Origin: Chaetoderma sp. LZ-2023a
Lineage: Eukaryota; Mollusca; Caudofoveata; Chaetodermatida; Chaetodermatidae
Reading direction: 5' to 3'
DNA: 64,000 nucleotides
Assembly (NCBI GenBank): GCA_034401795.1
Contig: CM067359.1
Span: 145,830,233-145,894,232, forward strand
This document shows, piece by piece, positions 1 to 64,000 of the stretch (its first letter is position 1; each line of letters starts with the position of its first letter). The notes beneath the pieces are model-generated. The model was not told the DNA's origin, made no database searches, and saw only the letters and a program-made list of their open reading frames with translations. A program made the translations under genes and the position numbers.

Positions 1-659
1 TCTAATAATTTTTCCCTTTTGATTCGGTTGTCATGTCAAATTAAAGAAAATAAAGCAACAGCATTCCAGATTTTGAACTGTGCGTTCTGTTGATTACTCT
101 TAAATGTAAATCGTACATTCTGAAAGCAACTATAAACCGCACTATAGGATGAGTTTATGCCGTTACACTAGTACCTACTCAAAGCCACCATCCTATGTAT
201 GTGAATTGCGCAGTATCTCCCGCGCAACTAATATTAGCGTCTTCGCGTTACTCCGGTAATTACCTAAACGCGTCCTACAAAGGGAGGCTATAAGCGGGAG
301 CATCACGTAATCTATATATTTTTCTCGCGACATTTTATCTCAAATTTTGATGAATTAAATAATGTTTTTTAAACTATACGCAATCTTTAGGTGGTCCCCA
401 TTAATAATTTCATGCCCCCAATGATGGATATAAGATATACATTAAGCATAGACGTAGGATGGTAAGAATTCGTCGCATGAACATCATCATGTGTTCTAAT
501 ATCGTGCTATTTTTGTATGCTTTATTTTAACTTTCTAGAAACGAGTCACGTTAACCCGGTTTATACTTTTGGGAATTTGGACCTACGATTTAATCGAAAA
601 TCGCGATTTTTTTCATAAAATCGATCGCGATGTTTCAAATCAAAAATCGCGCAAGCCTA
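1..659 (-). mobile_element. hAT-type element, fragment cut by window edge
   Basis: This stretch is an inverted, diverged copy of the sequence near 24702-25400; for example both contain a block reading 'caacagcattccagatt' in opposite orientation. Its right end (about 640-659) reads 'atcgcgcaagccta', matching the terminal inverted repeat of the complete copy at 24702-25774, which has an 8-bp target duplication. The other end lies outside the window, so the target duplication cannot be tested. No open frame is visible. Assignment to hAT rests on the relationship with the complete copy. Confidence 0.6.
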
Positions 660-1122
660 CATAGAAGTTCTGCGTCACGACTCTGAAAGCACTGAGGCCA
701 CCCCCCCACGCAAGCACCATGAATCTTACTGGATTCACCAACTCCACACAATGGATCCTGTTGCTATTAATCACGCAGATTGGTAACCCCCACATCCTGT
801 GGGTGAGACACCATAACTACAATACTTACCCTGTGATTTGACTGTCAAGTCTTTCATGAGCAAAGCTACTTGTTAGAATGACGACTTGTTTAAATTTACA
901 CTGGCATATCCATTCAGCCAACCGCTGACAAAACACATTCCTACGTCCCTAAAGCAAAAAAAAAAGGGAAATTAAACTCACTTGGCCAGATAGGTAGCCA
1001 GTTCATGACTCATTTGAACGGACATAACTCTGAACATTGACGTGAAATAAGCTTTATGTTCCCAAAGCAATATTTCAATCCTTTAATGCTCAATACAGCC
1101 AAAAGGTCCTGCCTTTGCAGTG
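660..1122. other. Non-coding, nothing recognised
   Basis: AT-rich sequence between two hAT-type elements. I see no open frame, RNA gene or recognisable repeat here. Confidence 0.5.
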
Positions 1123-1130
1123 GTCTTGGG

Positions 1131-1559
1131 TAGGCTTGCATGATTATTGCTTTCAGTAATCGCGATCGATTATTTAATAATAATCGCGATTACACGATTA
1201 ATCAGCTTGAGTACAAATTACCCAGCTATAACAGAAAAAAAGCATATCAATGACGAAAGCTGCAATGATGTTGAGAAAGATCGATTTGCAAGCCAAGAGA
1301 AGATTATTTTTGAAAATGTAGCACTGAAATGACTGGCTCAATTCTCGAGCCAGTCATTCCAGTGATACATTTTCAAAAATAGCCTTCTCTTGGCCTGCAA
1401 ATGAACATACATTCGCTGAGCAAAATGTAAATTTCCATGACAGATCGCAATAAAGGTAGGTTTTGGAATATTTTATGATGTAGAATTATTCACGATTATT
1501 CGATTATTTAGTTTTTAATCATATAAATTCACGATTTTCGATTTAATCGCGTAAGCTTA
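1131..1559. mobile_element. hAT-type MITE with 8-bp target duplication
   Basis: The element is flanked by the direct repeat 'gtcttggg' at 1123-1130 and 1560-1567, the 8-bp target duplication typical of hAT elements. Its ends are imperfect inverted repeats: left 'taggcttgcatgatta', right (reverse complement) 'taagcttacgcgatta'. They resemble the ends of 24702-25774. The body has no transposase frame. The middle is occupied by a long palindrome (1284-1401) that also occurs in MITEs with TTAA ends elsewhere in the window, so this may be a nested or composite element. Confidence 0.72.
1284..1401. repeat. Palindromic core 'A' (foldback)
   Basis: Two arms of about 55 bases meet around 1343 at 'ctcaattctcgag'. 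The outer arms contain 'ccaagagaag' and its complement 'cttctcttgg'. The inner arms contain 'aatgactggctc' and 'gagccagtcatt'. The same core is found at about 4690-4820, 5060-5160, 29225-29350 and, as one arm, 1640-1682 and 60733-60790. Confidence 0.75.
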
Positions 1560-1567
1560 GTCTTGGG

Positions 1568-2631
1568 TAATGTCCATTTGTAGGTGAAAAAATAATATTT
1601 TAAACATTTTCTCACTTGACTGACATCCAGTCATTCCAGTATAAATTTTTTAAACTGGTCTTCTCTTGGCCTGCAAATTGATTTGCCACTAAGCCAAATT
1701 TAGATTTGAAAAAATCTTGACTGCGCACATACCCCCACATGTGTGTGCGTGTCTGCCTGTGGTATGTGTGTAACTGTCTGTGTGACTGCGCATGCCTTCA
1801 GAGTTGTATCTCATATACTACCGGATTATTTAATATGGCTTACCTGGACAAATGGTGCTCTTTGTTGAATGGTCATAATTTGGTTTGATGCCGATTCATA
1901 CACTAGAATACAAAAAGACAATCTTCAGGACAAGAATAGTCATGTAGTCAAGTCAATCAATGCATCCATTTGCGAGCTCTAAGTCCTGATGCACTAATAT
2001 AACCCTATAGAGGGTTTGGTGACCATGGGTCTTATATCTCAAGTGTGGGCTGTGGCAGTTTGATGTAAAACCTGGACTGTGTTGCACTAACTCCAGGCAA
2101 AAGAAAACTTAAACAGAAATGACGAAGTCCCTACACTGAGATTACATGTCAGAATGATACATGTATGTGTGAAGTTATGCAAATGCACTACTGATAGAGA
2201 TTACTATATATCGAGTTTGGTGCCAATGGGTCTGACAGTTTTGCTGTAGCATAAATAAATGCAAAAGATAAACTGTACAGTCATCCTATTACCCATGAGA
2301 AACACAATTGGGCAGGAAGACTGGGTACCCCCGGATGTAGGAGAAAAGTAGTGAAGATAATGCTCGAGTTATGGGCCATAGGTTTTGGTATTATGCCTCG
2401 AGGTGACTTGCACGTGAACAGGAATTAAAGGGATGCTAATCTCATCTCAAAAGTTGTATTGCACTGATAGATTATCTTTTATTAATACTATATCCTTCAT
2501 ATCTGGTCACATTCCGTTACCTGTATCACAATTATCTGCTTTGTAATACCGCATACATGTTGAACAGTGATCGCCACCATTTTGTCTCCTCAAGCGATAG
2601 TGTGTGATGTCATGTAAGTGCTAATGCATTC
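1568..2631. other. Non-coding; single arm of palindrome A near 1640
   Basis: No coding frame. Around 1640-1682 there is one diverged arm of palindromic core A ('ccagtcattccagt' followed by 'cttctcttggcctgcaaat'). The rest is anonymous AT-rich DNA with a short TG-rich patch near 1738-1780. Confidence 0.5.
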
Positions 2632-2811
2632 CATTCTTTATTATGTAATACTCATCTCGTTGTATGTATATTTTGAAACTAATTTGACTGGAAGTTCATT
2701 CTTTATTATGTAATACTAATCTCGTTGTATCAATATTTTAAAATTAATTTGACACCTATGGCAGCAAAAACTTCCAGTTAAATTAGTTTCAAAATGTTCA
2801 ACAGCTTACCT
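2632..2811. repeat. 65-bp duplication inside palindromic repeat 'B'
   Basis: The motif 'cattctttattatgtaata' occurs at 2632 and again at 2697, giving a tandem duplication with a 65-base period that ends in 'aatttgac'. The right part (about 2770-2811) carries the complementary arm 'cttccagttaaattagtttc', so the block also folds back. It belongs to the second palindromic family of the window ('gactggaag' / 'cttccagtc'). Confidence 0.6.
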
Positions 2812-3832
2812 GTATGATTACTTTTATACCACATTGCCAAAGTACAGCTGTCACCTCTATGACTGAGCATATATACTGAGGCACACACGCTAGTTTTTTT
2901 CTGATTGGTTGGAAAGTAAATCATGGCAGCCATTATATATGCTGTAGAAATGTATCATCATTTAGTTACTAAACCTTGAATATCTTTTGCTATCGGCATG
3001 ATAAAAAGCTAAAATGTCATGGATGGATTATGGGTGGCAAATTCTATCACCTGAATGGTTAGTATAACATAAGGTGAGATGTTCTTTAATGTTGAAATTA
3101 TAAACTAGAGCCTGGAGAAATTTTGATGTTTAATTAAGATTCATATTACATTTAGTCAATGACTAAGAGCATTGCTACGTTCACAGTTAACAGTCAGACT
3201 GCCGCAAGCCACCAGACAATAACCTTAATGAGCAATAACTCTGGACCTGTTAAATATTTTGGAAACAATTTGACTAAGCCACCAACAACTTTCAGTCAAA
3301 TCATTTTCAAGATATTCAGCATATCTAGAGTTAAACCACATAGAAAATGTAGTCTGCAGAAATTCAGCAGGCAGTCAGTTAAGACATGACAATCTGTAGC
3401 CTAAAATGCATTCATAGACCAAGGTCTGTGGACTGTAACTAGAAAACATGCATTCAAGCTGCATCCTGGACAACTTCATACATAGATGCAGGTATTATAT
3501 TTGAATTAATGGTTAGTAAACTGGAAAAAATGTGTTACATTGACCTGTTTTCTATACACAACAAGCCTGTTGACTAAGGTACATCATATGATCGAGGGGC
3601 ACTAACAACAGTCTATTGGCGTGACTTCTCTAGTAGCCTGACGCTTACTTTCTCAGACCAAAAGTCTGAATGATCTGAGCTCTGCAAGTCGGCTCCTTTT
3701 ATACTCGCCCTCCCATGGACTGGAAGTAGGGTGGGATATGCCAAAATTTTTAGTGGTACTAGGACAAACCCTTTTGGTGGTGCAAATTTTTGGTGGTGCA
3801 GGAATTTTTTGGGGTGAGGCTGATGTGCGTGC

Positions 3833-3835
<3 letters not shown>
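2812..3835. other. Non-coding; partial palindrome B motifs
   Basis: Open frames here are short and without recognisable domains. Around 3240-3380 there are weak family-B motifs (for example 'tttggaaacaatttgac' and 'attcagcaggcagtcagt'). Nothing else is recognised. Confidence 0.4.
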
Positions 3836-3881
<46 letters not shown>

Positions 3882-3888
3882 GGGGGGG
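3836..3888. repeat. (GT)n microsatellite with G-run
   Basis: An uninterrupted GT dinucleotide run, starting after 'gcgcgtgt', ends in a run of nine or more G. Poly-His/Thr and poly-Val/Cys frames across it are low-complexity artefacts. Further G-homopolymers lie downstream to about 4010. Confidence 0.95.
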
Positions 3889-4636
3889 TGATTTTTTGGT
3901 GGGGCAACCATATTTTGGAGGGGGGGGGGTGTGTGTGCAGAAATTTTTTCTGGGCTGGTGCAAAATAATTTTTTGGGGGTGCAGAAATTTTTTAGGAGGG
4001 GGGGGGGGGAGAAAGAGGCATATTTTTTGAGGTCCTGCATCCCCAAAACAATCTTTGCGATTTTTTCCATTTTTTAATAGGAAAATCATGCAGACGTCCT
4101 TTTCTGCATATTTAAAAAATAAAAAGGTACATCGCTACATCAACTTTGGTAATTGTATTGAGTGATTCTCATAGGGGTCCTTTTGAGGGTATTTACCCCC
4201 CCAAATCCAGTTGGGACTCCAAAAAGTAGTGGCAGAGGATCCCATGGAACCCCTGAAAATTGTGTATGGTTGTGCTATATAGTTTTATTGGCTTTTGCAC
4301 AAAAATACCTACATAATCTAGCATGATACCACCATAATTCACAGAACTTTGTGAGTCCCTGGTACCTCTAATTTTAACATGGATGAGAAATACTGTTTCG
4401 GAATACCAGATTTCAGTATAGGACCGTTAAATTTAAGCTGGGGTCCGCTTGATTTCATGGTGTGGGGTTCCTGGGACATCCAAAATTTAGATGTCATAAG
4501 AACCACTGACTGTATCATGTATGTGAAGATGTATTCACACTACAAGCATCACAAATTCATGGTTCATGGTTGGATGTCAGCAATAACCATTACTACATGG
4601 AAACCTTTAACATATAATGCATCCAGTTTGTACAGC
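3889..4636. other. Non-coding, nothing recognised
   Basis: Contains G-homopolymers near 3920 and 4000 and then AT-rich DNA. An 89-codon plus-strand frame at 4379-4648 has no recognisable domain and I treat it as chance. Confidence 0.45.
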
Positions 4637-4876
4637 TTAACCCTTTAACCCGCGAATTCGTTCAAGAAAATTTAAAATTTTTCATAGAAAATGTCCATTT
4701 ACAGACCAATAGAAGACTATTTTTGAAAATTTACTACTGGAATGACTGGCTCGGTTATCGAGCCAGTCATTCCAGTGGTGAATTTTCAAAAATAGTCTTC
4801 TCTTGGTCTGCAAATGGACGTTTCTCAAGACCACTGCAGAAGCCATTTTTGGCTGATATGAGTGTTAACGGGTTAA
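4637..4876. mobile_element. MITE with TTAA ends carrying palindromic core A
   Basis: The block begins TTAACCC at 4637 and ends GGGTTAA at 4876, so it has a TTAA at each end followed by CCC inward, as expected of piggyBac-type insertions. The interior is a nearly perfect foldback centred around 4757 ('gctcggttatcgagcc'), with arms containing 'gaagactatttttgaaaatt' and its complement. There is no coding capacity. Placement in the piggyBac superfamily is inferred from the TTAA/CCC ends only. Confidence 0.68.
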
Positions 4877-5035
4877 AAATAACCTTTTGAAACTACAACA
4901 TGGATGAAATCATGGATACACAGGTACGCATGCTCATGGACACACACATGCATGCACGCACACACGGGTACGCACGGATGACAAGACACATGGATGGCCT
5001 ATGAGATGGACACATGCAAGCATGCACACATATTT

Positions 5036-5190
5036 TTAACCCTTTCATGGTGAAGCTGGTTTTGAGGAATGTCCATTTGCAGATCAAGAACACATTTTTT
5101 TTTAATTTACTAATAATCGAGCCAGTCATCCCAGTGGTAAATTTCCAAAAGTAATCTTCTCATTTTGATATTTTTGACTAAATTTAGGCA
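5036..5190. mobile_element. Degraded TTAA-type MITE, core A family
   Basis: Begins TTAACCCTTTCA at 5036 and contains diverged arms of core A ('aatgtccatttgcagatcaag', 'gagccagtcatcccagtgg', 'aatcttctc'). Its right end abuts the TTAA at 5191 that starts the next MITE, so the two may share that tetranucleotide. Confidence 0.5.
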
Positions 5191-5402
5191 TTAACCCTTT
5201 CACCAATGAATTCCCTATATCTTCTTTTCAAGGCAACCATACAGAAAAACTGTTGAATCTTTTGAAATTAATCTGACTGGAAGCCGTTGCTGCCCGAGGC
5301 AGCAACACCTTCCAGTCACATTAATTTCAAAATTAGTCAGCAGAATAAGATTTATAGTGTAAAGAATCCACTTTTTCAGGGATTTGTCAGTGAAACAGTT
5401 AA
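5191..5402. mobile_element. MITE with TTAA ends carrying palindromic core B
   Basis: TTAACCCTTTCACC at 5191 and TTAA at 5399-5402, preceded by 'cagtgaaacag', form imperfect inverted ends. The interior folds back around 5300: 'aaattaatctgactggaag' on the left and 'cttccagtcacattaattt' on the right, with the GC-rich loop 'gctgcccgaggcagc', itself a hairpin. Non-coding. Same end type as 4637-4876 but a different core. Confidence 0.65.
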
Positions 5403-5837
5403 CATGTATGTCTGCTACTAACCTTGACAGTTTGTAACTAATTTACATGTTGTTGACTGTGGGTGAGCAAATGGATCATTTCCTATTGCGGGCAGAATGC
5501 TGTCATCCACAATGTATCCCACTTTGTTCATCCATAGTGTTGAAATGAGCAAGTCCGCAGTAAGCTGACCAATATTACCAACTGACACAGCCGGCTGTAA
5601 GCAAATCAACACACAGAACAAATTACGCCTAAAAAGATTATACGTATGTTTCCGGTTTCCTACCTACATGCAACAATAGCTGCGACCTACATGCTCCAAA
5701 AATGTTGCTACAGCAATATAAAATTTCAACTGGAGTTATTGAATTCTCAGCTCTTTTATCATATTTTCTATGGTAAGTTGATACACATTTACCAAAAACA
5801 TGGTAAAAGAAACCCCAAACCACATCCACAAAAACAA
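5403..5837. other. Non-coding, nothing recognised
   Basis: Only short frames on both strands, without domain signals. Confidence 0.4.
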
Positions 5838-6640
5838 GGGGCCCAAGGGGCCTGTATCACTCGCCTGGAACATAGGCATTTCGACTAGAAAGAGCATCGC
5901 GTCTAAGTAGAATTCTAAGGTTTTGACCAGAACTAGGTCATCCAAGATGGGTGCCAAGCAAATCGAGCCACCAAGTTCTCTTGAACAAATTGTGGTTCAG
6001 CTCTTGACCGTGATGAAGTTTTCTGAGTTTCACATTAATCCACAAAGTGGTTTCATTTCTCAGACGTTTCCAAAAATTGGCCAAAATCCAAGATGGTTGC
6101 TGGACAAATTGGCCGATTGGCTTTGTTTGAATAAACCTGGATCTCTATAGCCTAAGGATGCTTCCAGCCAAATGTACTTGAAATCGGCAAAGTTGTTCTC
6201 CAGGAGAAAACATTTTAAATTTCCTGTTGCTTTAGTATAGGAGTTTTTGGTTGGAAAAAGATCCAAGATGGCTGCGAAACCGTTTATCCTACAATTTTGA
6301 AAGCGAAAATTTGAAATCAGCATACGCAAAAAACTATACAAAACCAATTTTGGCTTCAAAATCCATTAAATAAAAAACCCAATATGGCCGCCAAACACAC
6401 TACATCTTGATTGACTCATGGCACCCATGTTTTTTTCTTTACGCATCATCTTCCCTTGAACAAACCTTAATGGCCCTTTGTCCCTTATCTTTTTTCTAAT
6501 TTCGGCCTGGTCTGTCCAGCGATTCTGGAGAAGTAATTTTTGCAAAAATAACCTCATCCAAGATGGCCGCTCAACTATTTGGCCAATTAAGTTCCCTTAA
6601 ACAAACTTGGTTCAGCTCTTGATTCATGCTTGGACTCAGG
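5838..6640. repeat. 'aagatggc'-type dispersed repeat
   Basis: Starts with 'ggggcccaaggggcctgtat' and carries repeated statements of 'atccaagatgg(c/t)(c/t)gc' (near 5940, 6090, 6265 and 6550) with the recurring block 'aaattggccgattggcttt'. It is related to the better-preserved tandem copies at 7960-9535. Short reading frames in it arise from the repeat and show no protein similarity I recognise. Repeats of this style are common in marine invertebrate genomes; I cannot give a family name. Confidence 0.65.
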
Positions 6641-7338
6641 GCAATTAGCATGGTAGGGTTAACTCACTTGGCATGGGGGTTAAGCCTGGATAGAAGCAAA
6701 CAAAATGTTAATAACAGGATACACTTTTATTATTAGCTGTTGACTGTTCAGATCAGAAGTATGGAATGAGCTATTATCAAGCAACAGTCAACCCCCAAAC
6801 ATTTCTTGTTTGCCTACCAACAGATTCTATACCGTTAGCTACACAGGAAGTTGTACGTTGAAGAATTTAAAAAGCCTGATTGGTTAATATTTTGAACTTC
6901 CTGGATAAAAATGAATTTAATATTATCTCATTGGAGGAAAATAACAACTTCCTCTGTAGCTTAAAAATTCATGTCTGAGCAAGCCACCTATCCATACACA
7001 GCCAACACAAAGAGGGTGGTGGGTAGTGGGTGGTGACCTTCTCATTTGTTATTGCTAAAGGCAGGAGAGTGAACCACGTCATTCAGGTGTGCTGGACACA
7101 TGAGTGAGTGACTCATTGATTAGGATTTCCTTTATGGTTTAATTAATCTTAGCTTGTAATTATAATATAAATTTGCTATCTTATACACAGTACACAAAAT
7201 GAAAATATTTGGAGTACAACTTTTAACTAATTAGAAAAATTAGAAAATTAATACAACAAAATTTAACATAACAAACATAATATTTTAAAAGGACAACCAA
7301 TTAAGATTTATCAACATTCTACTAAATACAACATAAAT
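6641..7338. other. Non-coding, nothing recognised
   Basis: Very AT-rich; no frame, RNA or repeat identified. Confidence 0.4.
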
Positions 7339-7507
7339 TGCTTATTTTGAAAATGTTTTAACTGGCATTATTTTCCAGTGAAATGATTTTCAAAACAAGC
7401 AACAGGATATAACTTATTCAAGAGCCATGCTTGAATATAACATGAAACCCATTCTGAAAATATTTCGACTGAATAATATTTTCAGTCAAATTATTTTCTA
7501 AATAATT
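7339..7507. repeat. Two short foldbacks of family B
   Basis: The first foldback spans about 7339-7401 ('gcttattttgaaaat' and 'attttcaaaacaagc'). The second spans about 7453-7507 around 'gactgaataatattttcagtc'. Both resemble the core-B palindromes in the TTAA-type MITEs. Their outer ends are not preserved. Confidence 0.5.
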
Positions 7508-7877
7508 TATAGCCAACAAAGCTTTAAATTCATATCTATTACCTGACAATTTAACCCTTGTATACAAAGTATTTACACTTAAAACCAATATATAATGAAA
7601 TATGGACAGTGTATTTAATAATTAAACAATCTTTCAGCTTATGTAGTTTTATAAGTTTACAAAATTATTCTACCAGGGAAATCTTTTGCCACCATAAGAC
7701 CGTTTACAGAAGCTGGCCTAATAACTTGAAACAATGGATGTGAAAGTGTCTGCAGCAACAACTTTCACAGAAATAGTTTCAAGATAACAAGCACAGTTTC
7801 CAACCTCATGGCAGCAACAACTTGCAGTCAAATTGTTTTCAAATAATTGATTGAAGCCTGGTACCACACTTGCCCTA

Positions 7878-7931
7878 GATGATATTTCGTGAGCTTTGTG
7901 TGGATCGATACAAAGCTCACGAAATATCATC
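7878..7931. repeat. Perfect 22-bp hairpin
   Basis: Arms 7878-7899 and 7910-7931 are exact complements around the 10-base loop 'gtggatcgat'. The hairpin lies at the left edge of the 'aagatggc' repeat block, where other copies carry a different sequence, so it is a local inverted duplication. I see no promoter or terminator role. Confidence 0.8.
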
Positions 7932-9535
7932 CAGTTTGGGAGATTTTTAGACATTCGAAATGGGCCAAAATCTAAGATGGCCACCGACTGAATTGAACAA
8001 CCACGGATCTCTATGCCCTAGGGATGCTTTCTGCCCAATGTACTTGAAATTGGCCAGGTGGCTCTCGAGAAGACATTTGAAATTTCCCATTGCTTTAGTA
8101 TGGGAGCGTTGGGCGGGCCGGAAAATGATCCAAGATGGCCACCATACCGTATATCGTACGGTTTCAAAAATCTGAAATCAGACTACCCCAAAACCTATTA
8201 TATAAAACCAATTTCGGCTTCAAAATCCATCAAATAAAAATATCCAATCTCTATGCCCTAAGGATTGTTCCTTCCAAATATACTTGAAACCGGCACAGTG
8301 TTTCTCGATAAGGAGACAATAAAAATTGTCCATTGTATGGGAATGTTTGGCGGGAAAAAGAGCCAAGCCGGACACCAAAGCGTTCATCCGACAGTTTCGA
8401 AAATGGCTTACTTTAATGGCCCTTAGACCCTAATCATATCTCCAAAATTTTGGCCTGATCCATTTAGCGGTTTTGTAGAAGTTGTTTTCGCGAAAACTAG
8501 GCCATCCAAGATGGCTGCCAAAGTATTTGGCCAATCAACTTCCCTTGAACAAACTTGGTTCAGCTCTTGCCCTAGATGAATTAATCTGCCAAGCGGTTTC
8601 GGAGATTTTAAAGACATTTCTAAAAATTCGCCAAAATCCAAGATAGCTGCCGGCCAAATTGGCCGATCGGCTTCGTTCGAACAAACATGGATCGCTATGC
8701 CGTAAGGATCCTTCCTGCCAAATATAAATGAAATCAGCCCAGTGGTTCTTGAGAAGACATTTGAAATTTCCCATTGCTTTAGTATGGGAGCTTTGGGCGG
8801 GCCAGAAAATGATCCAAGATGGCCGCCATACCGTATATCCTACAGTTTCAAAAATTTGAAATCAGACTACCCCAAAACCTATTATATAAAACCAATTTCG
8901 GCTTCAAAATCCATCAAATAAAAATATACAATCTTTATGCCCTAAGGATTGTTCCTTCCAAATATACTTGAAACCGGCACAGTGTTTCTCGATAAGGAGA
9001 CAATAAAAATTGTCCATTGTATGGGAATGTTTGGCGGGAAAAAGAGCCAAGCTGAACACCAAAGCGTTCATCTGACAGTTTCGAAAATGGCTTACTTTAA
9101 TGGCCCTTAGACCCTAATCATATCTCCAAAATTTTGGCCTGATCCATTTAGCGGTTTTGTAGAAGTTGTTTTTGCGAAAACTAGGTCATCCAAGATGGCC
9201 GCCAAAGTATTTGGCCAATCAACTTCCCTTGAACAAACTTGGTTCAGCTCTTGCCTTAGATTAGATGAATTAATCTTCCAAGCGGTTTCGGAGAAGATTT
9301 TAAAGACATTTCTAAAAATTGGCCAAAATCCAAGATAGCAGCCGGCCAAATTGGCTGATCGGCTTCGTTCGAACAAACTTGGATCACTATGCCGTAAGGA
9401 TTCTTCCTGCCAAATATAATTGAAATCAGCCCAGTGGTTCTTGAGAAGAAGTTGTTAAAAGAAAAAGTTGACGGACAGACAGACGCCGGATGCCACAGCA
9501 TAAGCTCACTTGGCCAATCTGGCCAGGCGAACTAC
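7932..9535. repeat. 'aagatggc' repeat, tandem duplication with 684-bp period
   Basis: Positions near 8088 and 8772 ('cattgctttagtatggga') and near 8400 and 9084 ('aaaatggcttactttaatgg') align at the same 684-base offset, so roughly one and a half to two units lie in tandem. The block ends with 'gacggacagacagacgcc' and 'agcataagctcacttggcc', a 3' terminus style seen on many marine invertebrate repeats. Open frames within it are repeat artefacts. Confidence 0.8.
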
Positions 9536-9797
9536 AAATAATTCCATACCTACGGTACCTGAATTTTTGGAGGCGTGTAATAGGAAAGATTTATATTACT
9601 TTGTTTGGCCGTACGGTATATAAGGACCAGTGTATTAACATGACATTTTGCTAGTGCATACCATTGTACAGAACAGCTCAGAAATAATGTAACACATTTC
9701 AAATTTTTTATGGAGTTATGTCCCCTTTCGACTTATGAAATACAAACATATAGGCTTTCAAGAATTTTTCGTTCGCCTTCACTATATAACTAAAACT
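9536..9797. other. Non-coding flank of the DIRS element
   Basis: No frame or repeat recognised. It ends immediately before the left terminus of the DIRS element. Confidence 0.4.
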
Positions 9798-9834
9798 GCA
9801 GGAAATTTCAATTTCCCTTTCTCCGAGATCTAAC

Positions 9835-9989
9835 AATACTCACCATTCTGTTACTTTCGGATACACAGCTGGCCTTGACAGCTGGCTCTAGGACTATAGA
9901 CTTAGAAAGCTTTACCGACTCCTTGGAACCGGGTAGTCGGCTCCCAACCGCCAAGTACCCGTCTACCATAGAGCTCATATTGTTTGCAT
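9835..9989. repeat. DIRS terminal inverted repeat, 3' copy
   Basis: Runs from 'aatactcaccattctg' to the region of 'tttgcatagc' and is the inverted counterpart of 16689-16843, with a few substitutions. Outside it, 9798-9834 is the 3'-specific end that pairs with the internal complementary region. Confidence 0.88.
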
Positions 9990-10046
9990 AGCCACCAAAC
10001 AAGAGAAAACCATGGCTTGCCTCCGTGGGGCTGGGAGGCTGGGTCC

Positions 10047-10141
10047 GTAACAGAATGGTGAGTATTGTTAGATCTCGGAGAAAGGGAAATTGAAATTTCC
10101 TGCATTCTCTTTCGATCAATACTCACCATTCTGTTACTTTC
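10047..10141. repeat. DIRS internal complementary region (ICR)
   Basis: 10047-10103 is a perfect 57-base reverse complement of 9798-9854. 10104-10140 carries the sequence complementary to 16821-16857. The junction 10103/10104 therefore records how the two element ends abut in a circular intermediate and fixes the element ends at 9798 and 16857. In known DIRS elements the ICR templates completion of the termini. Confidence 0.88.
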
Positions 10142-10644
10142 CGATATACACCAGATTTGTTCAGTAACCTGGTGGGAAGGGGCAAGCCATAAATGCTACT
10201 TTGCCCCTTGGAGAAAGATTTTAGACTTAACAACTTGACTAACGGAGACCTAAAAGGACCGTCAAGTTATCGAAACCGAATCACATTCGCGTCACTGCCC
10301 CCCCCCCTCCTTTTTTCTCCTAAGAAAAGACAGAACTCACGAACATGTATCTCGCCTGAAACACAAATATGCCGAGGGTTAACTGCTCCTTGCATATCCA
10401 CATGTATTAGGGAATGAGCATGAATATATATGATGAATGAACATGATATATAGACATAATACAAACTCTCACTAATGAATTACCTTATGATAACTGGACT
10501 TCAGACGTACCGCCTCCAACCATTCACTGGTCTGGCCATCAGTGACACAATCTGGTTGTCATCCTTACGCTCGATCATGCCTGCTTTAGGTTCTTTTCTA
10601 ACCGAAGTGAAAAAAGGGTGAAGAGCAGTGTGGCCACTTAACTA
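10142..10644. other. DIRS spacer between ICR and recombinase
   Basis: Contains a C-run near 10300 and no credible frame. It is probably the 3' untranslated part of the DIRS transcript. Confidence 0.5.
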
Positions 10645-11694
10645 TCATCTCAAAACAGCTAAAGCGAGTGGATTGGCTGAGTCTGACACATCCCTCATAT
10701 AGTAATCCGTAAATGAGGACTCACAGTGCCATTGTGCAACGGCCATGATGTCCTCTAACGGAACACCACTGTAAAGGGCGGTCGAGGCGGCTATTCCTCG
10801 AACATTGTGTGCCCTTATGCCTTGCACCTGGTGCCCAGTCGCCATCTCATGAGTAGTCTGAATGCATTCGACTATCCAACGAGAGATAGTATCCATGGAT
10901 GCGGCACCATAAGGCTTCTTATGACAGATCCATAGATGTCTATCATTCGACCGTAACGAGTCAGTCAGTTTCTTGTACTTAGTCAAAGCACGGACCGGGC
11001 ACCAGACACTGGCATCACGATCAAACCCAGTTAACTTCGGTATTATGATCGGTTCGCCGGGATATCTCAAAGATTGATTCTCTGACATAAACTCTGCTCT
11101 TGGCAGAAGACGCAGACCCTCTCCAGAGACAATAAATCAGTATCTCTCTGCCGAAAGCGCATGGATCTCACTGCGCCTTCTAGCTGAGGAAGCTGCCAAT
11201 AGAAAAACCGCCTTTAGAGTCAAATGCTTTAGACTCGCCGAACGCAACGGTTCGAAAGGATGCTTGGCCAGTAAATTAAGCACTAAAGATAGACTCCAGG
11301 CTGGAATGACTACCGGTTGTCTCGGTCGGAGATTGCTCATTCCCTTCACCATCACATTTAACTGGGCCACCTCTGGACTATCCCTGTTGTCTAGACAAGG
11401 GATAACTGATGCCAAAGCTGACTTGTATCCAGCAATTGTGACGGGAGCTAGTCCTGAAAAGAACAGCTCACAGAGAACGTCTGCTATTTGCTGAATAGTG
11501 GATTGAAAGGTATCAATACCCTTTTCTTCACACCAGTCTGCAAATCTGTTAACCTTGTTGTTATATGACTTGAAGGTTGACCTCCTTCTCGCAGCCACGA
11601 TGAAATCAGCAGCTTGTCGAGAAAAGCCTTCCGACGTGGAACGTTGTTTGATAACATCCACGCAGTCAATTTGAACATTTCGGGACGCTCGTGT
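10645..11694 (-). pseudogene. DIRS tyrosine recombinase (YR), one in-frame stop
   Basis: The enzyme integrates the circular DNA copy of a DIRS element. The N-terminal core-binding part reads 'RRRSTFKSYNNKVNRFADWC', followed by 'AGYKSALASVIPCL'. The catalytic part begins with the conserved Arg in 'ARRRSEIHAL'. A TGA at 11137-11139 interrupts the frame just after it. The same frame then continues through 'RAHNVRGIAAS' (the H-x-x-R pair), 'VAQWHCESSFTDYYMRD' (Trp and the probable nucleophilic Tyr) and a natural stop at 10645. All catalytic residues are thus visible apart from the nonsense codon. The frame overlaps the 3' end of the RT frame, as in other DIRS elements. The exact start is uncertain. 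Confidence 0.9.
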
Positions 11695-13638
11695 AGGAAG
11701 CGTCCCTTGGCCTGGAAGATTATGTTCGGAATCTCGGGCAACTGCACTGGGTTTTCCACCAGCAGATCTAGCAGATCCGTGAACCACGCCCTGCTTGGCC
11801 AATACGGCGCTATTAGCAGGACCAGACACGGTTCCTCCCTGATCTTCACCAATACCTTCGGCAGAAGGATGGTGGGTGGGTACGCGTAAGCGTGCATCCC
11901 CCTCCAGCTTATCGCCAGAGCATCTGTATCGACGGCATTTGGATCTGGAATCGGCGAGACATAAGTCATGATTTGAGCATTTTCCTTTGTGGCGAACAAG
12001 TCCACGTTGGGTTTGCCCCAATGCTCGAAGATCCTTCGTAGAACTGGAGGGTTGAGGGACCATTCTGTCGGCAGAATTCTCTGTCTGCGAGACAAAGCAT
12101 CCGCCAGAATGTTCAATCGGCCAGGAATGTGAGCTGCTTTCAAAACAACCGAGTAATTCCTGCACCATTGAATCAAGTGCCACACTTTGATACAAAGTGT
12201 GGGTGACCTGGTCCCGCCGTGGCGATTTATGTATGATACTACCGTCGAATTGTCCGACCGTATCAATATCACCTTGCCCCTGATCATCGGAAGAAACTCT
12301 TCCAACGCCAGCTCCACTGCCATCATTTCCAACAGATTGATATGCAGCTGACTCTCCAGGAGAGTCCATGTGCCCGAGACCTGGTGTTCTCCCAGGCAGG
12401 CACCCCACCCTTCCAGCGATGCATCCGTGTACACGGACAGCTGGGGGCGAGGTAGGTGCAGCGAAACCCCTACTAGGAGATTCTGACGCTGTTTCCACCA
12501 TAGCAGATGCGATATTATCGGCTCCAAAACTGGCACCAGTTTTGACAGGGGTTCTGTTCTCTGTTTCCACAGAGACATCAGATACAACTGGATAGGTCTT
12601 CTCATTAGAGCAGCGAACGGGATCACCTGCTCCATGGAGACCATCATACCCAGCATCTGAAGAAACCGCCTCGCCTGAATGTGGTTTCCCACTCGAAAAC
12701 TCTCGAGGATGGCTAACAGAGACACCACTCTGGGTTCTGACGGGTAAACCCTGCCCTCCTCGAGATCGAATCGCATCCCCAAATAAACGAAATGTTGAGT
12801 GGGTGTCAACTCGGATTTCTCCTTGTTGACTATCCAGCCTAGATCTGAAAGTAACTTCAGAGTCAGAGCAGTATCCACGTTCAACCTGGCTGCCGAGTCT
12901 GCCTTGAGCAGCCAGTCGTCTATGTAGGTGTGTAGCGCCACGTTCTCTTTTCTGAAAAACGCTGTCACCGCAAGGACCACTCTTGTGAAAACCCTCGGAG
13001 CTGTCGACAGGCCAAACGGGAGAACAGTAAACTCCCATACTTGAATCTGAAACGCAAATCTCAGAAACCTGTGCCAACTCTGGTTCATGGGAATGTGGAA
13101 ATCGATCGATCGACACACACTACATTCCCTTCCTCAATCCCGTCATTACCGATCTCGGCGTTTCCATCTGGAACCGAGGCGTATGGATAAACCAATTTAA
13201 TGGCCTGAGATTGAGTAAGGGTCTCCATCCCCCCGTGCTCTCGGGGACAAGGAACATGTTTGAATAGAAGCCTGGAGTGTTCCGGTTTGCTGGTTTTATT
13301 GCTCCCTTCAGAAGCAAACCCGACACTTCCTTTTGCACGGCTTCTAACTTGTCTGGCTCCCTTGGTACGGGTGTCCAGACAGGTGCCAAAGACAGATTTT
13401 GTGGCGGAAAGTCCCACCACTCCGGCATGTAACCCTGGGATAACCATCCCAGGACCAGACTGTCTGACATCACACCTCGCCAGGCCTCGACGAAACGCAT
13501 GAGCCTTCCACCCACCATAGACGCCTCGACGTCTAATGGGGTTGTCCGGCTCGCGGTCCGCTCACCCCCCCCCCCCCCTCTCTTAACGAGAGAGAGAGAG
13601 AACCATTTCGGTCTCGGCACGGCGGGTATAACTGGCAC
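11484..13638 (-). pseudogene. DIRS reverse transcriptase / RNase H / methyltransferase-like polyprotein, frameshifted
   Basis: This polyprotein copies the element's RNA into DNA. Fingers-domain sequence lies in 13120-13638 ('GFYSNMFLVPESTGGWRPLL'). At about 13100-13125 the motif A region is damaged: a TAG and a short deletion remove the normal residues after 'SID', and the frame changes. The second segment (11484-13118, 544 codons) has 'LPFGLSTAPRVFT', the active-site motif 'YIDDWLL' (about residues 65-71) and an RNase H domain with Asp232, Glu264, Asp289 and Asp340 ('YTDAS', 'LLEMMAVELAL', 'RSDNS', 'ADALSRR'). After it, 'VDLFATKEN' and 'AYAYPPTILLPKVL' correspond to the methyltransferase-like region of DIRS1-group elements; that domain name is from family knowledge and its activity is unproven. 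Confidence 0.9.
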
Positions 13639-13695
13639 CGCTGTTCCTGTCGCACAGGTGCGGTCCAGGCGGATATGAAGGGAGCTCTCGCACCC

Positions 13696-15723
13696 TCAGG
13701 TATGATCCGCTCCCTTCTGTCCGCCCTTGGAGGGCTTACCCTTACCCTTCCCGCCTCTAGGGCGGTCAGGAGCAACCTTGGGGAGGGTAGGAGCCTCTAC
13801 AACCTTCCTGGCTTTCTTAGCCGGCGGCGGTTGAGAAAATCCAGCTGAAGCCGAAGTCGCAGCAGGCTTAGCTTTCGCCTTGCCCTTATGCTTCTTCTGC
13901 TTCTTTGGAGGTTGTCCAGCTAGCGGTTTCCCCACAGCCCCTAGTGCGTGCGCTTGCCGCACTAGCTCCAGCTGTAGGTTGACCGCCAACCGATTCTGCG
14001 CGATGCTGGCCGTATCCTCTAGGATGGCCCGCGCTTGGCCACCGAAGATGCTAGGCCCTGTCAGGAGTGTCCCAAGAAGACGCTCCCTGACTGCCGTAGC
14101 CGGACGCATATGGTCAATAACCATTTGCCTCCTGGATTTGGTCACACGTGCCTGCACCCTTGCCAGTGCGTCCATAGACAGCGCCAAGCTGTCATTTATG
14201 CACGAAAGTGCCACAAGTGGCACAGGGTGGCCTGCCCCCGCTTCAGCCCACACCGACTGAAGGAGACGATAAGAGTGGTTGACAGCACTCATAGCTGCCC
14301 TCACACCCTCATCGCACAGGGACAGGACTTCCTCTTGGTGTACCTGGGACCTGTCCACAAGTGCCGGACCGGGGCCACCCGCTCCAGCACTCTGAACCCC
14401 CAGGACCCATCGGTCATCCTCAGTGACCGACCGACGGCACTACACCATATCTGTCGTATTCCCCCCGCGGAATACGACACCTTGCCCGCACCTCCCTGGA
14501 GGCGCAGGGAGCTGGCCCGTGGTCTATAAATAGCATCCAACAACTCTATGAACCGTGGATCCAGTCCCACTGACTGGATCCGGGCCGCGGGCAAGATCCC
14601 CGTCCGAATCGATGCAACCGACGGGGCGCATCCTCCTCGGCCGTGGCCGAAACCACAGACGGGTCCACCCTGGCGAGCCAAGCTAGAGCCTCGGACAAGT
14701 ATATTTCCGAGGAGGAAACACCCGCAAACACGTCACCCGTTGACGCACTCACGGGCCTGCCAGCCACGGCCTCCCGGCAAGGAGCCGTGGCTGACACACC
14801 AGGCACTCCGGTACCACCCGGTTCCGCCGCCACCCCATGAACCATACCAGTCCATGGGATAGGTCCGCCCGTAAAACCGTACGGACCCGTAGCGGACGCG
14901 GAACCGTGGCCAAACACGGGCACCAACGACACCCCATGTCCGACCGCCGGACCGGGCGAGATAGGTGAGTACCACGCCCGGCCCGGCACACCGGTCACCG
15001 TGCCAAACCAACCGACACGGAACCGGTGCCCGGTACCAGATTGGCCTCAACCACAGATGGAGCCGCTGCCCTGGCTTGCGCCAAGCCAGACAGATGGAGG
15101 GCGGTTCCGTCCAGGACGGAATCGACCTCCATATGCTCCACCTGTGGCATCACAGGCCACAGCAATAACTCCTCCTCGTCTTCAGACTCCGAAGAGTCGT
15201 CACCAGACGAGGAAACCGCGGAGCCGTCCTGGTGGACAGCTCCCACACCTGACGGACCGGCCACCGCTACTGGACCACCCGGAGGTGGCCGCAGAGAGAC
15301 AGAACCCACCAGGCCGGAGCCAGACGGGACTGCCAGGGGGCCGTACGAGACAGCCCCCTCGGTAACCAGTCCAGAACCCTGTCCAAGGACAGGGTCCATA
15401 CCAGGCATGGGGAGAAACTGCCCCCCAACCTTCGGTAGCAGTGACGACACCAGCGTGGGCAGAACGCTATGCAGAAAACCCTGCATAGCCGGACCGAACC
15501 ACGCCGGCGGTGCCATCTCCACCACCTCCAGCTGGGGACATGGAGCGCCCCCACAGGCCGCTCCACGATTTAACCTCGGACCACCTGACCCCGCGTCAGA
15601 CCCAGCCACATCCTTCTGGCCAAGGAACTTTACCATCATATCGACGGACCACACTGCGCACACATTACATCTATGATCAAGGTTACAGGGCGTACACCTA
15701 AAACAGACATGGACCTTAAACAC
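13696..15723 (-). pseudogene. DIRS gag-like region, several broken frames
   Basis: By position 5' of the RT this should encode the nucleocapsid-like protein. The best-preserved piece is 13696-14358 (220 codons): a helical N-terminal part with 'GPSIFGGQARAILEDTA', then a basic Lys/Pro-rich tail ('KKQKKHKGKAKAKPAA', 'PRGGKGKGKPSKGGQKG') suited to nucleic-acid binding. Upstream pieces at 14301-14681, 14546-14998 and 14995-15723 lie in different frames. The first has a Cys/His cluster ('CFRCTPCNLDHRCNVC') near its start. Long plus-strand frames over the same GC-rich stretch are shadows. The number of frameshifts cannot be settled without a related intact copy. Confidence 0.65.
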
Positions 15724-16688
15724 GACGCGTACAAACTTATGGCACTCGTCACATGATGGCGGGGCTGGCTTGGCCTATAAAATAAGCACAAACCTACAAT
15801 AAGCAAGCGGAACGAGACACAGATGGAAGGCAGACAATTAATTTTCAAATAAATTGACCATAAATTAACTGTAACCCTCCCGCACCCCACCCCGCAATGT
15901 TACAGCAAAGATCGCATTGATTATGACGACAAGAACGAAGCGGGCATAAATACACCCATAATTGATCCTCCAGGATGTATCACGGCTCCAGGAATCATAT
16001 CGCATAGCATTCGGGGTATATTTACCAATCAAATAAATTATACTCCTAACGAAAGCCGACACGATATGTGAAGAAACAACAAAATGTAAACAAACTGCTG
16101 TAGCACACGGTAAAACCGCAGACCACGCATCTCTCAAGAATTTTGACACCACTGATCATTGAAAACCGATCGTGATCACACGTAAACTTGACCATTCCAA
16201 AGTTTTCTAGTAGCATTTTTAGTACGCAGCACCCAGAACAAGATGCGCGAATTAATGAAAAATTTTCTTCACATAAACATCCGAGCATCACGGGTGTGAC
16301 GTCACCCGCTCGGACCTTACGGAAAACGACGTCAGCCGATATTCGTGTTAGAAATACCGTAGCAAACACCTATTTTCATATCTGCCGATCGCCTGTTGGG
16401 GTTTAAAGAAGGCGATCGTCTGGCATATCTCGTTGTTAGCACACGTCCCAGATTCTATGGGGTCAGAAATTGGAACATGCGACACAACGAAATTTAGAGA
16501 CCTAAGTCTTTTAACTATGGATAATAAGGAATTATACAACCTGGTCATCATTGGCAGTATTCTCCATTTTATTCAGTTAGATCCTTTTAAGAACGCACAA
16601 CTATCAATTCACAGATAAGACTTAGATTTCCTTTCACAAAAACTTAAAATCTTTCCTGCAAAAAAACCGTGGACAGCTCTTGTTGCTA
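15724..16688. other. DIRS 5' leader
   Basis: Lies between the gag-like region and the 5' inverted repeat. No credible frame. It contains 'gtgacgtcacccgctcgg' near 16297, with a CRE-like TGACGTCA; a promoter role is a guess. Confidence 0.45.
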
Positions 16689-16843
16689 TGCAAACAAGAA
16701 TGAGCTCTATGGTAGACGGGTACTCGGCGGTTGGGAGCCGAGTACCTGGTTCCAAGGAGTCGGTAAAGCTTTCTAAGTCTATAGTCCTAGAGCCAGCTGT
16801 CAAAGCCAGCTGTGTATCCGAAAGTAACAGAATGGTGAGTATT
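16689..16843. repeat. DIRS terminal inverted repeat, 5' copy
   Basis: Inverted counterpart of 9835-9989, including 'gctctatggtagacgggtac' and 'ctaagtctatagtcctag'. The element continues to 16857 ('gatcgaaggagaat'), where it matches the right half of the ICR. Confidence 0.88.
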
Positions 16844-16869
16844 GATCGAAGGAGAATTGGTATATTGCT

Positions 16870-17390
16870 TTGTGTTGAAAGCTAATATTTTTCGTAAGTC
16901 AAAATTGTGGGGGGGGGGGGGCATAACTCCATCAAAAATGGACGAAAATGTCTGAAACTCAAATATTTCTATAAAGCCTTATACTAGATCGATGTACTGA
17001 TTTCCCCTTAGACATCTTGAAGGTGTGCGGAAAAAAGTGTGGAAAGCTGATATTTTTCATATTCCATATGTCGAAAGATTGACAAAAATGTCTTAAACTC
17101 GAGCTTGCTCTGTAACTCCTTAACTAAGGCGATGTACCGATTTTCCCGTAAAACTGATATTTTTTGTATTTTGTAAGTCTAAAGGGGGCATAACACCAGC
17201 AAAGATTGACGCATACACCTGAAACTCGAACTTGGTCTGTAACTTCTCATACCAAAGCAATGTACCAATCCGTTGTTGAATACCTTGAAGGACTGCGAAA
17301 AAAAAGGTGTGGAAAACAAACTGCGCCAGACGGACAGACAGAGTGCAAACCTAGTCCCCCAAGTTTTACCGGTAGGGGACTAATAAAATG
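16870..17390. repeat. Diverged dispersed repeat, about three internal units
   Basis: Three diverged statements of a unit with 'aagctgatatttttc', 'aaactcgaacttg(g/c)tctgtaa' and 'gatgtaccgat' occur near 16880, 17040 and 17150. The block ends with 'cggacagacagagtgcaaac' and 'taggggactaataa', a terminus style common in molluscan repeats. Non-coding. Confidence 0.6.
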
Positions 17391-17699
17391 TACTGTTGAG
17401 TATTTTGGACTTAATTTGATTGGAAACCAGTGCTTCCTATTAAGGCAAGTAGTATATCCAGGATTAAAATGTTACCACCTCCAATCAGCGATTCGTGGCT
17501 CAGTTCTCTAAATGGATTCTCGAGACCGTAGAATATCAAGCATATTGCATATAAGACTTTATGTACATAAAGAATTGGCTCAACCATAATTGACTTCACA
17601 TACATAAAGAATTGGCAAAATGTTACCACCTCCTCTGTCAGCCTCCATTCAGCGATTCACGGCTGTTCTCTAAATGGGCTATGACGTGGGAGGAAGGGC
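17391..17699. other. Non-coding; short duplicated motifs
   Basis: The string 'aatgttaccacctcc' occurs near 17467 and 17617, and 'cagcgattc(g/a)(t/c)ggct' near 17485 and 17652, so a diverged duplication with a period of roughly 150-165 bases is present. No gene seen. Confidence 0.45.
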
Positions 17700-17995
17700 G
17701 TCAAGGAGAAATCCACCCACCCAGGTCATCGCGGGTGCAGTAGGAGGATGGCTCTGCAGACAAATCACCCACCCAACTCACATCGCAGGTGTGGTTGGAG
17801 GGAGTGTGCTGCAAACAAATCCCCCACCCAACACACATCACAAATCCACCCACCGCAGATCATCATGGGTGCAGTATGAAGGAGCGTGTTGCGGACAAAT
17901 CCACCCACCCCAGGTCATCACGGGTGCTGTGGGAGGGAGGGCGCTGCAAACAATTGACCCAGCCCAGGCCATCGTTGGTGCAGTGGGAGAGCGCC
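17700..17995. repeat. Minisatellite, units of about 60-65 bp
   Basis: Recurring 'gtcatc(g/a)cgggtgc(a/t)gt(a/g)gga', 'ctgcaaacaaat' and 'cacccaccc' statements, roughly five diverged units. All three reading frames stay open over parts of it, giving spurious ORFs. No direct-repeat/spacer regularity of a CRISPR array. Confidence 0.7.
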
Positions 17996-18299
17996 TCAGC
18001 TTACACGGATTGGCCACATCCTCTGGCCACACCCATATATCAAGGAAAAAGGCCTTCACATAAATGAAAATCATGTTTATACCACTGCCCTCAAGGGGCT
18101 GCCATTCTGCGATCCATGGCTCCCGCAGTATCACAGCGACATGAAGGAATTACCCAGTTTCTTCCAGGTGCCCTGGCCATGCGCAGCACTCCAACTGAAC
18201 ATGATCTCTCGACGTTTGAGGCGAATGGTGCGCGAGGCGGCCAGGATCTCATGCACAGCACTCCTTGAAATATGTGATCTTTAAACGTGCCGAGATCAT

Positions 18300-18620
18300 G
18301 CGAGACAGCTGACTCATGTGCAAGACATGCAGCACAACTTATGTCCGCCAGGTGACACACGCAGTACCACCTCTCTCAGCCAAGTGAGACACGCAGCACC
18401 ACTCCGCACAGGTCGAGTGCGAACGAACACAGCACCACTCATTTCGAGACAGCTGGTGAATGAACACCGCACCAGTCGTACATGGCGGAGCGTGGCGTGA
18501 AACGACCAGGAGACGAACACAGCACTACTACTCTTGAGATGGCTAGTGAGATGAACATGGCACCACTCCTCTCGAGACAGCCGAGTGAGCTCACCTCGAA
18601 ATCCCCAGCCCATGCATGAG
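18300..18620. repeat. Degenerate minisatellite with 'acacagcaccact' motif
   Basis: The motifs 'acgcagcaccactc', 'acacagcaccactc', 'acacagcactacta' and 'acatggcaccactcc' recur at irregular intervals of roughly 45-70 bases, together with 'cgagacagc'. Strongly diverged. Nothing suggests a protein. Confidence 0.55.
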
Positions 18621-19564
18621 GCAGCCAGCGCATGGCAAGCAGTTTGCTCATCTCAAGGCCCCCAGCCCATGCGCGAGGCAGCCAGAGATTATACACAGTT
18701 AGCTGCGCTCATCTTGAATATACACACATCCTCCAGATGTTGGTCTAATGAGCGTGAACTGAGCAGTGCCCATGTACCCATGCAGTGATCACTGCAAGCT
18801 CCCCATCCTATCTCCGTGTGAGACAAGCTTGGAGGAGCCACGCTTCCCAGCCCTCACCCGTGAGTGAGGCGGCCGGTGTGGGAAGGGGGGGGGGGAAAAG
18901 ATCTCTGGGCGGCATGGGCTGGGGATCCTGAGATGTGAGCTGCTCATGGTTGATCTCCTGGCTGCCATGCAAGTGGGTGAAGGAGCACGGCTCGTCTCTT
19001 GAAGGCATGGCCTGGCCTGTTGTTATGCTCGTCTGATTTGGATCGCGTGCAGCTGATCATTGAACTTCTTGAAGTGCGCTTGGCTGTGCGGCTCAGCGAA
19101 CTCTGCACTGCACACGTTCTCACCCGGTCGAGAGGAGTGTTGCTGTGTCCGTCTCTCCTCGTCATGTCACGAGCCCCATCTCACACCGTGCAACATACAT
19201 TCTCACTCGGCTGTGTCAAATGCGCTCAAACCCCCACCTTTGGGAAAAGGAGGAGCAATGACCTCAATGTCTCTCTAAATACAGGTGCTAATGTACTATA
19301 GGACATCAGACGAATGGGCTTCATTTTCGTATACGCTCAGGAAATGAACTCCATAAAACACAAACCATCACCATATTCGATAAAGAGTCACGTGACAATA
19401 ACATAACGAAAACAACACTTAAACAAGACTGATATATTCTTGAAATTCTTTTGCCATGGACATCAACTTCCCAATGGTGAATAAAAAATGTAGCACAGAT
19501 AAGTGGTTCTTTCCATTACTAAATGCTGTTTCTAAACTGTGTCATCTATATACACATGTCCATT
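18621..19564. other. Non-coding, nothing recognised
   Basis: Moderately GC-rich with CAGCCCATGC-type repeats near 18605 and 18660. Short frames lack recognisable domains. Confidence 0.4.
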
Positions 19565-20495
19565 TTTTGAAAATCGATAAGGCGAGAGGATTAGTGGTGT
19601 CACAGAGATAATGGTTGGTAAAACTTGACTCGCAGTGGCACTGGGCTACCGACATAATGTCATCCACCGGAAACCCCATTAAGCAGGGTGGTGGAAGCCA
19701 CTACACCACGGACACTGTGAGTCATGGCCATGTCAACTTGTTTATCAGTGGCAGATTTGTGTCAAAACTGGATGCATCCCACAATCCACCTTGAAATAGT
19801 GTTTTTTTACGCCAGGCCATGGGGTTCAATATATGATAACCATAACGATGATTCGCCATTCCTGAGTACATTGTTTAATGCACGTACTGAACAAAACTTT
19901 CGAAGTAGGATCATATCTAGTTAAACCTGGGAAAATAATAGGGTGACCCAGGTATTTAAGACAGATTCTTAGCCATGAAATTTATCCTAGGTACTACCTA
20001 TTAGGTAGAAGCCTAAGGCCTTCCCCTGTAACCACATAACAGTCCTGCCTCAGCAGACAAGGCATGAATTTCACTTCTCCACCTTGCTTAGGCTGCAACA
20101 ATTAAAAATATAGTTTTAGTGTCAACAATGTCATTGAAATGGAACTTAGTGATTCAAAGGGCTTATCAGCTAGAACTTGAAGAGGTAAACTCTAAGACAG
20201 AATCGCTGGTGCATTTCTCTGTCTTAGATTACCCATGCCTTTAATTAAAGTATTTAATGAACTTACTTCGTCAATTCCCCTATTAGCCAAGCAAGGGATA
20301 ACTGTCATTAAAGCTGACTTATAGCCAGCAATAGAGTTAGGCTTGAGGCTATAGGCATCATACAGGTGACAGAGGAAATCGCCTACTACGTGAATAGACG
20401 AATTCATTGGATTAATCTTTTTGAGCACCATTCTGCAAATCTATTGATTTTATAATTATACACTCTGGAGGTTGACTTTATTATACATCTCGTGC
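19565..20495 (-). pseudogene. Second DIRS-type tyrosine recombinase relic
   Basis: Translating the minus strand in shifting frames recovers the same protein as the recombinase at 10645-11694. Near 20490-20432 there is 'KSTSRVYNYKINRFAEWC'. At 20192-20431 there is 'AGYKSALMTVIPCLANRG'. Near 19840-19710 there is 'WIVGCIQ' and then 'THSVRGVVASTTLLNGVS', and near 19640-19570 'VAQCHCESSFTNHYLC'. There are several stops and frameshifts, and the conserved Trp before HCESSF is Cys here. No terminal repeats are seen, so this is an older, separate insertion. Confidence 0.78.
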
Positions 20496-20849
20496 ATTAG
20501 AATTAATCGATTGTAAATGGAACACATATCATTGTTAGCACGGAAATAGCTAGATTCAAACAATTACTTGCCTAATCAGAAATGAATGTTATATACCTTA
20601 TTCCTAGTGCTTATATAAAGAAATTAAAAGTCGCGAGCGTGTATTTTGGGTCAAAAGCTCTAGATCATATAGGTATACTGGCTACATCTTTATCAAAAAT
20701 ATGTTATAGCCCTGCAATAATTGTACATACTCATCCTTGGGACCATCCACCCCATAGAACCGATATACGGTTCAAACCGGTTTGAAAATTGACATCATCA
20801 TCGGTTTGACATTACGCTATACCACGCAGCTTATTTACATGTATGTTCG
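20496..20849. other. Non-coding, nothing recognised
   Basis: AT-rich gap between the DIRS relic and the LINE fragment. Confidence 0.4.
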
Positions 20850-21960
20850 AGCTCGGTTAAATTTTTTGTGATAAATTAGGACCAATGTTAGTAAAATACA
20901 GATTAAATTTGTCTGCTATTTCTTTTTTGTCGTTAATAACTGTATTATTATAAATAGACCGTGATGCTTCAGTATTGCTTTTTTACTTATTTAGTAATGA
21001 TTTAATCAGTTTCCATGTTTCCTTTAGATTATCTTTTTGCTCATCAAATTTATTATGAAAATAGTTTATTTTTGCTGTCCTAATTATCTGATTTAGCCTG
21101 TTTCTATATTTTTTTAGCTGTGAGTCATGATTATACGTTATCGGATATTTAATAAAATCTAGATATAACTTGTTTTTCTTGTGACAGACAGCTATCAATC
21201 CTCTTGAAATCCAGGGTTTAGTAGAATTTTGTTTAAATTTCTTAATATTTTTAAGTGGAAAGGCAGATTCATAGATGTTAGAGCATATAGTGTAGAGGCA
21301 TTGTAGGCATCTTCACATGATGGTGATTCAATTACCTGGTTCCAGTTTATGTTAGCCATATTGTTTTTGAATATTTCTATATTTTCCTTTTTGAAGTCCC
21401 TACAGGTTACTACTTCTTTTACAAATGATTTTCCTTTTTTGTTTTCTCTTTCTATATAGAATATAGGTAAATGGTCTGAAATATCTACAACCAAAATACC
21501 TGATTGATTGTTGGCACTCACAGTATTATATGAGATGATGTTATCAATAAGTCGCAAAAAATTCTGTAATTCTTGTTGGTTTCGTTTATAAATGGATAAA
21601 ATCCAGGTATTTTTAATACATTTAATAGGTCTTGAGTATAGAAACCAAGCCGTTTTAATAAATCAATATTAAAGCCACCTAATAGATAAGCGGATTTCTT
21701 TTCATTTTGTATGGTATTTAACGAATTTTCGAATGATTTCATAAATTTGTCGTCACTTCCAGGAGATCTGTATGTGATACCCACAAGTTTATTTTTATTT
21801 TTTTCATTGGAAATTTCAATAAAAATAGTTTCAATAAATTCTTCATTCATTGACAGCAATGACAGGTCATCTCTCAAATTACACTGCAAACTGTAAATAT
21901 CTACACCCACCCCCTTTTTAGTTAGTTTTTCAATGTAGCGTTGTACAGAGCGCATCTGCG
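20850..21960 (-). pseudogene. LINE endonuclease fragment, 3'-truncated
   Basis: This is the endonuclease half of a non-LTR retrotransposon ORF2. At 21518-21955 it reads 'LVGITYRSPGSDDKFMKSF', then 'YLLGGFNIDLLK' (apurinic-endonuclease-like core, with Gly where Asp is usual in 'GDFN'). At 21195-21557 it reads 'LIDNIISYN' and 'VVDISDHLPIFYIE' (the S/D-D-H-P block). The linker ('KKNKLYLDFIKYP', 'WKLIKSLLNK') runs to about 20850 through a stop at 20983. The RT domain is absent. LINEs normally lose their 5' ends, so loss of the 3' part implies a later deletion or rearrangement. It is probably in the Jockey/CR1 superfamily. Confidence 0.75.
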
Positions 21961-21964
21961 TAGC

Positions 21965-22760
21965 GGGCAGTTTTTGTTTGACAGCTATGAACCGCTTGAC
22001 AAAGTTTTGAGCAAGATTGCGGTCAGAACAAGTAACTATTCATACAATTAATGATGGTAGTGATAGAAATTGCTAGATTCATTAATGCACTTTCTTAGAT
22101 TACTTACTTTCACTTATTTAGCAGCTTAAATGAGCAATTTTCACAATCCAAAGTTACCACCGGCTTTGTGTACATTTCTCAGCCGCGTCGATTTAGGCTG
22201 ATTGACAGGAGCACCTCTAAATTGTATTGGAGAGGCTCTAGAAGAAGGGATGGTTACTTATCAATGTTTTAGCAAAATGTCAAAATTAACATAAAGTACA
22301 CACATGCTTTTTAACTGTTGAAAAAAAAATTCTTGGCTTATGTCTACTGGGCAAGTTTCAACGAATCTAGGGTTAGTCCATTACTTCAGCTCATTAATAT
22401 TCATGAAATTCACTTGACATCACCACTGGTTACTGAATGCGGTATCCATTTTCATTTTTTTTCTTCACTTCACTTGCTTCAGCTGCTTTTATACTTTATA
22501 CATTCATATGTAGGACCAATTTAAGGATTTAAACAGGCAAAATTAGCAGTTGAAACATTCAACAAATCAGTACAGTGGCATTTATGGATGTACCACCCGC
22601 TGAATATGAATTATCACGCATAACCTGGTGAGGTCGGTCAGTTCAAATGCTTGCAATTTGTTTTAAAATTTAGTTCTTAAATTTTTATACTTGTATTCTG
22701 AAGTGTTATTTTAGATAATTTTATGTTGTGTTAAAGTCATGTGCAAATCTTTTTAAGAGT
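21965..22760 (-). mobile_element. Non-autonomous repeat 'T', third copy (inverted)
   Basis: Inverted relative of 26447-27391 and 59263-60285. Shared blocks include 'gacaaagttttgagcaa', 'cattaatgcactttcttag', 'gacattttg' next to 'aacataaagtgcaca', and 'gctcattaatattcatgaa'. It is more diverged than the other two, and its ends are not resolved. No coding frame. Confidence 0.65.
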
Positions 22761-22965
22761 TTCAATTCAATTCAAATATTTTTTATTTTAAAGCAGCATT
22801 TCACATTTATATTACAAAAGGACAGGTAGTCCATCAAAATCAAAGGCAAAGCCTATGTGGTGATGGACCTCTAACATATATTAGACAAAGAGACATTACA
22901 ACATTAAATTACTGTACACTACACGTAATGCACACAAAAACATAATTACGTTACTAGTAGTTAAT
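22761..22965 (-). repeat. LINE 3' tail with (TTCAA)n end
   Basis: Begins with 'tttcaattcaattcaa' and continues 'aaaggacaggtagtccatca' and 'ggcaaagcctatgtgg'. It is the reverse complement of 49090-49335, whose plus-strand copy ends in (TTGAA)n. Such short terminal repeats are typical of CR1-like LINE 3' ends. Only the 3' untranslated tail is present. Confidence 0.7.
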
Positions 22966-23350
22966 TATAATTATATATATATATCATTTTTTTTCCACTT
23001 GCACCCACAGTATATGCACATTATTTTAAAATTTTTAACATTTAGTGCCAGAATGCTAGATCTGCAGTTTTAAGTTGCTAGAGGTAATGGAGAGAGGGTT
23101 GGGGAGGTGGGGGGGGGGGGGGGGCGTTCATCGACCTTTAAGACAGTAATCCAGTATGTGGTGTATTATTATTATTATTATTTATACTAATAAAGGCCAT
23201 GGTGGTAGTGATGATCTGCCTAAAATTAATGAGATTGGTAAATCCATCAGACTTCCACAGCCATACTCCCTCTTCATGTGTTCTTCTAAAGTGGTCTACC
23301 TATAGGTGATTAACCCTTTCCCTGATGAGTATCCTATATCTTGCTCAAGT
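22966..23350. repeat. Dispersed repeat with internal (ATT)n
   Basis: Inverted relative of 46910-47345. Shared blocks include 'cttgcacccacagtatat', 'gctagaggtaatggagagag' and 'ccatactccctcttcatgtg', plus an (ATT)n tract near 23165. It ends near 'ttaaccctttccctgatgag', a TTAACCC sequence like that of the TTAA-type MITEs. Non-coding. Confidence 0.65.
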
Positions 23351-23649
23351 CCAGAGGAAACAATTTATGAAAACTGTTGAATATTTTGAGATTATTCCGA
23401 CTGGAAGCTGACAGATGAACAATACAAACATTAAATTACATGTTTCGAGGGATCCAAATATTGCACATTACAAATATAAATATATAAATAATAGATGACT
23501 TTGGTTACTATAAAAATACACAGACATACATCCTTACATTTACATCCACAGCATTATTATGAAGCTAACAATATGATTCCAGTCAGACCAAATTCAAAAC
23601 ACCCAACAGAACTATATGTGTATCTTTGTCAAGGACTCATCAGCGAACG

Positions 23650-24104
23650 GGTTAGTAGTCTTCTATAATAATTGTCTTGAGGTTCTTTTTTTATAATCTG
23701 TCTGTTTCTGTGTTATTCCATAGGTGCATTGCTTTTGTTGATGGCTTTTATCTGGAGGCTTCTGGGTGGCAGAAGGTTGTATGCAGATTTTTTCTTCGTG
23801 TGTTGTGTGAGTGTATGTCTTCATTATTCTTGAAGAGGTTTAATAATGGGGTTGGTAGATTATTGTTATAGAAGTCTCCGAGGATGGAGTATAGTCAGAG
23901 CTTTCCTATGTCTTCACGCTTCAACAGTTTTTCTGTTTTAAAAACATTGTGACCCGCTGTTGGTTGAGAAAATATCTTTATAGCGTTTTTCTGAAGTGTC
24001 TTTTATTTTTTTAGTTTTGATGAGTAAATGTTAGTCCAAATAGTGTTGCAGTATGTGATTTGTGGTAATATTAACGCGCTATATAGCGTTTTTAAACATC
24101 CCAT
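23650..24104 (-). pseudogene. LINE-C RT C-terminal part (piece 1 of a split copy)
   Basis: The minus strand from about 24100 reads 'TLYSALILPQITYCNTIW', matching LINE thumb sequence such as 'TLCSTLILPHLTYCNAVW' in LINE-C at 47501-48205. It continues with 'TNIYSSKLKK' and shifting frames. The piece is separated from its upstream part (26145-26446) by the repeat block at 24104-26145. Multiple stops make it non-functional. Confidence 0.65.
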
Positions 24105-26145
24105 AAAAAATTTGGCAGGGTATTATGTAATGCCCCCGTCCGTCCGGGCGGGCAGGTTGTGGGCGGCAGAGTGGTTTCCGGATGATAACTCTGTTACCGT
24201 TTGTCGGATCGCATTGAAACTTCATATGGTGGTTGGACTTGGTCTTGGGAAGAAACCTATCAAAATCGACGATGATCCGAAATCCAAGATGGCCGCCAGC
24301 CACCGGTGGCCATCTTGAAAATAGGTTTCCGAATGATAACTCCGTTATCGTTTGTCGGATCGCATTGAAACTTCATAGGGTGGTTGGACTAGGTCTGGGG
24401 AAGAAACCTATCGAAAATGACGATGATCCAAAATCCAAGATGGCCACCAGCCACTGGCATCCACCTCGAAAAATTGGTTTCTGGATGATAACTCTGTTAC
24501 CGTTTATCGGATCGCTTTGAAACTTCATGGAGTGGTTAGACTAGGTCTAGGGAAGAAACCTATCGAAACTGACAATGATCCGAAATCTCAGATGGCCACC
24601 AGTCACCGGTGGCTATCTTGAAGTTTAAAAGTGATCCAATAAACGATAACATCTGGAAACCAATTTTCATCGGGTGGTTCGACTAGGTCTGGGGAAGAAA
24701 CTATGGTTGCGCGATCTTTGCTTTTGATTTTATTTTTAAAAATCGTGATTTTCGATTAAATCGTAGGTCCAAATTCCCAAAAGTATAAACCGGGGTAACG
24801 TGATAAGTCACCAAAACTGGGCCTTGAAATTTCTAGAAAAAGTTGAAATAAATGATACAAAAATAGCACGAAATTAGAACAATTTCATGTGACAAATTCT
24901 TACCATCCTATGTCTATACTTAATGTATACCTCGTATCCATCATCGCGGGAGTGAAATTATTAATTAGGCCCGCCTAAATATTGTGTATAGTTTAATAAA
25001 CATCGCTTAATTCATCAAAATTTGACATAAAATGTCGTCGAGTAAAAATATAAATCCCGCTTCCGCTTATAGCCTCCATTTGTAGGATGAGTTTAGGTCA
25101 TTACCCGAGTAGCACGAAGACGCCCAGGGGCGATACTGCGCAATCCATATATGTAGGACGGTAGCTTTGAGTAGCTACGATAGTAACAGCGTAAACTCGT
25201 CCTATAGTGCAGTTTATAGTTGCTTTCACAATGTACGATTTCCATTTAAGAGTAATCAACAGACCGCACAGTCCAAAATACAACAATCTGGAATGCTGTT
25301 GCATTATTTTCTTTAATTAGGCATGACAACTGAATCAAAAAGGAAAAATTAGTACACAGCCTGAAATTGTTAAAAGAATTAAAAAGAATTATGTTCAGTG
25401 ATTACTGCAGGCTAACACTCTACAACTAAGTATATACTTGGTATTTCACAACGGACTCAGGGTCTGCAGCGAAAGAAAGAAAATTATATGGCGATTCGAC
25501 GGAGTAACTAGCTGGTTTTCTCAATGACAAATGTGTTACCTCGCTATTGTTAGCTGGTTTACCGCAGAGCTTTGTGTTTTGATTAGGACTTAGTGAACAC
25601 ATGCGTGAAGCGATCAAGAAAAAACACAATGGATACATGCGCAAATGGATTATAACTGCGTTCTTTTACTGCTGAATGATGAGTTTTAAAATCTTATAGT
25701 CTGCTCAATTTTTTCACGATTTTTCAATTTTTTTTCAATTACATCTTAGAAAATTGTGAAATCGTGCAAGCCTAGAAGAAACCTATTGAAATTGACAATG
25801 ATCCAAAATCCAAGATGGCCACCAGCCACTGGTGGCCATCTTGAAAATTTATTTCCGGATGATATCTCCGTTACCATTTATCGGATCACTTCCTAGGGTC
25901 ATTGGAATATGTCTGGTGAAGAAACCTATCAAAATTTACGATAATCCGCAATCCAATATGGCCACCAGTCAGCGGCAGCCATCTTGAAAATTGGTTTCCG
26001 GACGATACCTCCTTGACCGTTTAGCGGATCGCTTTGACACTTAATAAGGATTACTGGTCTGAGGAAGAAATAAATATTTTATGATAGCTGTCATTTATTA
26101 GTTTGTCATCATGGCGGGGTATTATGCGCCGTTTGCGGAGCTCTT
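24104..26145. repeat. Repeat block of about 150-bp units with 'aagatggcc', inserted in LINE-C
   Basis: Units with 'ggatgataactc(t/c)gttacc', 'gaagaaacctatc' and 'atccaagatggcc(a/g)cc' start near 24180, 24331 and 24483, so the period is about 150 bases. More units lie at 25855 and 26003, on the other side of a hAT-type insertion. The block begins near 'ggcagggtattatg' (24113) and ends near 'ggcggggtattatgcgcc' (26113), similar sequences in direct orientation. It splits a LINE RT reading frame. Confidence 0.7.
24702..25774 (-). mobile_element. hAT-type element with 8-bp target duplication, nested in repeat block
   Basis: Flanked by 'gaagaaac' at 24694-24701 and 25775-25782, an exact 8-bp duplication. 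The ends are imperfect inverted repeats: 'tatggttgcgcgatct' on the left and, reverse-complemented, 'taggcttgcacgattt' on the right. At 1,073 bp it is too short for a full transposase. On the minus strand near 25600-25550 the peptide 'RMCSLSPNQNTKLC' resembles the C-terminal dimerisation region of hAT transposases ('R-x-SLSP-x-x-x-x-KL'), so it may be an internally deleted autonomous copy. That peptide match is by eye and weak; the termini and duplication are firm. Confidence 0.8.
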
Positions 26146-26446
26146 GTTATAAGGTGTTTTGGTAGGTAGATTTTTAGTCGACGCATAATACCAATGTTTT
26201 TTACAACCTCTGACGTTACAATTTGTATATGTTTCTCCCATGTGAGCTTCTTCTCCAAATAAACACCTAAGAATTTTGTAAATTGTGCCCTACACATTTC
26301 TTGATTTATCTACAAAAATTTTAGGGAGATCAGTACTTTTCATTTTTTAATTTGTGAATAAGATGTAATTTGTTTTTGCAACATTGAGCGATAATTTGTA
26401 ACCTTAAACCAATGAATTAATTACTTTTTCTATTTCTTCATTTATA
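26145..26446 (-). pseudogene. LINE-C RT, piece 2 of a split copy
   Basis: On the minus strand: 'INEEIEKVI' (from 26440), 'LSLNVAKTNYILF', 'LPKIFVDK', then 'TKFLGVYLEKKLTWEKHI' and 'IGIMRRLKIYLPKHL'. This is the RT palm-to-thumb region, colinear with LINE-C at 47440-47720. It is bounded on the lower side by the repeat block and on the upper side by repeat T. Stops and a frameshift are present. Confidence 0.8.
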
Positions 26447-27391
26447 CTATGGGTACCGAAGTTCGTGAATCTAAGCAAGTAATTCACTCGTGAAGGAAAA
26501 CTCTTAAACAGATCTGTGCAAGAATTTAACACAATGTGAAATAACACTTCCGAATACAAACGAAAACATTTCAGTACAAAATTTAAATTTTTAAACAAAT
26601 CCCACGCATTTGAACTAACCCACCTTGCCAGGTTATGTGTGAAATAGCGGTACCGAATTTTGTGAATTGGTGATTATGCATCTTCAGCTGTCTGGTATCA
26701 CTGTATTAGTTTGTTGAATGTTTTAACCGATAAATTAGTCCTACAAATGAATGTATAAACTATAAAAGCAGTTGATACATTTGAAGAGAAGAAAAAAAGC
26801 CCAAATGGATGAAGCTTTTGTTAGGTAGTGACGTCACATGAAATTCACAAATATTAATGAGCTGAAGAAATGAGCTAATGCTAGGGTCTTTAAAACATGT
26901 TCAGCAGGCATAAAGGAAAGAATAAAATTAATTTCTATCGTTTAAAAAACCATGTGTGCACTTTATGTTAATTTTGACATTTTGGTAAATGATTAATAAG
27001 CACCCACCCCTTCCTCTAGAGCCTCTCCAATAAAATTTAGACGTGCTCCTGTCAATCAGGCTAATCCGATGTGGCGAAAAAATGTAACCAAAGCACGTGG
27101 TAACTTTGGATTGTAAAAATTGCTCATTTTAGGTGCTAAATAAGTGCAAGTAAGTAATCTAAGAAAGTGCATTAAGGAAGCTTGCAATTTTTATCACTAC
27201 CATCAGTAATTGTATGAAGTTTCTTGTTTTGACCGTATTTGGCTCAAAACTTTGTCAAAAGCTTCAGAACTGTCAATCAAAACATGGCTACTGTGTAGAT
27301 GTGTTCCATGCAACGTTACATCATAGAACGAGAGCGATAAAAACAAATTCACGAATTTCAGTACTCACTAATTTAAGCAACTCGACCATAT
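26447..27391. mobile_element. Non-autonomous repeat 'T' inserted in a LINE RT frame
   Basis: About 0.95 kb, closely similar to 59263-60285. Left end 'ctatgggtaccgaagttcgt'. The right end contains 'gaatttcagtactcac' and 'aagcaactcgaccata'. The string 'gtaccgaa-ttcgtgaat' appears inverted near both ends, so the termini are partly inverted repeats. LINE coding sequence continues on both sides, which proves insertion. A TA dinucleotide may be duplicated at the site, but this is uncertain. No coding capacity and no superfamily assigned. Confidence 0.65.
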
Positions 27392-27500
27392 GTTTTTGTA
27401 CAAAGTATCAATGTTTTTATGGCTGCAAAAAAGCATTGGTATCGTCTGCAAAGAGAATTAATGACAGGTGTTTTACTTCATGGGTGCATTGCTTGCTTTG
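27391..27500 (-). pseudogene. LINE-C RT, piece 3 with FADD motif
   Basis: The minus strand reads 'HLSLILFADDTNAFL' near 27475-27430, the RT motif C of CR1-like LINEs, followed by stops. It leads into the sequence resuming at 26440 ('INEEIEKVI') across repeat T. With pieces 1 and 2 it forms one LINE copy split by two insertions. Confidence 0.72.
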
Positions 27501-29188
27501 AGTCACAAACCTCGGTACCCATTATTTACACAGCAAAAGATAGAATATTGACATCCGAGTGGTAAGGGTTAAACTCTTAAATCTAACGGTTTCGAGGACA
27601 CTTAATTACTCAACAACCATCAAATCATTCCAGCCACACTACAACAAAAACACTGAGGCAATAACAAGCCAGTGTATGACTTGTAAAATGTTTACGAAAA
27701 CTGGTTATATTAACTTACAACAAAAAGTGTGAAGTCTGACCAGTTGCGAGTTGTATTGTCAATCTGGTGGAACATTATCAGCTTGATCTAACGCAAAATC
27801 GTGTCAGTATTTCAGGAGTATTTCAGGAATATGCTTTTCATTCAAAATTTGAAAAAATTATGTTTATGGGCGCTGACATGTTTAATATTATTCTTCTTCT
27901 TGTGTATATTCCTCTTCTTCTTGTTGTACAGATACCGCCTCCTCGAATATGTTTCCTTTATTTAAAGGGATATTCCACTGGGGGATTTTATGCATCTGAC
28001 GTAAAGTACTAATTTTCCGCATTAATTTGAGACCAAGAGTACAATTTTATGCCAACAAATAAAAAAGATATCCTCAATTTAAATTGCTAAAGTAACCAGT
28101 AGATAGAGGCGCCATTTTGGACAAGCAGCTGACGTCACCGACACACCTACTCTGTTTGACCGATCGAGGATAGCCGTAACCAGGGGAGGTAAATCTTGCA
28201 TCTCGTGGATAATTAGCGTACTGGCTAAACAACTGACACTTTGCCACAGTGTTTGGAGGAAATTAAAGTGCAATTATTGTCCCGAAGATCGCGCCAGTCA
28301 TTGTAGTGCTAAATTGTCAAAAATTGTTTTCTTATGGGCAATTTCTATTTTTAAAAAACATTGAAGGGTTATGCCAGGAGCGTGTTTGCAATCAACCAGC
28401 TAACGCAAATTCTTGAAAAATATGTTAGTTGAATAAATGTTGAATGTAATTTCTCTGAAAGCTGTTGCTATTGCAACTTCTGCTTCCAGTCAAATTCCAG
28501 TTTCAAAATATTCAACAGGCAGTAAATATGGGCCAACATTAAAAAATTTGGGATCAATTAGTTAACCCTTTCAAGGACTGAAAAGCAGAAAGCTTAAAAT
28601 TTACCCTGCATAGGCCTATTGTGTGAAACTAATTAGTTTGGAAACTACTGCAACATAATTCCAGGAAAATTTAATTCAGAATATTCAACACTCAGCATAG
28701 TTATTTTAAAATTGGGAGTAAACGTTGTAAATTATTAATAACGCTGGATTTCAATAGTGTGAAAGCACTAAACTACTAATTATGTAGTTATTATTTACTA
28801 GCTGTCACCTACTATCGTCTACGAAGTAAGCCGCTAAGCGGTTGCCTATAATTGACCGACCGGGCAATCAGCGACATCGTTTCATTTTGGTTTGCAAATC
28901 CCGTTTTACAATTGATGCAAGCAAATACGACGTTAATTGTCGAGTTTGATTCTGTTATATTAAAATTAAGTACCGCGCCTTTTGTTTTGAAATGCATGAC
29001 ACATTATTTTAAAATTATACAGACTATATGTTCTAAACTTGTGTCATCCAAATTTAAATGTGGAAGATATCTATCCACTGCCGATGTTATGAAGCCATCT
29101 TTCAGTTAGCCCCTTTTCATGTGGTTGCTTCTGTGGATCCGGTATCTGAAAATGTGAATTTTTGCTTGACATGCTGGCATGATGCAAT
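27501..29188. other. Non-coding; half copies of MITE families
   Basis: No credible gene. A family-B foldback lies near 28430-28530 ('gttgaatg' ... 'gcttccagtcaaattcc' ... 'aaaatattcaac'). TTAACCCTTTCA at 28562 starts another TTAA-type MITE with core-B sequence to about 28700, whose right end is not found. Confidence 0.5.
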
Positions 29189-29408
29189 TTAACCATTTCA
29201 CGCCAGCACTGGCCTCTGCAATTTTCAAGTTGAGGACGCAGGTCAAAAGAAGCCTATTTTGAGAATTTACAACTAAAACGACTGTCTCAGTAACCGAACC
29301 AGCCATTCGTGGTAAATTTTCGAAAATAGTCTTCGCTTGGCCTGCAAATGGCCATTCAATAAGGAAATATTCAGATTTTCCTGACAGAATCTGTCATTAA
29401 AAGGTTAA
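29189..29408. mobile_element. TTAA-type MITE, core A family
   Basis: TTAACCATTTCACGCC at 29189 and 'aaaaggttaa' ending at 29408 give TTAA at both ends. The interior carries the diverged core-A foldback, for example 'gaaaatagtcttcgcttgg' on the right arm and 'ggtcaaaagaagcctatttt' on the left. Non-coding. Confidence 0.62.
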
Positions 29409-29737
29409 TTAATATTCAGCCTTCATAACGCGAAGTAAACAGGTAAATCTAAAAGCGCTGGTGATATTTTGCTGGTGTGTCGTTGACGTCATAATCTCGC
29501 GGTTTCTCGCTCTCGTTGCGAGAAAATGGATGCGCCCAGGAGTCACGTTTTCGAGCGTTTTGGGCATATTCATTTTATTATTTCTCGGCAATGGAACAGT
29601 GTATTTTATATTTTTTTGCGGCAACTATTTCGGATTATAGTATATTTTTAGTTGACTTATTCCCGATTTTCACTGGAATTTCCTTTTGAGGAGGGTATAC
29701 ATCGTCAGTAAACTGATCTTCCTGAGGCCCTCACACG
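29409..29737. other. Non-coding, nothing recognised
   Basis: Short interval between the MITE and the compound microsatellite. Confidence 0.4.
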
Positions 29738-29738
29738 C

Positions 29739-29810
<72 letters not shown>

Positions 29811-29833
29811 ACACACACACGTGCACGCACGTA

Positions 29834-29909
<76 letters not shown>
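29738..29909. repeat. Compound (CA)n-(TA)n microsatellite
   Basis: About 80 bases of CA repeats followed by about 70 bases of TA repeats, ending at the TA that flanks the Tc1-like transposon. The TA run resumes at 31491-31569, so the transposon split it. Frames across it are artefacts. Confidence 0.95.
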
Positions 29910-29912
<3 letters not shown>

Positions 29913-31487
29913 CTGTGCAAAAGTTAAGCACCACCCTATTTTTACGCACATGCGAGGGTATATTCATGTGCTATGAAGAAAGCAATAGCATAAACATTTA
30001 TGTACCCATCCATCTTAGTGCAAGAGGTAATAATGCAACTAGAGGAATGCTGATTATGATGGTGGGGAAACACTTTTTTGTTTGAACTTGAAAACGAGGC
30101 CTGAATATGGTTACGTTGACACAACTGACAACTATTGCCCTACAGTTGACACACGTGGCTAGATTGTCATTAATGGTGTCTGAAAACGAAGTTTAACATC
30201 TGTGCACGAGTTTGAGACTGTCATTATTAATACCGGGTATATCCACCTTGTGCCTAGATGACGGCCTGGACACGACGTCTCATGCTGGTCACCAACCGAC
30301 TGATACGCCATTGTGGTATTCGTTGCCATTCAAGATGGAGTGCGTCTGTTAATTCCTGTAGGTTCTGCACAGGAGGATCCCTCCTTCTCACCATGTTTCC
30401 CAGAATGTCCCAGATATGCTCAATAGGGTTCATGTCAGGGCTCCTTGCTGGCCATGGTAGGGTTTCGATGGCATTCTGGTGGAGGTATTCATGCACAGCT
30501 CTAGCACGATGTGGTCGGGCGTTGTCATCCATGAATATAGGGTGGGTTCCAGGTGCATGATTTACAAAATGAGGGACCACAACTCTATCCAGTATGGAAT
30601 CTTGATATCTTTGTCCATTTAGTGTTCCAGGTACAGTCAACAGATCCAGCTTACAATCAAATGAGATGCACCCCCATATCATAATGGAACCTCCACCAAA
30701 TGGAACTTCTTCCATGATGTTACGTTGGTCGTACGCCGTGCGTCTGGACCTCCATACACGAGTTCGACCATCTGTGGCATGAAGCAGGAACCGACTTTCA
30801 TCGGACCAGTGTACCCGTCTCCAGGATCTCATGTTCTAGTGTCTTCTTTCGTTGCACCACCTCATACAGTCTCCTTTTGACGGTAGACATTGACACTCTA
30901 TTGCGCGTTTCCCATTGCTGGCTGAGCACTCTGCTGTTGGTGAATGGAGATCTCCTAACAAGGTGTACTAGGGCTCGATCATCACGGGCAGTAGTCTTCT
31001 TCGGTCTTCCAGATGTAGGCCTGTCATTCACCTCGTTAGTTTGCCCATGTTTTGCAATCAAACGACTGATTACAGTATGGTTAATGTTCAGCTGTCTGCC
31101 AATCTCTCTGCATGACATACCAGTGGTATGCATGCCTATGATTTGCCATTTCACACGATCACTTAACCTTCGTCTTGCCATAGCGGTTCACAATCAAGAG
31201 CTAATTCTCTCTGTACAAATAAACCACGGTCATGAACACAAAATTCCTAATCTTGTCGCCTAAATCTGTATGTAATGTTCTACACCTCAAACTGGACTTT
31301 TACATAACTGAACACGTGTGCTGTTTCCCGCCACGCACGGACATCAAGCGGCGTGAAGTCATGCATGCATGTGCATTTCGTACTTGGAATTATGTCAGCT
31401 AACGCGGGGACAAAACGTATGGCAGCCTAGTTGTACCATCATGTTTCTACGTTCTATTGTTTTTGCTGGTGCTTAACTTTTGCACAG

Positions 31488-31490
<3 letters not shown>
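29910..31490 (-). mobile_element. Tc1-like (DD34E) DNA transposon, copy 1
   Basis: 1,581 bp, bounded by a 24-base perfect terminal inverted repeat (left end 'cacctgtgcaaaagttaagc', right end its complement at 31467-31490) and flanked by TA on both sides, the canonical Tc1/mariner target. It carries one transposase gene on the minus strand. It is very similar over its whole length to copy 2 (35277-36932), apart from a 71-base deletion and small differences. It sits inside an (AT)n run just downstream of LINE-A. Confidence 0.95.
30254..31181 (-). pseudogene. Tc1-like transposase, copy 1 (71-nt deletion)
   Basis: Cut-and-paste transposase. The N-terminal part (30798-31181) begins 'MARRRLSDRVKWQIIG' and holds paired helix-turn-helix DNA-binding sequence ('MSCREIGRQLNINHTVISRL', 'GRPKKTTARDD'). 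The catalytic part (30254-30832) has 'VHWSDESRF' (first Asp), 'IFMDDNARPHRA' (second Asp) and 'SPDMNPIEHIWD' (Glu). There are 34 residues between the second Asp and the Glu, i.e. DD34E. Compared with copy 2, 71 bases are missing between 'cacctca' and 'tacagtctcc' (near 30865), shifting the frame. A TAG at 30254-30256 replaces the CAG of copy 2 and removes the last ten residues. Confidence 0.93.

Positions 31491-31569
<79 letters not shown>
31491..31569. repeat. (TA)n continuation of split microsatellite
   Basis: Pure TA repeat immediately right of the Tc1-like transposon, the other half of the run at 29838-29909. Confidence 0.95.
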
Positions 31570-31571
<2 letters not shown>

Positions 31572-31863
31572 CTATTTCCAAATATACAAAATATACAATA
31601 TTATAACACAAGTAAAATGTCTGTCAGATTAGATAGTTAACATATTTGTTCATTTTCGTTAGATATTACTAAAACAGTATTGCAGAATAATTACCTCGTC
31701 GAATGTCGATGTTCGAATCACCGTTCACGCATGCATATGTGCAAGGTCGTACACATTCATTCACACATACACACATATATAGCTATTTAGAAATTTAGAA
31801 ATAAACAAAATATGCAATATTAGAACACAAGTAAGAGTGTGAAATCACATTGCCCATATATCA
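31570..31863. other. Probable LINE-A 3' region
   Basis: Two related segments ('aaatatgcaatattagaacacaagta'-like, near 31580 and 31795) form a diverged duplication. Non-coding and directly downstream of the LINE-A stop, so perhaps its 3' untranslated region. Confidence 0.4.
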
Positions 31864-33727
31864 CTATAATTTAGTAATATATTCATGTATATTTGATTTG
31901 AATGTCAGCAGAGTAGAAGACTGAGTAATCGTCTCAGGCAGAGAATTCCACAGTTGCGCTGCAGTGTATTTGAAGCTTTTGCTGCCATATTTCGTTTGAA
32001 TCCTCGGAAGTTGTAGGTGATTGCATGTTTTGGAACGTAAATTTCTAGTGTGCGCCAACCCAATGGAAGTGAACATGTCTTTCATGTAACCAGGGGCCAG
32101 ACCATTTCTAGATTTATATGTCATAATACCTATTTTAATTTGCATTCTTTTAGTTAAATTTGTCCAGTTTAATGTTTCATATAGTTGTGCAGATGGTGTC
32201 CTGTAATGCATGTCTAATATCACCCTATCAGCCCGTTTTTGTAGTTTTTCTAAACTATCCAATAATGTAGGTAAAGATGGGCAAAATACAAGACTACAAT
32301 AATCAATGTGTGAAAAGGATATACGACTTATAGAAAAGATTTTGTTGCTCAATGCTAAGATAATGATTATTTTTTCGTAGAATATAAATCAAGGACGAAA
32401 TCCTTTTACAAAGTTCTTTCCATGCAAGCGTATTGTCTATGTATACTCCTAAAAGTTTGTCAGATTCCACAACATTTAAGCTTCCACGATTTGTAGGGAT
32501 TATAACATTATTATTTACTTGTTTCAATTTATGCTTGGTTCCTAACACCATAAACTTAGTTTTGTCCGTATTTAACAACATTTTATTATTTACACACCAT
32601 TCTTCTACCGACTTGATACCGTTAATTAGATTTTCTTGAATTTCAGCAACATTTGAGCTAGCAGAATGCATAGTTGTATCATCAGCATACATATCCATAA
32701 TATTGTTGACACACATGGGTAAATCATTAACATATAAAATGAACAGAATTGGCCCTAAAACTGAGCATTGTGGTACTCCTATATCTATGGGCAGTGGCTT
32801 AGAATGCTTTCCAGAAATTGAAACGTATTGTTGTCAGCCATTTAAATATGAAGAAAACCACTTTAATGTATTATAGCTGAATATGTAAATATTTAATTTT
32901 TGTAATACGATGTCATGATTGACAAAATCAAAGGCCTTTTTAAAGTCAACCATAATAGAACTAATAAGGTCGCCATTATCTATCGAAAAGCACCATCTTT
33001 CTACTAGATTTAGCAAAGAAGTTTCACATGAATGGTTAGGTCTGAAGCCTGATTGCGACTCCACTAATAAATTATACTTGGTTATAAATTTATAAATATG
33101 ATCATGTATGTGTCGTTCAATAACCTTGGAGATAATGGGTAATATAGAGTTAGGCCTATAATTGCTAACATTGGTTTTTTAATCTGATTTATGTAGAGGC
33201 TTTACTTTTGCACATTTCCACATTTTGGGGAATTCTCCCATAGCTATGCTTTTGTTTATAACAAGTGTAATTGAGGGTGCAATTATTATTGATGCTGCTG
33301 CTTTGAGGAAATGTGCATTCAATTCATCATAACCAGATGACTTACTTGTTTTTAAGTTGCTAAATTCTCTGGACACATATTCAACGGTCATATATGGAAT
33401 TCGAAACTCTATATTTTCTGGAACTTTATTAAAAACATGATCTGATAGCTTATCAAATGCCATTCGCCTTTGTTTTATCATGGAGTGTGTAAGTTTTGAT
33501 GAGATTGTACTGAAATATATATTAAAATGTTCAGATTGCATTTGTGGGTTTTGAATATCACTTCCATTATCATCACAGATTATTGAAGGTAATTTGTTTG
33601 CCTTGGGATTTATGTCTGTTAGAATTTTCCACATATTAGCCGGAATATTTTTGCCTGCTTTTAATCTACTTGCAAAATAATCTCGTTTAGATGCTTTAAT
33701 CAAATACGCAACTCTTTGCTTTAACAT
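31864..33727 (-). pseudogene. LINE-A ORF2, reverse transcriptase part
   Basis: Target-primed RT of LINE-A. 33179-33727: linker and fingers ('ASKRDYFASRLKAGKN', 'LKTSKSSGYDELNAHFLK'). 32834-33064: 'QSGFRPNHSCETSLLNLV' and motif A 'MVDFKKAFDFVNHDIV'. 32303-32716: catalytic 'MYADDTTMHS', 'EEWCVNNKMLLNTDKTKFMV' and 'KLLGVYIDNTLAWKEL'. 31864-32352: thumb and C-terminal domain ('DYCSLVFCPSL', 'LQKRADRVILDM', 'AAQLWNSLPE'). The first three pieces share one frame, broken by stops; the last is shifted, near 32330. The catalytic aspartates are intact. Confidence 0.88.
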
Positions 33728-34732
33728 TAAAAAAATTCAACATGTTTCCTACGTTTTTATGATAATCCCTTTCTTTCATTGTTTTTAAAATTTCTCTGTT
33801 CATCCATCCCGGTTGACATACATGTTTAACTCTGCGTTCAAAGACAGGAGCATGTTTATTTATAATGTTGATGAATTTTGCATACCACTGATCAAGCGCT
33901 TGATCAGGACTACCTAAATAACCTATAGAATGCCAATCACATACAGACACGTCACTAAGAAACTTAGATTCATTTTAGCTTTTGATGCTCCTGTATTTAA
34001 TAAGTTGGTGCAAATTTTGAGTTTTGAATGGTTTACATTTGCGTACAGCAAATATTGGATAATGGTCACTTAGTGCCAAAGAGCTGACATGTGACGATTG
34101 AATTTTGTCTTTATCTGTGACATACACATGGTCAATCAGTTTAGATGTTTTCTCAGTAATTCTGGTTGGATTATGTATAAGTTGCTCTAAATGAAAAAGT
34201 TCAATTAAAGACTGCCATTTATGATTATCTGCTTTAATAAGGTCGAAATTAAAATCTCCTACAAGTATAATATCTGAGTTTTCGGAATATACATTTTCTA
34301 ACATAGCTTCAAATTCATCAATCCAGATAAAGGGTGAATCGGGGGTCTATAGACACAGCCCAATAGGAAAGGCTTGGTCTTAAAGGGTCTAATTTCAATC
34401 CATAGAGTTTCCAGATCATCCATTTCAAAATTTAGTTTCCTCACATATGAAGAGTTATCAGCTATATATAGTACAATTCCACCACCGTCCTGTTCTTTTC
34501 TGTCCTTTCTTTCATTAACATAGCCTTCAATTTCAATGGAGTTATTTGGGATTGTTGATGAGAGAAATGTTTCAGTGGTACAGAAAACTTCAAGTTCTTT
34601 TTCACACTTCTCCATAATCAGTTTTAACTGGTCAATCTTAGGCACCAGGTGCTGTACATTTAAATGACCAATCCTAATTCCTTTAGAATTAATATTGAAA
34701 GACGGCAGATCAATGGATTTATTATTATTATG

Positions 34733-34733
<1 letters not shown>

Positions 34734-34831
<98 letters not shown>

Positions 34832-35001
34832 TTTATTCTTATTCTTATTCTTATTCTTATTATTATTATCATTATTAATAGTACAACCAACGCCCCCGCC
34901 ACCACCACTACCAACACCACCATAACAACCACCGCCGCCACCACCACCACCACTACTACCACCACCAACACCAACACCATCATCACCACCGTCACTAAAA
35001 T

Positions 35002-35057
<56 letters not shown>

Positions 35058-35270
35058 GCACCACCAATTACGCCATCATCATCATCACCATTGGCATGAT
35101 CATTATCATTGCCATGATCGTCATCATTATCATGATCATCATCATAATCATCATTGTCATGATCGTCATCATTGCCACGATTGTCACCATTGTCATGATC
35201 ATTGTCATTATCGTGATCGTCATCATCGTCATAGTTGTCATGATCGTCATCATCGTCGTTGTCTTCATCA
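34734..35270. repeat. Trinucleotide microsatellite cluster (ATT, CTT/ATT, CAC/CCA, CAT, CAG)
   Basis: A patchwork of triplet repeats: (ATT)n at about 34734-34830, mixed 'attctt' to 34870, CAC/CCG-type triplets near 34895-34990, (CAT)n and (CAG)n near 34995-35060, and degenerate CAT/CGT triplets to 35270. Because the unit length is three, the minus-strand LINE-A ORF2 frame stays open throughout. Confidence 0.9.
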
Positions 35271-35276
35271 TATATA

Positions 35277-36932
35277 CACCTGTGCAAAAGTTAAGCACCA
35301 CCCTATTTTTACGCACATGCGAGGGTATATTCATGTGCTATGAAGAAAGCAATAGCATAAACATTTATGTACCCATCCATCTTAGTGCAAGAGGTAATAA
35401 TGCAACTAGAGGAATGCTGATTATGATGGTGGGGAAACACTGTATGTTTTTGTTTGAACTTGAAAACGAGGCCTGAATATGGTTACGTTGACACAACTGA
35501 CAACTATTGCCCTACAGTTGACACACGTGGCTAGATTGCCATTAATGGTGTCTGAAAACGAAGTTTAACATCTGTGCACGAGTTTGAGACTGTCATTATT
35601 AATACCGGGTATATCCACCTTGTGCCTGGATGACGGCCTGGACACGACGTCTCATGCTGGTCACCAACCGACTGATACGCCATTGTGGTATTCGTTGCCA
35701 TTCAAGATGGAGTGCGTCTGTTAATTCCTGTAGGTTCTGCACAGGAGGATCCCTCCTTCTCACCATGTTTCCCAGAATGTCCCAGATATGCTCAATAGGG
35801 TTCATGTCAGGGCTCCTTGCTGGCCATGGTAGGGTTTCGATGGCATTCTGGCGGAGGTATTCATGCACAGCTCTAGCACGATGTGGTCGGGCGTTGTCAT
35901 CCATGAATATAGGGTGGGTTCCAGGTGCATGATTTACAAAATGAGGGACCACAACTCTATCCAGTATGGAATCTTGATATCTTTGTCCATTTAGTGTTCC
36001 AGGTACAGTCAACAGATCCAGCTTACAATCAAATGAGATGCACCCCCATATCATAACGGAACCTCCACCAAATGGAACTTCTTCCATGATGTTACGTTGG
36101 TCGTACGCCGTGCGTCTGGACCTCCATACACGAGTTCGACCATCTGTGGCATGAAGCAGGAACCGACTTTCATCGGACCAGTGTACCAGTCTCAGGATCT
36201 CATGTTCCAGTGTCTTCTTTCGTTGCACCACCTCAGACGCTCCTCTTTGTGGTGTGCAGTGAGGAGAGGACGTCTGACAGGTCTCCTAGCTTTCATGCCA
36301 GCAGCATACAGTCTCCTTTTGACGGTAGACATTGACACTCTATTGCGCGTTTCCCATTGCTGGCTGAGCACTCTGCTGTTGGTGAATGGAGATCTCCTAA
36401 CAAGGCGTACTAGGGCTCGATCATCACGGGCAGTAGTCTTCTTCGGTCTTCCAGATCTAGGCCTGTCCTTCACCTCGTTAGTTTGCCCATGTTTTGCAAT
36501 CAAACGACTGATTACAGTATGGTTAATGTTCAGCTGTCTGCCAATCTCTCTGCATGACATACCAGTGGTATGCATGCCTATGATTTGCCATTTCACACGA
36601 TCACTTAACCTTCATCTTGCCATAGCGGTTCACAATCAAGAGCTAATTCTCTCTGTACAAATAAACCACGGTCATGAACACAAAATTCCAAATCTTGTCG
36701 CCTAAATCTGTATGTAATGTTCTACACCTCAAACTGAACTTTTACATAACTGAACACGTGTGCTGTTTCCCGCCACGCACGGACATCAAGCGGCGTGAAG
36801 TCATGCATGCATGTGCATTTCGTACTTGGAATTATGTCAGCTAACGCGGGGACAAAAAGTATGGCAGCCTAGTTGTACCATCATGTTTCTACGTTCTATT
36901 GTTTTTGCTGGTGCTTAACTTTTGCACAGGTG
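35277..36932 (-). mobile_element. Tc1-like (DD34E) DNA transposon, copy 2
   Basis: 1,656 bp with the same 24-base terminal inverted repeats as copy 1 and TA at both flanks (35275-35276, 36933-36934). It lies within LINE-A ORF2, so it arrived after LINE-A. It lacks the 71-base deletion of copy 1. Both copies point the same way and flank the 3' two thirds of LINE-A. Confidence 0.95.
35599..36626 (-). pseudogene. Tc1-like transposase, copy 2 (early TGA and 1-nt deletion)
   Basis: Same family as copy 1 and almost complete in length. After the start 'MAR' (near 36624) the next codon is TGA where copy 1 has CGA, a CpG-to-TpG type change. The DNA-binding part continues in 36192-36596, including 'MKARRPVRRPLLTAHHKEER', the segment copy 1 has lost. 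Near 36195 one base is missing relative to copy 1 ('tcctgagac' against 'tcctggagac'), shifting the frame. The catalytic part (35599-36231) has 'VHWSDESRF', 'IFMDDNARPHRA' and 'SPDMNPIEHIWD' and ends naturally with 'QAQGGYTRY'. Confidence 0.93.
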
Positions 36933-37226
36933 TATAGTATATTATTAGCGCGTATGCCGCATTTTGGCAAGCTACCACTATTACTCGTATTGTTACTGAG
37001 TAGTTGGTATCCATTACTGAGCAACAGATTAGAATAATTAAGATACTCAATACAATGTTTGGACTCATCACTACATACCATAGATACTGAATTGACATCA
37101 CGTTTACTCGAGGAGCTTACTGCGGGAAGACCAGACAGTTTTACATTCATATCAATGCCATTAGTCATAGTCCCGTTAGTAACTGCATCCAAACTGTTCA
37201 AACACTTAGTTTTGCTTATATTGTAT

Positions 37227-38720
37227 TTAAAATGTGTGTTTGGCTCTACTTCTTGGCCACGTTCCTAATATACTGAGCACAAGTTTAATTTGTGACTGAA
37301 TCCTATAACTCCAGCAACGGACAGGCTGACCATGCTGACACTTGGTATACCTGTAGTAGGGTTCCCCACAAAATTTACATGGCGGCGACCTGACGATTGG
37401 AACATAGTCATTTAGACACTTAGCAAGAACTGATGATCCACTACTGTTTATGTGCAGCTTATCTGCGTGATATAACACGTTGTCTATGGAACCAGGCCTA
37501 TATGATGAATAAAAGTAATCTGCGGACCTGATCATTGAGAAGTTTGGAAAATGTTCTCTCACCTCAAGATGCTTATTGAATGAGCGGATGAAGTCCTGTA
37601 GATACTTTGCATCACCACGGGGACATAACTCGGACATACGTATTTTGCATTCTGGTACTAGCGTTTGTAGATCCATAATTAAATTGTCCATGGATATAAG
37701 GGCATCAGCTAATGATCCATCAGAATTATTTGTACCTGCCATAATAATTATGTCTTTGTATGTATGGAAGTCGGAACTAAGTAGTTTGGAGTGAATATCC
37801 TCTATCTTCGCTCCTCTGAAGTACATAACCTCGACTGAATCTTGAAGGCCATTGGTGTTCACGCCTTTTATTATAGAACTCCCAATTATCAATGTCTTTT
37901 TAGGAAGTGTTTTGCTTACTAGCGGGACGCGTGTTGTAGTGGAGTTCTCATTTACCTGCGGGATACATTCATGTAACTGATCTGGTGCAGGTCCATTAAC
38001 CACTCGCGCGAAGCTTATTTGTTTGGAAGTCTTTGGTTTAGGAAGACATGGAGCTGGCATAGGTTGGTACGTGATAGATCGTGGATATGATGATGAACGT
38101 TTATTATTAACTTTAAATTCATCAAGCATTCCATTCATGGTAGCTTCCATGGCAGCCTGTTGGGTGGTACATTGCAAAACAATATCAGCAACGGCCATCT
38201 CAGTCATAACCCCGACTTCTGTCATTGTTTTTGTCTCTGGGCATGTCATCACACTAATTTCATTTGTCATTTTAATACATTTAGATTGTAAGTCACTGGC
38301 AAGCCGCATATTTTCTTCATGGAGCTCCTTGATTATGGCTAGGATGCTCAGAAGCAGTTCATTAAGCATAAAGATTTGCTTAAATAGGTCTTACTGACTG
38401 GGTTGGCTATACCTGAACAAATCTTGCTGCGTGAGCTGGTTACGGATAGATCTTCGTTGATTACGCGCAGCAGGTGTGCTGGCATATTCTGAACTGTAGA
38501 GCTGCTTAGGAAACATAGTAATTTCTGGTGAAAAACACAGTTCATCTTCGCGTAAGGTCAGACCAGAACAGTTTTCATTTAAAATGTCGAATTGTCCATT
38601 TTGATTTTGAGCAACATCTGCAATAAGGGTGTCATTATTATCATTATTACTTTTGTCAACATTGTCATCATCCCGCTTATCAAATTTATTTTCATCAAAT
38701 ATCATGCGTGAGAAATGCAA
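37227..38720 (-). pseudogene. LINE-A ORF1 with SGNH esterase domain and zinc-knuckle remnants
   Basis: The main frame (37227-38369, 380 codons) holds, in order, a helical N-terminus, a linker, an SGNH hydrolase fold and a Cys-rich end. The esterase blocks are visible: 'IIGSSIIKG' (nucleophile Ser about residue 165), 'IIIMAGTNNSDGS' (block III, about 207-219) and 'HADKLHINSSG' (Asp303 and His306). The C-terminal 'CKFCGEPYYRYTKC' (331-344) is a CCHC knuckle with Tyr in place of His; the next one is degraded ('CWSYRIQSQIK'). Upstream, 38391-38720 is in the same frame, separated by a TAA at 38391-38393, and may be the original N-terminus. CR1/L2 ORF1 esterases are thought to act on lipids or assist RNP formation; the role is unsettled. 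Confidence 0.85.
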
Positions 38721-38859
38721 AAGATCTGTTGCAATCCAGTAGCGACAATTCTCTCCTTGTACATGTATGACGGATGTGATGGGTAGACTGTAACTGTTAC
38801 ATTACACTCGACATTTTCAGAAACAAGATGCTTAACACGGAATATTAATCCATTGTCCT

Positions 38860-38945
38860 CCTTATTAGTTGACTCACCATAGAATTGCTCAAATGTAGAA
38901 ATCCTTATTAGTTGACTCACCATAGAATTGCTCAAATGTAGAAAT
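38860..38945. repeat. 43-bp exact tandem duplication
   Basis: 38860-38902 is repeated as 38903-38945 ('ccttattagttgactcacc...'). It lies in anonymous DNA upstream of LINE-A ORF1 and looks recent because the copies are identical. Confidence 0.9.
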
Positions 38946-39764
38946 CCATTTGGTTATTGAATTAGAATTCTTCAGTTTTACAGTTACTGAGTATATGTTG
39001 TATTTAATTAAGAATTTTCATTTTCTTCATAGCGAACTGTTTCTATCGCCACACTTCTGTTTAGACTGTCCACACTTGAATCTCCAGCTATTAGAGGCAT
39101 TGCATAAAATGTAGCATCACCAGGTATGACACAGTAACATTACGGATTATATAAGAAAAGATGGCGGCGATGATATTATGTATGAGTCACTTTAAAAACG
39201 GTAATGTCGTTATACGCAATGCTGAATGTATGACGTCATTTAAACAAACGTATCCATCTCTACATTATTATGACCTCACGGAATGTTCAATTTATGACGT
39301 ATGCATACACCACAAAAACTATTTAATAATGCAACGGTAACAGTTATCACTAAAACATGTCGATTTAATGTAATTAATGTCAACCATAATTTGAAAATAC
39401 GTTTTTGCACAACCGTCACTGTTAGATACTAAATAATTACCTTAAAACTCATTAAAACTTTTATAAAACTTATAAAAACTTTTCAAAAACGTTCCTAAAT
39501 TTCTCCGTAAATTTACACAACTTTATCTGATGGCGTCACCCTGTATCAGAATCCTTTAAGCAAACCTCCGTGACGGAGTAGTTCCTATTATATTATAATT
39601 TTAACTGTACATATCAGACTAACTATACATATCATGCTAGGTATATAGATCTATACACAAGGAATTGACTATTGAATTTTCGACGAATGTCAATGTTCAA
39701 ACTGCAGGATTTATTATGTGTCGTGACTTTAAATGTGCAGTTCAGTAGGTTTTTTAGACCGATT
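38946..39764. other. Non-coding, nothing recognised
   Basis: AT-rich gap between LINE-A and the 3' end of LINE-B copy 1. Contains 'aagatggcggcgatg' near 39160 without further repeat structure. Confidence 0.4.
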
Positions 39765-42700
39765 CTAATGGGTTAACAGAGTTCCAACAGATGATGTGTT
39801 TATAAGTGATGAGTGTTTTAAGTGTAGACTGAAGCAGAGTTCTCTTGATAATTTTTCGAATGTTTCTGGATTGATGTCTGATAGCTTGCTAGCATCTAGA
39901 ATAGCCTGCATATAGTGCTCACTGTTCATGCTGATGTTGAGTTGCTTTAGTAGTTTTCGTATTTTTATGAGACATGGCTGTCTGACATGCTCTAGCTCTT
40001 GGCAGTCAATGAGGTAGTGCTGCAGATCTTCTCTGTGATGGCTGCATAGCTGACATTTTACTGCTCCTCCTCTGTTCCTGGTTGGGCCTCCGAAAAGATG
40101 ATATCTCTGCATGAGTAGTCTTACTTTCACTGTAGCTTTGTAGACTGAGGTTTTATCTGTCTCGCAGCTTCTCCATGCTATATGTGGTACACCGATCTTA
40201 TAGGTATCCACGTTCAAGTACTGTAGAGTGCTTTTATTTGCAGTGTCGTCCTTTAGTTTGTTTTCCCAGTAGTTGTTTACATTTGACGTGACTGTCTTCT
40301 TCCATGTTGCCTTAGTAGGGGTGTTTGCTAGAAGGGAGTATGCGGAAGGTAGTTCATTCTGCTGAATGATTTTCTTTAGCTTTACAGTCCAGCTATTTGA
40401 TGATGGTAGTTTCACAGCCAGTTGCCTTTCTAGAACCTCTCTTTCAACAGAATTTTGACGATGTAGCATTTGTATGAAGAAGTTTAGTATTCTTTTGTGC
40501 AGCTCTCCCCCAAGTGGTAGCGTTCCTAAGAGTATGTAGACAGCTGTATTTGCAGTTGAAACTGGCAGATGCTGAATTGCTTTCAGTTGTGACTGATAGA
40601 AATTCTCCAGCTTTTCAAGTTCAGTCTGAGTGAGTATAAGTCCCTGAAGACCATGTAGAAGAAAGGGGGGGGGGGTCACATAGATGTCATAGAGCTGTTT
40701 TGAGGTTAATGGGTTCAAACCATTTAATCCATGTAGGCCTGCTCCCATGAGTGAATATGCTGCCTTTCTTGAGGATCCAATCTTAGCCTCTATTGTGCGC
40801 TTGTTACTGGCATCTGATGTTCTAACTACTCCGAGAGGTGTCTCTTCCTTTGTATTACCGAGTTGTTCACCATTGAGTAATAGGGATGCTGCTTTTGTAC
40901 TTCTCATTGTCATGTGTTTTGTTTTAGTACTGCTGAAGAGGTAGAATTCATTAGCTGCGTCTATCTGTGCTTCATTGGTAAGAAGTTGTATTGAAGTTGG
41001 AGTGGTAGCCGTCAGAACAAGATCATCTGCACATATGACAGCACATGTTGAAATATTCCCAATTCTGAATCCAGCTGGATGGTCTTCATATTTTCTTAGT
41101 AATGGATTACTGCGGCTGTTAAGTAGATCAACGGACGATTCACCACCCTGTCTGATTCCTTGTCTCTCAGTGATTGTTTTGGAAATGTTACCACTCCATT
41201 TGACAGCTGATGTTATATCTGAGTACATGTTGTTAACAATTGTCCATAGTTTCTCTGTTATTCCCTGGTTATATATGGTATTAAGTAGTCCTTTGTGATT
41301 AACAATATCAAAGGCTTTGCTGGCATCCATGAATAGGATGTGTTGATCACTTTTTGTATCTTTGGCTTCTGCAATAGTCTCACTCAAAATGAAGGCAGCA
41401 TTTGTAGATGCACAGTTTGCAGTAAATCCCATTTGCAGTTTACTCTTGCTTTGATTCAGATTTAGTCTTATTCTTTTTGTGATTTCCTTTTCAACAACTT
41501 TCCCTAGAAGCGATCCTACAGTTATACGCCTGTATTTATCTGGTGTTAGCATACATATTCCCTTCTTTTGAACTGGTGTAATTAATCCAATCTTCATGGA
41601 TTCTGGTATATTTCCTGTACTTAGGACATCATTAATTACCAGAGTAAGAATTTTAACGATCTCATAGATATACAGTGCATTATATGTTCTGCTGAGATTC
41701 CATGTACATCTGATTCTTTACCAAGGTGTAGCTTTCTAATATGTTTATATGTATCCTCTGGTGTTATGTGAGAAAGTGGATCCGATGTGGAACTAATCAT
41801 GCTCAATAGAAGATGTTTCAGTTCAGTAGATGCAACCATTTCTGAATCAAAGGTAGGACTATCTATTGTAGTTGCTAGCTGCTCAAAGTATTCTGCCCAG
41901 CAGTCTACTTGGGGTTCATTTGAGGATGGATTATCTGTGAAGTTTATGGATGCTTCTTGTGCTGGATTGTCATTCCGAAGTTTTCTGATAACTTTAAACG
42001 TCTTGTTTCTATTATGTAGGTTGTAATTCATGATTTCATTGTGCAGGCTATTCCGGTGTTCAAATTCTAACTGCCTTTGCATACGTCTTATTTCTTTTTT
42101 ATTCTTCTTTCTCTCTATCCATGTTTCACCCTCTCTTGGACGGTCATGATTTTTCCATTTCAAATTAGCACCTTTAGCTCTACTGACACATTGTTTTAGT
42201 TGGCTGTTCCATTTGTAATTTCGTTTCCGAGTGATTTTTCTTAAAGGTGGGCTTAGGTCAGCTGTGGTTTTCTGGAGAATGTCGTTTACCCTCTGAAGCA
42301 GTAACTCTGCTTGTCGGTTGTATCATGCTGTACTGATCATAGACTTCAGCTGCTGTGCAGTCATCTTTCTGTACTTGTGTTTATCAATCTTTTCCCATCT
42401 GATACGCTGTCCGGTTGGCCTATTAGGAAAATTGGAATGCTGCCCAGATTTGCTTATGTTGACATAGACTTCAGCTGTTACCGCATCATGTGTGCTGCCA
42501 TGTATAGGGTTACGAGAGTCTATAGCAATGCTTGTGATGGGACTGTTCTGAGTAGATGGTTCTAGATAGAAGTCAAGCTGTGAAGTTGTATTATTTACAC
42601 AATGATGGTATGTTGGCTCGGCTGGCATCAGTGGTGATACTTGGTAGCCAGATTCTCTACAGAACTGTTTAGCAGGTTATCGTTCTTTGTTGATATATCT

Positions 42701-43240
42701 CTGTGCATTACAGCATTTAGATCGCCCATCCATAGGATTTTTGATGTTGCTGAATACTGGTTGGTTATCTCCAGCACTTCATCAAGCAATTTCTGATAGC
42801 TGGTGCTCTTGTCTTTCGTTCCTTCTGCAGGCATATATGTATTAATGATTAAGATAGGTCGTGGTGCTGCATTTAGTTGGATAACTTGTATTCTGTTGCT
42901 ACCATCAGGTAGGACATCAATGTGGCGCGATATTGATTGGTGCCATATGGTCGCTACTCCAGCACTTCCACATGGTTTATACTTTGGTTGGATAGGATCA
43001 TCTTCATCTTCAAATTTTGTGGCATAGTTGTAGTTTGGAAAGGTGTTTTTAAAGAAGGACTGTTCATACTTGAACAGCCAATGTTTTTGCATGCACAATA
43101 TCAGGTTCTCAGAGGTCATGAGCTCATTTATATAGGCATGGTTGGTTTGATGTGTTCTATGTTGATAGTTGTTATACTTATTTTCTCAATATCTGGTGAG
43201 CTGTCTGCTTTTAGATCAAGCCAGGATCGGTTTGCTATTT
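39765..43240 (-). pseudogene. LINE-B copy 1 ORF2: endonuclease + RT
   Basis: Endonuclease: 'MQKHWLFKYEQSF', 'AGVATIW', 'IINTYMPAEGTKD' and 'ILWMGDLNAVMHRD' (42628-43119). In another frame follow 'TSQLDFYLE' and 'GSTHDAVTAEV' (42323-42628). The linker occupies 41636-42163. RT: an uninterrupted 610-codon frame (39765-41597) with 'LFMDASKAFDIVNH' (Asp91), 'RQGIRQGGESS' (about 146-155) and 'VICADDLVLT' (Asp191/192). It ends in the Cys/His motif 'CQLCSHHREDLQHYLIDC' and a natural stop. Frameshifts near 42630 and 41640 and a stop at 42323 separate the pieces. The RT module itself looks intact. Confidence 0.88.
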
Positions 43241-43412
43241 CTTTAGGTCTGGCAGATCTTTGATGTGGTGGCTCTGGACTAAAAAAGAGGCCTGGCTAGC
43301 ATCAGTATGGGTAGTGACATCTGACTGATTCTGCCATAGGGCTGCATTTAGACTGTAGAGCTGGTTCATTTTGGTATCAGGTATGGTGCTTTTATAACTG
43401 CACCAGGCACTA

Positions 43413-44373
43413 TTATAGATTCACTTTTAAATTGTATTTCATCTGCAGAAGTTGTGGATGGATTTTTTTTACAGGTGTCTGATCTCTATCTGTTTGGGAT
43501 GACTGATGCAATTCCTCATTTATAGTAAGAGATGACAGTTGCTCAATTATGATGTCAAGATCTGGGATTTTTTCATCCGATACTTGCTCAGTTCTATTAC
43601 CCGAGTCTGATGATGTGTCTCTGACATAATTCAGTTCTTTTGTCTCGAATGAGTTAATTGACAATGACTCTTCTGGTTCTTCAGTGCCCATTATATTATC
43701 TGTAGTGTTTCTTTCATTGAACCATGACATATCAGGATCTGTTACTGATCCAGTACATAGTCCATGATTGTACTTATAAATTTCATATTGTGGTGGTCTT
43801 TGTCTACAGTCATCTTGGAATTGTGTCTTTTGAATCATGTTTCCATGGTTATACTCATAGACAAAATAGTGTGATGTGGCTGATCTCTCAGTACTATATG
43901 TATTGATTCTGTTCTTATACCATCGTTTGTGCACGTTTCTCTTTGGATGACGCTGTTGACTAAAAGTTGTGGATGGAATAGGCAGATGTGGGTTTTGTTG
44001 ATGAACAGGCAGTTGCAGTTGTTCTTGCATTTGTGGTTGCTTAGTAATCTTCATCAATGCAGATGCTGTCATGGCCATTGTTAATTGCGATAATGAATGG
44101 GCCGTTTGCTGATTCATGCTCATAATCTGTAGAATTGCATTTGGATCTCCCGTTTGTTGTTGGTTGTTCTGTATTGCAGAGTTATGAGGCACAAAGTACT
44201 GGTTTTGAGACTGCGCAATAACAGAAGGTTGCTGTTGATAACTGTGAGCTATTGATGTTTGATTTTAATAAAGCGTACCGATTGATGGCTGCTGTTGATT
44301 GCTATGGAGCGTGAACGACTGGTGAGGCTGCTGTTGGTAGTTGTAGGCTGCAGTGGGCTGATTTTGCCGAGGC

Positions 44374-44433
<60 letters not shown>

Positions 44434-46024
44434 GGAGGCTGCTGCTGATGGCTACATGCTACGGAAGACTGGTTTTGATGATGCATGATGGTTGAAGGTT
44501 GCCATTGATGAATTGTGGAGAACTGGTTTCGATGGGGCATGATATTGGGCTGTTGCTGTTGATAGCTGCGGGCTGGTAAAATGATTTTGCTGGGGCGCAG
44601 TGGTAGAGGACTGCTGTTGGTAGCTGTGAGCTGCTGAAGACTAATTCTGCTGTTGATGGATTGTGGAGAACTGGTTTTGATGAAGTGGGATATTGGACTG
44701 TTGTTGTTGATGGATGTGATCTGCTGAGAATTGATCTTGCTGAGGTGCAGTTACTGAAGGCTGTTGTTGGTAGTTGTTAGCTGCACAAGGCAGATTCTGC
44801 TGAGACACGGTGGTGAATGGTTGCTGTTGATAGACTATAGGAGACTGGTTGTGAAATGCATAAGGCGGGTTTTGCTGAAACATGGTGGTAGATGGTTTCT
44901 GTTGATGGATTGTGGAAGACTGGTTTTGATGAGGCATAATATTGAGCTGTTGCTGTTGATAGCTGTGAGCTGCAGGAGACTGATTTTGTTGAGGCGCATT
45001 AATGGAGGGTTGCTGTTGATAATTGTGATCTACAGAAAGTTTAATTTTCTGAGATGTGTTACCGGATGATTCCTGTTGGTAGCTATGATTTGTCGGAAGT
45101 TGATCTTGCTGATGCGCTATAGTGGACTGGTGCAGTTGAGTTCTTTGGACTGCAGAGAACTGATTATGTTGTGAAGCTGGGTCAGTTGGATGCGGAGACG
45201 ATAGCATAAACTGAGTTTTCAAACATGGATAGGTGTTTGACTTGCTCTGCATATTCATCAATCTCTTCCTGATCCTTGTCTTATATTAGGCTTTTGACTT
45301 TCCCTTATTTGGTATTTCGTTTAATTTCTCAATAGCATCAGTGTGTACTTTCTTTGGTGGTTGTTGTGTACTTTGTGCTGTTTGATCACTGTTGTTGTTT
45401 ATACTCTGTGTAGCCATTATTGATTAACATGACATCTGCTGGGGCACATTCTTGTCAGTATTTTTACTGTGAGAGGTGTCACGATCTCCTGTTGAGATTT
45501 CTTCCGCTTCATCTTGGTTGGTTGTATTTTCCAAGTCTGTGAAGTCTTGCAGGTTTATACAGCTGTTGCACACACATTTCATCTGGTTTGTTTTCGATCT
45601 CACTGACGGTAGTGATAGTCAGATTTTCACATTGATAGTGAAGCCATATGTCACATATAGAGCATGCAACAGAGTTGTCATCACAGTATTATCTAGGACA
45701 TGTTGCCTCCTCCACCGCATTGCCGTCCATGATGAGCTGATCATCATTTTTAGACTGGTTTGAGCTGGAGTTTCTTGACCGTGGTGATATGTGGCTTGGT
45801 TCTATATCAGTGGGGTTCAATTTAGTTTGTGTCACTTGTCGGGGCTGAATGCTTAGTACTTTGCTGGTGTTGTTATTGAAGCGACGCATATTATGTTCCA
45901 ACCGGTTACCCTCAGTGATGTCATCATTGCTATTGTTTACACACTTTAGAGCAGTGGTAGCAGTATGTGGGTTTGAGTTATTATTCCAACCCCCCACCCC
46001 CACCCCAGTGTAAATACTGGGCAT
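43413..46024 (-). pseudogene. LINE-B copy 1 ORF1: PHD-like finger and Gln-rich repeats
   Basis: From the 5' side: 45689-46024 is a low-complexity N-terminal piece ('MPSIYTGVGVGGWNNNSNP'). Just after a stop near 45689, minus-strand translation gives 'NSVACSICDIWLHYQCENLT', which aligns with the PHD finger of copy 2 ('NAVQCDICEFWIHYKCEGIT'). Next comes the 20-residue Gln-rich repeat tract (45261-44265). Last, 43413-44192 is an unfamiliar hydrophilic region ('FVYEYNHGNMIQKTQF', 'YEIYKYNHGL'). Frames differ between pieces. LINE ORF1 proteins bind RNA; PHD fingers read histone tails in host proteins, so chromatin targeting is possible but unproven. Confidence 0.7.
44265..45261. repeat. 60-bp coding minisatellite in LINE-B copy 1 ORF1, with (AAT)n
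   Basis: About a dozen diverged 60-base units on the minus strand encode variants of a 20-residue repeat ('QNQSPAAHSYQQQQLNIMPH', 'QDQFSADHIHQQQQSNIPLH'). An (AAT)n run at about 44376-44433 interrupts the array and is translated as poly-Ile. Stops near 44641 and 44265 break the frame. Confidence 0.82.
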
Positions 46025-46780
46025 GCTGCTAGAGATGGAATATGCCTATGATATGGACTTCATAGACGAGGAAAAGAAACCCCTTGACGAACTTCTCCCA
46101 AATAGCTCACCCACATATACCTATCAACAAAGCATGAAACTATAGAAAATGACGACCCACTTCGTGGCGGCGAACCATGAAGGAAAAGTAAAATCCTGGG
46201 CTCACTGCTTTGCAGTACTGGTTATATTTCTGCATGCTGTGTGATGGGAGACATAGCTTTCCCGTCCTTCTGGAAGCTATGGATTCGTAGATCAAAGATG
46301 CCCTTGATAAAGATGCTACGTTTATACAATGCAACCTGTGTATCCTTGATGCTGTATAACTGTAACAGCTGGGCAGCTCCAAAGGCAGCTCTAGACAAAC
46401 TTGATGCCTGCCGCCACAAACACCTATGCACCATCACTGGACACCGATGGCCAGGCAGCATAATTGCCAACGATGCACTATGCAAGATGTTTAATATGTC
46501 ACCGCTGTCTGTAAAAGTCGGCCAGCAAAGATGGTCCATGTTTGGCCATGTGCTAAGAAGGATGCCAGAAGAGATTCCAGCACAGAGAGCCTTGAAATTC
46601 GCTCTACTCGGAGCCAGCAAATACAAAGCCAGACGAGGACTTCATTGCATAAATCTGCTAAGCATGCTACGAGGTGACGTCAAGAAAGCAGGACTCGATG
46701 CACTCAAGTCATGAATGGACCTGAGGAAGCTAAGGATTTCGGCTGAGGACAAGACACAGTGGGCAAAAGCGAAGAAGGAC
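46025..46780 (+). pseudogene. LINE RT fragment (different family), plus strand
   Basis: Near 46035 the plus strand reads 'LEMEYAYDMDFIDEEKKPLD', where 'YAYD' stands in place of the RT catalytic 'YADD'. After a gap with stops, 46241-46714 gives thumb and C-terminal sequence: 'LRLYNATCVSLMLYNCNSW', 'LDKLDACRHKHLCTITGHRW' and 'QQRWSMFGHVLRRMPEEIPA'. This layout resembles RTE-like or related LINEs whose RT ends in an 'RRW..GHVLR' block. The catalytic Asp is replaced and the segment between palm and thumb is deleted, so it is dead. Confidence 0.75.
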
Positions 46781-46909
46781 TGATTGCGGCTGTAGGATGT
46801 TTCTACTACTACAGCCGCAGAATACAGTAATCATATATACATATATTTACATGTATATACACATATATACAGTGTTTAAATATCCCCATGAGTTGGTGGT
46901 ATTTTAATT

Positions 46910-47124
46910 TAAAAACTATTTTTTCTTTCAAATTTCCAATTAGGATACTCATCAGGGAAAGGGTTAATCATGTATAGGTAGACCCCTTTAGAAGAACACA
47001 TGAGGAGGGAGTATGGCTGTGGAAGTCTGATGGATTTACCAATCTCATTTTCAATTTTAGGAAGATCATCACTACCACCATGGCTCATCATAGATTATGG
47101 CTCATCATACACTATATTAGTATC

Positions 47125-47168
<44 letters not shown>

Positions 47169-47345
47169 ATCACATACTGGATTACTGTCTTTAAGCTCGA
47201 TGAATGCTCCTCCCCCACCCCCACCCCACCTCCCCAAACCTCTCTCCATTACCTCTAGCAACTTAAAACTGCAGATCTTCTAGCACTAAATGTTAAAAAT
47301 TTTTAAATAATAATAAAATATATACTGTGGGTGCAAGTGGAAAAA
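46910..47345. repeat. Dispersed repeat with (AAT)n, inverse of 22966-23350
   Basis: Contains 'aattaggatactcatcaggg', 'catactccctcct'-like sequence in reverse, (AAT)n at 47130-47166 and 'actgtgggtgcaagtgg' at its right edge, all inverted relative to 22966-23350. LINE-C coding sequence begins directly to the right. The repeat includes an 'aaagggttaa' end near 46965, as in the TTAA-type MITEs. Confidence 0.62.
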
Positions 47346-47350
47346 ATCCA

Positions 47351-48205
47351 CATCTTATATTCTGCTGTTCCTGTTGTATATGAATGATCTGCCCCAATGC
47401 CTTTTGCTCTGACGAAGATATAATTACTTTATACAAAAACGTAAATGAGGAAATGTAAGAAATTACTAACTCGTTTTCGTTAAATAAGCCGTCATTAAAT
47501 GTGGATAAAACAAACTATATGCTATTTTCAAAATCTAGAGAACACATAAATAAGGTGATTCCGAAAATTTATATCAACAAAAAAGAAATTGAAGAGGCCC
47601 CATACGCAAAGTTTCTAGGAGTATATTTAGATAAAAATCTGACCTGGGCCAAACAAAGTGAGACAGTTACTGCGAAAGTAGTAAGAGGAATAGGTGTCAT
47701 CCAAAGATTAAAACCATATATGACACATGATACGGTTGACACACTGTGCAGCACCTTAATCCTTCCACACCTCACATACTGCAATGCCGTTTGGACTAAC
47801 ACCTATAAAAACAAAATATCTAAAATTCAAAGCCTCCAAAAAAAGAGCATTAAATTATGTTCTCGACCAGCAGCAGGCCAAGATATGTTTAAAGAAGAAA
47901 AACTACGCAAACTTACTGACATAGGTAAATCCCAAATGCTAACTATTGTGACAAATTTCCATCACAACACCCTACCCAAATCCATGGCCCCCTTCTTTGT
48001 GAACAATATTAACATCCACCAACATAACACTAGAAGCAGACACAAACTACATGAGAAATACACACGCACAGACATGGGAAAACATAGAATATCAATTACA
48101 GCCACTCAATTATGGAATAACACTAAACAGGAAACCCGAGACAAAATACTGACAACAAAATCATTCAAGAAAACAATAAAGGATTACTTAATTAACACAT
48201 ATTAG
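47351..48205 (+). pseudogene. LINE-C ORF2, RT C-terminal half
   Basis: 5'-truncated LINE. Just before the long frame, 'LLFLLYMNDLPQC' (motif B/C boundary) and 'DIITLYKNVNEEM' are visible with the FADD segment lost. The frame 47501-48205 (234 codons) reads 'MDKTNYMLFSKSREHINKV', 'AKFLGVYLDKNLTWAKQ', 'IGVIQRLKPYM', 'LCSTLILPHLTYCNAVWTN', 'KISKIQSLQKKSIKLCSR', 'HNTRSRHKL' and 'ATQLWNN', and ends with a natural TAG. This is the thumb and C-terminal region typical of CR1-like RTs. It is the best-preserved representative of the family found split at 23650-27500. Confidence 0.85.
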
Positions 48206-49090
<885 letters not shown>

Positions 49091-49335
49091 TTATAATTAA
49101 CTAATAATAACTTAATTATGTTTTTTGTGTGCATTACGTGTAGTGTTGTAATGTTGTTATTTGTAATATGTACAGTAATTTAATGTTGTAATGCCTCTTT
49201 GTCTAATATATGTTAGGGGTCCATCACCACATAGGCTTTGCCTTTGATGGACTACCTGTCCTTTATAATATAAATGTGAAATGCTACTGTAATATAAAAA
49301 ATATTTGAATTGAATTGAATTGAATTGATTCTGTA
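49091..49335 (+). repeat. LINE 3' tail with (TTGAA)n end
   Basis: Reads 'gtaatgcctctttgtctaat', 'ccatcaccacataggctttg' and ends 'aatttgaattgaattgaatt'. It is the same tail, inverted, as 22761-22965. It directly follows the LINE-C tail and comes from a different LINE subfamily with no coding sequence left. Confidence 0.72.
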
Positions 49336-49459
49336 CATCAGATTGTATACATGTAAGTACAATATATTACAATTTACAGTAGATAGTTTACTGTTTCTTT
49401 GTTTCTTTTTTGTCAAGAGTTTCGCTTATGGCTATGGAAGCCAGCTACCCACACACTCG

Positions 49460-49650
49460 CACAGGGTGAGTTCTTTTATGACCCCCCCCCCCCCACCAAC
49501 ACCCCCCCCCCCCTTGCCACAGACACCACACAAGATGGGATCGACGGCTTTACGTCTCCTCCGAAGGACATGTCATTTTAATAATGTATGGAATGCTGCA
49601 GGATTTTACACCTTGATCACATTCCTGAATGTGGGATCGAACCCGGCTCT
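49460..49650 (-). mobile_element. tRNA-derived SINE, partial
   Basis: Shares 'gtgagttctttta', 'acggctttacgtc-cctccgaaggac' and 'ttttacaccttgatcaca' with 58600-58845, then 'gggatcgaacc' at 49633-49643, the complement of a pol III B box. The A-box part is not recognisable. Long C-runs near 49485-49515 interrupt its 3' half. Confidence 0.68.
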
Positions 49651-49961
49651 TCTTCCTCTTTCGCAGTCAATCCTGTCTCTCGAACGATGTGATGTTCTTC
49701 AGATGAACCTTCACAGGGAGTACAGTTGGTACAGATATTTAGTTCTGGATATTTCCTGACAGTAGAACCTCATGTTCCTTCCGACGTGTCCAACGAGAAG
49801 CTTGATTCGCGAGATTTCACAAGTAATAATACTATGTGTATCCGCTAAGTATCACAAGGCGCAAACATTTTTTGTTTAAAAGAGTGACCTGTCTGGTAGA
49901 GTATAGTAAGCGATGCAGTCAGACCCATCATGCAACTCTGCAGCACGCAACTTTGAACGCA
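49651..49961. other. Non-coding, LINE-B copy 2 downstream flank
   Basis: No frame or repeat recognised. Confidence 0.35.
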
Positions 49962-52900
49962 TCACCGCAACTGAGTCATCTTACCTCGCTGTCGATGCAG
50001 GACGTGACAAAGTTCTCTGGATAGTTTTTGGAGTTTCTGTAGTATCCGGGAGCTACAGCTTACAGGATCATCTGCAGCAAACTTGCTAGGGTCTAGGATA
50101 GCTTGAATACAGTTCTCCTGTGTGACTTGGAGTCCTAGTGGCTTCAGCATGCCACAGACCTTACTCAGGAGTTCTTTTCGTGTAGGTTGAAGCTGTGTAC
50201 ACACGACAAGGAAGTGCACCAGTGTCTCATCTTCACCCTTGCACAGTGGACAGGTGGCTGGACCTCGACGGTTATGGGTTGTTCCTCCAAGTAGGTTCTA
50301 TCTCTGTACTAGTAACTTAGCTTGGATAGTAGCCTTATATACAGAGGTCTTACACTGTGTGGTTTTCCGATCTTGCAGGAGTCAAGGGAAAGATACGACA
50401 GAGTCTTCTTCCTGGCAGCTTCTTCTTTCGGTTTACGCTCCCAGTGGTCATGGACCTGTTTTGTCACCATTGTTTTCCATACTCCCTCGCTTGGTAGCTT
50501 CTTCAGAAGACTGTGTGCATCCGGCAGGCCATACTTCTGTAGCATCTGATTTACTATCATTACCCAGCTATAGAATCCAACTGCCTTGATGGCTAATTGT
50601 CTTTCAATTATCTCATGTTCGATGGAATTCTCTCTGTGTAGCATATTCACAAGAAAGATCAGAATCCTTTTGTGAATTTGGTCTTCCACTGGTCGTACTC
50701 CAAGCAGCAAGTAGGCTGCAGCATTCGCACAACTGGTAGGTAGATGCTGCATATGTTTTAGATTGGCCCTGTAGAAATCTTCCAGCTTTTCGATCTCAGA
50801 CTGCTTTAGGATCAGTCCCTCAAGGCTATGCGGTAGGACTGGAGTAGTATATATCTCCCAGATGTGTATTGATGCCATTGGGTTTAGGCCATTAAGTCCA
50901 TACATGCCATCACCCATTATGGAGTAGGCTGCACGCCATGCTGAGTTAATTCTGCTTTCAACTGTTTTTAGTTTGTTACACGAAGATGTTCTAGTAACGC
51001 CAAGATGGGTCTCCTCATTTGTGATCTCCAACAGCTTCCCATTTATCCAGAGATTTGCTGGCTTTGTACCTCTGGCTACCATGGTTTTAGTTTTGGTGCT
51101 ACTAAACAAGTATCGCTCACTAACTGCATCCAGCTGTGCCTCATTTATTAAGGGTTGCATAGCTTCCGGTGCTCGCGCAACTAATGCTAGGTCGTCTGCA
51201 CACATAATTGCACCTGTTGGGATCAAACCAATTCTATACGTAGCTGGGTGGGTTTCCAGTTTATGTAGTAGCTTGTTGCTCCTGCTGTTCAAAAGGTCTG
51301 TTGATGACTCACCACCTTGACGGATCCCCTGTTACTCACCAAAGGGCTGTGACACTTCCCCTTTCCACTTAACGGCTGCTCCCATATCTGTGTACATACT
51401 GTCTACAATAGCCCATAGGGTGCCCCTGATTCCTTAACTGTAGATGGCATTAATCATACTTGGGTGATTTACAATATCAACGGCCTTGCTGGCATCCATA
51501 CATGTTATGTGTTGTGAACTCTTGGTATCAACAGCATCAGCAATGGTTTCAGTAAGAGCAAAAACTGCATTTACGGACGAGCAACTTTGTGTAAAACCGA
51601 ACTGCAATCTACTTTTTGTCTGGTTTAAGGCTGGTCTGATTCGCTGTACACTTTCTTTTTCTACTACCTTTCCCAGGACAGAACTGACTGTAATGTGTCT
51701 GTAGCTATCTGGCCATCTAGCAGACTTTCCTTTCTTCGGGACCGGAGTGAGTAGGCCAGTTTTCATGGTATCTGGGATCTTGCCAGTGGTCAGCACGTCA
51801 TTTGTGATGGTATTGAGGACTGTAAGCACTTCATGTGAGGCGTATTTTAGGTGTTCTGCAGTGCTACCGAATATGTCTGCTGCTTTTCCATTCTTCAGTT
51901 TTAGCACATGCGTTTCAGTTTGTTGGGTATCCACTAAGGATAAAGGTTTCTCTGCAGATGAGTTTAGGCTAATCAGCATGCGTCTAGGCACTAATGACTC
52001 CTTCATCTCACTGTCAAAGGTCTGATCATCAACAGGTGTAGCTAAATTTTCAAAGTACTGGGCCCAGAGCTCTGGCTCTGTGGTGCTGCTCCCCCAAATA
52101 CCGAAGTTAATACAAACATTCTGCACTGGCCTGCTATCTCTTAAGTGTCTTATCGCCTTGAAGAATTTGCTGTGATCTCTTGGATCCATTATGGTTGTGT
52201 GCAGCCTGTTTTGTTTTTCTACCATAAGCTGTCTTTGGGCTGCCTTAAGATCCTTTTTTGCATGTTTCTTCCTATCCGCTGCTTCCCCATCTTTTGAGCA
52301 TCCTTCTTTTTTCCATATCCAGTGTGCAGCCTTTGAACATTCTACAAATGGCTTCAGCATAGCATCCCATTTATAATGTGGTCGGACCCGCTGCTTCTTT
52401 TTGGCCGGACTGGCGTCTACTGCTGCATTATATAGGATTTCATTTATTGCCTGCAGCAGGAACTCTGAAGACAGATTCTGACGGGAGAGGTCTATCAGGT
52501 TTTGCCATCCCGATGAGGTAAGATGCTTGTACTTTTGTATGTCCACCATGTCCCAATTCACACTCTGCTTAACTCGCATTCCTGCTTTTCACTGTGATGG
52601 TACAGATCCATTCAACTGCACAGACAGGGTGGCTGTAACTGCATCGTGCGCACTATGATTTATCGGTTTACGTGAGTCCATATGAATTTCCTTTATAACA
52701 CTGTTCTGATTGGCTAACTCGATGAAAACATCCAGCTGCGATGTATTACCACCATAGAAGTGGTGGTATGTCGGCAACTTTGGCATTAACGGAGACACTC
52801 TGTAGCCCTTTTCCAGACAGAACTGTTTTAGTAGCTTGTCATTTTTGTTCTCACTTACTCTCCCCAACATACCATTTATATCACCCGTCCACAGTAAGGT

Positions 52901-53563
52901 GTAGGCTCCGGAGTACTCCTGTGTTATTTCGGCAACTTCATCTAGTACACTGATGTAGCTAGTAGTTTTGTCGTGAGTACCTTCTGCAGGCATGTGTGTA
53001 TTTATGAGCAGGGGCGGTTCAGGCTCTGCATTGATGCGTATTGCAACTAATCGATTACTACCATCAGGTAGGGGTTCTATACAGTGGCTTAAGGACTGGG
53101 GCCATAAGATAGCCACACCTGCTGTACCTTTCGATCTGTGGCAGGGGAGCATTGGATCTCCATCATCCGAACAATTGGCTACATATGCATGGTTTGGAAA
53201 AGTCTTTGAAATGGAGTCCAACTCATAGTTGAAAAGCCAGTGCTCTTGGACACATGCAATGGTTTGCTTGTCTGATAACAGCTCACTAAGATATGCATGG
53301 TTTGTTCTCGGATTTTCTGTGTTTATCGTAACAATCTTAGGGTTAGATCAGTTGCAGCTGGCTTCCTTCTGCTCATTTTTGGCCTGTTTTATTGTTGTCT
53401 GTACATTGGTGCCAAGCCGCTTTTGTGGTCTGGAGGCTTTTGTGGAACATCCCTTGTCTAAAAAATGATTGTATATATCCTCAGCCATTTCACTCCTAGT
53501 ATAAATTTGCCTTTTGTTACATGGGGGTATCTCAGCAGCGCTTGCAAACTCTATAAGGTCCAT
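49962..53563 (-). pseudogene. LINE-B copy 2 ORF2: endonuclease + RT
   Basis: Most of it is in one frame with stops. N-terminal extension 53348-53563, then a TAA. Endonuclease from about 53340: 'KIVTINTENPRTNHAYLSEL', 'ACVQEHWLFNYEL', 'AGVAILWPQS', 'LINTHMPAEGTHD', 'LLWTGDINGML', 'SQLDVFIE' and 'HSAHDAVTATL' (to a TGA at 52589). Linker and RT fingers/palm are at 51434-52579, including 'SRLQFGFTQSCSSVNAVFAL' and 'CMDASKAVDIVNH'. A TAA at 51434 and another just before 'QGIRQGGESS' (near 51330) follow. RT 50309-51292 has 'MCADDLALVAR' and the thumb. The last piece, 49962-50219, is shifted by one frame. The RT catalytic residues are intact. Confidence 0.87.
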
Positions 53564-54420
53564 TTCTATGTCACAATCAGGCTTCTGTGAGGGGACTTCT
53601 GGTGCAGTCTTTTATGTCGGCGCAAGACGATTGTTAAGGAATTGGTTTTGTAGATTTTGCATACTGGTACCACAGTCGAGCTGTGACTAATGGTTATAAT
53701 CATACACCAGACCTTCTGCACTATGTGCACTACTTACAGTTGCCCCAGTAGTGGGAGTTTGAGTTCTCCCTCAACTTCTGGCAGTTTTCAGCATGCAACT
53801 GATTTCCATCATCATGTTGGTATATCCCACTCTCTCCCGTGGAGACATTTCTTTTGTAGCTAAAATTAGAGTTAGTATACTGTCTGTGACCTAGGTTTTC
53901 TCGATCCCGGTTATGTCCCGGGTAGTATATACAGCCTATGTCATGTATATACAGTTGCTGCCATTCGGGACCATGCCCAGCTCTGCTTTGCAGCTCAGAT
54001 CCATGATGCTCGGTTTTTAAATGTTGTTTTTCGCGGCAGCTTTCAGATCTATGTGGCTGTTGTTGTTCAGCACCGCTTCCATCTCTGCATTGTAATTCAG
54101 TTTCATGACTCAGCACATGTCTGGATTCTAAGTTATGACCACACACAAACCCGCATAGCAGCTGAGGTTCACGCCCCTGTCCATGCCTACGTTCTGCATG
54201 GTGCTCGTAACGACCTTCAGGTCTATGACCACATGTATATTTATAATGTGAGTAGGAATTAGTCGCGCTCACGCCTATACAATGTGTATATCCATAACGT
54301 GAGTAAGAATCAGTCGCGCTCACGCCTATACTGGGAGTGGGTATTATAACTGTGCTCAGACTGGCAATGAGGACTATAGCTATGCCATGGTTCGTAGCCA
54401 TGTTCTCATTTGTTCACTGT

Positions 54421-54437
54421 CGGGGGGGGGGGGGGGG
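54421..54437. repeat. G homopolymer
   Basis: A run of about 16 G inside LINE-B copy 2 ORF1, a likely source of one of its frame changes. Confidence 0.85.
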
Positions 54438-55384
54438 TTACGTCCATGCTCACAACTTTGTTCATGTCTGTGTTGTTGGTACCAAGCACGTCCATATTTA
54501 TAGCTGCTGCTGTGCTCATTTTGTTTATATGAGCCACTATTAGATCGTCGTGCTGTCTGCTGGCTGTCTGTATCACAGGTATCATCATCATAGTCCAGCT
54601 GGTGTCTACGCTGCTCGTGGAGTGGATCACAATGTTGACGGCAGCTCTGTCAGTTTGGTGAATTGGCATGTCGGCAGCAGCACATGCACCGGCCCCTTAT
54701 TGACATACAAGATCGCAGTAGCGTGGTTGGCTTTTACACTGGTGAGGTCTATGCATAGCGCTGTGGAGTTGATTTGATCTGTCATGCCTAGGGCACTGTG
54801 CATGCTCATTGGTTTGTTCATATGCACACGTTTGGCATTCTGTATCAGGGTGATTATATTTCTCTGGACCCCTACTTACAGTGTGGCTAGTAAGTTTCTC
54901 TGTCAGGTTTACAAGTATGGATGCAGGTGCCGTTGCTACCGCCTGTGATATGTTGTGACTTAATGTGTCTTGGTGGTGTTGCATGGGAGCATGAGTCTCG
55001 CATTGATTCACTTCATGAGGGGATTTCTGGACTGAAGGACTATGTGGTGCGGCGAGAAGTTGAGTTTTAATTAACCGGTTCTTGTCCATTAGAGTATTTA
55101 CTCTCAGTTCAAGCTTGCTAACGTGCGATAACAGTTATTCCATTTGGCTTACAGATTCACTAGGTTCAGTGTGCCTTGTGTTCGCCTTCTGTAGCTTCTT
55201 CTGAGCTTTTTCCTTGGCACCTCCATTATCAGTGCTAGCTTTTGTTCCACCCCCATTTTCGTATCCACTGTTACCGTTTCTTCCTGCCTCCTTTCCACCA
55301 GTACTTCCTTCTTCACTTTTGCTGTTATTTCCTTCCTCACATCCACTGCAGTTACGTGCTCTTCCCTCATTACTTCCTTTTACA

Positions 55385-56262
55385 CTTCCACATATTCTTC
55401 CACTGCTACCTCCACCACTGCTTCCTTCTTTTCTTCCACTGCTGTTTTCTTCTCTACCTCCTTCCTTTCTTCCACTGCTGCTTCCTTCTCCCCTTCCAGC
55501 ATTGCTTCCTTCTCCACTTCCAACATTACTTCCTTTTTTGCTTCCACTTTTCCTTCCATTGCTATTTCCTTCTCCACAGTTTTCACCACAGATTCCTCCT
55601 TTTCTTCCACTGCTACTTCCTTTTCCACTTCCACCACTGCTTCCTTCTCTACTTCCACCACTGCTTCCTTTTCTACACCCACCACTGCTTCCTTCGCTTC
55701 CACGACTGCTTCCTTCTCCGTTTTTCCACCACTACTTCCTTCTCCACTCTCACCACTGGTTCCTCATTTCCTTCCACGACCGCTTTCTTCACTACTTCCT
55801 TTTCCACTTCCACCACTCTTTACTTCCCTGCTTCCACCACTGCTTACGTCCCTGCTTCCACCACTGCTTCCTTTTTTTTCTTCCACTAATACTTTCTTCT
55901 CTACTTCCACCACTGCCTCCTTCTTTTCTTCCATGGCCACTTCTTTGCTACTTCCTTCTGCACTTCCACCATTGCTTCCTTCTCCATCTCCAGCACTGCT
56001 TCCTTCTTTTCTTCCACTAATACTTTCTTCTCTACTTCCACCACTGCCTCCTTCTTTTCTTCCATGGCCGCTTTCTTCGCTACTTTCTTCTCCACTTCCA
56101 CCACTACTTCCTTCTCCACTTCCACCACTACTTCCTTCTCCACTTCCACCACTACTTCATTCTCCACTACTTGTTTCTCCACTTCCAGCACTACTTCCTT
56201 CTCCACTTCCAGCAGTACTTCCTTCTCCACTTCCACCACTACTTCCTTCTCCACTTCTACCT
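55385..56262. repeat. 24-bp coding minisatellite (Lys/Glu/Val-rich on minus strand)
   Basis: Degenerate units of 'cttccaccactacttccttc' plus four bases. The cleanest run is 56095-56262. On the minus strand each unit encodes eight residues such as VVVEVEKE, an amphipathic pattern that could form a coiled coil. The longest plus-strand frame (55214-56020, Leu/Pro/Ser-rich) is its antisense shadow. It occupies the position held by the Gln-rich array in copy 1. Confidence 0.85.
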
Positions 56263-57218
56263 TTTCTAAGTACTGACTACTGCAGGACTATTTATAGTTT
56301 GTTGTTCGTTCTCTTTTAGGGTACTTTCACAAGCATGGCAGACATATGCGGTTTGGTCACTTTCGATGCGCTCAATGTCTCCTCTGGAGGTTATGCCTTC
56401 ACACTTATAATGGATCCAGAACTCGCATATATCACATTGCACTGCATTGATTTCAGTTCCCAGTTTACATATTGGGCAAACTACCTCCGTGTCATCTGCC
56501 ATACATTGGAATGTCTCATTGCTGCTTTGAGCTTCCTCTATTTGATGAGTACTCTCATTTTTGTTTTGACTTTTGTGCTTTGTGTTTTGCGCTCTTGACC
56601 GTTCTTCAACATTCTTACACAAGGCTTCCTTGAATTGTGAATTTTGGACTGCAATGGAAACACTCAGATCCCTTGCAACAGCTTCAAGGTTTGGCATCAA
56701 CAATTCCATAAACTTGGAGGCGTCACGGCCGTTTAATAAACACCCTGTTGTAGTTCTGAAGAAATAAATCACTACAGTGCAAGCACTATTGAGATCTAAT
56801 GCTCTTGAGTTAACTACTGCACCCCAATTCTTAATTTTGATCTGTTCTGTTACGATGTTCTGATCAGTACTTGAATCTGTAAATTGCTTATATTCAATAT
56901 AGTGGGTGCTTTTGATGGTATCGACTGCATTGGGATTAGATGTTGTTGAGTTTGCAGACTTGTAAATATGCTTTAGTATGGCATTTCTTGTCAGTTTGAA
57001 GGTTGCTGCATCAAGAGACAATGTGTAGTTGTTTTGATCATGTTCTATTAGCATGGTTGATGTCCGGTTACATGCTGCGATATTTTCCTTGATTGCTTTT
57101 TCTCAGTTCAGCTCGTACTCCATCATTACTGTTTTTCCTGATGCGTATGAGGAGCCCCTCATATTTCATGCTTGGGTGTTCACACTGAGCGAGCTTTCAG
57201 CGTTACCACAGGTCATAT

Positions 57219-58599
57219 TGTGTGACTTTGATGTGCAGTTGTGTGAAATATGTTGACTGAAAATTTCCGTGTGGATGACTTGCAGGATAGGTCTGAAAGC
57301 AACACCACTTAACCAGAATATTTCTTATCAGAGGAGTAGCTTTGAGCTTGCAAGTTCAGCTTGCGTCAGTTTAGTTATCAATGCATCAGATCTAACATTG
57401 ACTTTCAGTGTACAGGTGATCACCGGGGGTTTAAGATATGGCTAAGACAGTTATATTTTATCACCTCTCTAGTATATAATAATAAATGTATGAATAGATG
57501 GCGGGTAAAACAATTCCAATTTATCACAGGCTTCAGCGTGCAGGATTAAATTGTTAAAAGCAGGATAAAAGTTAATAAAACAACATTGACGTGAATGTCT
57601 GATAGGACTAAAAAGCTGATAAGAGCAACAGATAAGTTTTTGTCACAGTTATAGTCTAAACAAGCTGGTAAGAGCGACAGATAAGACAGTTTTTATCACA
57701 GTTATAGTCTAAAAGCAGGATAAAACTTCCGAGTTCATGGTTTACGTGGTATTGATGATAGTGAGTCATTAAATTTGCTATGACATCATAGTATTTGGAG
57801 TATGCAGTGCAAGCATTGAGTTATAGTATTGCAGGCATCAATGAGTAAGACAGCTTTTTGGGTAAGACAGTTTTTGGTGGGTTTTTTAAAACCCCATGAA
57901 AACAAGATGGCTACCGTGCCCGGACATCAATGGGTGTAAGTGACGGGAAATGAAAACAGGTACCTCGGAACATACAACCAGATTTTCATGCGATTCTGTA
58001 AAACATCTAAGTCCTCCATTTCCTCGTAGATGCTAGGTAAATATGCAGCTCCATTTCCAGTAGAAATTTGATAAAAGTTCGATATAGTTCGATATAATAA
58101 CACTAAAAATTTGATAAAATAAAAAACGTGTTTCTTGTCGATCCCGTCCTCCTTCTCCTCCTTGTGCTTGCTCTTTGGACAGTTTTGTCAACCGAACCAA
58201 TGTGCCTATTTTATTGTCTTTCGTAATTTCCTCCTGTATATAGGAGCACCGACCAGACTGACACTGTCACTGCTCAGTGAGGTTCCTGGTCACATATCCA
58301 CACCCCTTGGGGTGTTTCTACAATTATTTGTAACATATTTACATACAGTCTAGATAGTGAACCAGGAAGCCACCGACAGCGTCACTGACAGCTGTGACGT
58401 AGGTTGGTTAGAGCAGGCTGCCAACTATGCCACACAGCGAAGTCCAGTCTGCTCACATCTGTACCATCCGCCTTTTTAGATAGGCATCTTACAGGCTTCA
58501 GTTATGGCATCTTGGATATACTGATGACAGGGCTGACATCCGACATCTACTATTTACACTATCAGAGCATAATCACGACTGAGCTCCCGATACAGGGCC
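57219..58599. other. Non-coding; LINE-B 5' flank with a short duplication
   Basis: A diverged tandem pair (about 57613-57661 and 57662-57714; 'cacagttatagtctaaa' in both) lies about 0.4 kb upstream of LINE-B ORF1. LINE 5' untranslated regions often carry such promoter repeats, but this is speculative. No gene recognised in the remainder. Confidence 0.45.
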
Positions 58600-58845
58600 T
58601 GACACTCAGTGTGAGTTCTTTTACGTCCCCATGGCACAGACACCACACGAGACGGGTCCGACGGCTTTACGTCCCCTCCGAAGGACGTGTCATGTGAATG
58701 GCGTATGGAATGGCGCAGGTTTTTACACCTTGATCACATGCCTGAACAGGGGATCGAACCCGGCTCTTTTGGATTGGAATTCCAAGCATGTGCGGCACAT
58801 GTATTGGTTTTGCCAACTGAGCCAACGCGACACTTCTACCACCTA
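58600..58845 (-). mobile_element. tRNA-derived SINE
   Basis: On the minus strand the head (about 58845-58745) has a pol III A box 'tggctcagttgg' (complement of 58813-58824) and a B box 'ggttcgatccc' (complement of 58750-58760), spaced as in a tRNA. It is followed by a central block 'gtccttcggaggggacgtaa' shared with the copy at 49460-49650. The tRNA-like head has lost clover-leaf pairing and is followed by non-tRNA sequence, so it is a SINE and not a tRNA gene. The central block resembles conserved SINE core domains of marine invertebrates; I cannot name the family. Confidence 0.75.
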
Positions 58846-59103
58846 TGCGGAGGTACACTTCGGCGGGTGGGAGGGGGGTGGCACTCGAGAGGCGGAATTT
58901 ACACAACAAGGAGAAGATCAAGTAAAATTACTCATGAATTGAAATAATTTGTATTTTATGTGCATATTCACATGATTTCAATGTATTTTTGAAGTGATGT
59001 CATCAATAAGCTGTTCTGTTCTAATATAATTTAGTGTGCTTGTTAATGCAAGTGTATTTGTTTAATATATCCTATTTTCGTGAGCTTGAAATGTGTTTTC
59101 GTT
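58846..59103. other. Non-coding, nothing recognised
   Basis: Short AT-rich interval. Confidence 0.35.
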
Positions 59104-59262
59104 CAAGATTCAAGATTATTTATTCAGTAGTAAAATATATATAAATTATGGGTTCAAATAGGTTGTCCGCCGAAGGCAGTGCCTATTGTATTGGCGGACA
59201 CCTTACACATTTATACATACATCTATACAAATAAATTAAACAGGACAGTAGCATACATGATA
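59104..59262 (-). repeat. LINE-C 3' tail, outer part (inverted copy)
   Basis: Begins with 'caagattcaagatt' and continues 'aggttgtccgccgaaggcag' and 'aaattaaacaggacagtagc', the reverse complement of 48920-49087. It resumes after the foreign insert at 60286, which shows that insert to be later. Confidence 0.75.
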
Positions 59263-60285
59263 CAAATATACTATGCAGTATCATAGTATGGGTACCGAAG
59301 TTCGTGAATCTAAGCAAGTAATGCACTCGTGAAAGAAAACTCTTAAACAGATCTGCGCACAAATTTAACACAATATAAAATAACACTTCCGAATACAAAT
59401 GCAAAAATTTCAGCACAAAACTAATTTTTAAACAAATTCCAAGCATCTAAACTGACCCACCTCGCCAGGTTATGTGTGAAATAGCGGTACCGAATTTCGT
59501 GATTTGGTGATTATGCATCTTCAGCTGTGTGGTACATGCTTGTAAATCCTTAAATTTCAAGGTATTGGACATTATTGGTTTGTTGAATGTTTCAACTGCT
59601 AATTTTTCCCGTTTTAACCCATAAATTTGCCCTACAAATGCATGTATAAACTATAAAAGCAGTTTATACATTTGAAGAGAAGAAAAAACCCCAAATGGAT
59701 GCCGCTTTCGTTAGGTAGTGACGTCACACGAAATTCATAAATATTAATGAGCTGAAGAAATGAACTAACGTTAGGGTCTTTAAAACATGTTCAGCAGGCA
59801 TAAAGGGAAGAATAAAAAAATGTCTATCGTTAACAAAACCATGTGTGCACTTTATGTTAATTTTGACATTTTGGTAAATCATTGATAAGCACCCGCCCCT
59901 TCCTCTAGAGCCTCTCCAATAAAATTTAGACGTGCTACCGTCAATCAGTCTAATCCGACGCGGCGGGAAAATGTAACCAAAGCAGGTGGTAACTTCGGAT
60001 TGTGAAAATTGCTCATTTTAGGTGCTAAATAAGGGCAAGTAAGTAATCTAAGAAAGTGCATTAAGGAATCTTGCAATTTTTATCACTACCATCAGTAATT
60101 GTATGAAAAGTTTTCTTGTTTTGACCGCATTTTGCTCAAAACTTTGTCAAAAGGTTCAGAACTGTCAATCAAAAAGTGGCTACTGTGTGGATGCGTTCCA
60201 TGCCACGTTACATCATAGAACGAGAGCGATAAAAACAAATTCATGAATTTCGGTACTCACGAATTTAAGCAACTCGACCATACAG
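59263..60285. mobile_element. Non-autonomous repeat 'T', inserted in a LINE-C tail
   Basis: About 1.0 kb, closely similar to 26447-27391. Shared blocks include 'gggtaccgaagttcgtgaat', 'gtgacgtcaca(c/t)gaaatt', 'attaatgagctgaagaaatg' and 'ttaagcaactcgaccat'. It is flanked on both sides by contiguous LINE-C 3' sequence. About 25 extra bases with the palindrome 'tactatgcagtatcatagta' precede the shared left end. No coding frame. Confidence 0.68.
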
Positions 60286-60359
60286 GACGTAGACAAGTTA
60301 AATAAAAAATTAATGCATGTCTAAGTTAGTAAGTAGTAGTAGTAGTAGTTGTAGTGGGG
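60286..60359 (-). repeat. LINE-C 3' tail, inner part
   Basis: 'acaggacgtagacaagttaa' and 'gtctaagttagtaagtagtag' are the reverse complement of 48840-48915, continuing the LINE-C tail interrupted at 59263. Confidence 0.72.
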
Positions 60360-60480
60360 TAACGAGTCGATTCGCCCCCTGTCCCGTTCTCCCTAGGTTG
60401 TTTCGCACCGGGTCGATTCGCACCCAAGTCTGGGTCGTTTCGCACCCCTTTGAAATGACTTGTGTGCGAACAGGAATGGC
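60360..60480. repeat. Short 'tttcgcaccc' repeats
   Basis: The strings 'attcgcccc', 'tttcgcaccg', 'attcgcaccc' and 'tttcgcaccc' recur about every 15-25 bases, with 'gggtcga' or 'gggtcgt' between. Possibly the end of an interspersed repeat; too short to classify. Confidence 0.55.
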
Positions 60481-60732
60481 AAGTGTAGTTAAATTGAATT
60501 GAAGTGCCATTGTAATACCGATACTGACTCAACCTTTGATGTATTGGCGACCTGACCATTTCAAGTTATTCCAAGTGAATAATTACGTAATAATTAATGT
60601 TAATTGCTATTAATAATTTAATATATCAAATTTCTTCAATATGCAGTTAATAATTTAATATTTATATGCATATTTATTCATCAAAATTTTTCTTAATTGA
60701 AGATGGTTTTTTAATTTTCAAGCCCATTATTA

Positions 60733-60837
60733 CAGTGGTGAGATTATCAAAAATTGTCTTATCTTGGCTTGCAAATGGGCATTCCCCAAGAACAGTACAG
60801 AGGCCGGTATTTGCTGGCTTCGTCGTGAAAGGGTTAA
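60733..60837. mobile_element. TTAA-type MITE, right half only
   Basis: One arm of core A ('aaaaattgtcttatcttgg' and 'tgcaaatgggcatt') followed by 'cgtgaaagggttaa' ending at 60837. The left half is missing. Confidence 0.55.
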
Positions 60838-61153
60838 AAAGAATTTGACAGACCACCCTACCAACTGACAGACGGAAACAAAAGATGAGTATATTCTATA
60901 CTAAATAAACTAGTTTTATTGATTTATTTAGTGCGCATTTGCGTGCTATAATTTGTTGCTGTTAGGTATGGTTGTAAAATCTTAAATGATTTATTACTGA
61001 TCTGTCCGTCCATTCATCTGTCCACTCATCGATCCGGCTGTTCGTCTGTCAATCTGCCCATCTCATTTCCGATAAAGCTGCCTAAATTGCAGCTATAAAT
61101 GGGAGTGGATTGCTTGTTTCAGTTTTTTGGGACAGTTGATGCGGTGCATAAAG
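60838..61153. other. Non-coding, nothing recognised
   Basis: Contains a CTGTCCGTCCATTCATC-style simple stretch near 61000-61055. Confidence 0.35.
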
Positions 61154-61161
61154 GACTAACT

Positions 61162-62652
61162 TAGGGTTGGGCGATTTTTCGATATTATCGTCAATATCGC
61201 GATATACCGAATACCGATACCGAAATCGTCAATACCGACAGGACGATATTGCACTTTTAACTGTGAGCATAATATAAATAACTAAGTTAGAAATGTCATA
61301 CTCTTACCTCTATTCGGTCCAGTAATAGTCTTTAAGTAATAATCTAGTCTTTGTCTAAGGTAATAAAAACTTAATAAACTCCAAAATAATCTGTGTTCAT
61401 TTAATTCATGGTTTGTTTGCGCTAATAAAATGATTTAAAGTACAAAATAATCCTTTGTTGTTCACTTTTCATAATTGCATAAATAGACGACGCCATGTTT
61501 TTTCTTGCCTCATTCTGAGTATTAGTCAGTGGGGAATACCATTTGCACTACCCACATTTCATTCTGATGACGTCATTACTACAGGTCAAGCTATTTATCC
61601 ATTAGTCATTGATCTGCATGGTTAAACATTCTTCTGACCGTGAAAGATTTAAACTTTAAAACTTTTGAGGTCGATACACACTTAATCCCTTATCAATACC
61701 ACAGCTTGGAACGGTGGGTGAGGGGGCAGTTAATCTCTTGCTTTACCGTTATACGTTTTTATGTTACTTTATACAATATATTTAGCATTTTTAAACGAAT
61801 CAGATCAAAATTCATTTCACATATAAAATTACGGATTTATTCTAAGTGAGAAACGTCCTTAAAATAAAGAATTTAGGCCTAATTATTTCCAGTTTTCTAT
61901 CAGTTGTGGCAGTCTTGGCTGCAGAGTTAACTGGGTTAATTTCACACATCCCGGCTACGCCTTGAGATCAATGGATAAACCCGCTAATTAGTGAGCGAAT
62001 TTGAATAGGTCTACAATGGGGCAAATTAGTATTTAATATTACAGACCAAATAAAATCTGATATAATTGTTTCCAGTCTTCACGCTCGTTCTCGTTCAAAA
62101 TCATGCAGTGTTATTTTATTAATTTGCATGGTCTATGCTAGCAGCGGCCGTGATAACAGCTGTCGGAATTCTGCAGTGTGAATTCTGATTGGCTCAAGTA
62201 TGATACGGCGGCCAATCAGATTTCGTTCTGCAAAATTCCTTTCTGCGCGATGAAGTTAATGCGTATTCCTTGCTCAATCTTTTGACAGTTGTCGTGAGGT
62301 AAAGATAACATAAAATACAACACAAGAACAGAAGAAAATCCTTTATTTTTCTTATTTGTGATGGGTTAGTTGCATTACATTCGTTGCTTTAAACTGTATA
62401 TTGAAGGGTGTCAAAGTGTGGAATTTCGTGTATTAAATATGCGGAAATGGTAATCATGGCGATTTGAATTCACGGTTTCAATGCAACAAATTTAATGAAA
62501 ATAACTTGCAGACACCACCAATTTGAAATACATGTTATTCTATGTTTACACCCTAACTCCACACCTCACCCAAATGACGATATATCGTGATACCGCGGTA
62601 TTTTAATGAGATACCGATATCGTCATACCTTGAGCAATATCGCCCAACCCTA
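61162..62652. mobile_element. hAT-type non-autonomous element with exact 8-bp target duplication
   Basis: Bounded by 'gactaact' at 61154-61161 and 62653-62660. Ends share the perfect 14-base inverted repeat 'tagggttgggcgat'. Subterminal regions are rich in 'cgatatcg'-type motifs ('caatatcgcgatataccg' left, 'gacgatatatcgtgatacc' right). Length 1,491 bp, without any frame resembling a transposase. The boundaries are among the clearest in the window. Its subterminal sequence differs from that of the hAT-type copies at 24702 and 1131, so it is a second family. Confidence 0.88.
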
Positions 62653-62660
62653 GACTAACT

Positions 62661-63089
62661 ACATTCAGCTTAATTGTTTTCAAAATGTATGGATAATCAT
62701 GTTTGAGTTAATAATTTTTCTGATCAAATTCTGGGATTGTATGAATTTTACTTATAATTTGAGTAACGTCCTTGGCCGTCTTCTGTTGGCACCTAATTAG
62801 AAAATGTAATGGCTTAATTAGCATTGCTTTCATCAAAGTGCGAGCGTGTGTGCCGACACACGCGCGTGTCTGCGCGTGTACATGATAATTACCCAATTAC
62901 TCAACGATTCACGCACAATAATTGTAGGCCTACTCCGATCTTGATAAAAATGCTATGTGTGATGAATGTATGGGCGGATGGATGAAAACTGGCATATGGG
63001 ATGCATAGTACAAACACGAGAGTTATTAATTAAAAACTGTTATGGAAATAAAAGAAATGAGATCAAATTGATTTGCATCAAGTGAATGA
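62661..63089. other. Non-coding, nothing recognised
   Basis: A short 'cgcgcgtgtctgcgcgtgta' patch near 62860; no gene. Confidence 0.35.
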
Positions 63090-63235
63090 TTAAACGTGTT
63101 GATGAATGATGGGTGGGTGGATGGATGCATGGATAGATGGATGAATGAAATGGCAGATAAGATGGATATGGTGGATGGATGGGCTCGCGGACTGATGGAA
63201 GGACGGGCTGGGGGATGGATGGATGGACGAAAGGC
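63090..63235. repeat. Degenerate (GGAT)n-type simple repeat
   Basis: Imperfect 'gatggatgga' and 'gggtggatgg' tetranucleotide repeats. The minus-strand His/Pro/Ser-rich frames across it are artefacts. Confidence 0.8.
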
Positions 63236-63702
63236 AATGCAGATGATTTAGTGTAATGTATGGACTACAAGTTGCGTACAGTATATTTGATGAATAATGA
63301 GTAATCTTCAGGCGGCATAACTGAACCAGGAAACCATGCCAATGTATAAACGTGTTCGGGAAAACGTACTCAGGCACCGGGATGAGTGACGTTTTGGCGG
63401 CATAATCCTACTATGTTAGGCTATACCTATCATTTAATTACAAATGAGTTCAGAAGCCAAACATCATTAATATCTGATTTCCAATCATGATCAAACAACT
63501 GAATGTGGTCAGTTCGTTTTTCTTTGAAAATTGCCGACTCCAATATCCTATATAATATTCGACTTCCAGTTGAACAATCCATAACGTCTTACTTTCATAT
63601 CGCTTCTGCATCATTTAAATAAATTACGTCGGTTAAGATAGCCTATAGTACACATTTTTTGAGGTGGTGGTGTTGGGGAAACTGCCCGGGGCACCTGTCG
63701 CT
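63236..63702. other. Non-coding, possible upstream region of the exon at 63703
   Basis: No repeat or frame recognised. If the downstream exon is real, its promoter would lie here. Confidence 0.3.
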
Positions 63703-63805
63703 ATGGAGAATCTGTGTATTTTGTGTAATCGAGAAGTTCGTCGTCTTCAGCACGGCGTGACGTGTGATATTTGTGATAGATGGCAGCACCGAACATGTGG
63801 AACAG
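63703..63805 (+). CDS. Possible first exon encoding a Cys/His zinc-binding segment
   Basis: An ATG at 63703 opens 'MENLCILCNREVRRLQHGVT' followed by 'CDICDRWQHRTCGTG'. The Cys-x2-Cys, Cys-x2-Cys, His and Cys spacing is that of the first half of a PHD-like finger, and 'CDICDRWQHRTC' is a style seen at the N-terminus of uncharacterised invertebrate zinc-finger proteins. Coding similarity stops at 'aacag|gtaat' (63805/63806), a good splice donor. The last Cys pair would be in the next exon, beyond the window or in its last 200 bases. No LINE context is visible around it, so it could be a host gene, though a transposon-derived origin is possible. Confidence 0.4.
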
Positions 63806-64000
63806 GTAATCATCATCTGTGGCGGCATCATCACCATTTCATTAGATCCTTGTAGTCATTGTTTCCAGGAATGGCAGCTGTTATAAGTTTGACATTCTGG
63901 TGGTGCTCACAAACACAGACAGAATGCATACCAGACGCAGTAACTGGATACACCATTTGGGTCTAAGTTCACACAATTTTGAGAATCCAACCTTGACATC
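63806..64000. other. Possible intron, cut by window edge
   Basis: Follows the donor-like site. No recognisable second exon before the end. Confidence 0.3.

Follow-up and report, generated by a model that had tools for sequence, protein, structure and literature searches.

DIRS elements insert without an integrase and without target duplication, in a way that has been modelled and is called not fully proven in PMC5633606. The 64,000-nucleotide stretch of the Chaetoderma sp. LZ-2023a genome analysed here (the window) carries a DIRS1-like tyrosine-recombinase (YR) retrotransposon of 7,060 bp, and raises the question of how this element was joined to its target. The family is young, has many copies and offers some readable empty sites, so that the question becomes countable: where the cut falls, which of the strands is retained and what features a target needs. 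Elements of the DIRS1-like kind are already known; the family-level junction pattern bears on the mode of DIRS insertion.

Termini, internal complementary region and genes

The element lies on the minus strand (Table 1). Its terminal repeats are inverted, not direct, and do not form the split direct repeats of PAT-like elements. No target-site duplication was found: the flanks of the window copy share no word of more than five bases, and unfilled relatives of the insertion sites concur.

Table 1. Features of the element and of its surroundings in window coordinates.
Feature	Coordinates	Strand	Evidence or remark
DIRS1-like retrotransposon	9797-16856	-	5' end 16856, 3' end 9797; copies read at 40 3' ends and at 58 readable 5' ends; unfilled relatives
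5' terminus: TT, divergent part and conserved inverted terminal repeat (ITR; 16700-16844)	16700-16856	-	4 mismatches in 145 against 9834-9978
3' conserved ITR	9834-9978	-	Comparison with 16700-16844
3' right extension and divergent ITR, complementary to the internal complementary region (ICR)	9797-9833	-	Terms after PMC3266345
Right ICR, complement of the 3' end; final base is junction base A (+10104)	10047-10104	-	58/58
Left ICR, complement of the 5' end; first bases are junction TT (+10105-10106)	10105-10150	-	44/47 for 10104-10150; core ATT in 40/40 copies
Junction position 1, 5' side: target base outside the element	16857	-	Free in 58 5' ends (A17 T21 G13 C7); unfilled relatives
Target bases at junction positions 2-3 of the 3' side (GT on the sense strand)	9795-9796	-	3' ends of copies; unfilled relatives
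C-terminal piece of YR (HNVR...W...Y), cut off by an in-frame stop from the remainder of the YR frame	10645-11136	-	phrog_1 integrase, E 0.032; motif by eye
YR frame, open across the pol frame, with YR N-terminal domain near its end	11137-13119	-	Phage_int_SAM_1, E 2.2e-4 on 11137-11634
pol frame: reverse transcriptase (RT; YIDD at 12915-12926), RNase H, weak Dam-like match	11484-13133	-	RVT_1 9.6e-12; RT_RNaseH 3.2e-5; Dam 0.019 and 0.0043
Probable N-terminal part of RT, in a frame differing from that of the remaining RT	13120-13695	-	'POL protein' structure 5ovn, E 0.019; otherwise by eye
Putative gag-like open frame	13696-14439	-	Open frame only
Putative gag-like open frame with Cys-rich stretch	14995-15774	-	Open frame; sub-threshold PHF5, E 0.015
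Satellite repeats, unfilled relatives of the target of copy L015/L054	24172-26070		Units of ~150 bp

The ICR (10047-10150) reads on the plus strand as the 3' end of the element followed by its 5' start. The initial annotation had described 10047-10103 as a 57-base perfect complement of the 3' end and 10104-10140 as matching the complement of the 5' end with one mismatch. The former was borne out and extends by one base (10047-10104 against 9797-9854); the latter likewise holds, with 1 mismatch in 37 bases (against 16821-16857) within the longer match of 10104-10150 to 16811-16857. The 21-mer CAATACTCACCATTCTGTTAC occurs at exactly four sites in the window, one per ITR and one per ICR half; the count stays at four with 3 mismatches allowed, and shuffles averaged 0.00. 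Because its two halves contain this 21-mer as an inverted pair, the complete ICR has a strong fold (z -8.99); taken by itself, the 3' extension gives a hairpin in the ordinary range (z -1.65). The ICR had also been taken to record the circular intermediate. That it is the complement of the joined ends stands; a circle goes one step beyond this, and the bridging of the ends of a linear single-stranded cDNA fits the ICR equally well.

Templating of the ends by the ICR was examined through variants relative to the majority in 40 copies, 27 of them with a 5' end. In no copy did an end and the ICR have a variant in common. Variants confined to ends numbered 9 + 57 and those confined to the ICR 6 + 6; the 57 include a single fixed difference present in 24 copies and the many deviating positions of L022 and L026. 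These counts are compatible with templating as well as with its absence, and neither prove nor exclude it. The window copy (10104-10110) and L011 carry a common ICR variant that their 5' ends lack, a pattern that fits poorly with a simple model in which the ICR templates the ends.

The pol frame encodes RT and RNase H of Ty3/gypsy affinity, as in DIRS1-like elements. Its RT_RNaseH match reaches 24.5 bits, slightly below the cut-off of 24.8, and three RT-containing matches (E <= 3.1e-10) were obtained among solved structures, the best three being an 'Enzymatic polyprotein' and a pair of RT-RNase H entries that includes Ty3. The Dam-like match that follows RNase H is weak (15-17 bits against a cut-off of 28.1). 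The Phage_int_SAM_1 match of the YR frame (21.9 bits) also lies below its cut-off (22.3). The phrog_1 integrase profile aligns colinearly to both YR pieces (E 3.5e-4 for the other piece). Together with the HNVR..W..Y motif, these matches identify a tyrosine recombinase, with no curated cut-off passed by any of them. No Pfam integrase match was found on the C-terminal piece, and its AlphaFold model (pLDDT 36) was unusable. The YR frame stays open over 544 pol-frame codons, the longest run in 1,000 synonymous permutations being 240; the two frames thus form a true long overlap of ORFs. No Pfam match was obtained for 13120-13695, and the gag assignments are putative, made by position with the profiles silent. 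Rfam returned no matches at gathering thresholds, and no relatives were found in IMG/VR and GTDB.

The initial annotation called this DIRS element complete. This is correct for the termini. The genes are broken: YR has an in-frame stop, RT is interrupted by a stop and a frame change, and the expected gag region, judged by eye, shows several changes of frame. Its identification as DIRS is supported by the termini with the ICR, RT, RNase H, the N-terminal YR domain and the absence of target duplication, to which the weak Dam-like match and the inverted orientation of the termini may be added. It is very probably one copy, with broken genes, of a young DIRS1-like retrotransposon that is present in high copy number and has a one-point junction. 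Inverted termini would also be expected of a DNA transposon, or might arise by chance; against this stand an ICR that matches both ends, the RT/RNase H/YR content, the lack of target duplication and a longest perfect inverted match in 9300-17400 of 58 bases, compared with 11-14 in 50 dinucleotide shuffles, so that the probability of such an origin is negligible.

Copies in the host genome and their junctions

The host genome comprises 2.44 Gb in 2,753 contigs. The search for further copies, which had been suggested with the initial annotation, returned 1,527 first-look candidates for a 343-base 3'-end query; all of the 40 scored, the window copy included, matched along the whole length at 98-100%. 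A 5'-end query gave 1,553 candidates, of which 40 were scored and all matched at 97-100%. The median pairwise difference among the 40 3' ends was 0.9% in a gap-free comparison. This DIRS family is young and large, with copy figures drawn from 40 scored of 1,527 and 1,553 candidates. Insertions into copies of the same family are common: family-matching flanks were seen in 9 of ~70 sampled insertions (5/39 3' flanks and 7/57 5' flanks), namely L013, L019, L021, L022, L026, L096, L097, L098 and L103, the match of L103 stopping 64 bases before the junction. In the eight nested pairs with readable orientation (L022 left out), both elements point the same way.

Junctions were read in defined sets of copies. 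The 3' set consists of 39 fetched 3' ends and the window copy, picked with a query starting at 9798. The same 40 copies made up the first 5' set, in which 27 were readable (window included), 12 had no 5' end in the fetched stretch and one, L042, was dropped as a false seed match. The second 5' set was selected on internal sequence, which keeps terminal bases from biasing it; it covers 34 of the 39 non-window copies, five having already been read. The 40 5'-end candidates obtained with the query that contains the junction bases were left out of the junction counts.

Conservation stops at the same 3' base in every one of the 40 copies, window included; conserved boundaries reaching beyond the proposed ends were looked for and not seen, and the ICR core ATT proved identical throughout. 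On the sense strand, the 3' junction reads CCTGC-A-N-T, with A in 40/40, a variable middle base (T17 A15 G6 C2) and T as third base in 39/40. The 5' junction reads N-T-T-CTCC in the first set, where the first base is T10 A7 G5 C5 and TT is present in 27/27. In the second set, 31 of the 34 copies are readable, with T11 A10 G8 C2 as first base and TT in 31/31. Over both sets, N-TT occurs in 58/58 readable ends with N free, and the first base of the junction is kept in 17/58. No 5' terminus could be read in 13/40 copies of the first set and 3/34 of the second, and the class bounds given below exclude these. Two of the three unreadable copies of the second set, L092 and L105, carry at their 5' end the complement of the 3' extension, with a common variant, and their termini look as if recombined; the third lacks the 21-mer.

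Empty sites were examined by joining the flanks across the element and comparing them with the sequences in hand, which gave nine insertions with relatives aligned over the junction. At position 1, the relatives carry the base of the filled 5' side for L021 (G, 3/3), L023 (G, 1/1), L029 (T, 3/3), L024 (C), L030 (C) and L045 (T; 1/1 each for the last three). For L019, G was found in 26/26 alignments, several of which perhaps represent the same copies; a gap of 11-12 bases lies two to three bases left of the junction in these relatives and weakens the case. L015 is inserted in a variable satellite, where 6 of 10 relatives with a base have A at position 1; at position 2, nine of ten agree on C, a non-T base, and an eleventh relative has a gap. 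The cleanest empty sites are those of L021 (G|GT, 3/3 alignments) and L023 (G|AT, 1/1), both of which agree at a non-T position 2. Position 2 disagrees for L030 (T in the relative, G in the filled site) and in two of three relatives of L029 (G, filled A), the remaining one agreeing. In L024 and L045 a gap adjoins the junction, and no judgement was possible for L022.

From L021 and L023 it is evident that the target supplies the base preceding TT on the 5' side and the N-T following A on the 3' side; the empty sites are few and uneven. Reverse-transcribed ends can be ragged in general, and the variation at 5' position 1 and 3' position 2 might accordingly stem from untemplated or error-prone cDNA ends instead of the target. 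This explanation is largely refuted and very improbable, given that the unfilled relatives of L021 and L023 carry the same bases, that all aligned relatives of L019, L024, L029, L030 and L045 match at position 1, and that position-1 base frequencies match the flanking background (p 0.46). As the unfilled relatives place the flanking junction bases in the target, the element runs from TT to A. Its single-base ends had been set at 9798 and 16857; the length of 7,060 bp is right, but each end is off by one (9797 belongs to the element and 16857 to the target), because the ICR junction base A equals the target base at the window insertion.

The joins are therefore target-N | TTCTCC... on the 5' side and ...CCTGCA | N-T-Y-Y-target on the 3' side, with no duplication. 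In all readable insertions the crossover falls between junction bases 1 and 2, A and the first T of TT; this one-point junction, taken jointly with the identity of the element, is highly likely. The target consensus is RAAW-N5-N|N-T-Y-Y. R-A-A at -9 to -7 is clearly marked (p 4.2e-5, 2.5e-7 and 4.5e-7), W at -6 weakly (p 0.013). Targets do not reproduce the whole 3-bp junction: their positions 1 and 2 vary freely, and T occupies position 3 in 38/39 unique sites, followed by a pyrimidine at position 4 in 39/39 and at position 5 in 34/39. Positions 3-5 match the right arm of the element itself (T-C-T).

Strand exchange at the junction

With repeatedly occurring flanks counted once and unreadable ends left out, 56 unique 5' and 39 unique 3' junctions remained, each of which fits a crossover between positions 1 and 2. 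A staggered two-strand exchange with equal strand outcomes would often leave a target base at 5' position 2. A non-T was found there in 0/56, so that equal classes are rejected (P = 3e-9) and the reciprocal class is below 8.8% at 95%. The converse test on the 3' side also rejects equal classes (P = 3e-8), with the reciprocal class below 10.4% at 95%.

The junction pattern favours joining of one strand. We tentatively propose that single-stranded DIRS cDNA is joined at A|TT, strand and cut point thus being recorded in the genome; we rate the chance of this at slightly below even. Within one molecule, the ICR would bring the two ends of a linear single-stranded cDNA next to each other and act as a splint holding both. 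The element-type YR would perform the joining, connecting only the end-bearing strand to the target between the junction bases A and TT; the exchange of a single strand would most likely be due to a single-stranded cDNA substrate. The few bases to the right of the cut (T-Y-Y) might be checked by pairing with the ICR, and the other strand would then be supplied by replication or repair. YR joining, the ICR as splint and the exchange of only the end-bearing strand are inferred, the one-strand step indirectly, and the proposal is testable in any DIRS-rich genome.

Strand-biased repair would look the same. A YR could exchange both strands between a double-stranded circle and the target, if repair or replication invariably resolved the resulting mismatches towards the same strand and a single junction class survived. 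Such a course is plausible, though less likely than not. It agrees with the published model of a circular intermediate with a 3-bp junction, as outlined in PMC3266345, and with the circular cDNA reported for DIRS-1 in PMC5633606. It needs, however, a near-complete strand bias (reciprocal class below ~9-10%), and the 3-bp identity of the published model is unnecessary here, junction positions 1 and 2 being free in the target.

One-strand joining, if this reading is right, would resemble integron cassette recombination, in which a YR acts on a folded single strand (attC) and connects one strand at a single point within a G|TT triplet: both would be single-strand, one-point YR joining. The integron system is bacterial and works without reverse transcription, and no kinship is claimed.

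Comparison with known elements and other features of the window

The 28 DIRS1-like elements of Table 3 in PMC3266345 share with the window element the ITRs, the right extension, a two-half ICR meeting at the junction, the ATT/AAT core (the commonest there), RT-RH and the absence of target duplication. An overlapping YR frame is common to the window element and half of the elements in that source, and the lengths of divergent ITR, conserved ITR, extension and ICR are within the ranges it gives. The window element is longer than those listed (3,974-6,283 bp) and, unlike them, has broken genes. The first junction base at the 5' end is free in the window family but kept in 25 of the 26 tabulated starts. 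The free base may be special to this family, or may be hidden by annotation in the published table. A 3-base junction is given for 26 of the 28 elements; in the 26 usable rows, all 8 departures of start or end from it fall at start 1, end 2 or end 3 (0.004 if the six positions were equal), the positions that are target bases in the window family. A 'middle-base' idea drawn from the published table alone was superseded by the A|TT reading once both ends had been read.

Dictyostelium DIRS-1, as described in PMC5633606, likewise has an ICR complementary to both ends, overlapping ORFs and insertions into its own copies. It differs in host as well as in core and ITR length (row DIRS1-2 of Table 3, PMC3266345), and the description of no apparent sequence preference for DIRS-1 (PMC5633606) contrasts with the target consensus of the window family. 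A survey of titles and abstract starts, with key subscription-journal papers outside its scope, revealed no paper on a single-point DIRS junction; we do not claim that it is unpublished, and a 2020 paper cited in PMC9210276 may already propose part of one-strand joining.

Other repeats were observed elsewhere in the window. Two 98% identical copies of a transposon with a DDE_3 domain are located at 29903-31503 and 35270-36945. RT frames that look alike by eye occupy 39765-41717 and 50309-53347; the first matches RVT_1 at 3.4e-21, and no RT match was found for the pieces 50309-51331 and 52589-53347 of the second. The word GGGCATAACTC is enriched (5 occurrences, 0.8 expected) and presumably recalls mollusc repeats.
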